Shown: piece by piece, positions 1 through 64,000 of the stretch
Numbering within the stretch: the stretch's first letter is position 1
Layout: each line of letters begins with the position of its first letter
Origin: Bacteroidales bacterium CF
Lineage (GTDB): Bacteria > Bacteroidota > Bacteroidia > Bacteroidales > UBA932
Direction of reading: 5' to 3'
DNA length: 64,000 nt
NCBI GenBank assembly: GCA_000473305.1
Contig: CP006772.1
Span: forward strand, 2,108,001-2,172,000
Notes under the pieces: generated by a model
The model's input: the letters and a program-made list of their open reading frames with translations, nothing else
Told to the model about the DNA's origin: nothing
Database searches by the model: none
Position numbers and translations under genes: made by a program

Positions 1-27
1 AGTGAATTGTAAATAGTAAATTCTCTC

Positions 28-55
28 ATTTTACGGTTATTTGAAGCCGTAAAAT
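28..55. terminator. weak hairpin after ssb
   Basis: Inverted repeat ATTTTACGG / CCGTAAAAT with a 10-nt loop lies just beyond the ssb stop. No clear U-run follows on the minus strand, so its role as a terminator is only suggested. Confidence 0.35.
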
Positions 56-68
56 TACAACAAAATTT

Positions 69-413
69 TTATTCCTTGCCTTCGTTGTCCAACTGCTTAA
101 TATTTATTGCCACAATCTCGTAAGTCTGTCTCTCTGTTCCACTCTTCGTCTGATATTGGACCGGCTTGATACGCCCTACTACAAAAAGCCTGCTCCCCTT
201 CCTGATCTGTGAAAAATCCGGCATGTTTCTTCCGCACCAGGCAATAACATTGTGCCAAACCGTCTCCTCCTGGAGTTCTCCCTTCCTGTTCTTGAATGTC
301 TCATTCGTTGCCAGAGACAGCTTCATGAAGCTGCCGCCATCCTCAAGGTCAATTATTTTAGGATCAAACCCCACATTGCCTCTTAACTCCACCCTGTTAA
401 CTGAATTTTCCAT
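69..413 (-). CDS. ssb: single-stranded DNA-binding protein
   Basis: OB-fold protein of 114 aa that would coat single-stranded DNA during replication, repair or recombination. The N-terminal VNRVELRGNVGFDP strand, the central TVWHNVIAW and the RLFVVGRI strand are typical of SSB. I chose the ATG at 413 because the family begins MENSVNRV; an ATG 60 nt upstream would add an atypical 20-residue tail. It is short, ends at KQLDNEGKE and lacks the acidic C-terminal tip (DDDIPF type) of housekeeping SSB, so it may be an auxiliary paralogue. It is transcribed away from the zinc-finger gene at 624. Confidence 0.85.
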   Translation of the reverse strand: MENSVNRVELRGNVGFDPKIIDLEDGGSFMKLSLATNETFKNRKGELQEETVWHNVIAWCGRNMPDFSQIRKGSRLFVVGRIKPVQYQTKSGTERQTYEIVAINIKQLDNEGKE

Positions 414-623
414 AATAGATTGTTTTAAAATTTTCACATAGCTAATTAAGTGGGAAAATATTTTACTATTCATTTATAAACGCTTATATCCACTTAATAT
501 TTATGATTTACGATTCTATCATTAATCTATATTTCCAGTATAAGAAAAAGCTCACTGCTCATTAGGGTGTTTTGTCAATTCTGTATCTTATAAAAAGTAG
601 ATCTATATATCTTTAAACAAAAA

Positions 624-992
624 ATGAGATTATGTATCGAGTGCGGGAGAGCAATAACAGGAAGAAGTGACAAGAAGTTCTGTTCTGAAATGTGCAGGAA
701 CTCCTTTCACAACAAGAGAAACAGAAGAGAGACAGTCATACAGGAAACAAACCGCATACTTCAGAAAAATTACAGAATATTACAAGGATTCCTGTCCGGG
801 AATGAGAGAGAGATAACAATAATCCGCGTAAAGAGTGAAGGATTTGATTTTAACCTCTTTACATCCATAGAGTTCTCACCCTCAGGAGAACCCTGTTTTT
901 ATTGTTATGACACGGGGTATGTGGTCATGAATGATTGTAGTATCAAAATTGTCTCTCCCTCTAACTATTTTTCCTTACAATCAAAAATATAG
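624..992 (+). CDS. small N-terminal zinc-finger protein, function unknown
   Basis: 122 aa. The first 30 residues hold a CxxC...CxxxC arrangement (CIECGRAITGRSDKKFCSEMC) followed by a basic stretch NKRNRRET, so a treble-clef or zinc-ribbon nucleic-acid-binding head is likely. The remainder is a small alpha/beta region with no motif I recognise. Similar short zinc-ribbon proteins are common hypotheticals in Bacteroidota. It lies alone between ssb (divergent) and the lipoprotein gene at 1053, so context says little about its role. Confidence 0.7.
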   Translation: MRLCIECGRAITGRSDKKFCSEMCRNSFHNKRNRRETVIQETNRILQKNYRILQGFLSGNEREITIIRVKSEGFDFNLFTSIEFSPSGEPCFYCYDTGYVVMNDCSIKIVSPSNYFSLQSKI

Positions 993-1052
993 CTACATTT
1001 GAGATTAATTTCTTTTTGAAAAAAGAATAATAACTACTTAATTAACTATATC

Positions 1053-1946
1053 ATGAAAAAATTATTCATCTTTTCTTTAATGGCCATGTTTGCCATCTCC
1101 CTGACATCATGTGTGGAGAGTTCAAGAAAATACAAGGCCCTTCAGGCACAGATGGACTCATTGTCAGTATCTGCATCAGCAAAGAGTGCTGAATTTGAAG
1201 AGGTATTCGCAACTTTAAATGAGGTTGAGAATGGATTGAAATCTATCCGTGAAGCTGAAAATATACTTGTACTCCAGTCTCAGAAAGGTGGAGCAGAGGT
1301 AACTGCAGGTTCAAGGGACCGTCTTATGTCCGATGTAACTGCTATTGGCGAGGCTATCACAAACTACAAGAAGCAGATATCCCAACTTAAAAATGACAAC
1401 AGAATCAAGTCAGCACAATTTACAAAAAGGCTGAATGCCCTTACAGCAGAGCTTGAGGCAAAATCAGAGCTTATAGCAGACCTGGGCAGACAACTTGAAG
1501 AGAAAGACAACCAGATCAAGGTTAAGACCCAGCAGATTGCCTCTCTGGACGAGACTGTATCTACACTCAAGAATGATGTTGCTTCCCTGAGTGCTGAAAG
1601 TTCATCACAGAAACAGACCATATCTTCACAGGATGTACAAATCAACACAGCTTATTACATTGTCGGCACAAAAGCTGACCTTATTGCTGCCAACGTAATG
1701 TCAAAAGGTGGTCTTTTCAGATCAGCAAAAATCTCTTATCAAGCCGAACAATCTGCCTTTGTAAAGATTGACATCCGCGAACTCTCAGAGATCAACCTAA
1801 ATGCCGGCAAGGCAAAGGTAATGTCACTCCATCCGACAGGCACATATTCTCTTGAAGAGGATGCATCAGGAATGCTCGTGCTCAAGATTACAGACCCTAA
1901 AGCATTCTGGGAACAGACTAAGTATCTTGTAATTCAAACTCAGTAG
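1053..1946 (+). CDS. coiled-coil lipoprotein
   Basis: 297 aa. A lipoprotein signal peptide with lipobox (SLTSC, Cys20) directs export and lipidation. Residues about 25-195 are rich in Glu, Lys, Gln and Ser with heptad spacing and should form a long coiled coil; the last 100 residues (from AYYIVGTKADL) look globular. The overall plan resembles the Bacteroidales lipoproteins annotated as Cbp1-family collagen-binding adhesins, but I would not transfer that function without a search. The stop is 3 nt before the start of the M3 peptidase gene, so the two are probably cotranscribed. Confidence 0.75.
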   Translation: MKKLFIFSLMAMFAISLTSCVESSRKYKALQAQMDSLSVSASAKSAEFEEVFATLNEVENGLKSIREAENILVLQSQKGGAEVTAGSRDRLMSDVTAIGEAITNYKKQISQLKNDNRIKSAQFTKRLNALTAELEAKSELIADLGRQLEEKDNQIKVKTQQIASLDETVSTLKNDVASLSAESSSQKQTISSQDVQINTAYYIVGTKADLIAANVMSKGGLFRSAKISYQAEQSAFVKIDIRELSEINLNAGKAKVMSLHPTGTYSLEEDASGMLVLKITDPKAFWEQTKYLVIQTQ

Positions 1947-1949
1947 TAT

Positions 1950-4046
1950 ATGAACAAACTCGGAATCGTTCTAATCGGGGCCTCCCTGATTGCTTTATAT
2001 TCATGTAAACAGAAAATGACAGACAACCCTTTATTGGTCAAATCGGATAATCCTTATGGAGCTCCTGCGTTCGACAAAATCAAGAACGAACATTTCAAAC
2101 CGGCTTTTGAGGCTGAGATGGCTGCCGGACAGGCAAAGATTGACTCTATCGTAAACAACCCTGAGGCTCCTACTTTTGCCAATACTGTTGAGGCTTTGGA
2201 ATTTGCCAGCCGCGGGCTTAATAATGTTGCATCAATCTTCTTTGCTCTGAACAGTTCCAACACTGACACTGTCATGCAAAAGATTGCACTTGAGGTATCT
2301 CCTATGCTGACAGATTTCAGCAACGATATACTTCTCAACGAAAAACTCTTCAGCAGGATTAAAGCCGTTTATGAGGCAAAGGATTCGTCAAAGCTCAATC
2401 AGGAGCAGATGAGGCTTCTTGAGGAGACATACAGGGGATTCACCAGAAATGGTGCAAACCTCCCGGCTGACCAGAAGGCACAACTCAAACAGATAGACAA
2501 CGAGCTTTCTCAACTTGGACAAAAGTTTGACCAGAATCTCCTTAGTGCAACAAATAAATACTTCCTTCACATTACAGACAGTACTCAGCTTAAAGGATTA
2601 CCTGATTTTGTTATAGAAATGGGAGCCGCAGAGGCAAAACAACGCTCTTTGACAGGGTGGGTTTATACCCTTCAGTATCCAAGCTACGGCCCATTCCTCC
2701 AATACAGCGAGAATCGCGGGCTGAAGGAAAAAATCTGGAAGGAATCAAACAGGAAAGCCTTCGGCGGCGAATTTGACAACCAGGAGGTTCTGAAAAAAAT
2801 TGTCGACCTCAGGGCAAAAAGGGCTAAACTTCTTGGATTCAAGAATCATGCTGAGTATGTTCTTGCTGAAAACATGGCTAAGAATCCGGAGACAGTTAAT
2901 GCATTTTTAAGTAATCTGCTTGACAAGTCCCTCCCTTTTGCAAAGAAAGATATTGCCGGCATTCAGGCTTATGCAAATGCCAATGGGTTTGAGGGTAAGC
3001 TTATGCCTTGGGATTTCAGTTACTACTCTGAGAAATACAAAAATGAAAAGTATTCCTTGAATGACGAACTCCTGAAACCATATTTCAAACTTGAAAATGT
3101 AGAGAACGCAGTCTTTAGCCTTGCCGACTCACTTTACGGACTGAAATTCAAGAGGAACGACTCTATTCCTGTATATCATCCTGACGTAAAAGCCTTTGAG
3201 GTGTACGATGCCTCCGGTCGTTTCATGTCACTTTTATATGTTGACTACTTCCCTCGTGAAAGCAAGAAAAGCGGTGCATGGATGACAACCTTCAGGGATG
3301 AGTATATAATGGGTGGAGTTGAATACAGACCATTTGTAACTCTCGTGCTGAACTTTACAAAACCGACAGAAAGCAAACCGTCACTTCTTACATTTGATGA
3401 GGTTACAACCCTGCTTCATGAATTCGGGCATGCTCTTCACGGAATGTTAGCTGAAGGCAGCTATTCAAGTCTGTCCGGTACGAGTGTCAGAAGGGATTTC
3501 GTTGAACTTCCTTCACAGATTATGGAAAACTGGGCAACAGAACCTGATTTTCTAGTAACATTTGCCAAACATTATGAAACCGGGGAAATTATACCGCAGG
3601 ATCTGATTAAGAAGATCATCGACTCAAAGAATTATCTCAGTGGTTACGGCAGTGTGAGACAGCTCTCATTCGGCATAAACGACATGGCATGGCACACCCT
3701 GACTGCAGCTCCTCAACAAGGAGTTATGGAGTTTGAACGTGAGGCTACTAAAAAGGCACAACTCATGCCGCTTATAGACTCTACTTGTTTCTCACCGTCA
3801 TTCAGCCACATATTTGCAGGCGGATACTCGGCCGGCTATTACAGCTATAAATGGGCAGAGGTGCTTGAGGCTGATGCATTCTCACTCTTTAAAGAGAAGG
3901 GGATATTCAACAAAGAGGTTGCCGCATCATTCAGAGAAAACATCCTCTCAAAAGGTAATCTGATGGATGCTGATGTCCTCTACCGTAATTTCAGGGGCAG
4001 AGATCCAAGACCCGAGGCACTGCTTGAGAAACTCGGAATGAAGTAA
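1950..4046 (+). CDS. dcp: M3 family metallopeptidase (peptidyl-dipeptidase Dcp-like), lipoprotein
   Basis: 698 aa zinc peptidase of the thimet oligopeptidase/Dcp family, which cleaves short peptides. The signature HEFGH is at residues 490-494 (zinc ligands His490 and His494, catalytic Glu491), with the later zinc-ligand helix around VELPSQIMENWA. The N-terminus MNKLGIVLIGASLIALYSC is a lipoprotein signal (Cys19), so the enzyme acts in the periplasm or at the outer membrane, trimming peptides for uptake. Full length for the family. It follows the coiled-coil lipoprotein by 3 nt and ends at a bidirectional terminator. Confidence 0.93.
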   Translation: MNKLGIVLIGASLIALYSCKQKMTDNPLLVKSDNPYGAPAFDKIKNEHFKPAFEAEMAAGQAKIDSIVNNPEAPTFANTVEALEFASRGLNNVASIFFALNSSNTDTVMQKIALEVSPMLTDFSNDILLNEKLFSRIKAVYEAKDSSKLNQEQMRLLEETYRGFTRNGANLPADQKAQLKQIDNELSQLGQKFDQNLLSATNKYFLHITDSTQLKGLPDFVIEMGAAEAKQRSLTGWVYTLQYPSYGPFLQYSENRGLKEKIWKESNRKAFGGEFDNQEVLKKIVDLRAKRAKLLGFKNHAEYVLAENMAKNPETVNAFLSNLLDKSLPFAKKDIAGIQAYANANGFEGKLMPWDFSYYSEKYKNEKYSLNDELLKPYFKLENVENAVFSLADSLYGLKFKRNDSIPVYHPDVKAFEVYDASGRFMSLLYVDYFPRESKKSGAWMTTFRDEYIMGGVEYRPFVTLVLNFTKPTESKPSLLTFDEVTTLLHEFGHALHGMLAEGSYSSLSGTSVRRDFVELPSQIMENWATEPDFLVTFAKHYETGEIIPQDLIKKIIDSKNYLSGYGSVRQLSFGINDMAWHTLTAAPQQGVMEFEREATKKAQLMPLIDSTCFSPSFSHIFAGGYSAGYYSYKWAEVLEADAFSLFKEKGIFNKEVAASFRENILSKGNLMDADVLYRNFRGRDPRPEALLEKLGMK

Positions 4047-4068
4047 ATTATTCCGAAAATTAATGAAT

Positions 4069-4101
4069 AAGAGGCTGCTTTTAATAAATCAGCCTCTTTT
4101 C
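4069..4101. terminator. bidirectional rho-independent terminator
   Basis: Stem AAGAGGCTG / CAGCCTCTT with a 12-nt loop and a T-run on the plus side and A-rich sequence on the other. It lies between convergent genes (dcp and the HdrB-like gene) and can serve both. Confidence 0.85.
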
Positions 4102-4103
4102 AT

Positions 4104-5171
4104 TTAATACATTTTCAACACTGATGGTTGCGGCAGTTTCAGAATTTTTCCGTTTCTCCCTTTATATTTATTGTCAGGATTATATTTAATCCCCAGTTTG
4201 TCCAACAACGGCTCCACTGCTACCTGATGAAGCTGCAACCCAATATCCCACGGATCGTAACCTAATAGTAAGCCGGCCAGTTCTTCGTATGTAAGTACAG
4301 GAATCCCGTATCCGCTATCGCCATATATCTTCCCTTCCATTTCAGATATTACATATTGCCATCTGTCAAGGAAGAAAGTACATCCGGGACAATTTGCAAT
4401 TATAAGATCGGGATGATAGGGCTTCATGGAATCCAGTTTCTTCTTAGTATTTGAAACAGAATAGCTCCTGTTGGATTTTAAAAGATACTGCCTGAATCCA
4501 AATCCGCAACAATGACGTCTTTCAGGATAATCCACCTGAGCACCTCCCCACTCATCTATCAGACCTGCGAGCACATAAGGAAACTCTGCTCCTCCAATCC
4601 CCTCCTTAGGAAAAATCTTTGCATAATGGCATCCGATATGATCAACCACATTTAATGGCTGCCCGGTCTTATTGTTTACAAGACGGTACTTCAACTGAGC
4701 AGAGATCTCTTTTCTAAACTTATAAATCAAATCACTTGCATGAACAAGGTTTTTGGGAATTTCAAAACTTCTTCCCGTGGCTCTCTTAAGTGCTTCTCTT
4801 ATCTCCCTCTCCTTTTCCGGGAACTCTTTCCACGTCTCCAATGTCTCAGTATATAAGCCGAATGATGTAACACATGAGACTACAAAATTCTCGTATCCGG
4901 CCTCTGTCATAAGTGAGAACTGCCTTGCAATGACACCCATTGTCGTTTCAAACGGGATCACACCTGAGTGATAAGCAATCCCGGTACATGTTGTTTGACG
5001 TTCATCATCATAGATATCCTTTTCCAGATTATTCCTCATTATATCGAGGAACAAACCCTCTGCTGCAGGAAAGAAATTTTGCCTGATACAGCTTCTTGCA
5101 AAATAATATTTATCCTCAGCTATATGCTTTTGGTATGACTCCCATGCGGAGTCTCTATTAGTTGATTGCAT
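4104..5171 (-). CDS. HdrB-like CCG-domain Fe-S protein
   Basis: 355 aa protein resembling heterodisulfide reductase subunit B. The C-terminal CCG domain is intact: a Cys in DHIGC, then RRHCCGFGF, then ANCPGC, the ligands that hold the non-cubane [4Fe-4S] cluster in HdrB. The N-terminal CCG repeat is altered (TTCTG instead of CCG). Reaction unknown; by family it would move electrons to or from a disulfide or thiol substrate. Last gene of the DUF134-NifX-HdrC-HdrB operon, starting 5 nt after the HdrC-like stop. The pairing with HdrC suggests one cytoplasmic complex. Confidence 0.85.
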   Translation of the reverse strand: MQSTNRDSAWESYQKHIAEDKYYFARSCIRQNFFPAAEGLFLDIMRNNLEKDIYDDERQTTCTGIAYHSGVIPFETTMGVIARQFSLMTEAGYENFVVSCVTSFGLYTETLETWKEFPEKEREIREALKRATGRSFEIPKNLVHASDLIYKFRKEISAQLKYRLVNNKTGQPLNVVDHIGCHYAKIFPKEGIGGAEFPYVLAGLIDEWGGAQVDYPERRHCCGFGFRQYLLKSNRSYSVSNTKKKLDSMKPYHPDLIIANCPGCTFFLDRWQYVISEMEGKIYGDSGYGIPVLTYEELAGLLLGYDPWDIGLQLHQVAVEPLLDKLGIKYNPDNKYKGRNGKILKLPQPSVLKMY

Positions 5172-5176
5172 AACTG

Positions 5177-5857
5177 CTATTTTTCATATACCTCCATAAA
5201 ATAGTCATCTCTCCCCTCACTGAATTCAATTCCCATCCGATTGGCAGCCTGACGGCTGTACTCTTCAATAGTATTCATTCTTTCAGTTCCGCCTGTCTCA
5301 TCAAAAATCTTTTTCAAATCACTTAGCGACTCCTCTGAAGTCTGCCTCAATGTACCACTTCCGGCTTTATTGTAATTTGTTTTTAGTTTTCCAAGAACTT
5401 CTGCCCTGTTCTCCCTAAGCCAATCCCACACAGGTCCCTGCTCAGGGTACATCCCGGTATCAATTTCGTCAATATAGACACAGTAGCCATATTTAAGGAT
5501 ATGGTCTCCGACTGTCCGCTTTATTGCCAATTGTTTCCTGCCCTGCTCGCTGAATATGAAAAACCCCGTTTTAATTGACAGGGCTCTCAAAGCCTGGACA
5601 ATGTAACCCGGCGTATTGCCGCGCGGACATCTTGTCTTACAGGAGAGACACTCACCACAATACCATATAGTATCACTCTTAAGAAGCCTCTCTATTTCAG
5701 CCTCGTTACCACTTTGCACACTCTCCACAATCAGCCTCGGATCATAATCACGGAACTCGGCTGCAGGACATATCGCAGTGCATGTACCGCAACTTATGCA
5801 AGCCTTTAATCCTTCAATAAAACGAAAATCTTTTTTTAGTTCTTTTAAAAGCTCCAT
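5177..5857 (-). CDS. HdrC-like 4Fe-4S dicluster protein
   Basis: 226 aa. Two cubane Fe-S cluster motifs lie in the N-terminal half: CISCGTCTAICP and CGECLSCKTRCP. They make it an electron-transfer subunit like HdrC, the partner of the HdrB-like protein encoded next. The C-terminal half is helical with no known motif. Its start overlaps the NifX-like gene by 13 nt, so the two are translationally coupled. No HdrA-type flavin subunit lies nearby, so the electron donor must be encoded elsewhere. Confidence 0.87.
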   Translation of the reverse strand: MELLKELKKDFRFIEGLKACISCGTCTAICPAAEFRDYDPRLIVESVQSGNEAEIERLLKSDTIWYCGECLSCKTRCPRGNTPGYIVQALRALSIKTGFFIFSEQGRKQLAIKRTVGDHILKYGYCVYIDEIDTGMYPEQGPVWDWLRENRAEVLGKLKTNYNKAGSGTLRQTSEESLSDLKKIFDETGGTERMNTIEEYSRQAANRMGIEFSEGRDDYFMEVYEK

Positions 5858-6171
5858 CTCTTCAGCACCTTTATTATCTGACTTATAGTCTTCTTTGAAT
5901 CAGGAATCAGTATTAATTGTATTTGCAACTGATCGAAAAGCGGTTTTACCTTTTCACCAAAATCACCGGATATAACAGTCTTTGCTCCTTTTGCTGCTAC
6001 GAACCTTGCAGATTCAAGACCGACACCATCCAGATTGTTTTTGTTGGTGTTTGGTACAAATTCTGTAGAATCGGAATCAGTATCATAAAAAACAAAATAG
6101 GCACATCTTCCAAAATGCATGTCCATGATTGATTCCGGAGTATTTCCCTGAGAAGTGATTACTACTTTCAT
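5845..6171 (-). CDS. NifX/NifB-type iron-molybdenum-cofactor-binding domain protein
   Basis: 108 aa single-domain protein of the dinitrogenase iron-molybdenum cofactor (MTH1175-like) family. Features are the N-terminal MKVVITSQG strand, the HFGRCAYFVFYD segment and GAKTVISGDFGEKV. Members bind or carry Fe-S or metal clusters; in organisms without nitrogenase they are linked to unidentified Fe-S metabolism. It sits 4 nt after the DUF134 gene and overlaps the HdrC-like gene, suggesting it delivers or protects a cluster for the Hdr-like pair. Confidence 0.85.
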   Translation of the reverse strand: MKVVITSQGNTPESIMDMHFGRCAYFVFYDTDSDSTEFVPNTNKNNLDGVGLESARFVAAKGAKTVISGDFGEKVKPLFDQLQIQLILIPDSKKTISQIIKVLKRWSF

Positions 6172-6175
6172 TCTC

Positions 6176-6580
6176 CTATTTTATATATGGTTCAACCTTC
6201 GGAGAACCACAAAAAGCACATTTCTTTACCGGTAATTCCGGGTTTAAGTGGTTAAAAGAGCATAAGCAGTTTTTGCAGTGATACCAACTACTGTCAAAAT
6301 ATACTTTTCCACCTTCAAATACTACCGGCTTTCCATTTACAAAGGCCTCTGCAATCTTTTTCCTTGCATTATCATAAATTCTTGCATAAGTAGGTCTTGA
6401 GACACCCATTACCGAGGCAGACTCAACCTGGCTTAAATTCATATAATCACTCAGCCTGATAGCTTCATATTCCTCCAGATACATAATCACAGGAGATACA
6501 CTCTCGTCCTGCCCCACAGGTTTAAACACCTTAAATGAAGGCACATTCCCTACTTTTCTCAACAATTTCTGTCTGGCCAT
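6176..6580 (-). CDS. DUF134 family DNA-binding regulator with C-terminal zinc ribbon
   Basis: 134 aa. The N-terminal two thirds match the DUF134/UPF0251 sigma-70 region-4-like helix-turn-helix (EEYEAIRLSDYMNLSQVESA, then ASVMGVSRPTYARIY). The end carries four Cys (CKNC and CAFC) that should form a zinc ribbon. First gene of the operon; the doubled palindrome TGARCATTTGYTCA begins 4 nt upstream of its start codon, strongly suggesting autoregulation. What signal it senses is not visible. Confidence 0.87.
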   Translation of the reverse strand: MARQKLLRKVGNVPSFKVFKPVGQDESVSPVIMYLEEYEAIRLSDYMNLSQVESASVMGVSRPTYARIYDNARKKIAEAFVNGKPVVFEGGKVYFDSSWYHCKNCLCSFNHLNPELPVKKCAFCGSPKVEPYIK

Positions 6581-6584
6581 TATA

Positions 6585-6624
6585 TGAGCATTTGTTCATT
6601 ACAAATATATTGAACATTTGCTCA
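6585..6624 (-). promoter_or_regulatory. doubled palindromic operator of the DUF134 operon
   Basis: Two 14-bp near-palindromes, TGAGCATTTGTTCA (6585-6598) and TGAACATTTGCTCA (6611-6624), are spaced 26 bp centre to centre and together form a larger inverted repeat. Immediately upstream of the DUF134 start codon; probable autoregulatory site. Confidence 0.7.
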
Positions 6625-6747
6625 TTTTCAAAATATCAGTTTTTCTGTAAGGCGGAAGCAATCCAGAGAGTCGTTGATACACTATGGGGGAAAAAAAGAA
6701 GCCGCATAACGCGACTTCCTTTAACACTTTTCACTTTACCCGATAAA

Positions 6748-8919
6748 TTATCTTACAATATCCATCTCGTTGATAAGGTAGCTTGCACCTGCATACTTGT
6801 CTATAATCCAAAGGATGTAGCGGATGTCAACATTCACGCATTTGTTGTAGCCCTCTTTGAAGTAAACATCACCTGCCATTGATTCACGGTTTCCGTCAAA
6901 AGCAAGACCTATAAGCTCACCCTTGCCATTCATTATGGCACTTCCGGAGTTACCTCCCGTAATATCGTTGTCAGTAAGAAAATCGACATAGAGCTTACCT
7001 TTCTCGCCCCATTGTCCCCAGTCACCCTTCTCAATGAGTGACTTGATTTTAGGATCAAGTTTGAAATCATACTCCTTAGGATTGAATTTCTCCAGGATTC
7101 CCTGAGTCGCACTCTGATAGTGATAGTAAACCGCATCGTAAGGCCTTACCGGTCCAACTTCGCCATAAGTGATCCTCATGGTTGAGTTAGCATCAGGATA
7201 TACAGCAACGCCTTTTTCTCTCTTCATCTCGTAAAGAGCCTTTACATAGGCTGTTCTCAAAGCAGACATATCAAGTTTTGCATCTTCCAGAATCTTGTCC
7301 TCTGTTTGATTGTACTTCACTATACGGCTGTTGTTCACCATTATCATAATAGGATCAGCCTCCAGTTGCTTCAAGCTAACCTTTTTTGAGAAGAACTCTT
7401 TGAGTCTTTGCGGGTCTGTAACCACGCTGTTGTCAAATATGTAGTCCGCAATTTTTTCAGGGTTATTGCCAAGAGAATCGGCAAGAGTAGTGAACTCTTT
7501 CGCCCAGAAACTCTTAGGAACCTCTTTTATAAAGTATCCAAGCATAACTCCGAACAGATCCCTGTCAGCCTCAATATTACACTCGGAATACATCTTATCG
7601 GCAGCAGCCATAAATACCTTCAGATCTTTATTCTTAGGGTCAAGCGAGTCCTGTTTTGCCCTTGTCATGGAATTAACAAGCGAGCCGAATCTCTGACCCA
7701 TACCAATAATTTCAGAACCTCTGACAATTGACTCACGGAAATACTCTGTCACCTTCACGATTTCTGAGGTCATCTCATAACCCTTCTTCAAATCAGACAA
7801 CACGTTTCCATATTTCTTAGCTCTTTCCGGATTTGCAGCAATCCATTCAGCAAGTTCTTTCTCCTTCTCCTGTAGTGTTGACTGTACATTGAACCTTTCG
7901 AGGCACTTGTTCTCCCACTTAGCGTAATCGGTGTAGTTGCTTATTGAGAAATACTTATCGGCATACATAAGCCTAATTGCAGGGTCTTTCTCCATATATT
8001 TCTCCCATACATCAAGCTTGGCCCTGCGTACGCTATATACAGTCGGATTCAGGACTTCCTGCTTTTGCTTAAGTTCAAAAGAGGACATATATCTGTTGGT
8101 TCTTCCCGGGTAACCGATAATCATTGTGAAATCATCCTGCTTGTAACCCTTTGCAGATACCTTAAGGTGACGATTAGCCTTTATAGCCACATTGTCCTTT
8201 GAGTATTCAGCAGGCTTGCCGTCTTTCCCGGCATATACACGGTAAAGAGCGAAATCGCCTTTATGCTGAGGCCAACCCCAGTTATCGGTCTCACCGCCAT
8301 AAGCACCTACAGATGCAGGAGGAGCTCCCACCAAACGTACATCTGTATAGGTCTGATAGAAGAAGAGATAGTATTTACTCCCTCTCCACATTGACTCAAG
8401 TGAGACTTCATAATCAGACTTGTACTTTGCTTCAAGAATTCCCGAGACCTTTCTCATAAAGAAGATACCTCTTGGTCCAACCTTGTCGAGAGAGTCAATC
8501 ACCTTGTTTGTCTCTTCAGTAACGTCCAGAACCTTCCTTAAAAAAGTAACGGTCTTGCCTTTGATAGGAATCTCCTGATCCCTGTTCATTGCCCAGAACC
8601 CATTTTCCAGGTAGTTATTATCCGGTGTACTGATAGCCTGAATATCGCCATAGGCGCAGTGATGGTTTGTAATAAGAAGGCCATCTGCAGAAATAATGCT
8701 AGCACTGCAGCTTCCACCGTCAAGGGCAACTATTGCATCAGTAAGTGCTCCGCCATTCTCGTTGTAGATCTCATTCGGGGCAAGTTTGAGCCCCTTGGCT
8801 TTCATTTTTGAGCTCAATTGCTTGTCCAGCATGTTAATGAGCCACATACCCTCGTCTGCCATTGCATACTGTTGCAATAAGAATGCAGAGAGGATGATTA
8901 ATAAAACTTTTCTTTTCAT
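6748..8919 (-). CDS. S46 dipeptidyl-peptidase, DPP7-type specificity
   Basis: 723 aa periplasmic serine peptidase that removes dipeptides from peptides. The signal peptide ends at AMA-DEGMW. The chymotrypsin-like catalytic parts are visible: TNHHCAY (His86/87), GGETDNWGWPQHKGDFALYR around the Asp, and GGNSGS (Ser658). The specificity residue 18 positions after the Ser is Gly676 (FDGN); this site is Gly in DPP7 and Arg in DPP11, so hydrophobic P1 preference is inferred. A paralogue of the same length lies at 11098. Divergent from the NapH-like gene. Confidence 0.94.
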   Translation of the reverse strand: MKRKVLLIILSAFLLQQYAMADEGMWLINMLDKQLSSKMKAKGLKLAPNEIYNENGGALTDAIVALDGGSCSASIISADGLLITNHHCAYGDIQAISTPDNNYLENGFWAMNRDQEIPIKGKTVTFLRKVLDVTEETNKVIDSLDKVGPRGIFFMRKVSGILEAKYKSDYEVSLESMWRGSKYYLFFYQTYTDVRLVGAPPASVGAYGGETDNWGWPQHKGDFALYRVYAGKDGKPAEYSKDNVAIKANRHLKVSAKGYKQDDFTMIIGYPGRTNRYMSSFELKQKQEVLNPTVYSVRRAKLDVWEKYMEKDPAIRLMYADKYFSISNYTDYAKWENKCLERFNVQSTLQEKEKELAEWIAANPERAKKYGNVLSDLKKGYEMTSEIVKVTEYFRESIVRGSEIIGMGQRFGSLVNSMTRAKQDSLDPKNKDLKVFMAAADKMYSECNIEADRDLFGVMLGYFIKEVPKSFWAKEFTTLADSLGNNPEKIADYIFDNSVVTDPQRLKEFFSKKVSLKQLEADPIMIMVNNSRIVKYNQTEDKILEDAKLDMSALRTAYVKALYEMKREKGVAVYPDANSTMRITYGEVGPVRPYDAVYYHYQSATQGILEKFNPKEYDFKLDPKIKSLIEKGDWGQWGEKGKLYVDFLTDNDITGGNSGSAIMNGKGELIGLAFDGNRESMAGDVYFKEGYNKCVNVDIRYILWIIDKYAGASYLINEMDIVR

Positions 8920-9031
8920 TGGGTTAATTTGGTTAATAATGATTTACACTCTTCCGAAGTGCCAAATTGTTAAAAAAAATCCGTTTCTCTTTTAACTTTT
9001 TTAAAAAAAGGAGTCTAACCACAAAATTAGT

Positions 9032-9039
9032 TAAATTTG
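9032..9039 (+). promoter_or_regulatory. candidate -7 promoter element
   Basis: TAAATTTG fits the Bacteroidota -7 consensus TAnnTTTG, 77 nt upstream of the NapH-like gene start. No convincing -33 TTG is seen at 19 bp, so support is limited. Confidence 0.4.
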
Positions 9040-9115
9040 CATACCCATATAAAAATTAATTCCGAATATTTTTTAACCCTAAAATTTATATTAACACCCA
9101 AAAATCTTTCACTAA

Positions 9116-11098
9116 ATGAAAAAACTCAAGAAAAACTGGTTGCGCCACATAATACAGTGGGGAACCCTTCTTGCAATCATCATCTTTCTGACCAAGGTAT
9201 TCGGAAATGAGAGCGCCGATCCTGAAGCTTATTGCCCTATGGGGGGTATCGAGTCTTTAGGTACATATCTTGTTGCAGGCTCTATGGCATGTAGCATGTC
9301 TATGGCTCAGATAATGATGGGTATTGTTCTTGCCGTTGCTGTTATTCTGTTCAGCAAACTTTTTTGTGGCTACTTGTGTCCATTAGGTTGGGGCACCGAG
9401 TATCTTGGAAAGCTTCGCGAGAAGATGAAGATCAAGGAGCTCGTGATTAAGAGCGGCTCATTCCTCGACAGAGGCCTGAGACTCTTTAAATTCGCTCTTC
9501 TTTTCATCATTTTTTATTACACCATTAATGATTCTGAGCTTTTCTGCAAGAACTTCGACCCTTATTACGCAGCAGCAACAGGTTTCCAGGGTGAGATCAC
9601 ATTATGGATGGCAATAGCCGCCGTGGTGGTGTTCCTCTTGGGAAGTTTCTTTATAAAGATGTTCTGGTGCAAGTATATTTGTCCACTTGGAGCAATAAGC
9701 AATATCTTCAAGTTTACAATAACCTTCGTTGTTCTTGTCGGAATTTATGCATTACTCGGTTTCAGCGGACTTGCCGTTTCATGGGTTTACCTGCTTGCCG
9801 CTGCTTGCCTGATCGGTTATATCTGGGAGGCAATCTACATTGAGTCTAAGGTGTTCCCTCTTCTTAAGGTCAATCGTGACACAGATGCATGTAATAATTG
9901 CGGTCTCTGTGCAAAAAAATGTCCTTACAGCATTGATGTAGACAAGCTGACAACCGTTAAACATATTGACTGTACACTTTGCGGAGAGTGTGTGGCATCA
10001 TGCAACAAAGGCGCGTTGACATTCGGAAAGAAGAAGAGTTTCAGATGGCTGCCTGCAATACTTACAGTTATTATGCTTGCTGCGGCACTTTTGCTTGGCA
10101 AGGTTTGGGAACTGCCTACTATTGAGGTAAACTGGGCAGATGAATCTAAGATCGAGTCACTTGAGAAAACCGAAATTGACGGGCTTCATTCTGTAAAATG
10201 CTACGGAAGCTCTATGGCATTTAAGGCTCAGCTCGAAAAAGTACCGGGCGTATACGGAGTAGCTACATATGTTAAGAGAAGTACTGCTGTCATTCTTTAC
10301 AACCCGGCAGAGACTACACCTGATAAGATTAAAGAGGCGATATATACCCCTGTTAAGTTTAAAATAGCAACCCCTCCTGCAGGAGCGATGGTTAAGGTAA
10401 TTACCATATATACTGAAAAGATGTATGACAAGCTCGACCCTAACTATCTCGGCATGCAGTTCAGACTGACCAAGAAAGGTTATTACGGTCTTGAGACAGA
10501 ATACTCTTGCCCTCTTACAGTAAGACTTTATATGGATGTCAACGAGCCTGTAGACGAAACTTTTATCAAATCCACAGTAGAGATGAAAGAGCTCGAGATG
10601 CCAGTTCATGGTGGCGGAACCAAACTCACAGAGGTTGACTATGAATATGTCGGGATGTCTGATCAGACAGATACAATTACAAGGAGAGAGTTCCTTGAGA
10701 GACAAATGTACAAGTACGACAAGACCTTCAAGGACAATGCCGAGAAGTGGAGTGGCAAAGAAGAAGCTGTATACGAACTTGTTTATGAAGATCTTGACAA
10801 ACCGCTGATTACACGTAACATTCCATACCTTGCAAGTCACCTCTCTCTGATTGACGGATTTCTTGGCCTCGCAGTTGTCCTGAATGACAATGAGGAATTT
10901 GCTTTCAGAATTACATATTCAAAAGCAGCTCTTGATGACGAGAAAATCTGGGCTGCCCTGACCAAGGCAAAATGGACCATCAAATCCAAAGATGGAGAGA
11001 TCAGTGATGTAGATCCTAAATTTACATTCGAGAAAAAAGGTGCTACAATCGATGTAAAACCTGCTACAACAGAAGTTAAGACAAAGAAATCCAAGTAA
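9116..11098 (+). CDS. NapH/NosR-like polytopic ferredoxin with HMA-like domain
   Basis: 660 aa. Residues 1-230 hold several membrane segments and two cytoplasmic CxxxCP loops (CGYLCPLGW, CKYICPLGA), as in NapH/NosR. Residues about 255-300 contain two 4Fe-4S motifs (CNNCGLCAKKCP, CTLCGECVASC). After another membrane segment, residues about 355-420 resemble a heavy-metal-associated fold (HSVKCYGSS, then VPGVYGVATYVKRSTAVILYNP) with a single Cys. The last 240 residues are unrecognised and probably periplasmic. Likely an electron conduit across the inner membrane; partner unknown. Its TAA overlaps the next ATG (TAATG), so it is coupled to the S46 gene. Confidence 0.85.
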   Translation: MKKLKKNWLRHIIQWGTLLAIIIFLTKVFGNESADPEAYCPMGGIESLGTYLVAGSMACSMSMAQIMMGIVLAVAVILFSKLFCGYLCPLGWGTEYLGKLREKMKIKELVIKSGSFLDRGLRLFKFALLFIIFYYTINDSELFCKNFDPYYAAATGFQGEITLWMAIAAVVVFLLGSFFIKMFWCKYICPLGAISNIFKFTITFVVLVGIYALLGFSGLAVSWVYLLAAACLIGYIWEAIYIESKVFPLLKVNRDTDACNNCGLCAKKCPYSIDVDKLTTVKHIDCTLCGECVASCNKGALTFGKKKSFRWLPAILTVIMLAAALLLGKVWELPTIEVNWADESKIESLEKTEIDGLHSVKCYGSSMAFKAQLEKVPGVYGVATYVKRSTAVILYNPAETTPDKIKEAIYTPVKFKIATPPAGAMVKVITIYTEKMYDKLDPNYLGMQFRLTKKGYYGLETEYSCPLTVRLYMDVNEPVDETFIKSTVEMKELEMPVHGGGTKLTEVDYEYVGMSDQTDTITRREFLERQMYKYDKTFKDNAEKWSGKEEAVYELVYEDLDKPLITRNIPYLASHLSLIDGFLGLAVVLNDNEEFAFRITYSKAALDDEKIWAALTKAKWTIKSKDGEISDVDPKFTFEKKGATIDVKPATTEVKTKKSK

Positions 11099-13269
11099 TG
11101 AAAAATACAATCGGAAGGATTGTCACAATCCTCATTCTGCTCTCGGTATTCCAGGTATCGAGAGCCGATGAGGGAATGTGGCTGGTAAATCTTTTAGATA
11201 AGAATCTTACCCAGAAAATGAAGAAATCCGGCCTCAAGCTGGATCCGAAACTTATTTATGACGAATCGGGATCGGCAATCAGCAATGCTGTTGTTGCGCT
11301 CGATTTCGGCTGTACAGGAAGCATCATTTCAAATGAAGGGCTTCTTATAACAAACCACCACTGTGCCTACAGCGACATTCATGCATTAAGCACACCTGAA
11401 AAGAATTATCTTGAGGACGGCTACTGGGCAATGAATCGTGACCAGGAGATTCCTATCAAGGGAAAATCTGTTTTCTTTTTAAGAAAAGTGGTTGATGTAA
11501 CCGAAGAAATCAAACAGATTGCCGACTCTCTGAAAAGTAAAGGACAACCGGGTGGCATGAGAAAAATCTCAAGCATCATTGAACCGAGACATGCAAAAAT
11601 GTCCGGACTGGAGACATCTTGCAACTCAATGTGGAGAGGATCAAAATACTACATGTTCTACTATGAGGTATACACTGATATTCGCTTTGTCGGAGCACCT
11701 CCGGTATCAATAGCTGCCTTCGGCGGCGAGACCGACAACTGGGAGTGGCCTCAGCACAAAGGTGACTTTGCCCTTTACAGGGTTTATGGTGGCAAAGATG
11801 GAAAGCCTGCTGCATATTCAACAGAGAATGTGCCTATTACTCCAAAGAGAGTTCTCACAATCTCAACCAAAGGTGTAAAAGAGGGCGACTTTACAATGAT
11901 CATGGGATTTCCGGGAAGAACCAACAGGTACAACAACTCATTCGGGATACATGAGAAGGAGAAGGTAACCAACCCTATTTCAGTCTCAACAATGAGGAAC
12001 AAGCTGGATATAATGGACAGATGGATGAAGAGTGATCCTGAAATCCGTCTGAAATATGCAGATTATTACTTCGGCATTTCAAATGTCCAGGAATTACTTT
12101 CAGGAGAGGTTATCAACTTCAGACGCTTCGGTGTGGAGAAAATCATGCAGGAACGCGAGAAGGAGCTCCAGAGTTGGATTGACAGCGATCCTGACAGAAA
12201 AGCCAAATGGGGAGATCTTCTTGAGAAATTGTCTGTACGATATAAAGGAACCGAGAATGTGATGCGGGCTCAGAAATATTTTCAGAGTACTCTTGTCGGC
12301 GGTTACGGACTGATTGCAACAGGCAACAGGGCCGGATCTCTAAAAAGTTCAATGGAGAGAGACAACATAGATACTTTGCATGTCGGATCTCCAAAATATA
12401 AGGGATTCATCAAAGAGATAGAGACAATATACGCCCAATGTGATATGCGTGTGGAACGCGATGTTTTTAAATATTCCATGAAAACTTTTGTGGAAAACGT
12501 TCCGGAACAATATCGCGGCGATTATATCAACCAACTGGCAAAAGAGTATAACAACGATGGAGAGGCAATCGCAGAATACATCTTCAACAACTCCATACTA
12601 ACAAATCCCGGCAAGTTCAGAGAAGCTGTGAAAAAAGACCAGCCGACAACACTTTTCACAAACGATCCTCTTAGTATTATGAACAGATCCATTGGCATGA
12701 AACCATTCAACGAAGAGGTGTCAAAAGTTTGCCGCAAGGAGAGCATAAACGACCTTGAGGCATACTATACCAGAGCCATGTACCAGATGAACCTTGACAA
12801 AAACCGGGTTCAGTATCCGGATGCGAACTCGACAATGAGGCTGACATACGGTAACGTAGGCCCTATAAATCCTTCGGACGGCATATACTACAGTTCACAG
12901 AGCACCACACAGGGATTATGGGACAAGTACAATCCTGACGATTATGAGTTCAACATGAAACCTAAAATGATAGATCTGCTGACTAAGAAAGATTGGGGTG
13001 TATATGGCGAAAAAGGCAAAATGTACATAGATTTTCTTACCAACAACGATATAACAGGAGGCAACTCCGGCAGCCCTATTATGAATGCGAAAGGCGAGAT
13101 AATCGGTCTGGCTTTCGATGGAAACAAGGAGTCTCTTGCTTCAGATGCATATTTCCATCCGGAAATGAATAAGTGTGTCAATGTAGATATCAGATATGTG
13201 CTCTGGGTTATAGACAAATACGCCGGAGCCGGACATCTGATTAAGGAGATGAACATAACTAACAAATAA
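11098..13269 (+). CDS. S46 dipeptidyl-peptidase, second DPP7-type paralogue
   Basis: 723 aa, same family as the gene at 6748. Signal peptide ends near SRA-DEGMW. Catalytic landmarks: TNHHCAY (His87/88), GGETDNWEWPQHKGDFALYR, and GGNSGS (Ser657). The residue 18 positions after Ser is Gly675 (FDGN), again the DPP7-type state; no Arg as in DPP11. Translation is coupled to the membrane ferredoxin gene by a 1-nt overlap. Two paralogues of similar inferred specificity around one redox protein is an unusual arrangement. Confidence 0.94.
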   Translation: MKNTIGRIVTILILLSVFQVSRADEGMWLVNLLDKNLTQKMKKSGLKLDPKLIYDESGSAISNAVVALDFGCTGSIISNEGLLITNHHCAYSDIHALSTPEKNYLEDGYWAMNRDQEIPIKGKSVFFLRKVVDVTEEIKQIADSLKSKGQPGGMRKISSIIEPRHAKMSGLETSCNSMWRGSKYYMFYYEVYTDIRFVGAPPVSIAAFGGETDNWEWPQHKGDFALYRVYGGKDGKPAAYSTENVPITPKRVLTISTKGVKEGDFTMIMGFPGRTNRYNNSFGIHEKEKVTNPISVSTMRNKLDIMDRWMKSDPEIRLKYADYYFGISNVQELLSGEVINFRRFGVEKIMQEREKELQSWIDSDPDRKAKWGDLLEKLSVRYKGTENVMRAQKYFQSTLVGGYGLIATGNRAGSLKSSMERDNIDTLHVGSPKYKGFIKEIETIYAQCDMRVERDVFKYSMKTFVENVPEQYRGDYINQLAKEYNNDGEAIAEYIFNNSILTNPGKFREAVKKDQPTTLFTNDPLSIMNRSIGMKPFNEEVSKVCRKESINDLEAYYTRAMYQMNLDKNRVQYPDANSTMRLTYGNVGPINPSDGIYYSSQSTTQGLWDKYNPDDYEFNMKPKMIDLLTKKDWGVYGEKGKMYIDFLTNNDITGGNSGSPIMNAKGEIIGLAFDGNKESLASDAYFHPEMNKCVNVDIRYVLWVIDKYAGAGHLIKEMNITNK

Positions 13270-13292
13270 AGATCCTTTTAATAAAATTTATA

Positions 13293-16157
13293 ATGACCCT
13301 TTTTAATAAAGTTATCTGTACACTCATTCTCATAATGGGTGTACAGATTGGTTACTCTCAGAACCAGGGAGCAGCCAAACAAAAATTTGACAGGAGCGCA
13401 AAGCTGCCTACTGACAAAGAGTTTAAAATAGGCAAACTCGATAACGGAATGACTTACTACATCAGGAAAGGAACAACTCCGGCAGGACAAGCCGAGTTTT
13501 TCATTATCCACAATGTGGGGTCACTTCAAGAGAACGATAATCAGAGAGGTCTTGCACACTTTCTCGAACACATGGCCTTTAACGGAACCAAAAATTTCCC
13601 CAAGAAAAACCTTCTTGATTATTTTAACAAAGTTGGTGTACAGTTCGGCTACAATATAAACGCCTATACATCTATGGATAGGACAGTGTACAACATCTCG
13701 GCGGTTCCTGTACAAAGATCTTCCGTATTAGACACTGCCCTCTTGGCAATTCATGACTGGTCTCACTACATTTCATGTGAGCCTGCTGAGATTGAATCAG
13801 AAAGAGGTGTTATCCGCGAAGAGTGGAGACGTGGAGATGACGCCAGAACCAGGATGATGAAGGGCATAAACAAAGTAGTGCAGACAGGTTCCCGCTTCGC
13901 AGAAAGGGATGTAATCGGACTTATGGATGTGGTAAACAATTTCACACCAAAAACACTTACAGACTATTACCACAAATGGTACAGACCTGACCTTCAGGCC
14001 GTTGTTGTGGTGGGAGACATAGATGTCAACGATATGGAACAAAGAATAATCAAAAGATTCTCTGCGATTCCGACAACTCCAAATCCTGCCAAGAGAGAGA
14101 CATACGCCATTCCGGAAAATGTAGAGCCTATTGTAGGACTTATTACAGATCCTGAGAGTAAGTCATACTCAACAAGGTTAATTATAAAGATTCCTAATCT
14201 TTCAACCGAACAAAAACAGACAAATGAACTTGTTTATACAGATGTAATGCAAAGTCTGATTGCTGACATAATGAAAGAGAGAGTAGATGTTGCTGCTCAA
14301 GCAAAAGATGCTCCTTTCAGAAATTGCGTTCCTGTTTTTGGTCAGATGAATTATGCAATCACAACATTCACCATGACAACCATGCCTCTTTCTCAGGCTG
14401 AGATTATGAAGGCAACCAAAGGTATGTTGGCTGAGGTTGAGAGATTGACATACTATGGAGCAGAACCTGAGGAGCTTGAGAAAGCATTAAAGAACGCCAG
14501 AATAAACTTCACAAAGTACTATCAAAGGGGCAAAGATCCTAAGAACAGTGACAGGGTAAATCTTGTTGTTGAGAATTTCACCCGCAGCTACCCATTAATC
14601 ACTCAGGAGGATTACTACAAAATTGCCAAACAATGTCTTGAAAGCATAACCCTGGAAGATCTCAACACCAGTATCAGAAGTATGCTAACCAGGGAGAACA
14701 GGGTAATCGTGATTTTCATGCCTGAAGGTGACAAGAAGTATATGCCAACTAAGGAAGAAGTCATAAAACTTGCTTCAGAAATTGACGGTAAAGACCTTAA
14801 ACGATTTGAACCGATAAAAGAGCGTGGCCTCAATTTTAAAAATGAATTAAAACCGATAGCTCTTACATCAGTAAAAAAACTGACAAATAAGGATTTCAAG
14901 ACCCCTATTTACAAACAGCTTGATTCAACCGTTGAGATAACACTCGCAAACGGGACAAAGGTTATTTGGAACGAGCGCAAAGGTAAAGATAAGAATATCC
15001 AGGTGACAGCCTTCAGAAAGGGTGGCTATTCAACAGACATAGATGTCATGGATATCAAATTTGCCGACAGATTCGGATCATTAATCTCTGTTGATTCACT
15101 CTCAAAAGATCAGCTTGCAAAATGGTGCTTCCAGAGAAACGTTTCACTGAAATTCTCTCCTACCGAGAGATACAGCACGCTCTCCGGCAGTTTCGTACAG
15201 AGTAATGCAGAAGATTTCTTTAAGCTGCTCTATACCTCTCTTTCAGAGTGCACCGTTGACAAGAAAGATCTTGACAAATCAGTATTGAACTCTTTAAAGA
15301 GCCTCGAACAAGGAAAATCCGAGAATACAATTTATATGGACTCAATAGCCAAGCTTCGTTACACTACAAACAAGTATGGCGATGATCTGACCAAAGATTA
15401 TTTGAAGAAAGTCAATACTGAAAAAATAATATCACTTTATAATAAACTTTACAAGGGTATAAACGACTATATCTTCATCTTCTCAGGTCCGATGAGTGCA
15501 GAGAGTGCAAAACCACTTCTGGAAACATATATCTCCAACATACCTGTCAACAACGAATTACCTGCAACAGGCATCTCAAGGGATAATTTCAGGACAAAAG
15601 GAGAGGTTAACCTCAGGTACAAAGCCCCTAACCAATTAAGCACAAAAGCTTCGGTAACCAGATATTACTACTCGGGCATGGAATACAACACCTTCAACTC
15701 ACTAAACGGCAAATTCTTCTCCAACATTATGGGTGACAGATATATGGCATCTATTCGTGAAGAGAGGGGTGGTACATATCACGTAGGTTGCGAGGTTGAT
15801 CTTCAAATGAGACCTGCTCAGACAGCTGAGTGCAAAGTTGCGTTTGACACAGATCCTAAGCTTGTTGATGAGCTTCTTCAGGTAGTGCAGGATGATCTCG
15901 ACAAATTTGTCAAAGAGGGACCAACTGAGCAAGAGGTTGAAGCTTATAAGATTTATCTGAGAAAAAAATATGCTGCCGTAAACAAGAACGATTACTCGTG
16001 GATCTCTGTAATCAGCAATGCTCTGATGGGTTATCCGGCGCTCTCCGATCAGGAAGAGGAGTTCGTTGATACAATCACAGTCAAGAGTGTTCAGCAGTTT
16101 GCCAAAAATCTCACTAAAGAGAAAAACCGCATGACATTTGTCTTCGAACCCAAGTAA
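13293..16157 (+). CDS. M16 family zinc metallopeptidase (pitrilysin/PqqL-like)
   Basis: 954 aa, the fused double-domain form. A signal peptide (MTLFNKVICTLILIMGVQIGYSQ) sends it to the periplasm. The inverted zinc motif HxxEH is at residues 89-93 (HFLEH), with the downstream glutamate in ESERGVIREEW. The second half is the non-catalytic M16_C repeat region (RYYYSGMEYNTFNSL, REERGGTYHVGCEVD). It would degrade peptides released by surface proteases, complementing the two S46 enzymes just upstream, 23 nt away. Ends at a strong terminator. Confidence 0.93.
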   Translation: MTLFNKVICTLILIMGVQIGYSQNQGAAKQKFDRSAKLPTDKEFKIGKLDNGMTYYIRKGTTPAGQAEFFIIHNVGSLQENDNQRGLAHFLEHMAFNGTKNFPKKNLLDYFNKVGVQFGYNINAYTSMDRTVYNISAVPVQRSSVLDTALLAIHDWSHYISCEPAEIESERGVIREEWRRGDDARTRMMKGINKVVQTGSRFAERDVIGLMDVVNNFTPKTLTDYYHKWYRPDLQAVVVVGDIDVNDMEQRIIKRFSAIPTTPNPAKRETYAIPENVEPIVGLITDPESKSYSTRLIIKIPNLSTEQKQTNELVYTDVMQSLIADIMKERVDVAAQAKDAPFRNCVPVFGQMNYAITTFTMTTMPLSQAEIMKATKGMLAEVERLTYYGAEPEELEKALKNARINFTKYYQRGKDPKNSDRVNLVVENFTRSYPLITQEDYYKIAKQCLESITLEDLNTSIRSMLTRENRVIVIFMPEGDKKYMPTKEEVIKLASEIDGKDLKRFEPIKERGLNFKNELKPIALTSVKKLTNKDFKTPIYKQLDSTVEITLANGTKVIWNERKGKDKNIQVTAFRKGGYSTDIDVMDIKFADRFGSLISVDSLSKDQLAKWCFQRNVSLKFSPTERYSTLSGSFVQSNAEDFFKLLYTSLSECTVDKKDLDKSVLNSLKSLEQGKSENTIYMDSIAKLRYTTNKYGDDLTKDYLKKVNTEKIISLYNKLYKGINDYIFIFSGPMSAESAKPLLETYISNIPVNNELPATGISRDNFRTKGEVNLRYKAPNQLSTKASVTRYYYSGMEYNTFNSLNGKFFSNIMGDRYMASIREERGGTYHVGCEVDLQMRPAQTAECKVAFDTDPKLVDELLQVVQDDLDKFVKEGPTEQEVEAYKIYLRKKYAAVNKNDYSWISVISNALMGYPALSDQEEEFVDTITVKSVQQFAKNLTKEKNRMTFVFEPK

Positions 16158-16198
16158 CCACTCACTAATCACTATTCACTAATCACTATTCACTATAA
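16158..16198. repeat. short CACTATTCACTAATC tandem repeat
   Basis: Imperfect repeats of TCACTATTCAC/TAATCAC fill the gap after the M16 gene; similar TTCACT units occur at 17515-17600. Confidence 0.7.
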
Positions 16199-16216
16199 AG
16201 TGATTTTAGTGTAACA

Positions 16217-16255
16217 AAAAAACTCCCTGTCGATCTATCGCAGGGAGTTTTATTT
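16217..16255. terminator. bidirectional rho-independent terminator
   Basis: Perfect stem AAAACTCCCTG / CAGGGAGTTTT with an 11-nt loop, T-run on the plus strand and A-run (T-run on minus). Lies between the convergent M16 and TolC-like genes. Confidence 0.9.
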
Positions 16256-16265
16256 TGATTTTCGT

Positions 16266-17477
16266 TTACTCTAAAGTCAGATAATTCAGTTCGAGCACAG
16301 TATTGTTGTATTGAAACAGCCAGTCAAGAAACTCCAGTTCAATCTGAGTCACATTCTCAATACTCTCCACAAACCTGTAATAATCAATCTCCCCTCTGGC
16401 ATAGCCCTCTCTGGCCTCCTTCTCAATCTCGGCACTCATCTGCCTGCCTGTGGAGTAGTAATAATCCAGATGACTCTTGTATTTCTGCAGTTCTCCTTTC
16501 AACTCTTCAATTCTCAATATAAGTGAGGACTTGTAGTGCTCTTCAAATTTCTCGGAAGCCTCTATACCGATTTTACCACCCTTAATTCTCGCTTTCTGCT
16601 CCACGAAAAAGATAGGGATAGAGATCCCGGCTTCGTAAGAAGGGTAATTTTTCGCCCCGACAAACCTGTTAGAACCATTATAATATCCGAGGGTTATATC
16701 AGGCAACAATCTGTTTTTCTCCACCTTCAATAGGTTCCTATGCAGTTCTGTCTCTTGTTTTGCGTATTTCATACCCGGATTTGACTCAATATCTGTCCCT
16801 GCCAGCTGAAGCTCCTTGATCTCTCTGTAAGGGACAACAATCAATGTGTCAGTATTGACCAGAAGACGCAGCTTCCTGTACGCAAGCCTTGTGCTGTATG
16901 TGATATCGTTCATCACAATCTGAATCTGCTGATGTTTTGCCTTGGCATTTATCACGTCAAGACTGCCGGCCTCTCCCTTCTTAAATCGCTCTTCAACATT
17001 CTTTGTAAAATTTTGAAAGATTGTGTCAAGCATACGATATCGCATCAATTTTCCTATTTGATACTGTATCTCATAATATGAACGGGTTACATTCTTAATA
17101 AGCTCTTTCTCCTTAATTTCCAGATATCTTTTTGACAATTCACTCTCTGAGCGTGTAACCTTGTACTGCGATGCATAAAGTGTCGGGAAGCTGAAGCTCT
17201 GTTCAATGCCGAAAATTGATAAAGGATGATTATTTTCCGCCATGTTATTGGAATCATACGAATATGAAACAGTGGCCTTGTCAATAGTGAGAGCCGTCGG
17301 TATCAAAGCTTTGCTCTCCTCCACTTTCAGTTTATACGCATTGTACTCAATGTTATTCTTCAAAGCAAGCTGGATAGCTCTCTCCAAAGAGACTCCCCTC
17401 TTCTGTCCGGCAAGATTTAACGGAATTGAGAGGCAAAAAAGAACTATCAGGATAAACGAATAACGCAACTTAATCAT
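16266..17477 (-). CDS. TolC-family outer-membrane efflux protein
   Basis: 403 aa. N-terminal signal peptide (LIVLFCLSIPLNLAGQ) followed by GVSLERAIQLALKNNIEYNAY, the opening typical of outer-membrane efflux proteins, and long amphipathic helices including EKELIKNVTRSYYEIQYQIGKL and RFKKGEAGSLDVINAKAKHQ. About 403 aa fits CusC/CzcC-like members. It would form the outer-membrane tunnel of an efflux system, but no membrane-fusion protein or RND pump gene is adjacent, so its partner is not visible here. Confidence 0.88.
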   Translation of the reverse strand: MIKLRYSFILIVLFCLSIPLNLAGQKRGVSLERAIQLALKNNIEYNAYKLKVEESKALIPTALTIDKATVSYSYDSNNMAENNHPLSIFGIEQSFSFPTLYASQYKVTRSESELSKRYLEIKEKELIKNVTRSYYEIQYQIGKLMRYRMLDTIFQNFTKNVEERFKKGEAGSLDVINAKAKHQQIQIVMNDITYSTRLAYRKLRLLVNTDTLIVVPYREIKELQLAGTDIESNPGMKYAKQETELHRNLLKVEKNRLLPDITLGYYNGSNRFVGAKNYPSYEAGISIPIFFVEQKARIKGGKIGIEASEKFEEHYKSSLILRIEELKGELQKYKSHLDYYYSTGRQMSAEIEKEAREGYARGEIDYYRFVESIENVTQIELEFLDWLFQYNNTVLELNYLTLE

Positions 17478-17514
17478 TTTTCAATTTCTCAGATTTAAGG
17501 TTTTTAAATAAAAT

Positions 17515-17600
17515 TTTCACTCCTCACTTTTCACTTTTTCACTATTCACTCTTCACTATTCACTATTCACTATTCACTTTCTCACTCTTCACTTCCCTCA
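17515..17600. repeat. TTCACTA-type microsatellite
   Basis: About twelve imperfect copies of a 7-9 nt unit (TTCACTA, TTCACTC, TTCACTT) between two minus-strand genes; the downstream end overlaps the stop codon of the UPF0316 gene. Confidence 0.85.
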
Positions 17601-18161
17601 CTTCCCCAGCCTCCACCTCCTCAAAAAAGATTCAGACTTAGGAAATATGCCTTTTTGTTTTGACCTTACATCCTCCACAACAAAAAAGGCTTCAGGGTCA
17701 TATTCGTTTACTAGCACTTCAACATTTTTCATCGCTTTTCGCTCAATCACTGTCTCAACAATATCTATCTGTACCTGAGAACCCTGGCCGGCGATTGAGG
17801 TGGCACCATATCCATTGCTGTTCAGAGCAGCGACCATTCCCGCACCGCCTTTTCTTGTAAAAATCCTGACTAACAGAACCCCGAATGCAATACGCTGTTC
17901 AATCATGATTCCGACAAAGTTTCCTGTCGCATAACCTGCGGCATAGGAGACATAAGACAACATAGTGTTTGCCCTTGAGAATATTTCAGATATTACCACA
18001 ATCCATATCAAGACTTCAAAGAATCCTATGAATGGAGCTTTATACTTCTCCCCTTTTGAAACAAAAATGATTCTCAGGGTTCCAAGGGTCACATCCACAA
18101 TTCTTCCGAAGAAGATTATTACCGGCAACAGCCACGGGTATAAATCAAGAAAATCAAACAT
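17598..18161 (-). CDS. UPF0316/DUF2179-DUF5698 membrane protein
   Basis: 187 aa. Three predicted membrane helices near the N-terminus (WLLPVIIFFGRIVDVTLGTLR, IGFFEVLIWIVVISEIFS, SYAAGYATGNFVGIMIEQ) are followed by a soluble C-terminal DUF2179 domain (RKGGAGMVAALNSNGYGATS, IVETVIERKAMKNVEVLVNE). This is the usual plan of the UPF0316 family; function unknown, though DUF2179 is suspected of ligand sensing. Its 3' end runs into the TTCACT microsatellite. Confidence 0.9.
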   Translation of the reverse strand: MFDFLDLYPWLLPVIIFFGRIVDVTLGTLRIIFVSKGEKYKAPFIGFFEVLIWIVVISEIFSRANTMLSYVSYAAGYATGNFVGIMIEQRIAFGVLLVRIFTRKGGAGMVAALNSNGYGATSIAGQGSQVQIDIVETVIERKAMKNVEVLVNEYDPEAFFVVEDVRSKQKGIFPKSESFLRRWRLGK

Positions 18162-18209
18162 TTTTTTTATTTATTATTTACAAAGATAAGATTTAAAACA
18201 AAAATTAAT

Positions 18210-18217
18210 TACTTTTG
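18210..18217 (+). promoter_or_regulatory. tRNA-Leu promoter -7 element
   Basis: TACTTTTG matches TAnnTTTG and lies 17 nt before the tRNA start, a fitting distance for a short 5' leader. Confidence 0.6.
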
Positions 18218-18234
18218 CACTCCCTGACAAAGAA

Positions 18235-18321
18235 GCCCGGATGGTGAAATTGGTAGACACGCTGGTTTCAGGGACCAGTGGCCGCAAGGCTGTGCAGGTT
18301 CGAGTCCTGTTCCGGGCACCA
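18235..18321 (+). tRNA. tRNA-Leu (anticodon CAG)
   Basis: 87-nt class II tRNA. Acceptor GCCCGGA / TCCGGGC, D-arm with GGTAGACAC, anticodon stem CTGGT/ACCAG around the loop TTCAGGG (CAG), variable arm GGCCGCAAGGCT, T-loop TTCGAGT, and an encoded CCA end. It reads leucine codon CUG. Confidence 0.97.
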
Positions 18322-18325
18322 GACT

Positions 18326-18364
18326 AAAAACCAAGATATTGAATTCCAATATTTTGGTTTTTTT
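18326..18364 (+). terminator. terminator after tRNA-Leu
   Basis: Stem AAACCAAGATATTG / CAATATTTTGGTTT followed by a T-run, 5 nt after the tRNA end. Confidence 0.85.
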
Positions 18365-18405
18365 GTTTCCATAAAAATTCCGCAAAAATTCCGCAAGAAT
18401 AGAAA

Positions 18406-18503
18406 TAGCCGCTTTTTATATGTTGGAAATATGCCGTTTCAGGGCTGTCCATCCTTTGTCGCTTTGAAGGCATAAGCCTTAAAGACACTGATTTTTCTTA
18501 ACG
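18406..18503. repeat. repeat family A, partial copy A1
   Basis: Matches the left part of the long palindromic element at 48534-48835: TAGCCG start, TCAGGGCTGTCCATCC, then CATAAGCCTTAAAGACACTG and ATTTTTCTTAACG. The central and right arms are missing. No gene is visible between the tRNA terminator and the next CDS. Confidence 0.75.
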
Positions 18504-18585
18504 TGATTTGATTTCGTGTTTTTCCTGTCTGCGAATTTTCCTGCCTTATTTCTGATGAAATATTAGTAAAAGACTAATATATAGA

Positions 18586-19401
18586 CTACTTGAGGCCATA
18601 CTTTGTTGTAAAGGTGCAGTGGAGCACTTCATCTGTATATGGCACGGGGGCATTTGGATTAGTAAGTTTGTTGTTCAGCCAGGTAAGATATAAAACAACC
18701 TTTACCGGAATATTCAGTTCAAACGTGACCGCCTCCTCTATGAGTTTATGTTCGCCCATCGGAATACTGAACTCCACGCCATCTTTTGTCATGCTGATAT
18801 AATTCATGGGAATTCCCAGAAATCCCCCGGCATTTGCAGGTGTGTTAAACCCTGGGGCTATCACGGGATTCTCACCGGACTCTTTGACCAAGTTGTCATA
18901 CATGGGGCAATAGGTGATGAGGCTTGCCAGGTTTTCTCCGGCAGGACAACCGGCAAAATCCTTGTTGGCAATGAGGGAGATGCCTCCATCATAAAGGAGT
19001 GTAACAATTGAATACCACGGCTGGTGGAAACGGGCATCGTAGGATTCTGAGAATTCTTCGAAAATTCTTTCGAATTCATTCTTAACCGCTTTCCGATTAG
19101 CGCCAAAGGTCTCGAATATCTCATCAGAGGGTACATCCCGCCATTTCAAAGCCAATACCTTATCATCCATTCTTTCCTTAGAATGTCCCGATAAATCCAT
19201 CGTAAACCCAAAGATAAAGCTATTTCTATCAACCTGTTGTCCACTACTATTCGGTATATAGTAGGACAACTCTGCGCTAGCCAGACATTCTCCGGGCAAT
19301 AAAGTCCTGATCGAAGCTGCAGGAGTACCTGAACCAAATTTACCACATGATGTGAGGCATACGGCCACACAGACCATGATAAGTGAATGAATGTATCTCA
19401 T
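18586..19401 (-). CDS. lipoprotein of unknown function
   Basis: 271 aa. Signal peptide with lipobox (VCLTSC, Cys19) indicates a membrane-anchored lipoprotein. I recognise no family; the sequence has long polar stretches typical of a beta-rich surface domain (WYSIVTLLYDGGISLIANK, VKVVLYLTWLNNKLTN). It lies between tRNA-Leu plus partial repeat A1 and the DUF4143 ATPase, in a region that looks accessory. Confidence 0.65.
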   Translation of the reverse strand: MRYIHSLIMVCVAVCLTSCGKFGSGTPAASIRTLLPGECLASAELSYYIPNSSGQQVDRNSFIFGFTMDLSGHSKERMDDKVLALKWRDVPSDEIFETFGANRKAVKNEFERIFEEFSESYDARFHQPWYSIVTLLYDGGISLIANKDFAGCPAGENLASLITYCPMYDNLVKESGENPVIAPGFNTPANAGGFLGIPMNYISMTKDGVEFSIPMGEHKLIEEAVTFELNIPVKVVLYLTWLNNKLTNPNAPVPYTDEVLHCTFTTKYGLK

Positions 19402-19557
19402 AATAATACCTTATCAAATATTATAAAAAATTTGCGAACCTAAATTCTGAAACATCAATGTTTATTAAAGCATCTCCAAAATAACCCATCTATAAGAACG
19501 CCATTAAGTTAAGTATTATTCTTAATTATTCAAACTCTTATATTCCACATTCTCCCG

Positions 19558-19707
19558 CTACCGAACCATAAACATCGACATCAAAGCGGAACTGATAGAT
19601 AAGATGTAAAAAATTACTGCCCCATTCCAATACATCGGGTCACTTGGGACAAATTGATTGGTTGCACTACCAATGTAAGCTACCACGATTACAGAAATAT
19701 TCCGGAT
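19558..19707 (-). pseudogene. possible membrane-protein remnant
   Basis: On the minus strand about 50 codons read without a stop and end with hydrophobic sequence (AVIFYILSISSALMSMFMVR then TAG). There is no plausible start codon and an in-frame stop lies upstream. It could be a decayed membrane protein tail or chance. The rest of 19402-19739 shows nothing I can identify. Confidence 0.25.
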
Positions 19708-19739
19708 GTTCTATATACCTCCTATTTTGTGCAAAAGGC

Positions 19740-21035
19740 TTAAATACAAAAAGCAGCATATAAAGGCACTGATTTTATTCCGTTTTCAAACCCAAAATTC
19801 TTTTTGGATATGCGGATTGCATATGGTGATTCATATTTCTCCACAAAGAGCCCCAAACTTTTTGAACGATTTCTTCTTCCTTTTTTTACTTCAACAGGAA
19901 TAACTGCATCACCAATCTGAAGAACAAAATCAACTTCGGCCTTGCCATCACTTTGCCAGTACAGCAAATCATATTCTTTTGCGACAAACGCTTGTGCTAC
20001 ATAATTTTCAGTCATTGCTCCAAGAAAAGTGTTATCCACATCAATTGGTGACAAAACGACTTGTAATGGCATCTTCGACCGCAGCGTAAGAACGCCTATA
20101 TCTGCCATATATAATTTAAAGTTTATCAAGTCGACATAAGCATTTACAGGAATGTATCCATGTTCTAAACGTTGACATTTACGAACGATTCCAGCAAGAA
20201 TCAGCCATTCTATAGCTTCTCCGAAAATCGTGGCAGTTCCTCCTCTTTGGACAACTTTATACTGAAACTTTGTATTTTCTTTGGCCAGCTGAGCAGGTAT
20301 AGAATTGTAGCAAGCTCTTATTTTAACACTTGTTGTCGGGTCTGCATATTTCGCCATATCGGCAATGTATTCATTAAGAATATTATTCTGAACAGGTTGC
20401 ACTTTAAATAAACTTTCTGTTTCGACAAACATTACAACTGCAGCAGGCATACCTCCTACAATGAAATATTTTTGGTACATATCCAATGCTACATCATGTA
20501 ATGCTTCCGGCATAGTTTCATTTTTAGCATAATGAAATTTTATCTCTTCTGCTAATTTTTCCATATTCATCGCCCATAAAAATTCTTCAAAGTCTAAAGG
20601 ATACATATTTATTTCATTGACTTTCCCTACGGGGAAGGAGTATTTTTCCCGATTAATAGCTACTCCCAGTAATGAACCAGCCGCTATAATACTGTATTCA
20701 GGCATTTGTTCAGAGAAGTATTTCAATGAGGTCAATGCTTTTTCGCAGGCCTGTATCTCATCGAAGAATATAAGGGTTGTACCCGGAATAATCTCCTGCA
20801 TTTTTGTCACTTCAAGATATTGGATGATTTTTTTAGGAGATAATTCTGTTTCCAGAAACTCGCATAGATTGGTCTCAATTTCCATATTCAAGTATAGCAA
20901 GCTCTCATAATGTTCGCTGCCAAATTGTTCCACAATATAAGTTTTACCTACCTGACGTGCTCCATTGATAATTAATGGCATCCTTTTGGTGTCATTCTTC
21001 CATTCCACAAGGGAATTACTTATTTTTCTTCTCAT
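19740..21035 (-). CDS. AAA ATPase with DUF4143 (AAA_14) domain
   Basis: 431 aa. Walker A is GARQVGKT near residue 26 and Walker B is TLIFFDEIQ. The C-terminal DUF4143 part contains a PD-(D/E)xK-like patch (AEVDFVLQIGDAVIPVEVKKG) typical of this family. Members are frequent in accessory regions of Bacteroidota and archaea; their function is not established, and a nuclease-like role is a conjecture. The gene sits alone in an accessory stretch before the arsenic island. Confidence 0.88.
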   Translation of the reverse strand: MRRKISNSLVEWKNDTKRMPLIINGARQVGKTYIVEQFGSEHYESLLYLNMEIETNLCEFLETELSPKKIIQYLEVTKMQEIIPGTTLIFFDEIQACEKALTSLKYFSEQMPEYSIIAAGSLLGVAINREKYSFPVGKVNEINMYPLDFEEFLWAMNMEKLAEEIKFHYAKNETMPEALHDVALDMYQKYFIVGGMPAAVVMFVETESLFKVQPVQNNILNEYIADMAKYADPTTSVKIRACYNSIPAQLAKENTKFQYKVVQRGGTATIFGEAIEWLILAGIVRKCQRLEHGYIPVNAYVDLINFKLYMADIGVLTLRSKMPLQVVLSPIDVDNTFLGAMTENYVAQAFVAKEYDLLYWQSDGKAEVDFVLQIGDAVIPVEVKKGRRNRSKSLGLFVEKYESPYAIRISKKNFGFENGIKSVPLYAAFCI

Positions 21036-21165
21036 AGGATGTTTTTTACAAAAGTATCAATATGTTCAGAAAAGTCAAAATATTCTGACTTTTTCGAACA
21101 TATGGTAGGGTTTTCGACCAGAAAGCCGATTTCAGCCGCTTACATATTTGCAGAGATTGAAAATG

Positions 21166-21251
21166 AGTGGCACAGATTTTTCTAATCGCCTCACATACTG
21201 CATATTATAATACATTTAATTTCAAGAAATTAGAAAAATCTGTGCCACTCA
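21166..21251. repeat. repeat family B, copy B1
   Basis: Perfect 22-bp inverted arms: GAGTGGCACAGATTTTTCTA plus AT at the left, complement at 21230-21251, around a 42-nt AT-rich interior unlike other copies. Upstream of arsR. Confidence 0.85.
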
Positions 21252-21261
21252 TTTTTTTTTA

Positions 21262-21287
21262 TATCTTTGTTTCGGGATTTCCCGAAA
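21262..21287 (+). promoter_or_regulatory. arsR promoter -7 element and operator O1
   Basis: TATCTTTG (21262-21269) matches TAnnTTTG. It is directly followed by the inverted repeat TTTCGGGATTTCCCGAAA (21270-21287), which would cover the transcription start. Similar TTTCG-N8-CGAAA sites recur at 21629 and 23103, consistent with ArsR binding. Confidence 0.7.
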
Positions 21288-21305
21288 TGATTTTACACAT
21301 TAAGA

Positions 21306-21611
21306 ATGGCAAAAAAGAAATATTACACACCATATCAGGAGAAGGTGGCAAGATATGCAAAGGCAATGTCCCATCCGGCAAGAACATTTATCCTTGACTA
21401 TCTGGCAAACAATCTTGACAAATGTTGCTACAGCGGCGATATGGCAGTGGAACTTCCAATTGCCAGATCCACACTTTCAGAGCACCTTAAGGAGCTCAAG
21501 GCTGCCGGGCTGATACAAGGTGAGATAAATCCTCCATATATCAAGTATTGCATAAACAGAGAAAACTGGGAGGAAGCAAAAGCTTTGATGTCAGACTTTT
21601 TTAACAGGTAA
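21306..21611 (+). CDS. arsR: ArsR-family repressor
   Basis: 101 aa winged-helix repressor of the ArsR/SmtB family. The HTH covers LPIARSTLSEHLKELKAAGL, preceded by AKAMSHPARTFILDYLA. Two adjacent Cys in NLDKCCYSGD are candidate arsenite ligands, placed differently from the ELCVC motif of E. coli ArsR. As first gene of the arsenic island it would repress itself and the genes behind it through the 18-bp TTTCG-N8-CGAAA sites until As(III) binds. Confidence 0.9.
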   Translation: MAKKKYYTPYQEKVARYAKAMSHPARTFILDYLANNLDKCCYSGDMAVELPIARSTLSEHLKELKAAGLIQGEINPPYIKYCINRENWEEAKALMSDFFNR

Positions 21612-21628
21612 AAATTTTTAAATAAATA

Positions 21629-21646
21629 TTTCGGATTTCTACGAAA
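21629..21646 (+). promoter_or_regulatory. candidate ArsR operator O2
   Basis: TTTCGGATTTCTACGAAA, same TTTCG-N8-CGAAA format as O1, in the gap between arsR and the small thioredoxin-fold gene. Confidence 0.6.
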
Positions 21647-21701
21647 TCGGAAATGAAATTAGAAATAATAGACAAAACATTAATATTACAAATATTTAAA
21701 A

Positions 21702-21938
21702 ATGGAAATAAAAATTTTAGGCACCGGCTGCCCTAAGTGCAAGACACTTGAGAAAATTACCCGTGAAGTTGTTGAACAAAACGGATTTGATGCAAACATT
21801 ACTAAAGTGGAGGATATCATGGACATCATGAAATACAATGTTATGTCTACCCCGGCTTTAGTTGTAAATGAAAAGGTTGAAATCAAGGGACGTATTCCTT
21901 CTGCAGAAGAGATTAAACAAGTATTGAGTAAATATTAA
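21702..21938 (+). CDS. small thioredoxin-fold redox protein
   Basis: 78 aa, of the thioredoxin_3 / redox-active disulfide protein 2 type. Active site GCPKC at residues 9-13, cis-proline region MSTPALVVNEKV. It could supply electrons to arsenate reductase or to the ArsF/ArsG pair; such proteins are commonly found in arsenic islands of Bacteroidota. 17 nt before the secreted thioredoxin-like gene. Confidence 0.88.
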   Translation: MEIKILGTGCPKCKTLEKITREVVEQNGFDANITKVEDIMDIMKYNVMSTPALVVNEKVEIKGRIPSAEEIKQVLSKY

Positions 21939-21954
21939 GATAAAATATAAAACA

Positions 21955-22383
21955 ATGAAAACTATTTCAATCTGGATTACATTAATCCTTGCTTTATCTG
22001 TTATTCCATGCGGCGCACAAAATGTAAATAAGAAAAGCGTCCCTGCCGCAAAAACAGCAGCTTCAGCAATTAGTGCCGAAAAAGTAGAGGCATATTATTT
22101 TCACCTCACTTCACGTTGCCCGACCTGTCTGGCTGTTGAATCTGTAGCCAAAAGAACAATTGAGAGCCTATACGCTGGGAAAGTTTCATTCAAATCGATC
22201 AATCTGGATGACGCTTCTAGCAAGTCAATTGCAGAAAAGTTAAAAGTGCCGGGACAGGCTCTTCTGATAGTAAAAGGTGGTAAACAACTGAATCTGACAA
22301 ATGAAGGATTCATGTATGCAAAGAAGGATCCTGAAAAATTCAAGTCGATTATAAAAGAGAAAGTTGATGCACTTTTATTGTAG
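21955..22383 (+). CDS. arsF: ArsF-like secreted thioredoxin-fold protein
   Basis: 142 aa. Signal peptide MKTISIWITLILALSVIPCG precedes a thioredoxin-like domain with redox motif CPTC (SRCPTCLAVE) and VPGQALLIVKGGK. Size, motif and position before the CcdA-like permease match the protein annotated ArsF in the arsEFG cluster, which with ArsG acts in handling of aromatic arsenicals. Function here is by analogy. 6 nt before arsG. Confidence 0.75.
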   Translation: MKTISIWITLILALSVIPCGAQNVNKKSVPAAKTAASAISAEKVEAYYFHLTSRCPTCLAVESVAKRTIESLYAGKVSFKSINLDDASSKSIAEKLKVPGQALLIVKGGKQLNLTNEGFMYAKKDPEKFKSIIKEKVDALLL

Positions 22384-22389
22384 CCGGAT

Positions 22390-23085
22390 ATGGATTTATT
22401 AAACAGCATATTGGAAAACAGCACAATGCCGTGGATTACGGCATTTGTGCTGGGCCTAATGACGGCCATCAGCCCTTGTCCCCTGGCTACAAATATTACA
22501 GCCGTTGGATTTATAAGCAAGGACCTGGAAAATCGCAACAAGGTATTTATAAACGGGTTGCTTTACACTTTAGGCCGGGGAATTTCATATACAGCAATAG
22601 CGTTCATTCTGTATCTGGGTGCTGATCAGTTTAAATTTTCCGGATTTTTTCAGCAATATGGAGAGAAGATTCTCGGACCTCTCCTTATAATAATCGGGTT
22701 TTTCATGCTGGATGTGGTAAAGATTAAATTCCCCGGCCTCGGAAGTCATACATCAAAGATGGAGGAAAAGAGAGGGTGGGGATATTTTGATGCGATTTTA
22801 CTCGGGATGATATTTGCCCTTGCATTTTGTCCATACAGCGGAGTCCTTTACTTCGGCATGCTTGTACCAATGACTATAAGTAGTGCCTCAGGGCTTTATC
22901 TTCCTCTTATTTTTGCAATCGCCACCGGTATTCCGGTAATCATATTCTCTTGGGTACTTGCATACACTTTGTCAGGAATCGGAGGGGTATACAACAAGGT
23001 AAAAGCCTTTGAAAAATGGTTCAGAAAGGTGATTGCCGTTCTGTTCATTCTTGTAGGTATTTACTACCTTATTAGAGTTTTCTGA
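22390..23085 (+). CDS. arsG: ArsG-like CcdA/DsbD-family membrane transporter
   Basis: 231 aa with about six membrane helices. Two Cys-Pro motifs in mirrored helices (AISPCPLATNI and LAFCPYSGVLYFG) are the hallmark of CcdA/DsbD proteins. Together with the upstream ArsF-like protein it matches the ArsG permease annotated for aromatic arsenicals; the alternative is a thiol-reductant carrier feeding the periplasmic thioredoxin-like protein. 6 nt after arsF. Confidence 0.8.
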   Translation: MDLLNSILENSTMPWITAFVLGLMTAISPCPLATNITAVGFISKDLENRNKVFINGLLYTLGRGISYTAIAFILYLGADQFKFSGFFQQYGEKILGPLLIIIGFFMLDVVKIKFPGLGSHTSKMEEKRGWGYFDAILLGMIFALAFCPYSGVLYFGMLVPMTISSASGLYLPLIFAIATGIPVIIFSWVLAYTLSGIGGVYNKVKAFEKWFRKVIAVLFILVGIYYLIRVF

Positions 23086-23102
23086 TTTTTTTTGATTTAG
23101 CA

Positions 23103-23120
23103 ATTCGTCTTTTTACGAAA
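23103..23120 (+). promoter_or_regulatory. candidate ArsR operator O3
   Basis: ATTCGTCTTTTTACGAAA, third site of the TTTCG-N8-CGAAA format (first base differs), in the arsG-arsP gap. Confidence 0.5.
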
Positions 23121-23135
23121 TATTTATATTTAAAA

Positions 23136-24479
23136 ATGGAAAATAAAAAAGAGTTAAAAATTCTTCTGTCAATAATAGTATTATTCGCGGCAGCCTTCTT
23201 CCTCCCGATTGACAGTGTGAGGTTCACTACTGCAATCTCAGCTACGCTGGATCTTGTCAAATGGTATGCGCGGGAACATGTGGTCTTGTGTCTGCTGCCG
23301 GCATTTTTCATAGCAGGTGTAATATCTGTTTTTGTAAGCCAGGGTTCAGTCCTCAGATATTTCGGTGCAAACGCCAAGAAGTGGCTGGCATATACTGTGG
23401 CTGCCGTTTCTGGTACCATTCTTGCCGTTTGCTCGTGTACAATCCTGCCTCTTTTCTCTAGTATTCATAAGCGCGGAGCCGGACTCGGACCCGCAATTGC
23501 ATTTCTTTACTCCGGACCTGCAATAAATATTCTTGCAATAATACTTACTGCAAGAATTATGGGATTTGAGATGGGTGTGGCAAGAATAGTCGGAGCCGTA
23601 TCTTTCAGCGTAATTATTGGAATGATTATGGCTTTCATATACAGAAAAGAGGAAAAAATAAAGAAAGAGGAGCAGATGAACATTGCCCTGCAACCGGAAA
23701 AAAGACCAATGTGGCAGACTGTTTTTCACTTTTTCACACTTGTCCTGATTCTTGTATTTGCAAACTGGGGCAAACCTGCCGCAGGAGATACGGCCAGCAC
23801 ATGGTATTATATCTGGGCATACAAGTGGTATATAACCGGTTTCTTTTCTCTTATGCTTTGCTACTCTCTTATAAAGATCCTGAAGATTAAGTGGCAATGG
23901 GTAGTTACTGCAGCAATTGCGACAGCAATATCAGCTATTCTTTCAAGCAATTATATAGAGAACGCCAAACTTAGTCCTCTTGTACCTATGATGGTAGGTA
24001 TAGCGGCATTAAGTATCATTACACTTTTAGACAAAAGAGATGATGACAACAAGGAGTGGACATTATCTGCCTGGGGATTCGCTAAGCAAATACTTCCCCT
24101 CCTCGCCTTTGGAGTAATCACTGCCGGTTTTTTACTGGGTTCAACCCATGACGGGAAAACCATTGCCGGGGTAATTCCTAATGAGTGGATCGAGTGGATG
24201 GTCGGTGGTAACTCTGTGTTCTCAAACTTTTTTGCATCTATAGTCGGCGCATTCATGTATTTTGCAACTCTTACGGAAGTACCAATCGTTCAGGGTCTGC
24301 TTGCCGCAGGTATGGGCAAGGGGCCGGCTTTGGCATTACTACTCGCCGGCCCGTCGCTCTCGTTGCCGAACATGTTGGTTATCCGCAAAGTAATCGGCAC
24401 TGAAAAGACCATCGTTTACGTATCTCTTGTTATTGTAATGGCTACAATTTCAGGGCTCATCTATGGAAGCATTTTTTAA
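23136..24479 (+). CDS. arsP: ArsP-like organoarsenical permease (DUF318/UPF0718)
   Basis: 447 aa with two bundles of membrane helices. The family signature CSCTILPLFSSIHKRGAGLG and FLYSGPAINILAI is present, and the second half mirrors it (ATLTEVPIVQGLLAAGMGKG, LLLAGPSLSLPNML). ArsP exports trivalent organoarsenicals such as methylarsenite, which fits the arsM gene downstream. Longer than short ArsP proteins because of a loop around residues 165-230. Confidence 0.85.
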   Translation: MENKKELKILLSIIVLFAAAFFLPIDSVRFTTAISATLDLVKWYAREHVVLCLLPAFFIAGVISVFVSQGSVLRYFGANAKKWLAYTVAAVSGTILAVCSCTILPLFSSIHKRGAGLGPAIAFLYSGPAINILAIILTARIMGFEMGVARIVGAVSFSVIIGMIMAFIYRKEEKIKKEEQMNIALQPEKRPMWQTVFHFFTLVLILVFANWGKPAAGDTASTWYYIWAYKWYITGFFSLMLCYSLIKILKIKWQWVVTAAIATAISAILSSNYIENAKLSPLVPMMVGIAALSIITLLDKRDDDNKEWTLSAWGFAKQILPLLAFGVITAGFLLGSTHDGKTIAGVIPNEWIEWMVGGNSVFSNFFASIVGAFMYFATLTEVPIVQGLLAAGMGKGPALALLLAGPSLSLPNMLVIRKVIGTEKTIVYVSLVIVMATISGLIYGSIF

Positions 24480-24500
24480 CAATAAAATATTAATGTCAAT

Positions 24501-24866
24501 ATGGAAAACAAAACCTGTTTATGCGGTTCAACAGAGTATGTGGTATTCTCTTGCTCGGGAGCATGTGACCTTGGCTATGTAACTGACATTGTAGCACGTC
24601 GTTTAAGAGATAACGGCGTTCGTAAAATGAGCTGTCTTGCCACACTTGGCGCCGAATTGGGTAAACCACACGATGAATTGAAGAAAAAAAACATTCTTGT
24701 GCTGGATGGTTGCCCTGTAGATTGCGGAAAGAAAATTCTTGAAAGAGAGGGCATTACTGATTACAAATATTTACGCCTGACTGATTTAGGATACAAAAAG
24801 GGCGAAACACCTGTGAATGAAGAGGTAATAGGTAAAGTATATGAAAAAGCCGAAGTTATCTTCTAA
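24501..24866 (+). CDS. DGC-domain putative zinc-binding protein
   Basis: 121 aa. Cys-rich protein with FSCSGACDLGYVTDIVARRL, SCLATLGAE and the DGC-type motif LVLDGCPVDCGKK. The DGC domain is thought to bind zinc; its role in arsenic islands is unknown, perhaps metalloid sequestration. Its 3' end overlaps the next gene by 26 nt. Confidence 0.83.
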   Translation: MENKTCLCGSTEYVVFSCSGACDLGYVTDIVARRLRDNGVRKMSCLATLGAELGKPHDELKKKNILVLDGCPVDCGKKILEREGITDYKYLRLTDLGYKKGETPVNEEVIGKVYEKAEVIF

Positions 24867-25332
24867 AGCCAGGGAGTATATTAACTGGAGTTTTATCATT
24901 TTCTCTATCCTGTTTCTTGTCTCTTTATTTGTTTTTAAAGACAATCTTACCGGATATGCTTCAAAAGTTAAAGTGTCAAGTATTGATTCATTAACTGCAT
25001 CTTCTGAATCTAAGAGAATTGACTCTGCATATAATTACGCAAAAAACGGGCTTGCTTATAAAGTCACTTTTCTGGAATTCGGTGCAACAGGTTGTTCCTC
25101 TTGTAAGGCCATGGAGGGTGTGATGGAAGAGATCAGGAATCAGTATCCGGACATTGTAAATGTCGTATTCACAAATGTCAGATTAAAAGAGAGTAAGACT
25201 ATTATGGACTTTTTCGGGGTCATCACAATACCGATGCAGGTTTTATTGGATAAAGATGGGAAGGAATTTTACAGACATAACGGAGTACTCTCACTAGATG
25301 AGTTTAGCAAGATATTAAATCAGATTCAGTAA
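24841..25332 (+). CDS. membrane-anchored thioredoxin-like protein
   Basis: 163 aa. One N-terminal membrane helix (FIIFSILFLVSLFVF) anchors a periplasmic thioredoxin fold with active site CSSC (GATGCSSCKAMEG) and cis-Pro region VITIPMQVLLDKDGKEF. Start overlaps the DGC gene by 26 nt, so it is translationally coupled. With ArsF and the ArsG-like membrane protein it could form a periplasmic thiol relay; this is inference. Confidence 0.83.
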   Translation: MKKPKLSSKAREYINWSFIIFSILFLVSLFVFKDNLTGYASKVKVSSIDSLTASSESKRIDSAYNYAKNGLAYKVTFLEFGATGCSSCKAMEGVMEEIRNQYPDIVNVVFTNVRLKESKTIMDFFGVITIPMQVLLDKDGKEFYRHNGVLSLDEFSKILNQIQ

Positions 25333-25342
25333 TTTAATTCAA

Positions 25343-25768
25343 ATGAACATACTTATTTTATGTACCGGAAATAGCTGCCGCAGCCAAATGGCTCACGGGT
25401 TCCTCCAATCTTTTAACCCCGGGATGAAAGTTTGCTCGGCTGGCACCGAGCCGGCAAAAGAGGTGAACCCGAAAGCAGTAGAGGTTATGAAGGAAGCCGG
25501 GGTCGACATCGGCAAACACACTCCTAAATCCGTAGACCAATATCTCAATGAGGAATGGGATTATGTCATTACCGTATGTGATAATGCCAAAGAGAGCTGT
25601 CCCGCTTTTGCCGGCAGAGTAAAATCAAGAATACACATGGGCTTTGAAGATCCGTCGCATGTTATTGGAAGTGATACTTTTATAATGAGTGAATTCCGGA
25701 GGGTGAGAGACGAGATTAAAGAGCAATTCTCAGATTTTTATTTAAGAAATATTAAAGCGCAATTATGA
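25343..25768 (+). CDS. arsC: arsenate reductase, LMW-phosphatase/thioredoxin type
   Basis: 141 aa. Reduces arsenate to arsenite. The phosphatase-like P-loop CTGNSCRS (Cys7, Cys12, Arg13) and the redox pair Cys79/Cys86 (VTVCDNAKESC) match the triple-cysteine relay of the S. aureus pI258 ArsC family; Asp103 in FEDPS is the general acid. Thioredoxin would regenerate it, and a small thioredoxin-fold gene lies upstream. Overlaps arsM by 4 nt (ATGA). Confidence 0.95.
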   Translation: MNILILCTGNSCRSQMAHGFLQSFNPGMKVCSAGTEPAKEVNPKAVEVMKEAGVDIGKHTPKSVDQYLNEEWDYVITVCDNAKESCPAFAGRVKSRIHMGFEDPSHVIGSDTFIMSEFRRVRDEIKEQFSDFYLRNIKAQL

Positions 25769-26553
25769 AAACAGAAGATTTGAAGTTTATTGTAAAAGAG
25801 AAATATGGTAAAATAGCAAGAGAAAATCTGGGGGATGTAAAATCTTCTTGTTGTTGCTCCTCTTCATCCTGCACCGATTCAGAATTTATCAGTATGATTG
25901 GTGATGATTACTCAAAACTTGACGGTTATAATCCTGATGCGGATATGGGGCTAGGATGCGGAATTCCGACTCATTTTGCAGGTATTAAAAAGGGGGACAG
26001 CGTTCTTGACCTGGGGAGCGGCGCGGGGAACGATTGTTTTGTCGCCCGCGCCGCCGTCGGTCCTGATGGTCATGTGACCGGACTGGATTTTACAGAAGAG
26101 ATGATTGAGAAGGCCAATAAAAATGCAGCCAAATTAGGTCTGACTAATGTTGATTTTGTTTACGGGGATATCGAAGATATGCCTCTCCCTGCAAACTCGT
26201 TTGATGTCGTTGTATCTAACTGTGTTCTTAACCTTGTGCCTGACAAATCAAAGGCGTTTTCCGAGATTATCAGGGTATTGAAACCCGGAGGACATTTCTG
26301 TGTTTCAGATGTTGTTATAAAGGGAGAACTTACAGAAAGTGCACGCAAAAGTGCAGAGTTATATGCAGGTTGCGTATCAGGGGCACTCAAGATGCCAGAG
26401 TATCTTTCAATCATAGAGAAATCCGGTTTTGCCAACATAACAATACATAAGGAGAGAAAAATTGAAATGCCTGAAGGCATATTGACATCTGAAAATGATA
26501 ATGACGGAATATTCAGTATTACAGTCTCCGGTTATAAATTTATGTGGCACTGA
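25765..26553 (+). CDS. arsM: arsenite S-adenosylmethionine methyltransferase
   Basis: 262 aa. Methylates As(III). The SAM site VLDLGSGAGNDC is at residues 80-91. Conserved As-binding cysteines are Cys65 (GLGCGIP), Cys153 (SNCVLNL) and Cys203 (AGCVSGA). A Cys/Ser-rich run near residue 30 (CCCSSSSC) is typical of these enzymes. The last codons, Trp-His-stop, come from the left arm of repeat B2, so the natural C-terminus may have been reset by that element. Overlaps arsC by 4 nt. Confidence 0.95.
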   Translation: MKTEDLKFIVKEKYGKIARENLGDVKSSCCCSSSSCTDSEFISMIGDDYSKLDGYNPDADMGLGCGIPTHFAGIKKGDSVLDLGSGAGNDCFVARAAVGPDGHVTGLDFTEEMIEKANKNAAKLGLTNVDFVYGDIEDMPLPANSFDVVVSNCVLNLVPDKSKAFSEIIRVLKPGGHFCVSDVVIKGELTESARKSAELYAGCVSGALKMPEYLSIIEKSGFANITIHKERKIEMPEGILTSENDNDGIFSITVSGYKFMWH

Positions 26554-26662
26554 TTTTTCTAATTGCCTCATTTTGTGAAACATATTTCAGGAATCGTAAA
26601 GAACCAACTTACAACTTTTTGCACTGATTTATATTTCAGTCAATTAGAAAAATCAGTGCCAC
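26544..26662. repeat. repeat family B, copy B2
   Basis: Perfect 22-bp arms, GTGGCACTGATTTTTCTAAT plus TG and its complement, around a 75-nt interior. The left arm encodes the arsM stop codon; the right arm ends 14 nt before the ACR3 start. Confidence 0.9.
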
Positions 26663-26676
26663 TAAAAACAAACAAC

Positions 26677-27723
26677 ATGACAAACGCTAAACTTAAATTT
26701 TTAGACAGATATCTGACCTTGTGGATTTTCCTGGCAATGATTGCAGGCGTATTTGCCGGATGGGCTTCACCTTCAGTAGCCGGATTCTGGAACAGCATGT
26801 CCTCAGGAACGACCAACATTCCGATAGCAATAGGACTCATAGTTATGATGTACCCGCCCCTTGCAAAGGTGAAGTATGAGGAGTTGGGCGATGTTTTCCG
26901 CAACACGCGCGTTCTGGGTCTTTCTCTAGTACAGAACTGGGTTATAGGCCCGGTTTTGATGTTCATCCTGGCGATTATTTTCCTGCAGTTTAACATTGAT
27001 TATATGTATGGTCTGATACTAATCGGGCTTGCACGATGTATTGCTATGGTAATTGTCTGGAACGACCTGGCTAAAGGAGACACACAGTACGCAGCAGGTC
27101 TTGTGGCATTCAACTCGATTTTTCAGGTCCTCTTCTTCTCTGTATATGCGTATATTTTCATTGCCGTACTTCCCGGCTGGTTCGGGCTACCTGTAAATGA
27201 TGCCGTATCTCAGATAACCATTGGACAAATAGCGAAGAGTGTCTTTATATATTTGGGAATTCCGTTTATTGCAGGATTTCTTACCCGTTTTATTCTCATA
27301 AGAGTCAAAAGCAAAGAGTGGTATAATAATAAATTTATACCTAAAATCAGTCCTCTAACCCTGATTGCCCTGCTCTTCACAATCGTTGTGATGTTCTCTC
27401 TTAAAGGAGAATATATTGTCAAGATTCCTTTGGATGTTGTGAGGATTGCCATACCGTTGGTAATATATTTCATAACAATGTTCGTTGTCTCATTTTTCAT
27501 GAGCAAACGAATTGGTGCAACATATGAACAAGCCACGACTCTCTCCTTCACCGCAGCAAGTAACAACTTCGAACTTGCCATTGCCGTTGCGATAGCCGTG
27601 TTCGGTATCAATTCAGGAGAAGCCTTCACCGCGGTTATAGGTCCGTTGGTTGAAGTTCCTGTAATGATAGCTCTTGTGAATGTTGCATTTTGGTTTAAGA
27701 AAAATTATAAATTTTATAAATAA
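26677..27723 (+). CDS. acr3: ACR3-type arsenite efflux permease
   Basis: 348 aa with about ten membrane helices. The conserved cysteine segment [15 protein letters not shown] (Cys121) and the helix [20 protein letters not shown] identify the ACR3 family, which extrudes arsenite by proton antiport. I chose the ATG at 26677; reading further upstream would run through repeat B2. It exports As(III) made by ArsC, alongside ArsP for methylated forms. Repeats B2 and B3 bracket it. Confidence 0.95.
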
Positions 27724-27729
27724 ATTTTT

Positions 27730-27810
27730 GTGGCACTGATTTTTTATTTGTCTAGCACCCCTATGTTTATAAGGCACAACATTTTAGACAAATAAAAAAA
27801 TCAGTGCCAC
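27730..27810. repeat. repeat family B, copy B3 with changed inner arms
   Basis: Outer arms GTGGCACTGATTTTT match the family, but the inner arm is TATTTGTCTA paired with TAGACAAATA instead of CTAATT/AATTAG. Arms differ by one T; interior about 30 nt. Confidence 0.87.
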
Positions 27811-27825
27811 AAAAAAAGATCAAAA

Positions 27826-28740
27826 ATGAACTGGACAAAAGCTAATATTCCAAACTTGGAGAAAAAAATTGCAGTAATAACCGGAGGGTCAAGCGGAATA
27901 GGGTTTGAGGCCGCAAAGGGACTTGCCTCGAAGGGTGCGAAAGTGATTCTTGCCGTCAGAAATCTTGATAAAGGTGAAATTGCACGAAAAAGAATAATTG
28001 AGGAGTTCCCTCTTGCTGATGTAGAACTGATTCACCTTGATTTGAGTGATCTTAGCAGCATAAAAGAGTTTGCAGACAAATTTCCGGAGAAATACACACA
28101 TCTTGACCTGTTGATAAATAACGCCGGGGTTATGACTCCCCCTCATAGATTTACAAAAGACGGCTTTGAGCTGCAGTTCGGCACAAACCACCTGGGTCAT
28201 TTTGCACTCACCGGTCAAATTCTTCCTGCCCTTCTGGCGACTCCCGGTTCAAGAGTTGTAACTATAAGTAGTATTGCCACACGAAGTGCTGAGATACACT
28301 TCGATAACCTTGACGGCAAAAAAAGGTATAGCCGGTTTAAATATTACAGGCAAAGTAAATTAGCCAATCTTCTCTTTGCCGTTGAGCTTAACAACAGACT
28401 CAAAAAAGCAGGCGCTTCAACCATAAGTCTTGCCTGTCATCCCGGCGTAACCGTGACCAACCTCGCCTCAATGGGGTCTGGCAAGAAAAGCGGATTTATA
28501 GTAAGAATGATTTTCAAGATGGTCGGTCAGCCTACCGAGATGGGAGCTCTCCCTACCCTTTTTGCTGCAACCGAACCATCCCTGAAGGGAGGTGAGTATA
28601 TCGGACCTGATGGAAAGTTGAATAAAAAAGGCTATCCGGTTATAAGTGACGAGGTCAATACACTTTTCAAGGAAGATGTCGCACAAAGATTATGGGATCT
28701 CTCTGAAAAGCTCACAGGAATTAATTTTGTGTGGCACTGA
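27826..28740 (+). CDS. SDR-family oxidoreductase in the arsenic island
   Basis: 304 aa NAD(P)-dependent short-chain dehydrogenase of the retinol-dehydrogenase-like group. Rossmann motif TGGSSGIGFEAA, NNAG at LLINNAGV, catalytic Ser in ISSIATRS; the catalytic Tyr-xxx-Lys is YRQSK. Substrate unknown. It is last in the arsenic island and separated from acr3 by B3, so involvement in arsenic metabolism is only positional. Its C-terminus Trp-His-stop is encoded by the left arm of repeat B4, as in arsM. Confidence 0.9.
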   Translation: MNWTKANIPNLEKKIAVITGGSSGIGFEAAKGLASKGAKVILAVRNLDKGEIARKRIIEEFPLADVELIHLDLSDLSSIKEFADKFPEKYTHLDLLINNAGVMTPPHRFTKDGFELQFGTNHLGHFALTGQILPALLATPGSRVVTISSIATRSAEIHFDNLDGKKRYSRFKYYRQSKLANLLFAVELNNRLKKAGASTISLACHPGVTVTNLASMGSGKKSGFIVRMIFKMVGQPTEMGALPTLFAATEPSLKGGEYIGPDGKLNKKGYPVISDEVNTLFKEDVAQRLWDLSEKLTGINFVWH

Positions 28741-28850
28741 TTTTTCTAAGTGATTGACTTACTAATATATAAATTAAGTTGAAATTCTGCCTATTACAAC
28801 CCTAAAAATTCTACTGCTAATAATGAGGCACTTAGAAAAATCAGTGCCAC
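28731..28850. repeat. repeat family B, copy B4
   Basis: Perfect 22-bp arms GTGGCACTGATTTTTCTAAG plus TG / complement. The inner TAAGTG pairs with CACTTA, a compensated difference from other copies. The left arm carries the SDR gene's stop codon. Confidence 0.9.
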
Positions 28851-28905
28851 TAATATCTCTTTGTTTTTTAGTGAAAATATAAGAATCGGTAATTTATTCT
28901 CTGAT

Positions 28906-29016
28906 GCCGCTCATAAGTTAGTGTAGAAATAACAAATCAGGGCATTCAGCCGGAGGGAGTTTACGACTGAGGATGGACAGCCCTGAGACGTTATTTCTAC
29001 ACAGTATAAAAGCGGC
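28906..29016. repeat. short family-A palindrome, copy A5
   Basis: 111-nt dyad with outer GCCGCT/AGCGGC, middle GTGTAGAAATAAC / GTTATTTCTACAC (13 of 13), inner CAGGGC/GCCCTG. Read on the minus strand it contains TCAGGGCTGTCCATCCTCAG as in copy A4, so it is a short inverted relative lacking the family-A centre. Confidence 0.75.
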
Positions 29017-29071
29017 TGCTGAGACAAATCGGTGTGAGTCTATTTCGCAATAATAATTTCTTTTTCAGCGT

Positions 29072-29153
29072 GTTGCACTAATTTTTCTAATTGTTTGATA
29101 TAAGGCATCTTACGAAATGTTGTATTTCAGGTAATTAGAAAAATCAGTGCCAC
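29072..29153. repeat. repeat family B, copy B5
   Basis: Left arm GTTGCACTAATTTTTCTAAT has two mismatches to the right arm, AATTAGAAAAATCAGTGCCA plus C. 40-nt interior. Upstream of the DUF486 gene. Confidence 0.8.
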
Positions 29154-29165
29154 TAAAAAATTTCA

Positions 29166-29173
29166 TACATTTG
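29166..29173 (+). promoter_or_regulatory. candidate -7 element for the DUF486 gene
   Basis: TACATTTG matches TAnnTTTG, 21 nt upstream of the start codon. Confidence 0.5.
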
Positions 29174-29193
29174 CGGCTTGAAAATTCTTAATT

Positions 29194-29565
29194 ATGAACA
29201 GGGGACTCTTGAGTATATTGCTGCTTGTAGTATCTAACAGCTTCATGACACTTGCATGGTACGGCCATCTTAAATTCAACATCGCAAGCAAGTGGGGAAG
29301 GTGGGGGCTTTTCGGTGTTATTGTAATAAGTTGGGGGATAGCACTTTTTGAATATTGCTTTCAAGTCCCCGCGAACCGAATCGGGTATAAAGAGTTCGGA
29401 GGCCCGTTCACCCTCATGCAACTAAAAGTGATACAGGAAGTCATAACGCTCACAGTATTTGTGGCATTTTCATTAATTTTTTTCAAGCAGGAGAGTTTCC
29501 GGTTGAATCATTTTATAGCATTCATATTCCTCGTGCTCGCAGTCTTCTTTATCTTCAAGGATTAA
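29194..29565 (+). CDS. DUF486 (DMT-related) small membrane protein
   Basis: 123 aa with four membrane helices. Recognisable DUF486 features are MTLAWYGHLKF near the N-terminus, ISWGIALFEYCFQVPANRIGY in the middle and a closing VTLTVF-like helix pair. The family is related to half-size drug/metabolite transporters and probably works as a dimer; substrate unknown. Ends 4 nt into the convergent gene at 29562. Confidence 0.88.
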   Translation: MNRGLLSILLLVVSNSFMTLAWYGHLKFNIASKWGRWGLFGVIVISWGIALFEYCFQVPANRIGYKEFGGPFTLMQLKVIQEVITLTVFVAFSLIFFKQESFRLNHFIAFIFLVLAVFFIFKD

Positions 29566-30041
29566 AGCAACTCCGCAACAATAACGGTGTAGTTCTTTCC
29601 GTACTTTTTGGCGCACTTAGGACACGTTGTGTACCACATATACATCTTTCCTGTCTCCCTGCCCATAGCCTTAACCCTTTGGGCATAATCGCGACACCAG
29701 GAGTCAGTATTTCTGAAGTCTCCCTCATAGACTTTGCAATAGAACTTTCCGGTGATCCTTACATTTTTCAATCCCGGAACATCTTTATCAACCGCAAGAA
29801 GAATATCCATATTCCATCTGGAAGTATGATCCGACAGACATAAATTATCAAATTCACATCCCGCCTCGCCGGCCGCTTTAATAAGTTTGGTAATGACAGG
29901 ACCGAAATTGAGAGGCATATAAAAGAGAGTGCGCACACTGGATTTCACAAAAATCTTATCATGCCACTCAACCATTTTGTCGTCCCACGGTTCAGGATCG
30001 AACGGTGGACAACACTCATAACTTTGCTTGTTCGTTTCCAT
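29562..30041 (-). CDS. conserved hypothetical with C-terminal CxxC
   Basis: 159 aa soluble protein. I recognise a conserved Bacteroidales-type sequence sometimes labelled 'hydrolase' but no catalytic motif. The N-terminal CCPPFDPEPWDDK and C-terminal TTCPKCAKKYGKNY suggest metal or zinc binding. It is 12 nt upstream of the HAD phosphatase gene on the same strand order, so the two may be cotranscribed. Confidence 0.7.
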   Translation of the reverse strand: METNKQSYECCPPFDPEPWDDKMVEWHDKIFVKSSVRTLFYMPLNFGPVITKLIKAAGEAGCEFDNLCLSDHTSRWNMDILLAVDKDVPGLKNVRITGKFYCKVYEGDFRNTDSWCRDYAQRVKAMGRETGKMYMWYTTCPKCAKKYGKNYTVIVAELL

Positions 30042-30053
30042 GATTATATTGTA

Positions 30054-30857
30054 TTACGGGTTTACTTTGAGTTTTCCTTTTCTGACAATTGCCTTATCTT
30101 CTGATGAAAGACCCGATTTATAGTCATAAATGCCTTTTTCCCACTCACCATAAATCACATTTGGGATAACTATAAAACGACGACCCCACTCCTGTCGCAT
30201 ATCGACAGTAGCATCTCTCCTCTTCTGGTTATCTTTAACCTCAAAACAAGCTGCAAAATCATTCAGATTGTCGCCTAAAAGCATCACAATCTTATAATTC
30301 TCCGCAACCTTTTCTCTTCTAGGCTCCTTAGTTGAACCATCAGCCAAGAACAGCATGTGCTCCTCGTCAGCAAAAGGAAAGTTTAAATTCTTAAGATTTT
30401 TGACTGTTCCGGGAATATCACGGGGAGTTCTGTTACTTATATAAAAAACAGTCACACCCTTAGATTCAGCCCAACGCAAAAAATCAACAGCACCCGGAAT
30501 CGCGGTTGCTGAGGCTTCATCTATCCAGGCAGTCCAATCCTTGAAATTATAGGATTTACCCTCGGCAATGTTTCTCGCTTCAGAATAACTGTTATCAAGC
30601 ACAGTCTCATCAATATCAGTAACGATAGCCAGCTTTTCGCAGCACTCTTTATCTTGCAGTTCCTTTTCAAGATTCGATTGCGCCACATTGAAAGCCTGAT
30701 AGCACAATGCCATATACTCCGGAGACAGTTGATGCCAAAGAACCGGATATACCCGGAGGTCCTCTCCGGTTGAAACTTTTATGGATCCAGCTTCCTGGGC
30801 AAAAGAGTTAAGCGATATAAAAATAAATGTGAGAAGTATTACTTTTTTCAGAATCAT
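30054..30857 (-). CDS. secreted HAD acid phosphatase, 5'-nucleotidase e(P4)-like
   Basis: 267 aa class B/C-type acid phosphatase. HAD motif I is VTDIDETVLDNS, motif II lies at VFYISNRTPRD, and motif III-IV near MLLGDNLNDFA. I chose the ATG at 30857 because it gives a proper signal peptide (MILKKVILLTFIFISLNSFA-QE); there is no lipobox Cys, unlike H. influenzae e(P4). It would dephosphorylate nucleotides in the periplasm, which fits the nucleic-acid scavenging operon 1.3 kb away. Confidence 0.88.
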   Translation of the reverse strand: MILKKVILLTFIFISLNSFAQEAGSIKVSTGEDLRVYPVLWHQLSPEYMALCYQAFNVAQSNLEKELQDKECCEKLAIVTDIDETVLDNSYSEARNIAEGKSYNFKDWTAWIDEASATAIPGAVDFLRWAESKGVTVFYISNRTPRDIPGTVKNLKNLNFPFADEEHMLFLADGSTKEPRREKVAENYKIVMLLGDNLNDFAACFEVKDNQKRRDATVDMRQEWGRRFIVIPNVIYGEWEKGIYDYKSGLSSEDKAIVRKGKLKVNP

Positions 30858-30926
30858 GATACAAACATCTATAATGATTGCTAATGTAGTCATTTTTTCA
30901 ATCTTTCCATCTCATAAAAAAAAACA

Positions 30927-30934
30927 TACCTTTG
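30927..30934 (+). promoter_or_regulatory. candidate hydE -7 element
   Basis: TACCTTTG matches TAnnTTTG, 26 nt upstream of the hydE ATG. Confidence 0.55.
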
Positions 30935-30960
30935 CAGCCGGGAAGGAAAAAGATGAAACA

Positions 30961-32049
30961 ATGAACATTGACCGTATAGGACTGATTGCAGGTAAAAAAG
31001 AGATTAATTCTGAAGATCTACGATATCTGCTCACATTGTCCGGTGAGGACATGAAGAGATTATTCGAAATATCTGCAGCCATAAAAAAAGAGCATGTTGG
31101 TAATATTGTATATTACAGAGGATTGATAGAGTACTCCAACAGATGCTCAAAAAATTGCTACTATTGCGGCGTCAGGGCCGGAATGAAACAGCTTCACCGG
31201 TACAAACTATCTGATGAAGAGGTTATCGAAGCTGCAAAGTTTGCCTGGCAAAAGAGATATGCCAGCATAGTAATACAGGGTGGGGAACGCGCCGACAGAG
31301 GTCAGGTTGCCAACATCTCCCGCTTATTACAGAAAATTCATCAAGAGACAAACAGTGAATTACACATAACCCTTTCCCTCGGAGAGCAGAGCGAAGAGAC
31401 ATTTCGCAGATGGAAAGAGAACGGAGCACACAGATATCTTCTCAGGATTGAGTCATCAAACGAGGAGCTGTACAGAAAGCTGCACCCTCAAGATGAACAC
31501 CACAGTTACGCCAAAAGGATCAAAGCGCTTGAATCTCTGAAAAAACTTGGTTACCAGGTTGGATCCGGAGTAATGATAGGCCTGCCATTCCAGACAATCG
31601 ACCATCTTGTCGAGGATCTGCTTTTCCTCAAAGAGTTCGATATAGACATGAATGGAATGGGCCCATATATAGAACACGAGGGCACTCCACTGTACAAATA
31701 CAGGCACCTTCTTATGAGCAAGGATGAGAGACTTGCAATGAGTCTGAAGATGGTGGCATCTCTCAGGATTCTCATGAAAGATGTAAACATAGCAGCCACA
31801 ACCGCCATGCAGACACTAGCCCCGGACGGCAGGGAGCAGGCACTTGCAGTCGGAGCAAACGTAGTGATGCCAAACCTTACACCTGTTAAATACCGCAAGG
31901 ATTATCAGTTATACGACGATAAGCCCTGCCTGGATGAGGAGGCGGAACAATGTGCATCATGTCTGGAAAACAGGATTCGCTCAATAGGAGACGAAGTCGG
32001 ATATGGACTGTGGGGCGATTCAAGACACTATACAAGTAAGAATTCCTGA
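30961..32049 (+). CDS. hydE: [FeFe]-hydrogenase maturase HydE, radical SAM
   Basis: 362 aa radical SAM enzyme. The cluster motif CxxxCxxC is CSKNCYYC, followed by IVIQGGERAD, YLLRIESSNEELYRKLHP and GSGVMIGLPFQT, all typical of HydE. It takes part in making the organometallic H-cluster of [FeFe]-hydrogenase with HydF and HydG. Start set at the ATG at 30961; upstream reading would overlap the divergent phosphatase gene. No hydF, hydG or hydrogenase gene is within the window. Confidence 0.92.
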   Translation: MNIDRIGLIAGKKEINSEDLRYLLTLSGEDMKRLFEISAAIKKEHVGNIVYYRGLIEYSNRCSKNCYYCGVRAGMKQLHRYKLSDEEVIEAAKFAWQKRYASIVIQGGERADRGQVANISRLLQKIHQETNSELHITLSLGEQSEETFRRWKENGAHRYLLRIESSNEELYRKLHPQDEHHSYAKRIKALESLKKLGYQVGSGVMIGLPFQTIDHLVEDLLFLKEFDIDMNGMGPYIEHEGTPLYKYRHLLMSKDERLAMSLKMVASLRILMKDVNIAATTAMQTLAPDGREQALAVGANVVMPNLTPVKYRKDYQLYDDKPCLDEEAEQCASCLENRIRSIGDEVGYGLWGDSRHYTSKNS

Positions 32050-32081
32050 ACATCTGAATTTAAAGTGTACGATGACATAAT

Positions 32082-32111
32082 AAAACGCCCTGATTAATTC
32101 CGGGCGTTTAT
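32082..32111. terminator. bidirectional terminator
   Basis: Stem AAACGCCC / GGGCGTTT with an 11-nt loop between the convergent hydE and DUF5689 genes. Confidence 0.85.
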
Positions 32112-32168
32112 TATATAGCTATCACATCAAAGGGAGCAATTCTTAAGAATACTCCGCTTAAATTCAAC

Positions 32169-32963
32169 TTACTTCACAACAACTCCGTCAAGTGAGTTTA
32201 GCACGAGCTGATAGGTTGTGTTATACTTGGTAAGTATGCCTGTCACATCGGCAATTGTGTTCAATGAAGGTGCAGGTTCAGAAGCAAATTTGGCATAGCC
32301 GCTGGTGCGTACCAGAACACTTTTAGTTCCGATCTGGAAAGTATGCTCTCCATAGACAGCTTCAACAGTACCCGAAGCCTTCTGTGCCCAGGTTGCCATA
32401 TTACGCTTGATTAACTTTGCATTTTTTAGTGTCACCAGTGTTCCGAGCCTGCTGTCTGTAATCTGGCTTTGGTCTGTAATCTCCAAAGGTGTGACTTTCG
32501 GTCCAAGAGAGCCTCTGAAGATAGTCTCATTTATCCTGAGATCTGTGTCGATATAGCCATTCTCATATTTTGACTCAAGAGATCTCTCACCCAAACTTAC
32601 CATGCCTCCGTAGCTGCCGAGGGTAAGATGCCTTGCCTTTACAACTATTGTCTGACCCTCTTTGTAATAGCTCTGGAGATTGGTCTTACCTATCTTTATC
32701 TCAATTCCGCCTGTCTCATCCTGAATAAAGAATGTGCGGTAGAAATTACCTTCAGCATCAGAACTTACAACCTTGCCAGAGACAATTACATTCTCCAATA
32801 CCTCAGTAGAACCGCCTATACGCATTGCCTTCAACTGTGCTATTGTATGTGTGGGCTCCATGTTGACAGGAACAAACTCATCCGGCTCGTCGAATGTTTT
32901 TGTGCATGAAGCAGAAAACAGAGTGAGAGCCGCTATCAATATTATATTATATATTTTTTTCAT
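32169..32963 (-). CDS. DUF5689 lipoprotein, end of nucleic-acid scavenging operon
   Basis: 264 aa. Lipobox LFSASC (Cys20). Residues 40-260 are a DUF5689/OB-like beta domain: VIVSGKVVSSDAEGNFYRTFFIQDETGGIEI, then TDSRLGTLVTLKNAKL. Such domains occur in surface lipoproteins of Bacteroidota, often beside TonB receptors and nucleases, and may bind nucleic acids. It starts 25 nt after the receptor gene and is probably an outer-surface partner of it. Confidence 0.85.
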   Translation of the reverse strand: MKKIYNIILIAALTLFSASCTKTFDEPDEFVPVNMEPTHTIAQLKAMRIGGSTEVLENVIVSGKVVSSDAEGNFYRTFFIQDETGGIEIKIGKTNLQSYYKEGQTIVVKARHLTLGSYGGMVSLGERSLESKYENGYIDTDLRINETIFRGSLGPKVTPLEITDQSQITDSRLGTLVTLKNAKLIKRNMATWAQKASGTVEAVYGEHTFQIGTKSVLVRTSGYAKFASEPAPSLNTIADVTGILTKYNTTYQLVLNSLDGVVVK

Positions 32964-32988
32964 ATTCTTTCTGTTTTAAAATGTTCTA

Positions 32989-35703
32989 TCAGAAACGGAA
33001 ATACAGGTTAAGATAGTATGTAGTTCCAAACATATAGAAATACTTTGAATCAAATCTGCTGTAATTCAAGATGGTTCCATTTGAATCCTCGTTCGCTTTG
33101 AGTCTCATCTGCTCATAACCGCCGGTTTTGATGCTCTGGTTGTTCAGTATGTTCTTAATCTCAAGGCTGAAGCCTATATTATAACTTCCTATATACCAAC
33201 TCTTACCGATGTTAGCATTCAGCACTGCAGCACCTTTGAACTTCTCCTGGCGGCGCATAGCTGCGCTCTCCTCAGCAGAGAGACCAACCTGTGCAAAGTC
33301 TGTCCTGTATACCGGATTCATATCCAGGTACATTTGATCGTAGTAAGACATATCCACGCCTGCATAGATACTGTTCGGCGACTTGTAGTCAAGTCCTACA
33401 TTGAGTGCAGTCTGTGGAGATGAAGGTATCTTATAGTCTTCCCAATATACCCTCTCATTCTGAAGAATAACCTCATTGCTGTTATCCACTGTCTGAGTTA
33501 CATAAGGATTAGATGAATAGACATACTTCCCGTAGCTGAAAGCAGCCTCAGCAGAAAGGCCTGTGGCAACTGGAACAGATAAGCCCAATTCAACGCCTGC
33601 ATTCACCTGGTCAATTCCTGTCATTGAGAAGTTTGAGAAGCTTCTGCTGATATCATCATAAAAACTTATAAGATTTGTCTGGTCCTTGATTGTTGTGTAG
33701 AACCCTGTCAATCTGAGTTTCACACCCTGAAGTCTCAAAGAGTAGTTGATGTCGGCACTCATGGTCTTCTCTGTTGTAAGGCCGTCCACAACACTGTTTC
33801 TTGTTCTTGGGGATACAAATGACTCCTGGAAGAAAGGTGCACTCTCTATATAAGCCACATTTGCGTAAATCCTGTGCATACCTCCGATGCTGTATGCCAA
33901 ACCGCCTTTTGCTGTATATGTAAAGAAATTCAACTTCTCTGAATTGCCGTAAGAGTTGTCAGGGAAGAGCCCTTTTCTGTATAGCCCCTCTCTCCAGAAT
34001 GTTGTATTTCCTGCCTCGCCAGCAAGATATGCCTCGAACCCGTGTTTACTGAATTTGTAAGAGAACCAACCTTTGTAATTCTGAACATGTGCCAGATAGC
34101 TGTAGCCGTATCTGTCACCTTTCTTCACCACCCTGTTCGGATGATTGAGGTCATTCTGAATAGCATCACCACTTGCAAAATCTCTCTCGGCAAATTTGTC
34201 TATGTCTATCCAGTGTTCGCCGCCCAAAAGGTCTTTTATTGTCTTGTAGTAGTCTGTCTTGTTAAATCTGAGTTCTGCACCAACATTCAGTTTACTAGCT
34301 GCTGAAAGGTTGATTGCTGCCTGTAGCTTTGCATTCAGATCCTGCTGGTCAGTGTGGCGCTCCTCAAGTATGTACTGAGATCTGCCATCCTCACTGTTCC
34401 TGTTCACATCATACATCTTGTCCCAGTTGATCTGGCGTATGTTCCAGTCGGTAAGCCACCCCTCTCTTATATATGATGCCTTGTAAGGATCATCTTCATA
34501 ATAGCTTGGAAGGTTTCTGTAATAATCCGGACGTGGATCCGGAGCATCATACCAGTCAAGTGCCGAGTAGCCGTTCTTTCCGAATCTGTACGAAACTGCA
34601 GCTTTAAGATTAATCTTGTCGTTAGGGGTAAAAGTATAGTTAAGAATTGCTACAGGCTCATGGTTCTTTCTAACCCTCGAGTTCCTGATCTTACCATCCT
34701 GGTATCCCCAGTTCGGATTGTAATAGTTGCTTCCTATCATGTCATACACCTCCTGAGTGGATGAACCCTGGGTTCCTCTCTCGGTAGGAGATCCGAACAA
34801 AGTCAGTGCAACTCTGTGTTTTTCGTTTAGCCTCTTCTCAACAGAAGCGAACCACGCAAATGCATTATAGTAAACACCGTTTACCCAGTCGTTGCCCCCC
34901 ATCCTTGTAGATGCGGAGAGGGCGTAAGACCAGCCGTTGTCCTTCTCTCCGGAAGCAATGGTTGCCATAAGCCTGAAACGGTACTGACCGCTTGCATTCA
35001 CTACGCTGAACCTGTTTCCCTTTCTCATCTGAGAAGCCGTGGCGTTGATATTGGTCGAGCCGTTAAACCCGCTTACACCGTAATCGGAAATATCCAGCCC
35101 GGTAGAGCTCTCCTGATTTCTTGTCGCCTCATTGAGACCTGTCCAGAGAGACCAGGGAGAGTAGCCTGTAAGTGCATCGTTAAAATAAAGGCCGTTTAGG
35201 TAAACCGCAGAGGTCTCCGACTCGTACCCTCTGTTTTTGAACCTTATATCGCTGAATTTATATCCGGCAATATTCTCATATACATCTTTAGAAGAGGTAA
35301 GGATTACCGGAATTGCCTGTGCATCGCTTGAAGATTCCGTGTCAAAATCAGCCATCATAGCAGCATCCTGGTTTTTGACCGTTACCGCAGCCACTAGCGT
35401 GATAAAATTGAGATCTTTCATATAGTTCTCAACTTTAACGTTAAGCCTTGCCGGCTGAAAGTCAGAAGCAGTAACAACGAGAGAGTAAGTTCCGAGTGGA
35501 ATGTCCGTAATCTGGAACTCTCCGGTCTCAGATGTAACGGCACTCATCTCCGTTCCTGCCATCAGCACAACCTTTGCACCTTTAACAGGCAAACGCCCCT
35601 CTCTGTTTACCACCTTTCCCTTGATGCCGTTTGACTGTGCATACATGCCGCATGCAAAGAGGAGCATCAAAGCTGTAAAAATAAAAGTAGCTCTTATTTT
35701 CAT
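32989..35703 (-). CDS. TonB-dependent outer-membrane receptor
   Basis: 904 aa. Signal peptide to MYA-QS, then a carboxypeptidase-D-like regulatory domain (KGKVVNREGRLPVKGAKVVL), a plug region (KDVYENIAGYKFSDIRFKNRGYES) and a long beta-barrel ending in Phe (YLNLYFRF). No SusD-like gene is adjacent, so this is not a standard polysaccharide locus. Neighbouring secreted nucleases suggest uptake of nucleotides or oligonucleotides. 5 nt after the EEP gene. Confidence 0.92.
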   Translation of the reverse strand: MKIRATFIFTALMLLFACGMYAQSNGIKGKVVNREGRLPVKGAKVVLMAGTEMSAVTSETGEFQITDIPLGTYSLVVTASDFQPARLNVKVENYMKDLNFITLVAAVTVKNQDAAMMADFDTESSSDAQAIPVILTSSKDVYENIAGYKFSDIRFKNRGYESETSAVYLNGLYFNDALTGYSPWSLWTGLNEATRNQESSTGLDISDYGVSGFNGSTNINATASQMRKGNRFSVVNASGQYRFRLMATIASGEKDNGWSYALSASTRMGGNDWVNGVYYNAFAWFASVEKRLNEKHRVALTLFGSPTERGTQGSSTQEVYDMIGSNYYNPNWGYQDGKIRNSRVRKNHEPVAILNYTFTPNDKINLKAAVSYRFGKNGYSALDWYDAPDPRPDYYRNLPSYYEDDPYKASYIREGWLTDWNIRQINWDKMYDVNRNSEDGRSQYILEERHTDQQDLNAKLQAAINLSAASKLNVGAELRFNKTDYYKTIKDLLGGEHWIDIDKFAERDFASGDAIQNDLNHPNRVVKKGDRYGYSYLAHVQNYKGWFSYKFSKHGFEAYLAGEAGNTTFWREGLYRKGLFPDNSYGNSEKLNFFTYTAKGGLAYSIGGMHRIYANVAYIESAPFFQESFVSPRTRNSVVDGLTTEKTMSADINYSLRLQGVKLRLTGFYTTIKDQTNLISFYDDISRSFSNFSMTGIDQVNAGVELGLSVPVATGLSAEAAFSYGKYVYSSNPYVTQTVDNSNEVILQNERVYWEDYKIPSSPQTALNVGLDYKSPNSIYAGVDMSYYDQMYLDMNPVYRTDFAQVGLSAEESAAMRRQEKFKGAAVLNANIGKSWYIGSYNIGFSLEIKNILNNQSIKTGGYEQMRLKANEDSNGTILNYSRFDSKYFYMFGTTYYLNLYFRF

Positions 35704-35708
35704 AATGA

Positions 35709-36767
35709 TTATTGTTTACTGAGTAAATATATGAATACAGGGAAATGGTCGCTGTAACCTCCCTGAAAATTGGTTCCTACAAATGTCCTCAAAGGATAAT
35801 TCTTATACTGGCCGCTCTGCTGTGTTAAAAAAGAGCGGTTGAAGATATTTCCCCAGAACTTGTTGTTGTCCGATTTAGCAAGGACAACCTTTTGTTTTGG
35901 GTTATTAATCAAATTATAGCTGACGGCAATATTGTCAAACAGATTCCATGAATCCTGGTACGCAAGAGAGCCGTAACCAGCCTTGAACATTGCATGGAAA
36001 GGATTGAACATATCTCCGGGATTCTTTGCCTCAGACATTTTGCCCTTTGCTCCCAGAACCTCATAAATACTTCTGTTCACAGGATCGTCATTCAAGTCAC
36101 CCATAAGAATAAAGCTTGCCTTAGGATCGATTTTTGACACCGAATCTATTGCATCTCTTGCCACCTTCGCCGCAGCGCACCGGAGAGGTTCTGAAGTCTG
36201 TTCTCCGCCTCGCCTGCTGGGCCAATGGCAAACAAAGAAATAGAATTTCTCTCCGTCAATTGTACCCCAGGTCATCAATATGTCTCTGGTCTTGAAATCA
36301 GGCCTTCCCTCCACCTTTACGCGCAGGGAGCTGCTGCCCTCATAATTGAAGACAGAGGGACGGTATATCAGAGCAACATCGACTCCTCTCACATCAGGAG
36401 AGTCATAGTGTACAATCTGATAATTCGCCTTGACAAGCTTAGGCAACGATACAATGTCTTCCAGAACATTTCTGTTTTCTAGTTCAGACATGCCTATCAC
36501 TGCCGGAAACGAACCTGTCGCCTGAGATAGCCTGTAAAAAACCTCCTCAATATTTGAGAGCTTCTTATAATACCTCTGGCTGCCCCATTGATAAGGGCCG
36601 GAAGGAGTGAACTCCTCGTCTACTACATTTGGTGTGTCTATTGTGTCAAACAGATTCTCAAGGTTGTAGAATGCAACCGGATATCTTCTCGGTTGAGAGG
36701 AGAGTGAGTTTATTGCAAAGAGCAGGATTGCCGTAGCAATGATTAATACTCTGGATAATCTGGCCAT
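35709..36767 (-). CDS. secreted endonuclease/exonuclease/phosphatase-family protein
   Basis: 352 aa. Signal peptide (VLIIATAILLFAINSLSS-QP) followed by an EEP fold: VAFYNLENLFD, VIGMSELENR (metal-binding Glu), FVCHWPSRRGGE, ILMGDLNDDP and the final SDHFPV His. Family members are phosphodiesterases acting on DNA, RNA or phosphate esters. Between the non-specific endonuclease (10 nt upstream) and the TonB receptor it probably shortens or dephosphorylates nucleic-acid fragments. Confidence 0.92.
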   Translation of the reverse strand: MARLSRVLIIATAILLFAINSLSSQPRRYPVAFYNLENLFDTIDTPNVVDEEFTPSGPYQWGSQRYYKKLSNIEEVFYRLSQATGSFPAVIGMSELENRNVLEDIVSLPKLVKANYQIVHYDSPDVRGVDVALIYRPSVFNYEGSSSLRVKVEGRPDFKTRDILMTWGTIDGEKFYFFVCHWPSRRGGEQTSEPLRCAAAKVARDAIDSVSKIDPKASFILMGDLNDDPVNRSIYEVLGAKGKMSEAKNPGDMFNPFHAMFKAGYGSLAYQDSWNLFDNIAVSYNLINNPKQKVVLAKSDNNKFWGNIFNRSFLTQQSGQYKNYPLRTFVGTNFQGGYSDHFPVFIYLLSKQ

Positions 36768-36777
36768 AAATAATTAG

Positions 36778-37914
36778 TTAAAGATTCCAATCTGCAGGAG
36801 CCCACCTGGCCTCTGCCTCATTTTGTATTGTTTCACTAAGATTTGCAAAGAAATTAAACCCGGTCAGAGCCTCTATCTGATCTACCGATTTTGTCTGCAA
36901 AGCTGTTGCATTACCTGAACCGTAAGCCCTGTGCTCAAACCAGAACCCTATCGCATCATATTTCTGATTCTTTAGTCTCAGTAAAACTTTGTAATAGTAG
37001 TTAGGAACAGCTATCAGCCCTCCGATCTTGTCAACGGCATGGTTGACAGTCTCGTTACCGCCTACTGTTCTCAATATCGCTCCTGTCACTACATAAAGTG
37101 TGTCACAAGTTGACATCCACCCTCTCACCTGGCCCTCAAGAGATGCCCACATCTGCTGATTAAGTGCCCCCAGCTGTGGGGTCATGTTTGTGAAATAGAA
37201 TGTCTGAGTGTTTGCCTCAATTGAGCAAGTCCTGTCTGCCGAAGGGATCTGATGCCCTCTGTCATAACCTGTTATACCGTTATAAAGATAGGCCTGGTCT
37301 GAAGCTAAAAAATCAGGGTCCGGCTGCCAGGCATCAGTCCTTGATGCAGATCCGATATAAACCGGGTTGTGAGGATAGGCAACCCAATAGGCTATTCTCT
37401 CACTCTTATCATACATAAGGGTATAGTTCCTCACACTTTTACCGGAGAGATCAATAGAGTGAGTTACAATTTTTGTGTTGGAATTACCTCCGCCGGAAGG
37501 TATCTCAAGCCATTTAAGGTTTCCCGTTCCGGGATTATCTCCCCCTCCTGTCTTTGCCGCCTGTGTCAGAGTATTCCTCGCTGATTTGTCTCCGCTGTAG
37601 ACCGCAATCTCCGCAACCCTCGCAATATCAGCACTATTCGCTGAAAGGTTCAGCACCACATTGGCATCCCCTTTTCCACTTGTCATGGTTGGTGTACACC
37701 AGCCCTCGCCGCCCGTCTTATAATTGACAGACAGAGTCCAGTCGCTGTTTGCATCAATGTTTAAAAAAAGACTTGTAGATGAGGCAGAGACAGATTCGCT
37801 GCTCAACTCAGCAGAGAGTTGAACAGCGATCTCATCTTTAGTACATCCCACCAATATAGATCCACATAACAAAAGAACTATCGCCTGCAGACCTGTCCCC
37901 TCAAAAATTCTCAT
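36778..37914 (-). CDS. BACON-domain DNA/RNA non-specific endonuclease, lipoprotein
   Basis: 378 aa. Lipobox LVGC (Cys24), a BACON-like beta domain at about 30-120, then a beta-beta-alpha-metal nuclease domain. The DRGH motif is GYDRGHQIPSADR (His221) and the metal-binding Asn lies in NMTPQLGALNQQMW (Asn252). NUC1-type enzymes cut DNA and RNA without sequence preference. As a surface lipoprotein it would digest environmental nucleic acids. Second gene of the five-gene operon. Confidence 0.93.
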   Translation of the reverse strand: MRIFEGTGLQAIVLLLCGSILVGCTKDEIAVQLSAELSSESVSASSTSLFLNIDANSDWTLSVNYKTGGEGWCTPTMTSGKGDANVVLNLSANSADIARVAEIAVYSGDKSARNTLTQAAKTGGGDNPGTGNLKWLEIPSGGGNSNTKIVTHSIDLSGKSVRNYTLMYDKSERIAYWVAYPHNPVYIGSASRTDAWQPDPDFLASDQAYLYNGITGYDRGHQIPSADRTCSIEANTQTFYFTNMTPQLGALNQQMWASLEGQVRGWMSTCDTLYVVTGAILRTVGGNETVNHAVDKIGGLIAVPNYYYKVLLRLKNQKYDAIGFWFEHRAYGSGNATALQTKSVDQIEALTGFNFFANLSETIQNEAEARWAPADWNL

Positions 37915-37917
37915 TTA

Positions 37918-39759
37918 CTATTGTACTGTAATTATTACGTTTGCAAGGCGTGAGTTACCGCCCGAACCTACAGTGCCTCCACCGATTGAAGTGGTCGATG
38001 TGCACTTGATTCTGAAATACACTTTTCCCGAAGCTGCTGCAGTCAATGTATATGTCCTTATGAAAGGAGATGTTGGCATTGCCGCTGCATAAACGATAGC
38101 ATCGCCCATCTGGTGCCAGGTAGAATTGTCAGAAGAGAACTCGGCAACGAAGTCTCTAGGGCTTGTGCTGCTGCCATATGCATAGAATGATATAGAAACA
38201 ACCTTGCCGGAAGCTATCGCAGCCTTTGGAGTCATTGAGAACAGCCAGGATTGATTAGGCCCCCAGTTGTTACCCCATATAGTTGCGGTTGCACTTGTAA
38301 AACCGAAAGTCGGAGCTGTTGTGAAACCATCCATATCGAGAGCCGCACCTGTCGAGGCGTCTGTTGATGCTGAAGTTGATGCCATCGGCATTGTCGGAAC
38401 GGCACTGAATGTCCATGATCCGAGGGTCAGCGCATTGGCTGCATCTACTACTGTGCCATTGACAACTATTGGAGTAGTGATGCCTGTACCGGTGATTGTA
38501 AATACAACCGCACCTGCTGTTGTAGGTGTTCCGGAAAGGTTAAACACAATATTTCCCGCTGCGGCTGTAAAGGTTCCGGTAGCAGCGACAGGAGTTGTAA
38601 GACCTGCAGCACCTGCACCGCTGACAGCGACAGAGAGTGAGTATGGATCGTTAACCTTTGCATTTGTATAAGGGATTGTTATAGTTGCAGTTGTTGCTGC
38701 ATCCTTGGTCAAAGCTCCGGCAAGACTTGCAGTTCCGTAAGTGAGTTTTGCAGCAGAGGCAAAACGTGTGCCTGTTAGACCTGCAAAATCGGTTCTGTTT
38801 CTAGGAGTAACCTGTATAGCCCCATTATTGACACTTGCAATACCTTTCAGAGAGCCGCTTCCCTGAGGAACAGCAACACCTACGAATTCAGAGTACTTAG
38901 CTGAGAACATTGAGAAATTCTCACCTGTACTTGATTCCATATTTATTGTCGTATGAGCGTCAGATGCGGCAATATTCTTTGCAAGGTCAGCCTCTACAAC
39001 CTGGACATTGGTTACAGAGACATACATACTCTCATAGTTACCGGAAAGCAATTGAGCAGCTGTAATCACAGACGGGTTAATCGCCACTGTCTGGCCTGTA
39101 GCAGTCATTTTTGTATTGTCAAAGTTGTTTAACTGGAGTAATCCGTTATACTTTGCAAGAGTGGCACCCTTAAGGTTAAACTCGAGTTCGGCACCTACTG
39201 CGTATGTAGATGCATTATCAACAAGTCTGACAGCGATACCTGCACCACCGTCTGAAACGACAATATTCTTTAGCGAAGTTGAGTTTCCTCCGACCTGGTC
39301 GCTTATCATGCTAGCCTTCATGTAAACCTCAGAAGCGACGGTTCCCTCACCCATCGATCTGAGTTGGGCACAAGTGACATAAGTCTTTGTTATACCTGCA
39401 GCTTGTATCACCTGAACATATTCGTAAATTGTAGAGGTTGCAACTTTAATTGTAGCTGTCCTGTCATTGCCGGTATTAGGCAGACAAGTTACAGTAACAG
39501 TAGTTTCGCCCTTCTTTCCTGTACTTGGTGAAAGTGCCACCCAGTCAGCACCTGTTGAATAGGTAACTGTTGTTGTCCAGTCTCTGTTTGTATTGACAAC
39601 AAAGGTAGAATTTCCGCCCTCCTTGGCTACATTAAGTGTTTCTGTGCTTATTTCAAGAGATGGGGTTCCATCATCAACATCCTCTTTACTGCAAGAGGAG
39701 ATAATTCCTAAAGTAGATAGGATTACTGTAAAACCTAACAGTTTTATTAATTTTTCCAT
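37918..39759 (-). CDS. multidomain surface lipoprotein (BACON + DUF5689)
   Basis: 613 aa. Lipobox IISSC (Cys23). A BACON domain covers about 30-122 (VVNTNRDWTTTVTY, then STIYEYVQVIQAAG), DUF5689 about 128-325 (YVTCAQLRSMGEGTVASEVY, AKYNGLLQLNNFD). Ser/Thr/Ala-rich Ig-like repeats run to about 440, and a C-terminal beta-sandwich ends in TVGSGGNSRLANVIITVQ. Probably a substrate-binding protein on the cell surface; first gene of the operon, 3 nt before the nuclease. Confidence 0.87.
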   Translation of the reverse strand: MEKLIKLLGFTVILSTLGIISSCSKEDVDDGTPSLEISTETLNVAKEGGNSTFVVNTNRDWTTTVTYSTGADWVALSPSTGKKGETTVTVTCLPNTGNDRTATIKVATSTIYEYVQVIQAAGITKTYVTCAQLRSMGEGTVASEVYMKASMISDQVGGNSTSLKNIVVSDGGAGIAVRLVDNASTYAVGAELEFNLKGATLAKYNGLLQLNNFDNTKMTATGQTVAINPSVITAAQLLSGNYESMYVSVTNVQVVEADLAKNIAASDAHTTINMESSTGENFSMFSAKYSEFVGVAVPQGSGSLKGIASVNNGAIQVTPRNRTDFAGLTGTRFASAAKLTYGTASLAGALTKDAATTATITIPYTNAKVNDPYSLSVAVSGAGAAGLTTPVAATGTFTAAAGNIVFNLSGTPTTAGAVVFTITGTGITTPIVVNGTVVDAANALTLGSWTFSAVPTMPMASTSASTDASTGAALDMDGFTTAPTFGFTSATATIWGNNWGPNQSWLFSMTPKAAIASGKVVSISFYAYGSSTSPRDFVAEFSSDNSTWHQMGDAIVYAAAMPTSPFIRTYTLTAAASGKVYFRIKCTSTTSIGGGTVGSGGNSRLANVIITVQ

Positions 39760-39825
39760 TTTTAAATTATGTAATAAATATTAGAATTCTGTATTTATTA
39801 CAAAAATAGAAAAACTTTGTGAAAG

Positions 39826-40575
39826 CTAAAACTTTATACCCAAAGATAATCCGGCCCTGAAACCTCCGAATGGCCCCTTTATGTTTACGGTCGCCTTATT
39901 CTGATTAACTTCAACTGTTTTTGTATATGGATCAATTTCCAGTTCATTCAGTTTGTCACGCACTGTGTTTTGCTCTTCCGTCGACATCGGAGTGGACGGG
40001 ATTCCGGTAAAACTTCCCGAGCCGGTGCCGTAATGAGGTCCGAGAAACCAGAGGTCAAGACACAGGTGTTTGCTGAGTGCCCATTGTGATCCAAGCACAA
40101 ATCCCACTGTGTGTGATTTTATGTTACCTTTCATATCAACATTGACAGAGATATCCTCCTCTTCAAAATCAGCATCAATGTTATTTGCGTCAAAATTTGA
40201 ATACCTGTAAAACAATGAAACATAGAAACCACGGCCATAACCCTTTTTCCCAAGGTAAAAACGCACTTCCGGAGTAATAGCAAAGTTGCTAAGCTGCGCT
40301 TCATTGAGGATATCTATGACTTGCTGATCATCCGGTTCTGCGTAATCGATGATTTTGTTTTTCAACGGAATTGTACCCTCCGGCATAAACCTGTACGCCA
40401 CAGCAACCGAGACAGATTTGCCGAGCACACGCTCATACTGAATGGAATAATTCCGGAACGCTATAGGCAGCAAATTGACTTTTATCAGGTTCTTCTGTTG
40501 AATCTGGTAACCCTCCTGAGCAGAGATACCTTGAACTAAGAAAAGGAGCAGACTAAAAAACATTAATTTTTTCAT
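39826..40575 (-). CDS. outer-membrane beta-barrel protein (DUF3575-like)
   Basis: 249 aa. Signal peptide (MKKLMFFSLLLFLVQGISA-QE), then alternating hydrophobic strands (VKVNLLPIAFRNYSIQYERVL, FYVSLFYRYSNFDA, HTVGFVLGSQWAL) and a C-terminal strand ending in Phe (FRAGLSLGIKF). It resembles DUF3575 small porin-like barrels. It lies 66 nt upstream of the scavenging operon on the same strand and may share its promoter region; role unknown. Confidence 0.8.
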   Translation of the reverse strand: MKKLMFFSLLLFLVQGISAQEGYQIQQKNLIKVNLLPIAFRNYSIQYERVLGKSVSVAVAYRFMPEGTIPLKNKIIDYAEPDDQQVIDILNEAQLSNFAITPEVRFYLGKKGYGRGFYVSLFYRYSNFDANNIDADFEEEDISVNVDMKGNIKSHTVGFVLGSQWALSKHLCLDLWFLGPHYGTGSGSFTGIPSTPMSTEEQNTVRDKLNELEIDPYTKTVEVNQNKATVNIKGPFGGFRAGLSLGIKF

Positions 40576-40685
40576 GACTAACCTCCAATATTTTTAAGAA
40601 CACTTATATCTTGTATAAAGTTACTATTTTATCAGGATTCAACAAATATTTCTAAATTCGGAAATTGAATTAATTAAAAAGAGAA

Positions 40686-42326
40686 ATGATGAAATTTATC
40701 AAACCAAGCCTTACTGTTATATTTATGACAATTGTATCGTCTCTGTTTGCAAGTAATTTAGCCGGCATTATTCCGGTCCCTGTTTCAATGACTCCGGGAA
40801 AGGGTTATTTCAGAATCACCGCAAAAAGTTCTTTATTAGTAAGTACCGATGACAAGGCTGTTAAGGATATAGCACTGCTTCTGAACAATCATCTTAAAGA
40901 GTTTTATCATTTTTCAAATCTCTCTGTCGAGAGCGGGCAGATTGCAAAAAAAGGCTCCATAATTCTAAAACTTGACAAAGAGTGCGGTATAAAACCTGAA
41001 GGTTATAAATTATCAATAACTAAAGAGAGTATAGAGATATGCTCCGCCGATCCAAATGGTCTGTTTTACGGCGTTCAGACTCTTTTTCAGATGATGCCGC
41101 CTGAGAAAAAGGCTCTCTCAAAAATCAAGATAAAATCTGTAGAAATCGAGGACTATCCGCGTTTCAGCTGGAGAGGACTTCATCTTGATGTTTGCCGCCA
41201 CTTCATGCCGAAGGAATTTATATTCAAGTATCTGGACTATATGGCAATACACAAACTCAACACCTTCCACTTCCATTTGACAGACGATCAGGGATGGAGG
41301 ATTGAGATAAAAAAATATCCCCTTCTTACCGAAATCGGCTCTGTAAGAAGCGAGACTCTTGTGGGCCGCTATTCAAAAGAGAATGCCGTATATGACGGCA
41401 CTCCTCATTCCGGATTCTACACTCAGGAAGAGATAAAGGAGATTATAAAATATGCGGCTGAACGATATATAACTGTAGTGCCTGAGATAGAGATGCCGGG
41501 GCATGCCCTGGCTGCCCTGTCAGCATATCCTGAACTTGGCTGTACCGGCGGACCATACAAGAGTGCAACCAAATGGGGTGTTTTTGAAGATGTTATGTGT
41601 GCGGGAAAAGAGAGCACATTTCAATTTCTTGAAGGTGTGCTTGAAGAGGTAATTGCACTCTTCCCTTCAACCTACATACATGTGGGGGGAGACGAGTGCC
41701 CTAAGGTCAGATGGCACGACTGCCCTTTGTGCCAACAAAGGATGAAGGATGAATCTCTTGCTGACGAGCATCAGCTTCAGAGCTACTTTGTTCAGAGGAT
41801 GGAGAGATTTATAAATGGCAAGGGAAGAAAAATAATTGGTTGGGACGAGATTCTTGAAGGTGGGCTTGCCCCGAATGCTGCCGTCATGTCATGGCGCGGC
41901 GAAGAGGGGGGCATTTCTGCTGCCGGCCAGCAGCACTATGTTGTAATGACTCCGGGGAGCCACTGCTATTTAGACCATTACCAGGGAGATAAGGAGACAG
42001 AACCTCTGGCAATCGGAGGGTTTACTCCTTTGGAAAAGATATACGGTTATGAGCCTGTGCCGGCGGCGCTCAGTGCTGAAAATGCAAGGTTCGTCATGGG
42101 AGCTCAGGGAAATGTCTGGACAGAATATATGGCATCGCCAGCACATGTCGAATATATGGTATATCCACGCGCCGCCGCCCTTTCCGAGGTGTTGTGGTCT
42201 TCGAAGGAGTCGCGGGACTACTCGTCATTCATGAAGAGAATGAAGACTATGGTCAAAAGATATAAGAGCATAGGTCTTAATTACTGTCCGAATGAATTTT
42301 CAAAAAGCAAGAAAAAACATGATTAA
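40686..42326 (+). CDS. beta-N-acetylhexosaminidase, GH20
   Basis: 546 aa secreted glycoside hydrolase that releases terminal GlcNAc or GalNAc. Signal peptide to FAS, a GH20b-like N-domain (residues 25-150), then the barrel from RFSWRGLHLDVCRHF. Catalytic pair Asp337-Glu338 in HVGGDECPKVRW; HLTDDQGWRIEIK and PEIEMPGHALAAL are family-typical. A Met codon at 40689 is an equally possible start. The stop overlaps pdxH by 8 nt. Confidence 0.95.
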   Translation: MMKFIKPSLTVIFMTIVSSLFASNLAGIIPVPVSMTPGKGYFRITAKSSLLVSTDDKAVKDIALLLNNHLKEFYHFSNLSVESGQIAKKGSIILKLDKECGIKPEGYKLSITKESIEICSADPNGLFYGVQTLFQMMPPEKKALSKIKIKSVEIEDYPRFSWRGLHLDVCRHFMPKEFIFKYLDYMAIHKLNTFHFHLTDDQGWRIEIKKYPLLTEIGSVRSETLVGRYSKENAVYDGTPHSGFYTQEEIKEIIKYAAERYITVVPEIEMPGHALAALSAYPELGCTGGPYKSATKWGVFEDVMCAGKESTFQFLEGVLEEVIALFPSTYIHVGGDECPKVRWHDCPLCQQRMKDESLADEHQLQSYFVQRMERFINGKGRKIIGWDEILEGGLAPNAAVMSWRGEEGGISAAGQQHYVVMTPGSHCYLDHYQGDKETEPLAIGGFTPLEKIYGYEPVPAALSAENARFVMGAQGNVWTEYMASPAHVEYMVYPRAAALSEVLWSSKESRDYSSFMKRMKTMVKRYKSIGLNYCPNEFSKSKKKHD

Positions 42327-42909
42327 CGAGAGCATTATGAAGGAAAATCCTTTTGACCAGTTCAACCTGTGGTACAACGAAGAGCTGGAGAGCAAGAGCT
42401 ATCTGCCCGATGCCATGACTCTTTCAACTGTGGGGGCCGATATGATGCCCTCTTCAAGGATTGTTTTCATGAAGATTCTCACCGAAGAGGGTTTTATTTT
42501 CTTCACAAACTACAGGAGTAAAAAAGGGAGGCAGCTCGAGGAGAACCCGAAAGCCTCCTTGCTATTTTTCTGGCCCAGGCTTATAAGACAGGTTCGTGTT
42601 GAGGGGTTAGTGGAGAGGTGCAGCGAACAGATCTCGGATGATTATTTCAATTCCAGACCTTTGCCAAGCAGGGCAGCATCATTGCTATCAAAGCAGAGCG
42701 AGCCGCTGGATGACAAGGAGGCGTTCGACAACAACGTAAAAAGGCTTGCAGAAAACGAGGAGATGGTCACAAGGCCTGAACACTGGGGCGGATATGTTCT
42801 GAAACCTCAGTTGTTCGAATTCTGGCAAAACAGAGAGCATCGGTCTCATGACCGCTTTGCGTATACCCTTGAGGGGCCCGGATGGAAAATTACCAGACTC
42901 TATCCTTGA
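42319..42909 (+). CDS. pdxH: pyridoxamine 5'-phosphate oxidase
   Basis: 196 aa FMN enzyme that oxidises pyridoxamine/pyridoxine phosphate to PLP. Recognisable parts: PDAMTLSTVGADMMPSSRIVFMK, FTNYRSKKGRQLEENPKASLLFFW, RQVRVEGLVER, SRPLPSRAASLLSKQSE and WGGYVLKPQLFEFWQNREHRSHDR. Start at the ATG at 42319 (a second Met at 42337 is possible). Overlaps the GH20 stop by 8 nt, an unlikely metabolic pairing but clearly coupled translation. Note it uses O2 in characterised homologues. Confidence 0.95.
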   Translation: MINESIMKENPFDQFNLWYNEELESKSYLPDAMTLSTVGADMMPSSRIVFMKILTEEGFIFFTNYRSKKGRQLEENPKASLLFFWPRLIRQVRVEGLVERCSEQISDDYFNSRPLPSRAASLLSKQSEPLDDKEAFDNNVKRLAENEEMVTRPEHWGGYVLKPQLFEFWQNREHRSHDRFAYTLEGPGWKITRLYP

Positions 42910-43298
42910 TCCGCATTTTCCTTGTTCTCTTCCTCTCTTCTCAGACTTCTGACCACGCACTTGCATACTACAAGCATTGTAAACATTATCATAAGTGCAA
43001 GATAGAGGACAAATTCACCTGCAGAGACTACCCAGTCTGTATTGGGACTCAACCCTCCTGAAGCAATGAAGAGCAGAGTGACCAACATATGTCCGCCTGC
43101 GAGTACAGATATACCCCGCCACGAAACATCCCAGTCCCTCTTTCTTCCCTTGAACTTCCTGATAAATGCAGATGTGTAGAGACCAAAAATTACTAAAAGA
43201 TAGAGAATTATCCTGATAAGATTTTCCGAGTCCATGACCCATATAAGCAGCAAGAGCACCAGGACCAGTATTGTCAGATATATATCCAGCTTTTTCAT
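42900..43298 (-). CDS. small four-helix membrane protein, unknown
   Basis: 132 aa with four hydrophobic segments (IYLTILVLVLLLLIWVM, IIRIILYLLVIFGLYTSAF-like, GGHMLVTLLFIASGG, VLYLALMIMFTMLVVC) and a charged C-terminal tail. No family recognised. Its 3' end overlaps the convergent pdxH stop by 10 nt. Confidence 0.65.
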   Translation of the reverse strand: MKKLDIYLTILVLVLLLLIWVMDSENLIRIILYLLVIFGLYTSAFIRKFKGRKRDWDVSWRGISVLAGGHMLVTLLFIASGGLSPNTDWVVSAGEFVLYLALMIMFTMLVVCKCVVRSLRREEENKENADQG

Positions 43299-43342
43299 GA
43301 TTTGGATATAATTAATCCAAATATACTAAAAAAGCTCGTAAA

Positions 43343-44107
43343 TCAGAAATTTATACCGGCAATTTTACCACGGAAATATTGGAAATCACCACTTCCTTGG
43401 TTCCATGTGGCGGTAAGCAAGGCAGGTATTGATATATCGCCGGATTTGATATACTCCCCTATTTCCACAGACCATCTGACCTTCTTGAAAGATCCGTCTT
43501 TCTGAGTCTGGTATCTCTCATCAGTAGTAAAACCGACATATTCTCCCTTTTCGTTAAATGAAAACACGCCGCTGACCTCTATCCCTTTGAAAGAAATAGT
43601 TCCCCGGACAGTATTATTATCAATATATTCCCATTTCACATAAGACTTAAAACAAGAGGCCGGAATCATAGGCAACTCTGCCAGAACGGTAACCAGCGCC
43701 GACCTGTCCATCTCCTCTCCCTTCACGTCAGCTATAATAAACAGTTTCAGAAGCCTGATCAACATATTCCCCTTTCCATCCTGAAATTTGTCTCGTCCCT
43801 CAAATGGAATGAGCCCTGCAATGCGGCTTTTCATATAAACCAGACGGCAAGGCTCATAAGAGAAGTTGTGCTGATAGCACTTCATAGCCATAAATTTCCC
43901 CTTTTCGGACATTTTAATAGCAGCCTCACTCCATACAAGCTCGATAAAGGGAGCCAACACCCTGCCTTCATAACCGCATTGTACAAAATATCTTGCCAAT
44001 GGTTCGGGAACCGTTGACAACATCTCCTTTGTAAGAATGACACCATTGTCCGAAGAGGCAACCTTTGCCCTCTCCTGCTCAACTTCAAGCCTGTAAAGAG
44101 TTTTCAT
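43343..44107 (-). CDS. DUF6544-like protein
   Basis: 254 aa soluble protein. LARYFVQCGYE, the region GKGNMLIRLLKLFIIADVKGEEMDRSALVTVLAE and the closing KVRWSVEIGEYIKSGDISIPAL resemble the DUF6544 (formerly DUF6920-like) family of unknown function. I chose the ATG at 44107 since reading further upstream would run into the MFS gene in another frame. 26 nt after the MFS stop, so probably cotranscribed with it. Confidence 0.7.
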   Translation of the reverse strand: MKTLYRLEVEQERAKVASSDNGVILTKEMLSTVPEPLARYFVQCGYEGRVLAPFIELVWSEAAIKMSEKGKFMAMKCYQHNFSYEPCRLVYMKSRIAGLIPFEGRDKFQDGKGNMLIRLLKLFIIADVKGEEMDRSALVTVLAELPMIPASCFKSYVKWEYIDNNTVRGTISFKGIEVSGVFSFNEKGEYVGFTTDERYQTQKDGSFKKVRWSVEIGEYIKSGDISIPALLTATWNQGSGDFQYFRGKIAGINF

Positions 44108-44133
44108 TGCATTTTTTTGTGCAAATATATCGA

Positions 44134-45357
44134 TTAAACTGATAATGATTTCCAAACAATGCCGGCAATAAATGTCACTGCACCGCCGATGACCATTGTC
44201 CAATGGATGCCGATACCACTTGCGACAGATCCTGCGATGAGATTTCCTATAGGTTGAGTTCCCATCAGGGCCATTGCATAGAAACTCATGACCCTCCCCC
44301 TCATCCGCTCTTCTGTTGTAGTTTGCAATAAGGTATTGATTGAGGAGAGGGTAAGTATCATTGTAACACCTCCTACCGAGAGCGAAAGAAGCGCAAGCCA
44401 CATCGAACTGGTAACGCCGGTAAGGGAAATCATTGCCGAAAGAATCAATGTGGTGACAGTTATTATATTCTCCAACCCCTTTGTACTTTTTCTTGAAGCC
44501 ATGTAGAGTGCTCCCACGAGAGCTCCGGCTCCGAGCGCGGACATCAGGAATCCAAGAGTGTCCGCGCCCCCGTGCAGTATCTCCTTGGCATATGCCGGAA
44601 GCAGCACTATTGACGGGAATGCGGTAAGGCTCATTACTCCGAGCAGAAGTATGAGGTTGCGTATCTCTTTTGTTCCGAATGTGTACCTGAGTCCTTCAAA
44701 GAAACTCTTTTTAAAATCCTTTTCGGGCGGGGCCACTCTCTCCTTGAGAATCTTGATCTGCCACAGGGCTCCTATCACAAATATAAAGCTGAAGGCATTT
44801 ATCAGAAAACAGACTCCCTCTCCGACAACGGCTATCAGCATTCCGGCAATAGCAGGGCCTACAAGTCTTGCCCCGTTGAATATTGCAGAGTTCAGGGCTA
44901 TGGCGTTGCCGAGGTTTTTCGGGTCGTCAATCAGGTCTATGACAAGTGACTGGCGCGCAGGTGCATCAAATGCGTTTATGACACCGAACACGATACTGAG
45001 TGCTATTATGTGCCAGACCTCTATATGTCCCGACAACACCAGGAATGCCATCACGAATGCATGTATCATGAATAGCACCTGCGCGCTTCTCATGATTGCC
45101 ATGCGGTCATATCTATCGGTTATTACTCCGGTAAATGGTGTAAGTATGAATGTGGGTATCTGTGTGGTAAAACCCACGAGTCCGAGCAGGAAAACTGATC
45201 CGGTGAGTCTGTATATAAGCCAGCTGAGTGCTATGTTCTGTATCCATGTTCCTATGAGGGATATTCCCTGTCCGTAGAAATAGAGTCTGTAGTTCTTAGA
45301 CCTCAGGGATGTAAATATCTGTTTCAGTGTGGATTGGTCTACTATTCGGAATGGCAT
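44134..45357 (-). CDS. MFS transporter (MFS_3/EntS-like)
   Basis: 407 aa with about 12 membrane helices. N-terminal LRSKNYRLYFYGQGISLIGTWIQNIALSWLIY and the loop ITDRYDRMAIMRSAQV with AFDAPARQSLVIDLID identify the MFS_3 group, often exporters of siderophores or drugs. Substrate unknown. Repeat B6 and family-A copy A2 lie upstream, separating it from the AbiE pair. Confidence 0.9.
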   Translation of the reverse strand: MPFRIVDQSTLKQIFTSLRSKNYRLYFYGQGISLIGTWIQNIALSWLIYRLTGSVFLLGLVGFTTQIPTFILTPFTGVITDRYDRMAIMRSAQVLFMIHAFVMAFLVLSGHIEVWHIIALSIVFGVINAFDAPARQSLVIDLIDDPKNLGNAIALNSAIFNGARLVGPAIAGMLIAVVGEGVCFLINAFSFIFVIGALWQIKILKERVAPPEKDFKKSFFEGLRYTFGTKEIRNLILLLGVMSLTAFPSIVLLPAYAKEILHGGADTLGFLMSALGAGALVGALYMASRKSTKGLENIITVTTLILSAMISLTGVTSSMWLALLSLSVGGVTMILTLSSINTLLQTTTEERMRGRVMSFYAMALMGTQPIGNLIAGSVASGIGIHWTMVIGGAVTFIAGIVWKSLSV

Positions 45358-45412
45358 TTTTGAGTCTCTTGTTTGGAAATGCCATTTCGCTGCAAAAAGT
45401 GTGCTATTATTA

Positions 45413-45532
45413 GTGGCACTGATTTTTCTAATTATCTCATTTTTAGGAATAATGATTTCATGACCATATTTTGCTGTTTTGCAGAGTTTTGCACCGACCT
45501 AAATAGCAGCAAATTAGAAAAATCAGTGCCAC
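45413..45532. repeat. repeat family B, copy B6
   Basis: Arms GTGGCACTGATTTTTCTAAT plus T / complement, perfect over 21 bp, with a 78-nt interior unlike other copies. Directly followed by A2. Confidence 0.88.
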
Positions 45533-45540
45533 ATATTTTA

Positions 45541-45787
45541 AATTGAAGTCATAAGCCTCAAAGACACTGATTTTTCTTAACGCCGTTTCTTGCGGGTTTT
45601 CAGGGTGCTCCGGAACGCCTCCCTTCGGTCGTTGAACGGTCCTCGCACTTTTTCCTGAAAACCACGCTTCGAAATCGGCTAAAAAATCAAGGTCTTTTTC
45701 GGCCTTATGGCTTCAATTGCTCTCTTAAATCCCATTTCAGGCTGAAATGCCCTGACTCGATTTTTTCCACTTATCTGTAAGCGGCTA
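45541..45787. repeat. repeat family A, copy A2
   Basis: Near-identical over about 190 nt to A3 and A4: AATTGAAGTCATAAGCCTCA start, inner dyad GGTTTTCAGGGTGC / GCACTTTTTCCTGAAAACC, and the arm GGCCTTATGGCTTCAATT that mirrors the start. Right arm ends AAGCGGCTA. The outer left arm is missing; B6 takes its place. Confidence 0.88.
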
Positions 45788-45804
45788 TTGAGCGTTTGTA
45801 CAGA

Positions 45805-46878
45805 TTATCTTGTTATTGCGAAAAACCTTGGCAAGGTCTCTTCCGTTGAGAAAGACAGAGTAAATTGCCACTCTAAAGATTGAAGCTTAACTTTCAGGTC
45901 TTTTATATTCTGTATTAAATCTTCGAAAGTTGGTTTATGCTCTTCGTATATCATATCTTCCATCATTTTAGCATAATCATATTCCCATTCGCCGATTATC
46001 TCAGAGGGGGGCATAGGGTCAAGCGTTATTGGATTATGACTGTTATAATTTACACCACCAACGTGGTTAAATTTGCTCCTGTGTGCCACAATTGTTTCAT
46101 ATAAATCCTTATCCTTAATGGCTCTGTCAGCTATTCCAGATCTTTCCAGATAATAAATGTCGTACAAATGTCGGCTTAATCTGTCAACCCTTCGTTTATC
46201 TACTGGTCGATGAAACTCTTCGTGTAGAAGAAATAATTTTTCCAAAAAAGTACGCTCTGCATTAACAGTTGGAATTGAGAATAATGGCTCAGCAAAATTC
46301 TTATCAATGTATACTTCATCGACTAAGGACCCAAATGTTATCATTGAACAAGGTTCATGCAACGCTCTGCAACCGATTTCAACCTGCACTCGAGGCAACA
46401 TATACTCTGAAGGCTTAGCTATGACATTTGGATAGAAAATTTCTATAATGCGTGGATCCTGATCGCTGTCCTTTACTTCAACAATACTAAATTTTAGGTC
46501 TTTGACTCCCCTTGCTTCGAATCCCACTTTCAAATTATCGAAAAATTCCCCCGCAACATAGACTCCTGCCTGCTTCCTTACATTTGTTATCTCCTTTTTT
46601 GACCATTCCTTTTGAGGCTTTAGAAAGAACTCCTTGTCAATAGCCAAATCAATATCTTCCGAAAACCGATGTATTAACTTCCATGCTTTGCTCAGAGAAG
46701 TGCCACCCTTAAAAACCATATGTTTGGCAATTTCCATTTGAAAAATGACTTCGAGCGTTCTACTCACCCACCAGTCTTTCTCTACTGCAAAGGAGCTCAT
46801 CCCCTTTGCTGCGGCAATAGCTTGAAAAATGGCTATTTTCTCTTCTTTATCGATATTATAGAAATTAATTTTCTCCAT
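45805..46878 (-). CDS. AbiEii/AbiGii nucleotidyltransferase toxin (pair 1)
   Basis: 357 aa. The nucleotidyltransferase signature GGTSLSKAW followed by RFSEDIDLAI (GS/GG-x-S ... DxD) and later RVQVEIGCRAL match AbiEii-type toxins of type IV toxin-antitoxin or abortive-infection systems, thought to modify tRNA or another host RNA. Its start overlaps the antitoxin-like gene by 14 nt. Bounded by same-direction family-A copies A2 (3' side) and A3. Its 3' end is duplicated at 48853-48888. Confidence 0.9.
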   Translation of the reverse strand: MEKINFYNIDKEEKIAIFQAIAAAKGMSSFAVEKDWWVSRTLEVIFQMEIAKHMVFKGGTSLSKAWKLIHRFSEDIDLAIDKEFFLKPQKEWSKKEITNVRKQAGVYVAGEFFDNLKVGFEARGVKDLKFSIVEVKDSDQDPRIIEIFYPNVIAKPSEYMLPRVQVEIGCRALHEPCSMITFGSLVDEVYIDKNFAEPLFSIPTVNAERTFLEKLFLLHEEFHRPVDKRRVDRLSRHLYDIYYLERSGIADRAIKDKDLYETIVAHRSKFNHVGGVNYNSHNPITLDPMPPSEIIGEWEYDYAKMMEDMIYEEHKPTFEDLIQNIKDLKVKLQSLEWQFTLSFSTEETLPRFFAITR

Positions 46879-47470
46879 ATCCCAACGCCTTTTTCATTAT
46901 TTTTTGTATCCAAACAGGTGCCAGTGCGATATCATGCTTTAAATCACTTTTTTCTTCTCTTTTCAGTAAGTCTATGATCTTTTTTTCCTCTTCTTCACTC
47001 ATTTTTCCATTACCAATTTCCTTAAGCGCCTGTATAACCAGACGGCTTATTTTTCCTTTTGCCAACAGGTTTTTAGGAGTGGTTTTCTTAAGCTTAATTT
47101 TTCTTTTTCCTACTTTAATCTCTCGTGGCGAGCCATCGGTAAGTAAAACTATATTCACCGGGACTTGTGTGCTTAATCCCAAAGAATTCAATGCATAGCT
47201 TCCGGTTGGAAGAGTTCTTATCCGGTCCCTTTTAGCAATGGCTTCGGCTACTTCCTCTGCTGATGGAATAAGGACACCAATGAGACTACTTTCTTTTGGG
47301 CGTACATAAATACCCTGAGCGATTCTGGTTATAATCCCTTCTTTCTCTAGCCTGAATAATGATAGTCGCACTGCCTCCGAAGATCCAAACTCACTAAAAT
47401 CCGCAGGAAATAATAACTCCCCTTTAGGAAGTGATTCAATATGTTTTAATATTTGGTCTTCTATACTCAT
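46865..47470 (-). CDS. DUF6088/AbiEi-like antitoxin (pair 1)
   Basis: 201 aa. N-terminal winged HTH (SIEDQILKHIESLPKGELLF, GSSEAVRLSLFRLEKEGIITRIAQGIYVRP) followed by an AbiEi-like domain (TGSYALNSLGLSTQVPVNIVLLTDGSPREIKVGKR split by loops). It would repress the operon and counter the AbiEii toxin encoded downstream with a 14-nt overlap. Type IV antitoxins of this sort do not need to bind the toxin. Confidence 0.87.
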   Translation of the reverse strand: MSIEDQILKHIESLPKGELLFPADFSEFGSSEAVRLSLFRLEKEGIITRIAQGIYVRPKESSLIGVLIPSAEEVAEAIAKRDRIRTLPTGSYALNSLGLSTQVPVNIVLLTDGSPREIKVGKRKIKLKKTTPKNLLAKGKISRLVIQALKEIGNGKMSEEEEKKIIDLLKREEKSDLKHDIALAPVWIQKIMKKALGYGEN

Positions 47471-47591
47471 AGTCGCTAATTTTGTAACAAATATAGCATA
47501 TTTTTGTTACATGGTTGCTTTTGTTGTAACAATTTTATTCATTATTTGTTACAAGTTAAGTGTTTTTCTGCATCATATCCATTCTCTGGAT

Positions 47592-47790
47592 AGTCCATCC
47601 TCAGTCGCATTGAAGTCATAAGCCTTAAAGACACTGATTTTTCTTAACGCCGTTTCTTGCGGGTTTTCAGGGTGCTCCGGAACGCCTCCCTTCGGTCGTT
47701 GAACGGTCCTCGCACTTTTTCCTGAAAACCACGCTGCGAAATCGGCTAAAAAATCAAGGTCTTTTTCGGCCTTATGTCTTCAATTGCTCT
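47592..47790. repeat. repeat family A, copy A3
   Basis: From GTCCATCCTCAGTCGCATTG to CTTATGTCTTCAATTGCTCT; same orientation as A2 and A4. Both outermost arms are lost. Lies between the AbiE pair and the lipoprotein gene. Confidence 0.88.
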
Positions 47791-47903
47791 AAAATCCCCT
47801 TAAACTAAAATATTTTATACTGGTCTATTAAACAATTATATAGTTGACAAATTCATATAAAATATTTATTTTAGTACCCGAATTACATATAAATGATTTC
47901 GTC

Positions 47904-48515
47904 ATGAAAGATTTATTGGTTGTTCCGTTTGTATTCTTATTCCTGCTTGTTGCATGTTCAAAGAATAGCATTGATGGTCCGGCTTTACCTGAGGATTCCG
48001 TTATAAAACCGATTCCGAGGACTGAAACCGTAAATACCATTCTACTCCTTAAAATAGATTACCTGACATACAAGTTCGAAGGAGGGGCTGAAAAGTTCAT
48101 TAGTGGTGGCCTTGCCAATTCTGATTCGATACCAATCGGGATAGTCTATAAATCTCCGAGTGATCTTGGACGTATATCACTTTTTTATAAGCCTACCAAT
48201 GATTTATTGTTTGATGGCATTATGTTATGGGCGTCATCTGGTGTTAAAGGATTAATAGTACCGGCGAAATTTAATGTTCCTGAAACATATTTTAAGACAA
48301 TCATTGAGCCTGCACTGCCTGATGATTCAAGATTTCAGAAAATCTTTCCTGATACTGATTTTAACTATTCTAAACTCTGGAAATCAATTTCTAATTTGTG
48401 TATAGTCACAGAATATCTTCAGTGTAATAAGAAAATCGGGCTTTTACTTTACATGCCTAGTGTTGGGGTGGGAGACCCACATGACTGGGATTGGTTTGTG
48501 ATTATGAGTAAATAA
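47904..48515 (+). CDS. lipoprotein of unknown function
   Basis: 203 aa. Start at 47904 gives a clean lipoprotein signal (MKDLLVVPFVFLFLLVACS, Cys18). The mature part is beta-rich and Pro/Asp-rich and ends in GVGDPHDWDWFVIMSK. No family recognised. It is a lone cassette between repeat copies A3 and A4, in an island of defence genes, but nothing in the sequence itself indicates a defence function. Confidence 0.65.
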   Translation: MKDLLVVPFVFLFLLVACSKNSIDGPALPEDSVIKPIPRTETVNTILLLKIDYLTYKFEGGAEKFISGGLANSDSIPIGIVYKSPSDLGRISLFYKPTNDLLFDGIMLWASSGVKGLIVPAKFNVPETYFKTIIEPALPDDSRFQKIFPDTDFNYSKLWKSISNLCIVTEYLQCNKKIGLLLYMPSVGVGDPHDWDWFVIMSK

Positions 48516-48533
48516 TTTTCCTGCTTTTCTCGA

Positions 48534-48835
48534 TAGCCGTTGTTTACTGTGGAAAAATACCGTCTCAGGGCTGTCCATCCTCAGTTGCATTGAAGTCATA
48601 AGCCTCAAAGACACTGTTTTTTCTTAACGCCGTTTCTTGCGGGTTTTCAGGGTGCTCCGGAACGCCTCCCTTCGGTCGTTGAACGGTCCTCGCACTTTTT
48701 CCTGAAAACCACTCTTCGAAATCGGCTAAAAAACCAAGGTCTTTTTCGGCCTTATGTCTTCAATTGCTCTCTTACATCCCATTTCCGGCTGAAATGTCCT
48801 GACCCGGTATTTTTCAACTAATTTGTAAGCGGCTA
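48534..48835. repeat. repeat family A, fullest copy A4 (302-nt long palindrome)
   Basis: Nested dyad: outer TAGCCG / CGGCTA, GAAAAATACCG / CGGTATTTTTC, TCAGG / CCTGA, then ATTGAAGTCATAAG / CTTATGTCTTCAAT, then GGTTTTCAGGGTGC / GCACTTTTTCCTGAAAACC, with a central loop. No coding potential. Could be a MITE-like element or a large folded RNA. Confidence 0.85.
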
Positions 48836-48852
48836 CTGAGGGTTTGTACAGA

Positions 48853-48888
48853 TTATCTTGGGATTGCGAAAAACTTTGGCAAAGGCAT
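48853..48888 (-). pseudogene. 3' remnant of an AbiEii gene
   Basis: On the minus strand it reads LPKFFAIPR-stop, against LPRFFAITR-stop at the end of the intact AbiEii gene at 45805. The non-coding bases beyond the stop up to the family-A arm also match. Only about ten codons survive before the tracrRNA terminator. Confidence 0.7.
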
Positions 48889-48892
48889 TCTT

Positions 48893-48981
48893 AATAAAAA
48901 AGCCCCCGTTAAGGACGAGGGCAACCTAAATGTTTTCACAACGGAATAATCCTTATTGTGATTTGCTTTCAAAATTTGAAG
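48893..48981 (-). ncRNA. tracrRNA
   Basis: Minus-strand RNA. A 22-nt stretch (48956-48977) is a perfect complement to the crRNA side of the CRISPR repeat (TTGTGATTTGCTTTCAAAAT plus TT on the plus strand). It is followed by AAGGATTATTCCGTTGTGAA (nexus-like hairpin) and a terminator GCCCTCGT / ACGGGGGC with T-run. A TATATTCG just upstream of the 5' end is a weak -7 element. Ends defined by eye. Lies between repeat A4 and cas9, antisense to cas9. Confidence 0.87.
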
Positions 48982-49085
48982 CGAATATATCAAATTTTTT
49001 GGAAGAAAAATAATATTTTAAAAATATTTGGAAATGTGCATTATATTTAGTTGATTTGGAGTACATTAATCATTACTAAAAATAC

Positions 49086-52000
49086 ATGAAACGCGTTTTA
49101 GGCTTAGATCTAGGGACAAACTCTATTGGTTGGGCATTGATAGAGCAAGACTGTGATGCTAAACAAAGCAATATTCTGGGAATGGGAAGCCGGATAATTC
49201 CAATGTCGCAGGACATATTGGGAGAATTCGGAAAGGGTAACTCTGTTTCACAAACTTCAGAAAGAACTGCTTATAGAAGCACTCGACGCCTTCGAGAAAG
49301 ATTTTTATTGAGAAGAGAGCGGTTACATAGAGTATTAAACATTCTGGACTTTTTACCTACGCACTATGCTTCACAGATAGATTTTAAAAAAAGATTGGGT
49401 AAATTCAAGGAGAATAAGGAGCCTAAAATTGCATATGATAACAAATCTTTCTTGTTTCTAGACTCTTTTAATGAGATGCTCAAAGATTTTGAACAAGAGC
49501 AACCTAATATGCTTATTAATGAAAAAGGAGAGAAAAAGCTTATCCCATATGATTGGACTCTGTATTACTTACGTAAAAAAGCGCTTAGAGAAAAAATATC
49601 AAAAGAAGAGCTTTCCTGGATTATTCTAAACTTCAATCAGAAGCGAGGCTATTACCAATTACGGGGAGAAGATGAAGAGGAAAATCCAAGTAAACTTGTT
49701 GAGTTTCATTCCCTAACAGTTGTTGATGTGGTCCCTGACGAGCCCATAAAAGGCAAACTAGAGACTTGGTACTCAATCATATTAGATAATGGGTGGGTGT
49801 ACAGGAGGTCCAGTAAAACAGAATTATACGATTGGAAAGACAAAATAAAGGAATTTATTGTCACAACTGATCTCAATTATGATGGAACAGTCAAAACCGA
49901 CAAAGAAGGTAATGTAAAACGAAGCTTTCGTGCCCCAAGTGAAACAGACTGGACTCTAATCAAAAAGAAAACCGAATATGAGATCGAACAATCTTCAAAA
50001 ACAATAGGTGAGTATATCTATAATACACTACTCAAGTATCCCGAACAAAAAATCAGAGGCAAACTAATTCGTACAATTGAAAGAAAATATTACAAAGAAG
50101 AATTAAAGCAAATACTTCTTAAGCAGACCGAATTTCACAATGAACTAAAAGACGACTCACTTTATTATGACTGTTTAAGAGAGTTGTATAGAAACAATGA
50201 GTCACATCAACTCTTCTTAGAAAAAAAGAATTTTGCCCAGTTATTCATTGAGGACATCATCTTTTACCAACGTCCTCTTAGAAGCCAAAAATCTTTAATC
50301 AGTAATTGCCCTTTGGAATTTTATAAATTCAAAGATTCTGTTGGCAACGAGAAAGTTCAACATTTAAAGGCTATTCCAAAATCCAATCCATTTTACCAAG
50401 AGTTTCGTATTTGGCAATGGATATCAAATCTATCCATATATAGTAAACTCGATGACAGCAACTTTACCTCACACTTTTTTGACAGCACAGACGACTGGGA
50501 AAGTTTGTTTGAAATGCTAAATGGAAGAAAAGAGATTGAGCAAAAACAACTGCTTAAGTTTCTCTTGGAAAAGAAAGGGTTTAAAGGCAAATCTCTTTCC
50601 TCAGAAATTGAAAAGTATCGTTGGAATTATGTTGAAGACAAAAAATATCCGTGTAATGAAACTCGCTCTTTAATACAATCACGACTAGATAAAGTAGCCA
50701 ATTTACCTGAATCATTTTTGACAAGGCATGTTGAACAAGAATTATGGCATCTGATATACTCCGTTACAGACAAGATTGAATTTGAAAAAGCATTAGATAC
50801 TTTCTCTAAAAAATATAAGATAGACACACCTACATTTGTTGATGCTTTTAAAAAGTGTCCCCCATTTAAAAGTGAATATGGCTCATTTTCAGAAAAAGCA
50901 ATAAAGAAACTATTGCCTCTAATGAGAACTGGGAAATATTGGGATTTGGACAATATTGACAAGGCAACTAAACAAAGAATTGAAAAGATAATTTCTGGTG
51001 AATACGATAAAGATATTAGAGATCGAGTAAGAGAGAAAGCAATCAATTTATTATCTGAAACAGATTTTAACAGGCTACAACTATGGCTTGCTCAATACAT
51101 TGTATACGACCGCCATTCTGAAGCAACCTCACTGGACAAATGGGAGACAATTGATGACATCGTCACTTATTTACACTCTTTCAAACAACACTCGTTAAGA
51201 AACCCAATAGTTGAACAGGTTATCACAGAGACTATAAGGGTAGTTAAAGATATTTGGTCTAATTACGGCAATGGATCTAAAGACTACTTCAATGAAATTC
51301 ATGTTGAATTAGGCCGAGAGATGAAGTTACCTGCTGAAGAGAGAAAGAGGATTCAGGAAAAAAACAGTCAAAACGAAGACACCAATCTCCGCATTAAGGC
51401 ATTGTTGTCAGAGATGCAAAACGATCCAAATGTAGAAAATGTGCGCCCATACTCTCCTGTACAGCAAGAAATTCTAAAAATTTACGAAGAGGGTGTGTTA
51501 AATTCAAATATTGAAATTGCTGATGATATATTGAAAATTAGCAAAACAGCACAACCATCATCCTCAGATTTGAAGCGTTACAAGTTATGGCTTGAGCAAA
51601 AATATCAATCACCATATACTGGAGAGATTATCCCTTTGAATAAGCTTTTTACCCCTGAATATGAAATCGAACATATTATTCCTCAAAGTAGGTATTTTGA
51701 TGATAGCTATAACAACAAAGTAATTTGTGAATCGGCTGTAAACAAACTTAAAGACAACAGCCTTGGATATGAATTTATTAAGGGATACAATGGCCAGATA
51801 GTAGAATGTGGGTTTGGGAAAAAAGTCAAGATTTTTAGCATAGATGAATATGAAGACTTTGTTCAGAAAAATTATGCCAACAATCGTAGTAAAGCCAGCA
51901 GACTGATGATGGCCGATATACCTGAAAAGATGATTGAACGCCAACTTAACGACACAAGATACATAAGCAAGTACATCTCCAATATACTATCAAATATTGT

Positions 52001-53432
52001 TCGATCGGAGTCAAATGACGATGGCGTCAATTCAAAGAATCTAATATCGGTAAATGGTAAAATCACAACTGTATTAAAAAAAGACTGGGGGATGAATGAT
52101 ATATGGAATGATTTGATTTTACCACGTTTTATCAGAATGAATCAAATCACAGATTCAGATTCATTTACAACTTGGAATGAAAGATTCCAAAAGTTTATTC
52201 CGACTGTCCCTATTGAGCTATCAAAAAACTTCTCTGCAAAAAGAATAGACCATCGTCATCACGCAATGGATGCTTTAGTAATAGCTTGCGCTACCCGAGA
52301 CCACGTGAATTTGCTGAACAATTTATACGCAAAGTCTTCAGCCAGATATGATTTAAATAGGAAACTGAGAATTTTTGAAAAGACTACATATAAAGATATT
52401 AAAACAGGACAAATAATTGAGAGGGAGATTCCCAAAGCATTTTTAAAACCTTGGCAAAACTTTACAACCGACGCCAAAGATGCTATTGAATCAATAATCG
52501 TTAGCTACAAACAGAGCCTTCGCGTAATCAATAAATCAACAAATTATTACCAAAAATGGGTTGAAAAAGACGGAATTGTTAAAAAAGAGAAAATTAAACA
52601 AGAGGGGAAAAATTGGGCAATAAGGAAACCTTTGCATAAAGACACTGTTTCAGGATTAGTTCAACTGTCCTGGGTAAAAGTCCCAAAAGGAAAGGTAATG
52701 ACCGCCACTCGAAAAAGTTTAGATTCATCTTTTGACTTAAAGACAATTGCCACAATAACTGACACCGGAATACAGAAAATATTGATAAAATATCTTGAAA
52801 GTAAAGGCAACAACCCGGAAAGCGCATTTTCACCTGAGGGTATAGAGGATTTTAACAATAACATCCATTTATACAATGATGGCAAGAAACATCGTCCAAT
52901 TACAAAAGTACGCCTTTATGAAATAGGCAGTAAATTCCCTCTAGGAGAAAAAGGCAATAAAAATGCGAAGTATGTTGAAGCAGCAAAAGGCACCAACCTA
53001 TTTTTTGCTGTTTATGCAAACAACAAAGGTGAACGCAGTTTTGAAACTATCCCACTCAATTTAGTTATAGACAGGTTAAAACTAGGGCTAAGTGCTGTCC
53101 CTGAAACAAATGAAAAGGGAGACAATCTTCTTTTCCATCTCTCACCCAACGATTTAGTTTATGTTCCTTCTGAAGATGAAATGGAGAATCTTAAACTTAT
53201 TAATTTAGAGCACATATCAAAAGACCAACTTAACCGTATTTACAAAATGGTAAGTTCTACAAGTAATAGGTGCTTCTTTATTAAAAGTGAAATTGCTTTA
53301 TCAATAGTGAATAAGATAGAATATTCTCCACTTAATAAAATGGAGAAGAGCATCGAAGGTATTATGATTAAGGATGTGTGTTTAAAACTACAAGTTAACA
53401 GAATAGGTAATTTAGAAAGGTACTTCTCTTAA
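49086..53432 (+). CDS. cas9: Cas9 endonuclease, type II-C
   Basis: 1448 aa RNA-guided DNA nuclease. RuvC-I is VLGLDLGTNSIGWAL (Asp8), the Arg-rich bridge helix is YRSTRRLRERFLLRRERLHR, RuvC-II is IHVELGREM (Glu741), HNH is YEIEHIIPQSRYFDDSYNNK (His863), and RuvC-III is DHRHHAMDALVIA (His1058-1059, Asp1062). All catalytic residues are present, so it should be active. Size suits the large Bacteroidota II-C branch. The cas9-cas1-cas2 order with no csn2 or cas4 defines II-C. Start ATG at 49086; tracrRNA lies divergently upstream. Confidence 0.98.
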   Translation: MKRVLGLDLGTNSIGWALIEQDCDAKQSNILGMGSRIIPMSQDILGEFGKGNSVSQTSERTAYRSTRRLRERFLLRRERLHRVLNILDFLPTHYASQIDFKKRLGKFKENKEPKIAYDNKSFLFLDSFNEMLKDFEQEQPNMLINEKGEKKLIPYDWTLYYLRKKALREKISKEELSWIILNFNQKRGYYQLRGEDEEENPSKLVEFHSLTVVDVVPDEPIKGKLETWYSIILDNGWVYRRSSKTELYDWKDKIKEFIVTTDLNYDGTVKTDKEGNVKRSFRAPSETDWTLIKKKTEYEIEQSSKTIGEYIYNTLLKYPEQKIRGKLIRTIERKYYKEELKQILLKQTEFHNELKDDSLYYDCLRELYRNNESHQLFLEKKNFAQLFIEDIIFYQRPLRSQKSLISNCPLEFYKFKDSVGNEKVQHLKAIPKSNPFYQEFRIWQWISNLSIYSKLDDSNFTSHFFDSTDDWESLFEMLNGRKEIEQKQLLKFLLEKKGFKGKSLSSEIEKYRWNYVEDKKYPCNETRSLIQSRLDKVANLPESFLTRHVEQELWHLIYSVTDKIEFEKALDTFSKKYKIDTPTFVDAFKKCPPFKSEYGSFSEKAIKKLLPLMRTGKYWDLDNIDKATKQRIEKIISGEYDKDIRDRVREKAINLLSETDFNRLQLWLAQYIVYDRHSEATSLDKWETIDDIVTYLHSFKQHSLRNPIVEQVITETIRVVKDIWSNYGNGSKDYFNEIHVELGREMKLPAEERKRIQEKNSQNEDTNLRIKALLSEMQNDPNVENVRPYSPVQQEILKIYEEGVLNSNIEIADDILKISKTAQPSSSDLKRYKLWLEQKYQSPYTGEIIPLNKLFTPEYEIEHIIPQSRYFDDSYNNKVICESAVNKLKDNSLGYEFIKGYNGQIVECGFGKKVKIFSIDEYEDFVQKNYANNRSKASRLMMADIPEKMIERQLNDTRYISKYISNILSNIVRSESNDDGVNSKNLISVNGKITTVLKKDWGMNDIWNDLILPRFIRMNQITDSDSFTTWNERFQKFIPTVPIELSKNFSAKRIDHRHHAMDALVIACATRDHVNLLNNLYAKSSARYDLNRKLRIFEKTTYKDIKTGQIIEREIPKAFLKPWQNFTTDAKDAIESIIVSYKQSLRVINKSTNYYQKWVEKDGIVKKEKIKQEGKNWAIRKPLHKDTVSGLVQLSWVKVPKGKVMTATRKSLDSSFDLKTIATITDTGIQKILIKYLESKGNNPESAFSPEGIEDFNNNIHLYNDGKKHRPITKVRLYEIGSKFPLGEKGNKNAKYVEAAKGTNLFFAVYANNKGERSFETIPLNLVIDRLKLGLSAVPETNEKGDNLLFHLSPNDLVYVPSEDEMENLKLINLEHISKDQLNRIYKMVSSTSNRCFFIKSEIALSIVNKIEYSPLNKMEKSIEGIMIKDVCLKLQVNRIGNLERYFS

Positions 53433-53458
53433 AATAATCATTTCTGTTAAGTCTTATT

Positions 53459-54708
<1,250 letters not shown>

Positions 54709-54766
54709 CAATATGTAGCTATATCAACAGAGCAATCGATGAGAACTTAAATGTTTCTACAAATAA

Positions 54767-54792
54767 AAAACCCACTATAAAAGTGGGTTTTA
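54767..54792 (+). terminator. terminator after cas2
   Basis: AAAACCCACT / AGTGGGTTTT hairpin with T-rich tail, 58 nt past the cas2 stop; it can also end transcripts leaving the array on the minus strand. Confidence 0.85.
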
Positions 54793-54868
54793 TATACAAA
54801 AATAGCAAATTTATTTTATCCAACACACCTTGTCAACCATCTGTATTTAAGCTCATTCAGAGCATCCT
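54793..54868. other. candidate leader-like flank of the CRISPR array
   Basis: AT-rich 76 nt between the cas2 terminator and the first repeat. This side carries the uniform, younger repeat variant, so new spacers are probably inserted here. Confidence 0.55.
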
Positions 54869-57140
54869 ACTGTTTCTGATATGTCAAAGATAAAATTTTG
54901 AAAGCAAATCACAACTTTACAAGGCGAATAAATAAATGAGATTTAACTGTTTCTGATATGTCAAAGATAAAATTTTGAAAGCAAATCACAACTAGGCTGG
55001 TACTTCAATCTCGGTATGTTTACTGTTTCTGATATGTCAAAGATAAAATTTTGAAAGCAAATCACAACATGATTTCTACATAGTCTGGATTTGATTGCAC
55101 TGTTTCTGATATGTCAAAGATAAAATTTTGAAAGCAAATCACAACTCGATTTCTTCATATTGCGAAAGTAACTCCACTGTTTCTGATATGTCAAAGATAA
55201 AATTTTGAAAGCAAATCACAACACCTCTTCCGCTATTTGTATCTGGCTTTCACTGTTTCTGATATGTCAAAGATAAAATTTTGAAAGCAAATCACAACAC
55301 AGGGGTTCGAGTCCCCTCACCTCCACGACTGTTTCTGATATGTCAAAGATAAAATTTTGAAAGCAAATCACAACGGTAACATCCCCGTAGCAACAAAAGA
55401 GTTTACTGTTTCTGATATGTCAAAGATAAAATTTTGAAAGCAAATCACAACTACATATCAGAAGTATATGCTTCTTTCCGACTGTTTCTGATATGTCAAA
55501 GATAAAATTTTGAAAGCAAATCACAACAGCCCCCTGAAGATAATCATTGAACCTGTACTGTTTCTGATATGTCAAAGATAAAATTTTGAAAGCAAATCAC
55601 AACTTCTGATCAAGGGTTGTGAAGATGTATTCAACTGTTTCTGATATGTCAAAGATAAAATTTTGAAAGCAAATCACAACGGAATATGTGCAGGAAAGTA
55701 GAAGTAACAAACTGTTTCTGATATGTCAAAGATAAAATTTTGAAAGCAAATCACAACAGAAACCTTTGAATATGAAGCCTATGAGCAACTGTTTCTGATA
55801 TGTCAAAGATAAAATTTTGAAAGCAAATCACAACTCTCAATTCTCAGAGACTCGTCAGGGGATTACTGTTTCTGATATGTCAAAGATAAAATTTTGAAAG
55901 CAAATCACAACTAAACACACAATAAGGAGTACAAACGGAGTACTGTTTCTGATATGTCAAAGATAAAATTTTGAAAGCAAATCACAACAGGGTCTGCATA
56001 ATACTCCTGTACTGAAAACTGTTTCTGATATGTCAAAGATAAAATTTTGAAAGCAAATCACAACTGTATTACCTAGCGATACTTTGAAGTTATCACTGTT
56101 TCTGATATGTCAAAGATAAAATTTTGAAAGCAAATCACAACAATTTTAAACAAATATAGTAATTAATTCTACTGTTTCTGATATGTCAAAGATAAAATTT
56201 TGAAAGCAAATCACAACACTTTATTACTTTTCTCTTGACTATCGTAGACTGTTTCTGATATGTCAAAGATAAAATTTTGAAAGCAAATCACAACATGTCT
56301 GTTGTTTTCATATCGGTAAAATTACTGTTTCTGATATGTCAAAGATAAAATTTTGAAAGCAAATCACAACAGGAGACCCGTATTGTGGTGCTGAGAGCGA
56401 ACTGTTTCTGATATGTCAAAGATAAAATTTTGAAAGCAAATCACAACAGGGTCGCTTCATTCACCCCGTTACAATATACTGTTTCTGATATGTCAAAGAT
56501 AAAATTTTGAAAGCAAATCACAACGTAAGATTATTATCGTAAAAAAAGATATTTGCTGTTTCTGATATGTCAAAGATAAAATTTTGAAAGCAAATCACAA
56601 CGCATAAAATATTTTGAAATAAGTAAATCAAGCTGTTTCTGATATGTCAAAGATAAAATTTTGAAAGCAAATCACAACTAAAGATATCCAGCCCTGACGT
56701 TGTTCCTCGCTGTTTCTGATATGTCAAAGATAAAATTTTGAAAGCAAATCACAACTAGTAACCGCAATGGTTGTAAGGGACTGGGGCTGTTTCTGATATG
56801 TCAAAGATAAAATTTTGAAAGCAAATCACAACGATGTGTGGAACGGAGTAAAAGACGATTGTGCTGTTTCTGATATGTCAAAGATAAAATTTTGAAAGCA
56901 AATCACAACTTAGGGACAGAGTGGTACATAGCCACAACAGCTGTTTCTGATATGTCAAAGATAAAATTTTGAAAGCAAATCACAACCGGAAAACCAAGAT
57001 TGAAACTACCTGATTCGCTGTTTCTGATATGTCAAAGATAAAATTTTGAAAGCAAATCACAACCAAGGTCTCTGACGTGTTCTTTTTCAAGAAGCTGTTT
57101 CTGATATGTCAAAGATAAAATTTTGAAAACGAATCACAAC
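54869..57140 (-). CRISPR. type II-C CRISPR array, 30 repeats of 47 bp, 29 spacers
   Basis: Counted directly: 30 repeats of 47 nt with spacers of 29-30 nt. In the crRNA direction (minus strand, by complementarity to the tracrRNA) the repeat begins GTTGTGATTTGC, contains TATCTTTG at 24-31 and ends AGAAACAGT or AGAAACAGC. On the plus strand the first 22 repeats (from 54869 to 56478) start with A and the last eight (56555 to 57094) with G. The repeat at 57094 has two further substitutions (GAAAACGAATC for GAAAGCAAATC) and marks the old end. Spacer 6 (55299-55327) looks like a tRNA 3' part. Confidence 0.98.
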
Positions 57141-57218
57141 AAAAAGCCATCTTTGTAAAAACTATTTACATATTTGTATATGGAGTAATCTCAGCCGATT
57201 CTTAGGATTCGTGCACCG

Positions 57219-57247
57219 TAAAGCCACTTTTTTGTGGCTTTGCTTTT
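57219..57247. terminator. hairpin beyond the array
   Basis: AAAGCCAC / GTGGCTTT with T-rich loop and tails. It separates the CRISPR array from the AbiE pair 2. The surrounding 57141-57323 holds no gene. Confidence 0.75.
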
Positions 57248-57323
57248 TATATATAAGCAATTCTTCATAAGTCTTATATGTTAATGAAAAAATTTAAGCT
57301 GAAAGTTGATGCTTTTTTCTGCC

Positions 57324-57496
57324 TCTGAATCTGTCAAGAGGAGAAGGGGGCGTTGGGGGCGGGGCGAGAGGTTGCGCCGACAGCATTTATTAGCAAAATG
57401 CGTCTGTTTGAGCCAAAGGCGAGTCAGCATTTTGATTAGAAATGCTTAGGCAAGCAACAGCCCCGCCGCCACTGCACCGCGAACCCCTTGACAGAT
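57324..57496. repeat. repeat family C, copy C1
   Basis: 173 nt, nearly identical to C2 without gaps. Begins TCTGAATCTGTCAAG and ends CCCCTTGACAGAT; contains GCATTTATTAGCAAAATGC-type hairpins and the arms GGCGGGGC / GCCCCGCC. Confidence 0.9.
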
Positions 57497-57523
57497 ATTT
57501 TATGTGGTAGTAATTATTTTTAT

Positions 57524-57570
57524 TACATTTGTGAACTGATATTAGGACTTTTTCCTATTTTCAGTTTACA
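57524..57570 (+). promoter_or_regulatory. AbiE pair 2 promoter and operator-like hairpin
   Basis: TACATTTG (57524-57531) fits TAnnTTTG. It runs into the inverted repeat TGAACTGATATTAGGA / TCCTATTTTCAGTTTACA, which ends just before the AbiEi start codon. AbiEi-type antitoxins repress by binding such repeats. The same hairpin recurs at 59042. Confidence 0.65.
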
Positions 57571-57571
57571 T

Positions 57572-58141
57572 ATGACGAAAAACGATTTCATATTAGAGAT
57601 TTATAAAGATGACCGAACTGTCTTTAGATTGTCTGATATTGCAATGCTTTTCTCGCAAGAGGACATTATTTTTCTAAGCGATCGTTTAAATTATTATGTG
57701 CACACCAACAAAATATTAAATCCCCGGAAAGGCATTTATGCCAAGTCGGGATATAATCCGCTGGAGCTTGCTAATATCCTTTACACCCCTTCCTATATCT
57801 CTTTAGAATATGTATTACAACGGTCCGGAATTGTTTTTCAATATGACTCAAGTTACACAAGCATAAGTTATCTTTCCCGAAGTATCGGGATAAATGGGAA
57901 AACATATAGTTATCGAAGAATTAAGGAGGAGATTATAATGGATACGACAGGAATAATCCGGGATCAAAATATAAATATTGCCATTCCTGAAAGGGCATTT
58001 CTTGACATTCTCTATCTTAATAAGGATTTCTATGTCGATAATATTAATCCTCTTGACAAACAGTTGATAGAAAACATACTGCCAATTTACAAATCAGTTG
58101 CGTTAGAAAAAAGGGTTGCTAATCTCATACAAAATGGTTGA
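57572..58141 (+). CDS. AbiEi-like antitoxin (pair 2)
   Basis: 189 aa. Start at 57572 directly after the operator-like hairpin; an upstream ATG at 57488 would lie inside repeat C1. The N-terminal winged HTH ends in NKILNPRKGIYAKSG, followed by LANILYTPSYISLEYVLQRSG and IPERAFLDILYL, as in AbiEi antitoxins of type IV systems. Overlaps the toxin gene by 8 nt. Confidence 0.88.
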   Translation: MTKNDFILEIYKDDRTVFRLSDIAMLFSQEDIIFLSDRLNYYVHTNKILNPRKGIYAKSGYNPLELANILYTPSYISLEYVLQRSGIVFQYDSSYTSISYLSRSIGINGKTYSYRRIKEEIIMDTTGIIRDQNINIAIPERAFLDILYLNKDFYVDNINPLDKQLIENILPIYKSVALEKRVANLIQNG

Positions 58142-58862
58142 CATTAATAAGCATAAGTTTTTCCTTTTTAAAATCCTGAAGGATATATACGAGGATAAAG
58201 AGCTGGCCGGCATCCTTGGGTTCAAGGGTGGCACGGCTTTGATGTTTTTTTATAATCTCCCGCGGTTTTCAGTAGACCTTGATTTCAATCTGTTAAAGAC
58301 AGAGAAAGAGGAGATGGTATATGAGAAAGTAAAAGGCATAATACAGAAGCATGGGACAATTCATAATGAAGCAAAAAAATTTTACGGGATTATCTGTGTT
58401 TTAGATTATGGTATAGGTGAGAGGAAATTGAAGGTTGAAATTTCAAATCGCAATTACAATGATGTTTACGAAATTAAAAATCTATTGGGAATAAATATGC
58501 AAGTTATGACCACACCGTATATGTTCTCTCACAAACTCTGTGCATTGCTTGATCGTACCGCGATCACAAACAGAGATATATTTGACTGTTGGTTTTTCAT
58601 GAACAATAAGACCGCGTTGAATCAAGAAATCATAGAGACACGAATGAAGATGCCTCTTTCTGATTATCTTCAAAAATGTATTGATATGTTAGAAGGAATG
58701 AGTGATAAGGGAATTTTGAATGGTCTCGGCGAACTGATGGATGATGATATGAAAAGGTTTGTACGAACAAAATTGAGATTAGAAACTATAACTCTTCTAA
58801 AGTTCTATAAGGAATATCCTATATTGTGTAGCACAGATTTTTCTGAATCTGTCAAGGGGTGA
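58134..58862 (+). CDS. AbiEii nucleotidyltransferase toxin (pair 2)
   Basis: 242 aa. GFKGGTALMFFYNLPRFSVDLDF is the nucleotidyltransferase core (split motif GGTAL and DLDF), with KVEISNRNYND and YMFSHKLCALLDR after it. Start at ATG 58134, overlapping the antitoxin by 8 nt. The last residues, CSTDFSESVKG, are encoded by a degenerate B-type arm followed by the first 21 nt of repeat C2, so the C-terminus was probably rewritten by repeats. Confidence 0.88.
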   Translation: MVDINKHKFFLFKILKDIYEDKELAGILGFKGGTALMFFYNLPRFSVDLDFNLLKTEKEEMVYEKVKGIIQKHGTIHNEAKKFYGIICVLDYGIGERKLKVEISNRNYNDVYEIKNLLGINMQVMTTPYMFSHKLCALLDRTAITNRDIFDCWFFMNNKTALNQEIIETRMKMPLSDYLQKCIDMLEGMSDKGILNGLGELMDDDMKRFVRTKLRLETITLLKFYKEYPILCSTDFSESVKG

Positions 58863-59014
58863 TGCGGGCGTTGGCGGCGGGGCGAGGGGTTGCGCCGACA
58901 GCATTTATTAGCAAAATGCGTCTGTTTGAGCCGAAGGCGAGTCAGCATTTTGATTAGAAATGCTTAGGCAAGCAACAGCCCCGCCGCCACTGCCCCGCGA
59001 ACCCCTTGACAGAT
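58842..59014. repeat. repeat family C, copy C2
   Basis: 173 nt, same direction as C1, offset exactly 1518 nt. Starts within the AbiEii coding end (TCTGAATCTGTCAAGGGG) and ends CCCCTTGACAGAT. Confidence 0.9.
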
Positions 59015-59041
59015 GAACAAAGAAAAGAGCAGAAACAATCC

Positions 59042-59080
59042 GTGAACTGATATTAGGACATATTCCTAATTCCAGTTCAC
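59042..59080. repeat. second copy of the AbiE hairpin
   Basis: GTGAACTGATATTAGGA / TCCTAATTCCAGTTCAC, matching the operator-like hairpin at 57531 but without the TACATTTG promoter. Completes a composite direct repeat around AbiE pair 2. Confidence 0.8.
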
Positions 59081-59147
59081 AGATTTCATAAAGTCATTTT
59101 TTATACTCTTGCATTTCAGTTTTTTTATAGCACGCTCAAGATCTGCT

Positions 59148-59168
59148 AATTAGAAAAATCTGTGCCAC
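59148..59168. repeat. right arm of a split family-B element (B7)
   Basis: AATTAGAAAAATCTGTGCCA plus C abuts the stop codon of the DUF3857 gene. The degenerate left arm appears to be at 58826-58847 (TAGCACAGATTTTTCT), with C2 lying between. Confidence 0.65.
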
Positions 59169-61093
59169 TAATTTTTCTTCAGTACAATCTTGCCTTTATA
59201 CGCCGTGTTGACAACCTCGAGAAACTTGAGAAAATCGCCGTATTGACCGAGAGCATATCTTCCCGAAGGCATGTAAAACGAGTGAATAATCTTAATAGTC
59301 TGACCATCCTTGAGGCAACTCGACCTGAAACAACCGAAAGAGGTTTTGGCCTCAACCCCGGAAGGCATTGACTCAATCTCATAACCCGCAGGAATATTGA
59401 CAACAATCGTGTCAATATCCTTGAAACCTTGTTGAATGTCAATACCATGAGTCCTCTCACTCACATTAACAGATTCGAAGGTGTTCCTGTAAGGATTAAC
59501 CGGAATAAAAAGCCTGGTTCCGCTTTTACTACCATACTGGCGAGTGTTCCAGATATAAGAGATATCGATATATGGCAAAGGAAGCTTTACCTCATTTACC
59601 ATAATCTTCTCCATCACCACATTAGGAATTTTGATAATTCCGGTCAGATGCTCCGCCTGGTCAGAGAATTTCAGCTTCGAAAAACCTGCATAGTCGTCAT
59701 AAATCTTTACAAAACAACTCTTTTTGGCATCAATCCTCGCTCCGCCCTCTGCCGCAAGGGAGACATTCACAACATTAGACTCTACATTCAGGGAATCGGA
59801 GTAGTCAGGAAGTCTCACTACTTTCCCGCCATCTTCAGATACAATCAAAGCCTCGTGACCTGATATCCCATTGTGGACAAATCCTAACGGAAACTCAGGA
59901 TTTGTGCACTCAAGCCATAATGTATCCTTCTGCAAAGGGACCATCAGGATTGCATGGTTGAACTGATGGAAACTCGGGAAATCATTAAAAAGGTCTCTGT
60001 CATCATCGTCCAGACGAATCAGAGTGTAGTATGACTGGAGGCCGGCAGCTGCCAGCAAAGATTTCATGTAGTTTGAAAGAGCCTTGCAATCTCCGAATCC
60101 TGTTTTAAACACCTCGGCTGCCGGCATCGGTTTATACCCGCCGATTCCGAGCTGTATGCTGACATATCTTGTAGTTGAACCGAGATATTTATACAATGCC
60201 TCGACTTTTTCCCGGTCACTGTTCGCACCTGATATCAGTTCCAAAACTTTTGCCTTTGCATTTTCAGGCAACTCACCTTGATCTTTGATAAGAGAGTAGC
60301 TCCACTGCCCCATCTCACTCCAGCCGGAAATATTGCCACTCACCCCGTCATACACAAAATCCAAAGGTTTAATGTAAAGGCGAGGGATATAGTTTACCAG
60401 ACTTCCGTCCAAAGGTTCATCTTTAATGGCTTTCAAGCCGTTCAACTCCCATGTATATTTTAATTCTCCCTTCTCTGTGGAGACTTTCGGATCATCTGCC
60501 ATATTGAAGCTCATGTGTGCTATTTTTGTTTCCTCAGGTACAATAAGGAAATAGCAAGATTTCTCCACAGACAGGTCGTAACCGATTTGAGGAAAAAAAA
60601 CGGGAAATGAGTTTATTCCGTTATTCCAGTTTATTTCGTATTCAAAGACAATAGTAAAGGGATATGTGGGGATGTCGGGACTTAACCAGTATGTCTTGCT
60701 GTCTGAGGCAAGTGCTTCTGAATATTCTGTTGTCCTGATATCCTGCATTTTGTATTTTTTGAGTTCTGCTCCTTGTGAGTTGTAGATTTTTGCAGAAAAG
60801 GCTGTAAGTTTCCGGAACTTGTCTCCCGGGTATTCAAATTCTGCAAACTCTTTTCCGCTCTCATTGAGCACGGTTATTACAAGTTTGTGCAACTCTTCTG
60901 CATATATAGGAGTATCGTAACTAAATGTTGTCTCATCGTAACGAACCACTGCATTTGCATTTTTTATAAGTGTGTCGGGAATGGCTGATACGACTATCTG
61001 TTGGAGATCTGCTGTTTTTGACTGTGCCTGCAAATTCGTTCCAAAAGATATCAGGACGAGTAGTACTGAAAGATGTAAGAGTATATTTTTCAC
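59168..61093 (-). CDS. DUF3857 transglutaminase-like secreted protein (1)
   Basis: 641 aa. Signal peptide (LLHLSVLLVLISFGTNLQA-QS), DUF3857 domain at about 50-235 (FEYEINWNNGINSFPVFFP), then a transglutaminase-like domain. Its catalytic-type Cys-His-Asp region shows as GFGDCKALSNYMKSLLAAAG, SFHQFNHAILMVPL and LWLECTNPE. Function unknown; related proteins are common in Bacteroidota in pairs. A second DUF3857 gene lies 17 nt upstream. Confidence 0.9.
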   Translation of the reverse strand: MKNILLHLSVLLVLISFGTNLQAQSKTADLQQIVVSAIPDTLIKNANAVVRYDETTFSYDTPIYAEELHKLVITVLNESGKEFAEFEYPGDKFRKLTAFSAKIYNSQGAELKKYKMQDIRTTEYSEALASDSKTYWLSPDIPTYPFTIVFEYEINWNNGINSFPVFFPQIGYDLSVEKSCYFLIVPEETKIAHMSFNMADDPKVSTEKGELKYTWELNGLKAIKDEPLDGSLVNYIPRLYIKPLDFVYDGVSGNISGWSEMGQWSYSLIKDQGELPENAKAKVLELISGANSDREKVEALYKYLGSTTRYVSIQLGIGGYKPMPAAEVFKTGFGDCKALSNYMKSLLAAAGLQSYYTLIRLDDDDRDLFNDFPSFHQFNHAILMVPLQKDTLWLECTNPEFPLGFVHNGISGHEALIVSEDGGKVVRLPDYSDSLNVESNVVNVSLAAEGGARIDAKKSCFVKIYDDYAGFSKLKFSDQAEHLTGIIKIPNVVMEKIMVNEVKLPLPYIDISYIWNTRQYGSKSGTRLFIPVNPYRNTFESVNVSERTHGIDIQQGFKDIDTIVVNIPAGYEIESMPSGVEAKTSFGCFRSSCLKDGQTIKIIHSFYMPSGRYALGQYGDFLKFLEVVNTAYKGKIVLKKN

Positions 61094-61110
61094 GGCTTTT
61101 CTTTTAGGTT

Positions 61111-63084
61111 TTAGATCTTTTTCAACACTATCATCTCACTGTTCTTTGTGGCTATCAGACCGAAATAGTTCTTTATCGCCTCATAATCTGTGAAAGGATA
61201 CAGAATCTGGCTCATGTCGAATATATAGCCGAGGTTTATAGTCCTGTCTGAGACATTCACCGCATATGTGCATTTGCCACCATTATCCAAAAGTGACACC
61301 CTTACCCCTTTTGGAACCTCCTCTATTGCATAACCCTCCGGAATCATAATTATACAATTTAACCTGTATAAATAAGGGAAGCTGAACTCTATCGGCAATT
61401 TACGTTCTGCCTGGGTAAAGGGATTCTCGGTTATATGGGTGAACACCATTGGATTAAGATAAATATAATCGCCCGATGTCTCTATGTTTTTTGTAAATGT
61501 AAGTGTCTCTTTGACATTACCATCTGAGGATGTTTTTCCTTCTATCCTTATATTTTCGATTTTGGTCTGAGTGTTGTTCTGTATTGCATCTACAATCTTT
61601 ACGGAGTCTTTTCCCGCAACAGATGCTCTGTATGTGTATGCAAACTGGTTTACATAGTTTGTGGTTCTTTCACCTTTGAGATTACCCTCTTTGTCCAGAG
61701 TTGCGACAACTCGCGAGATAAATTGGTTTTTCACGAGGTTGGTAAGGTCAACCGATTTCCCGGGATTCTTTGGATCATATACTACTCCTTTGTCTACCAA
61801 TAAATCTGTAGGCAGAATATTTAAACCGCCGTGATTTGAGGAGCCGTCCATATAAATCATCTTTCCGTCTTTGAGCTCTGCCGCCACAATGAAGGTGCTG
61901 ATTTTATTGATAGAGGGGTTTGTTATCGGGAATCTGCCTTTGGACCTTCTGCTGATCAACACCGGATAGCACTTGATATCTGCATCTCTGAGAGCACTCA
62001 TGAGAACGAAATTGATCTGAGCGTTGTTACCTACTCCCTCTTTGGCAGCAGTTCTCGGATTTCCTCCGTAGAACGAGTATACATCGTTCCATTTGATCTT
62101 GCTTTTTATAAAGCTGTAGATTTTGCTTATTTTTTCCTGTTCGTCTGTCACCCCGTTCATCAAAACGGCTGTTTCATCCTTGAATGGATTGGACATTCTG
62201 TTGTTGGAGCTGAAGTAGTTTTGCTTTTCTAGCATTTCGATAATGTCTTTCCATGTTGATGTATATGATTTGTACATTTCGTAAGGATATTGAGTGCCTC
62301 TGAGTTCGAAGACCACTGCTGATTTGTACTCGTTCATACACCAGACGTTATCCTCATCTTTCAGAGCAGGGACATCGGTTGCTGTGTATGTCATGATCTT
62401 GCTTGACACTGCAAGCATCTCTCCCGCTCCTACCCGGAGCTGCCCTGATTCGTCCTTTTGTGTGACCGCTATGTGTTCATACCCTTTGGTTCTGATATTG
62501 AAGTTGAAATACTCAAGTATGTTAATCCCGAACTTGCTGTTCATTACCGGGATATCTGACTGAAAATACCACTCCGGAACGTCTGTCACATACCTTGAGA
62601 CTAGTGTATATTTGAACTCAATAACGCTTCCTGCTTTTACATTCGGGATTGAAAACTTTATGCGCTTTGTCGTTTCACTTAAAGCCTCATCGAAGATGTA
62701 CTTTTTCTCAAGTTTTGTTTTTATAACCTTTCCATCTTCAAGATTATATGAAATTGCCTCAAGGTTGTTTATATAATCCCTGTCAGAACCGTCTCCATAA
62801 TAGTAAGGAATATCAATATTAGCCCGGTCAACGCCCTCCGGCTTCAATATCTTGATTTTCTGCTTGAACTCTGTCTGTAATACAAATCCGTTTTCAGGGG
62901 TATAGACATAGTATGAATAACCCTCATCATACAAAACAACCGCCTCTGCTGTTGTATCTTTTTGATATACCCTCATTGTAAGCTCGTCGTTTGTGATTTT
63001 TCCGTACTTGAAGCTTATCTCCTGACCCCATAAAATCACAGTTCCCGCTATACAAAATAGCAGAAGTGAGCACAACCTTTTCAT
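61111..63084 (-). CDS. DUF3857 transglutaminase-like secreted protein (2)
   Basis: 657 aa. I chose the ATG at 63084, which gives a signal peptide (MKRLCSLLLFCIAGTVILWG-QE); the longer reading frame would start in repeat B8. DUF3857 spans about 45-240 (IEFKYTLVSRYVTDVPEWYFQ). The transglutaminase-like region is degenerate: the site corresponding to GDC in the neighbour is GNNAQINFVLMSALRDADI, without the Cys, so it is probably catalytically inactive. Same operon as the gene at 59168. Confidence 0.88.
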   Translation of the reverse strand: MKRLCSLLLFCIAGTVILWGQEISFKYGKITNDELTMRVYQKDTTAEAVVLYDEGYSYYVYTPENGFVLQTEFKQKIKILKPEGVDRANIDIPYYYGDGSDRDYINNLEAISYNLEDGKVIKTKLEKKYIFDEALSETTKRIKFSIPNVKAGSVIEFKYTLVSRYVTDVPEWYFQSDIPVMNSKFGINILEYFNFNIRTKGYEHIAVTQKDESGQLRVGAGEMLAVSSKIMTYTATDVPALKDEDNVWCMNEYKSAVVFELRGTQYPYEMYKSYTSTWKDIIEMLEKQNYFSSNNRMSNPFKDETAVLMNGVTDEQEKISKIYSFIKSKIKWNDVYSFYGGNPRTAAKEGVGNNAQINFVLMSALRDADIKCYPVLISRRSKGRFPITNPSINKISTFIVAAELKDGKMIYMDGSSNHGGLNILPTDLLVDKGVVYDPKNPGKSVDLTNLVKNQFISRVVATLDKEGNLKGERTTNYVNQFAYTYRASVAGKDSVKIVDAIQNNTQTKIENIRIEGKTSSDGNVKETLTFTKNIETSGDYIYLNPMVFTHITENPFTQAERKLPIEFSFPYLYRLNCIIMIPEGYAIEEVPKGVRVSLLDNGGKCTYAVNVSDRTINLGYIFDMSQILYPFTDYEAIKNYFGLIATKNSEMIVLKKI

Positions 63085-63133
63085 TTGATTGATTTTTATT
63101 TGATTATGAACAAATGTACGATATTTATTTTTA

Positions 63134-63255
63134 GTGGCACTGATTTTTCTAATTTTTTGTACTACAAGCACATAAAATTTTCACAGCTATAATATATTGT
63201 TTATGACCACTTTGTAATGCCTTAATATTCTGCAAATTAGAAAAATCAGTGCCAC
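63134..63255. repeat. repeat family B, copy B8
   Basis: Arms GTGGCACTGATTTTTCTAAT plus T / complement, perfect over 21 bp, 80-nt interior. Upstream of the DUF3857 gene and followed by C3. Confidence 0.88.
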
Positions 63256-63274
63256 ATAAAAAAATCACACGAGG

Positions 63275-63430
63275 GGTGAGTGGTGCGTTGGGGGCAAGGC
63301 GAAGAGTTGCGCCGTCAGCATTTATTAGCAAAATGCGTCTGTCTGAGCCGAAGGCGAGTCAACATTTTGATTTGAAATGCTTAGGCAAGCAACCGCCTTG
63401 CCCCCACGTCAGCACGAATCACTTGAGTGA
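63275..63430. repeat. repeat family C, copy C3
   Basis: Core identical in plan to C1/C2 (GCATTTATTAGCAAAATGC, GAGCCGAAGGCGAGTCA). The GC-rich arms are GGGGGCAAGGCG / CGCCTTGCCCCC, changed on both sides compared with C1/C2 so that pairing is kept. Boundaries approximate. Confidence 0.8.
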
Positions 63431-63441
63431 TTTCCGTGGCA

Positions 63442-64000
63442 CTAAAAAGCAAAATAACTCACTTTGTTCAGCGCAGTGCCCATATTTACTCTTTTGAGGT
63501 TTACTGAATAATTTGCGTCTTGCTCTATTGAAACAGTAGTCATTATAGTTTTTCCACCCTTGGAATCCTCAGTGGTCATCTCCATGACAAAACCCTCTAC
63601 CGAAAGTGTGTTGTGAAGGGCGCTCATCTTTGCGGCACGAAATATACCGTAGTCGTTAGGTTGCTTAATCTGCTGAGTTATCCATACAGAACCGAAAATT
63701 TTCTTGTAGGTGTAATTATATTTGATACACTCGAATCCGGCAATTGTTTTAGTTTCGTCAGTGGGAGTCAGTTCCAGCTTTTTCAGCTCCTCTTTTGCAG
63801 GGTATTTGAACCTTCCGGCATTATACATAGGTTCAGGAAGGTCATTTCCAAAAATCTGTATTGCCACCTCATTTTTCAAATCAAAAACGGTTAGAATATC
63901 ACCCCCTTTTGACTTGGAATCTGTGAATACAGCAAAATCCTTTCCGTCGGCCTGATAGTAGGTTTTAATGTCGAGGGTGCGCATCAGTTCATTATTCTTA
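63442..64000 (-). CDS. secreted DUF4412-like protein, 5' end beyond the window
   Basis: At least 186 codons; the frame is open to the window edge (codons KNNELMRTL precede the first internal Met at 63984), so the N-terminus is missing. KSKGGDILTVFDLKNEVAI, TKTIAGFECIKYNYTY and GSVWITQQI suit the DUF4412 beta-rich family of periplasmic proteins, unknown function. Stop lies 12 nt from repeat C3. Confidence 0.75.
   Translation of the reverse strand, partial: KNNELMRTLDIKTYYQADGKDFAVFTDSKSKGGDILTVFDLKNEVAIQIFGNDLPEPMYNAGRFKYPAKEELKKLELTPTDETKTIAGFECIKYNYTYKKIFGSVWITQQIKQPNDYGIFRAAKMSALHNTLSVEGFVMEMTTEDSKGGKTIMTTVSIEQDANYSVNLKRVNMGTALNKVSYFAF

Follow-up and report, generated by a model that had tools for sequence, protein, structure and literature searches.

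A candidate Bacteroidota-type promoter box within the repeats of a type II-C CRISPR array from Bacteroidales bacterium CF and its relatives

In the CRISPR locus described here, every repeat very probably contains a promoter from which the housekeeping sigma factor directs crRNA transcription, with the -7 box TATCTTTG as its essential element; this reading is drawn from sequence comparison. The distribution of the -7 half in repeats and upstream of genes gives good support to its role in a promoter, while the -33 half is not independently supported. The principle is known elsewhere; what appears to differ here is the signal, which is written in the Bacteroidota code and found in many relatives.

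The locus and its array

The window (the whole stretch of 64,000 nucleotides that was analysed) carries a type II-C CRISPR-Cas locus, with cas9, cas1 and cas2 followed by the array:

48893..48977, minus strand: predicted tracrRNA (about 85 nt) finishing in a terminator hairpin; start and end are both predicted
48956..48977, minus strand: antirepeat, pairing with repeat positions 2-23 and stopping before TATCTTTG
48982..48989, minus strand: -7-like box TATATTCG of the tracrRNA gene, a 5/6 match, 4 nt before the antirepeat
49086..53432, plus strand: cas9, 1448 aa (TIGR01865, E 3e-120)
53459..54376, plus strand: cas1, type II (TIGR03639, E 4e-91)
54376..54708, plus strand: cas2 (TIGR01573)
54766..54795, no strand assigned: terminator-like, apparently bidirectional hairpin in the gap between cas2 and the array, in the predicted path of the crRNA transcripts
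54869..57140, minus strand (crRNA strand): CRISPR array, 30 repeats of 47 nt, spacers of about 29-30 nt
54885..54892, minus strand: -7 box TATCTTTG of the leader-proximal repeat, repeat positions 24-31
54912..54914, minus strand: TTG of the leader-proximal repeat, candidate -33 element, repeat positions 2-4, also inside the antirepeat duplex
57094..57140, minus strand: leader-distal terminal repeat, the first in crRNA direction

The gene content is that of type II-C, a cas9-cas1-cas2 operon with csn2 and cas4 absent, and the interval from cas9 to the array contains no gene beyond cas1 and cas2. The tracrRNA region also corresponds to this type, with an antirepeat complementary to the repeat and hairpins that include a terminator. 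Gene pairs resembling AbiE-type toxin-antitoxin systems flank the locus at 45805-47470 and 57488-58862; a family match, a weak one, was obtained for one antitoxin only.

The crRNA strand is the minus strand, opposite to the cas genes, and the minus-strand repeat consensus is GTTGTGATTTGCTTTCAAAATTTTATCTTTGACATATCAGAAACAGT. This orientation is supported by the antirepeat, which pairs in that direction, by an Rfam CRISPR-DR49 match on the minus strand and by the cas2-distal location of the degenerate terminal repeat. Protospacers were sought to confirm the strand via the PAM, and the array gave no match in the phage database; four spacers (the three newest and a tRNA-like one) had no exact match among viral contigs. 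The tRNA-like spacer, GGGGTTCGAGTCCCCTCACCTCCAC at 55299-55327, is identical to the 3'-terminal part of a tRNA including the T-arm and has no second copy in the genome.

All 30 minus-strand repeats contain TTG at positions 2-4 and TATCTTTG at 24-31 with 19 nt between them, exactly as the initial annotation had it; the last copy of the box is at 57110-57117. The terminal repeat has two changes in its pairing half (positions 10 and 12), with TTG and TATCTTTG intact. A scan of the window for TTG-N19-TAnnTTTG gives 32 matches, where chance would give 1.3 (maximum 6); 30 of these matches are the repeats, the degenerate terminal one among them. Since the 30 copies descend from one duplicated repeat and amount to one observation, meaningful statistics have to come from distinct repeats of other genomes.

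Under the preferred reading, the Bacteroidota housekeeping sigma factor would read a promoter within each repeat. Start mapping in Flavobacterium (PMC9723704) places the -7 box at -12 to -5; transposed to the window repeat, this puts the predicted start near position 36, not near 38 as had been estimated earlier, and TTG at -34 to -32. With the box at 24-31 of a 47-nt repeat, the start would still be within the repeat and precede the spacer by about 12 nt. Transcripts would head toward cas2, through the spacer and the next repeat, so that downstream of each spacer there would be a repeat able to pair with the tracrRNA through its first 23 nt. They may continue to the hairpin before cas2, as the units have no visible internal terminator. 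Three zones would thus make up the repeat: positions 1-23 are the pairing half, 24-31 the promoter box and 36-47 a short segment that is transcribed.

The -7 box in repeats and upstream of genes

Cas9 loci were gathered from 80 named contigs and two sets of about 400 genomes each, and their repeats were extracted; the main set comprises 82 distinct II-C repeats of 44-49 nt from the class Bacteroidia. For the null distribution, the part of each repeat after position 17 was shuffled in 2000 runs. TAnnTTTG is present 18-20 nt after TTG in 28 of the 82 repeats, compared with 0.23 in the shuffles (maximum 3), and a match of at least 5/6 at this distance in 53 (null 3.4, maximum 12). Collapsing the set at 85% identity leaves 17 of 48 repeats with TAnnTTTG at 18-20 nt (null 0.11). 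The box pattern was found once in antisense among the 82. Box starts are most frequent at repeat positions 23-25 and form another, lower peak at 31-32; the repeats of Phocaeicola massiliensis and Prevotella nigrescens have the box at 24-31.

Mapped on a Cas9 tree (FastTree, 115 sequences), the box turns up repeatedly in lineages that are deep and separate and whose repeats otherwise differ in the 3' half, and a perfect box at the place corresponding to 24-31 undergoes at least 16 state changes. Across this deep tree, the box positions of the long II-C repeats are conserved whereas positions 31-42 are nearly random. Variation among internal copies of an array points the same way by a small difference only, with 30 changes in 24561 after-box positions versus 5 in 10692 of the box core.

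The feature is not uniform. About one third of the long repeats fall below 5/6 at 18-20 nt, and the distance from TTG to the box is 20-23 nt in Chryseobacterium and others, with TATCTTCG or TATCTTAG at 20-21 nt in Chryseobacterium repeats; a possible second register is seen in some repeats. Repeats of 36 nt of the Flavobacterium columnare type (GTTGTGG...GATATT) are without the box, so it is not a phylum-wide feature; together with the weakly matching third and the spacing shifts, they contradict the suggestion that it is general in the phylum. Some 36-nt repeats of another type have a near match at 23-24, such as TACCTTTC in Persicobacter.

Repeats without a box at 23-25 often carry a -7-like box at 31-39 (consensus positions), of which loci L034, L059, L199, L207 and L011 are examples. 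Positions 9-11 hold another conserved TTG, 19-20 nt ahead of this box, as in TTG-N19-TATATTTG of L034, and the two together are a possible second promoter register. In four F. columnare-type 36-nt repeats (L149, L154, L163 and L219), the terminal GATATT is located 19 nt after a TTTG at 8-11 and could represent a different type of promoter element.

The promoter statistics rest on the collected loci and one pattern search of the genome. In the regions upstream of 1172 genes from the collected loci, with arrays masked, the pattern TTG-Nk-TAnnTTTG was counted for k from 10 to 30; it peaks at k = 19 (32 occurrences) and 20 (30), every other k giving 15 or fewer. The 19-nt spacing of the window repeat therefore falls on the optimum of the gene-upstream spacing. 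Among -7 endings, TTTG is the most enriched upstream of genes (81 versus 10.4 in shuffles). The endings TTTA, TTAG and TTCG, common in flavobacterial repeats, are only mildly enriched in promoters, making those repeats weaker cases. In the search of the genome, the promoter pattern matched 164 times, both strands counted, and the reversed pattern 34 times. TATCTTTG, present in 30 of 30 copies, conforms to the sigma-A -7 signal of Bacteroidota, TAnnTTTG, which is itself enriched upstream of genes.

The box is also specific. TAnnTTTG occurs on neither strand in any of 30 distinct repeats from Bacteroidia cas1 loci without Cas9. The II-C repeats of Pasteurella, Ilyobacter and Subdoligranulum start with GTTGT and end with TACAAT or TATAAT, without the Bacteroidota box; TTG at 2-4, being part of a start shared with other phyla, is therefore no Bacteroidota signature, whereas the box is. 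One Bacteroidia assembly contains, on G470 contig 28, a Neisseria-like II-C system (L119) with a repeat ending GGCTACAAT, and the same assembly also holds a Bacteroidota-type system (L211); the former is possibly contamination.

The TTG half, the tracrRNA and competing explanations

That each repeat carries a complete Bacteroidota promoter, as first proposed, is supported for the -7 box by its enrichment, its specificity, its position mostly outside the duplex and the lack of an enriched external -7 box. It is not supported in the same way for the -33 half, for which the occurrence of GTTGT elsewhere, the pairing with the antirepeat and the losses in terminal repeats all count against. In a stricter form of the repeat-promoter reading, which we regard as somewhat less likely than not, the promoter would be a full -33/-7 one, with TTG at 2-4 under selection for its own part as the -33 element. 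TTG is found in essentially all long Bacteroidia II-C repeats, and its distance of 18-20 nt from the box agrees with that of genomic promoters having TTG; it is at the right distance for a -33 element, but this is confounded with pairing, as it lies within the antirepeat duplex. Elements at -33 and -7 were found in Bacteroides thetaiotaomicron, unlike in F. johnsoniae, where no -33 motif was identified (PMC7366714); the same paper is the source for laboratory B. thetaiotaomicron reportedly lacking a CRISPR system.

Degenerate terminal repeats, the first in crRNA direction, were considered as a natural test of selection on the two promoter halves. In 41 arrays, TTG is lost in 33 terminal repeats, and the six defining letters of the box show four changes, one of which gives a better box; mutations number 281 in positions 1-17 and 37 in positions 18-47. 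The clustering resembled selection on the promoter half, but this test was downgraded, because 15 terminal repeats of non-Cas9 arrays likewise decay from the outer end. Box retention is accordingly weak evidence, and the loss of TTG, being part of a generic decay, is no proof that TTG is dispensable. The loss does remove evidence for TTG being selected as a -33 element, and pairing together with use by Cas9 can account for its being conserved. TTG at 2-4 occupies the place expected of a -33 element and may help the promoter.

A different constraint could maintain the box: it might be recognised by Cas1-Cas2, by Cas9 or by an enzyme that processes RNA, or it might pair with the tracrRNA. Repeats are under several constraints simultaneously, and some antirepeats extend to repeat position 26-29. 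Across loci, antirepeats end at repeat positions 15-29 with a median of about 23, the value found in the window, so the TTTG part of the box is usually outside the duplex; these end positions mostly exclude tracrRNA pairing as the cause of box conservation. The tracrRNA genes, moreover, have the same box outside any repeat: a perfect -7 box of their own lies just upstream of the antirepeat in 30 of 69 (null 0.9, maximum 4), most often at a distance of 4 nt. Judged by the position of TATATTCG, the tracrRNA in the window would start at 48977, which is also where pairing with the repeat ends. The endings of tracrRNA boxes and repeat boxes show no significant correlation across loci (p = 0.10). 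Given also that the motif equals the phylum -7 consensus at a spacing enriched upstream of genes, and that II-C repeats of other phyla have a different box, we consider such a constraint a very unlikely cause.

A single external promoter, with the transcript cut by RNase III, is the usual arrangement in type II-A systems, and TATCTTTG would then be a chance or inherited trait of AT-rich repeats. A leader promoter has been proposed for Riemerella anatipestifer, where repeats were found to be without promoters (PMC5006608); the repeat of its congener R. columbina, however, contains TATCTTTG. If repeats do carry their own promoters, the search in Riemerella may have missed the signal because the Bacteroidota code was not looked for. 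TAnnTTTG is not enriched within 150 nt upstream of arrays in crRNA direction (7 of 69, null 6.3), is directed into the array from the leader side in 2 of 84 and is absent from the 260 nt checked beside the array in the window. An external promoter of the -7 type was therefore rejected, none being enriched on either side of the arrays. As the shuffle nulls also argue against a chance box, which is kept while flanking positions randomise over the deep Cas9 tree and is absent from other CRISPR types of the class, we consider an external promoter very unlikely.

The repeat-embedded promoter, which remains the preferred reading, allows a further step. Bacteroidota II-C repeats could be compound elements, one and the same segment serving both as the spacer region of a sigma-A promoter and for pairing with the tracrRNA; we put this forward tentatively, with the doubts slightly prevailing. 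Some lineages would then use the second register (TTG at 9-11, box at 31-39), the -7 box of the tracrRNA gene would set the start at the end of the duplex, so that the signals for both RNAs meet there, and old and new spacers would be expressed independently of the leader.

Relation to known systems and implications

Repeat-embedded promoters are established in Neisseria II-C systems (N. meningitidis, Zhang et al. 2013, as cited in later papers) and have been proposed in others; Clostridium cellulolyticum is a similar case (PMC7038990). The array in the window resembles both at the level of sequence, in having a host-type promoter signal in each repeat, with transcription opposite to the cas genes and one start per spacer as predictions. 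In Neisseria and C. cellulolyticum, the final nine nucleotides of a 36-nt repeat make up an extended -10 element, whereas the box at 24-31 ends 16 nt before the end of the 47-nt window repeat. Primary transcripts would therefore begin with about 12 nt of repeat, which is not so in Neisseria.

Within the phylum, a repeat-encoded promoter with TTG as -33 element has already been proposed. For F. columnare, the repeat TTG was assigned this role and transcription was reported toward the leader, from eight reads only (PMC8092290); RNA-seq of F. psychrophilum, to which the same -33 idea was applied, has both halves of an array split by an insertion sequence transcribed (PMC10309648). These papers name TTG alone in the repeat, while the window repeat also has TAnnTTTG, and F. 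columnare repeats are of 36 nt, the GTTGTGG...GATATT type lacking TAnnTTTG, versus 47 nt in the window. The closest likeness is BfragL47 of Bacteroides fragilis (PMC9367070), also of 47 nt, with TATCTTTG at 24-31, 19 nt after TTG, and the same pairing half; the B. fragilis repeat mentioned in the initial annotation is thus real. It differs in its 3' end, and a promoter is not discussed in that paper. Our literature search, which covered few subscription journals and preprints, found no paper naming TAnnTTTG within repeats.

The -7 box before the antirepeat predicts tracrRNA starts in Bacteroidia II-C loci. If the repeat-embedded promoter is real, many long-repeat Cas9 arrays of Bacteroidota, including those of gut Bacteroides, Phocaeicola and Prevotella, would express each spacer from its own promoter, regardless of its distance to the leader. 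This would provide a rule for reading the crRNA strand and start site from sequence, and would change both the relation between spacer age and immunity and the use of native arrays for genome editing.
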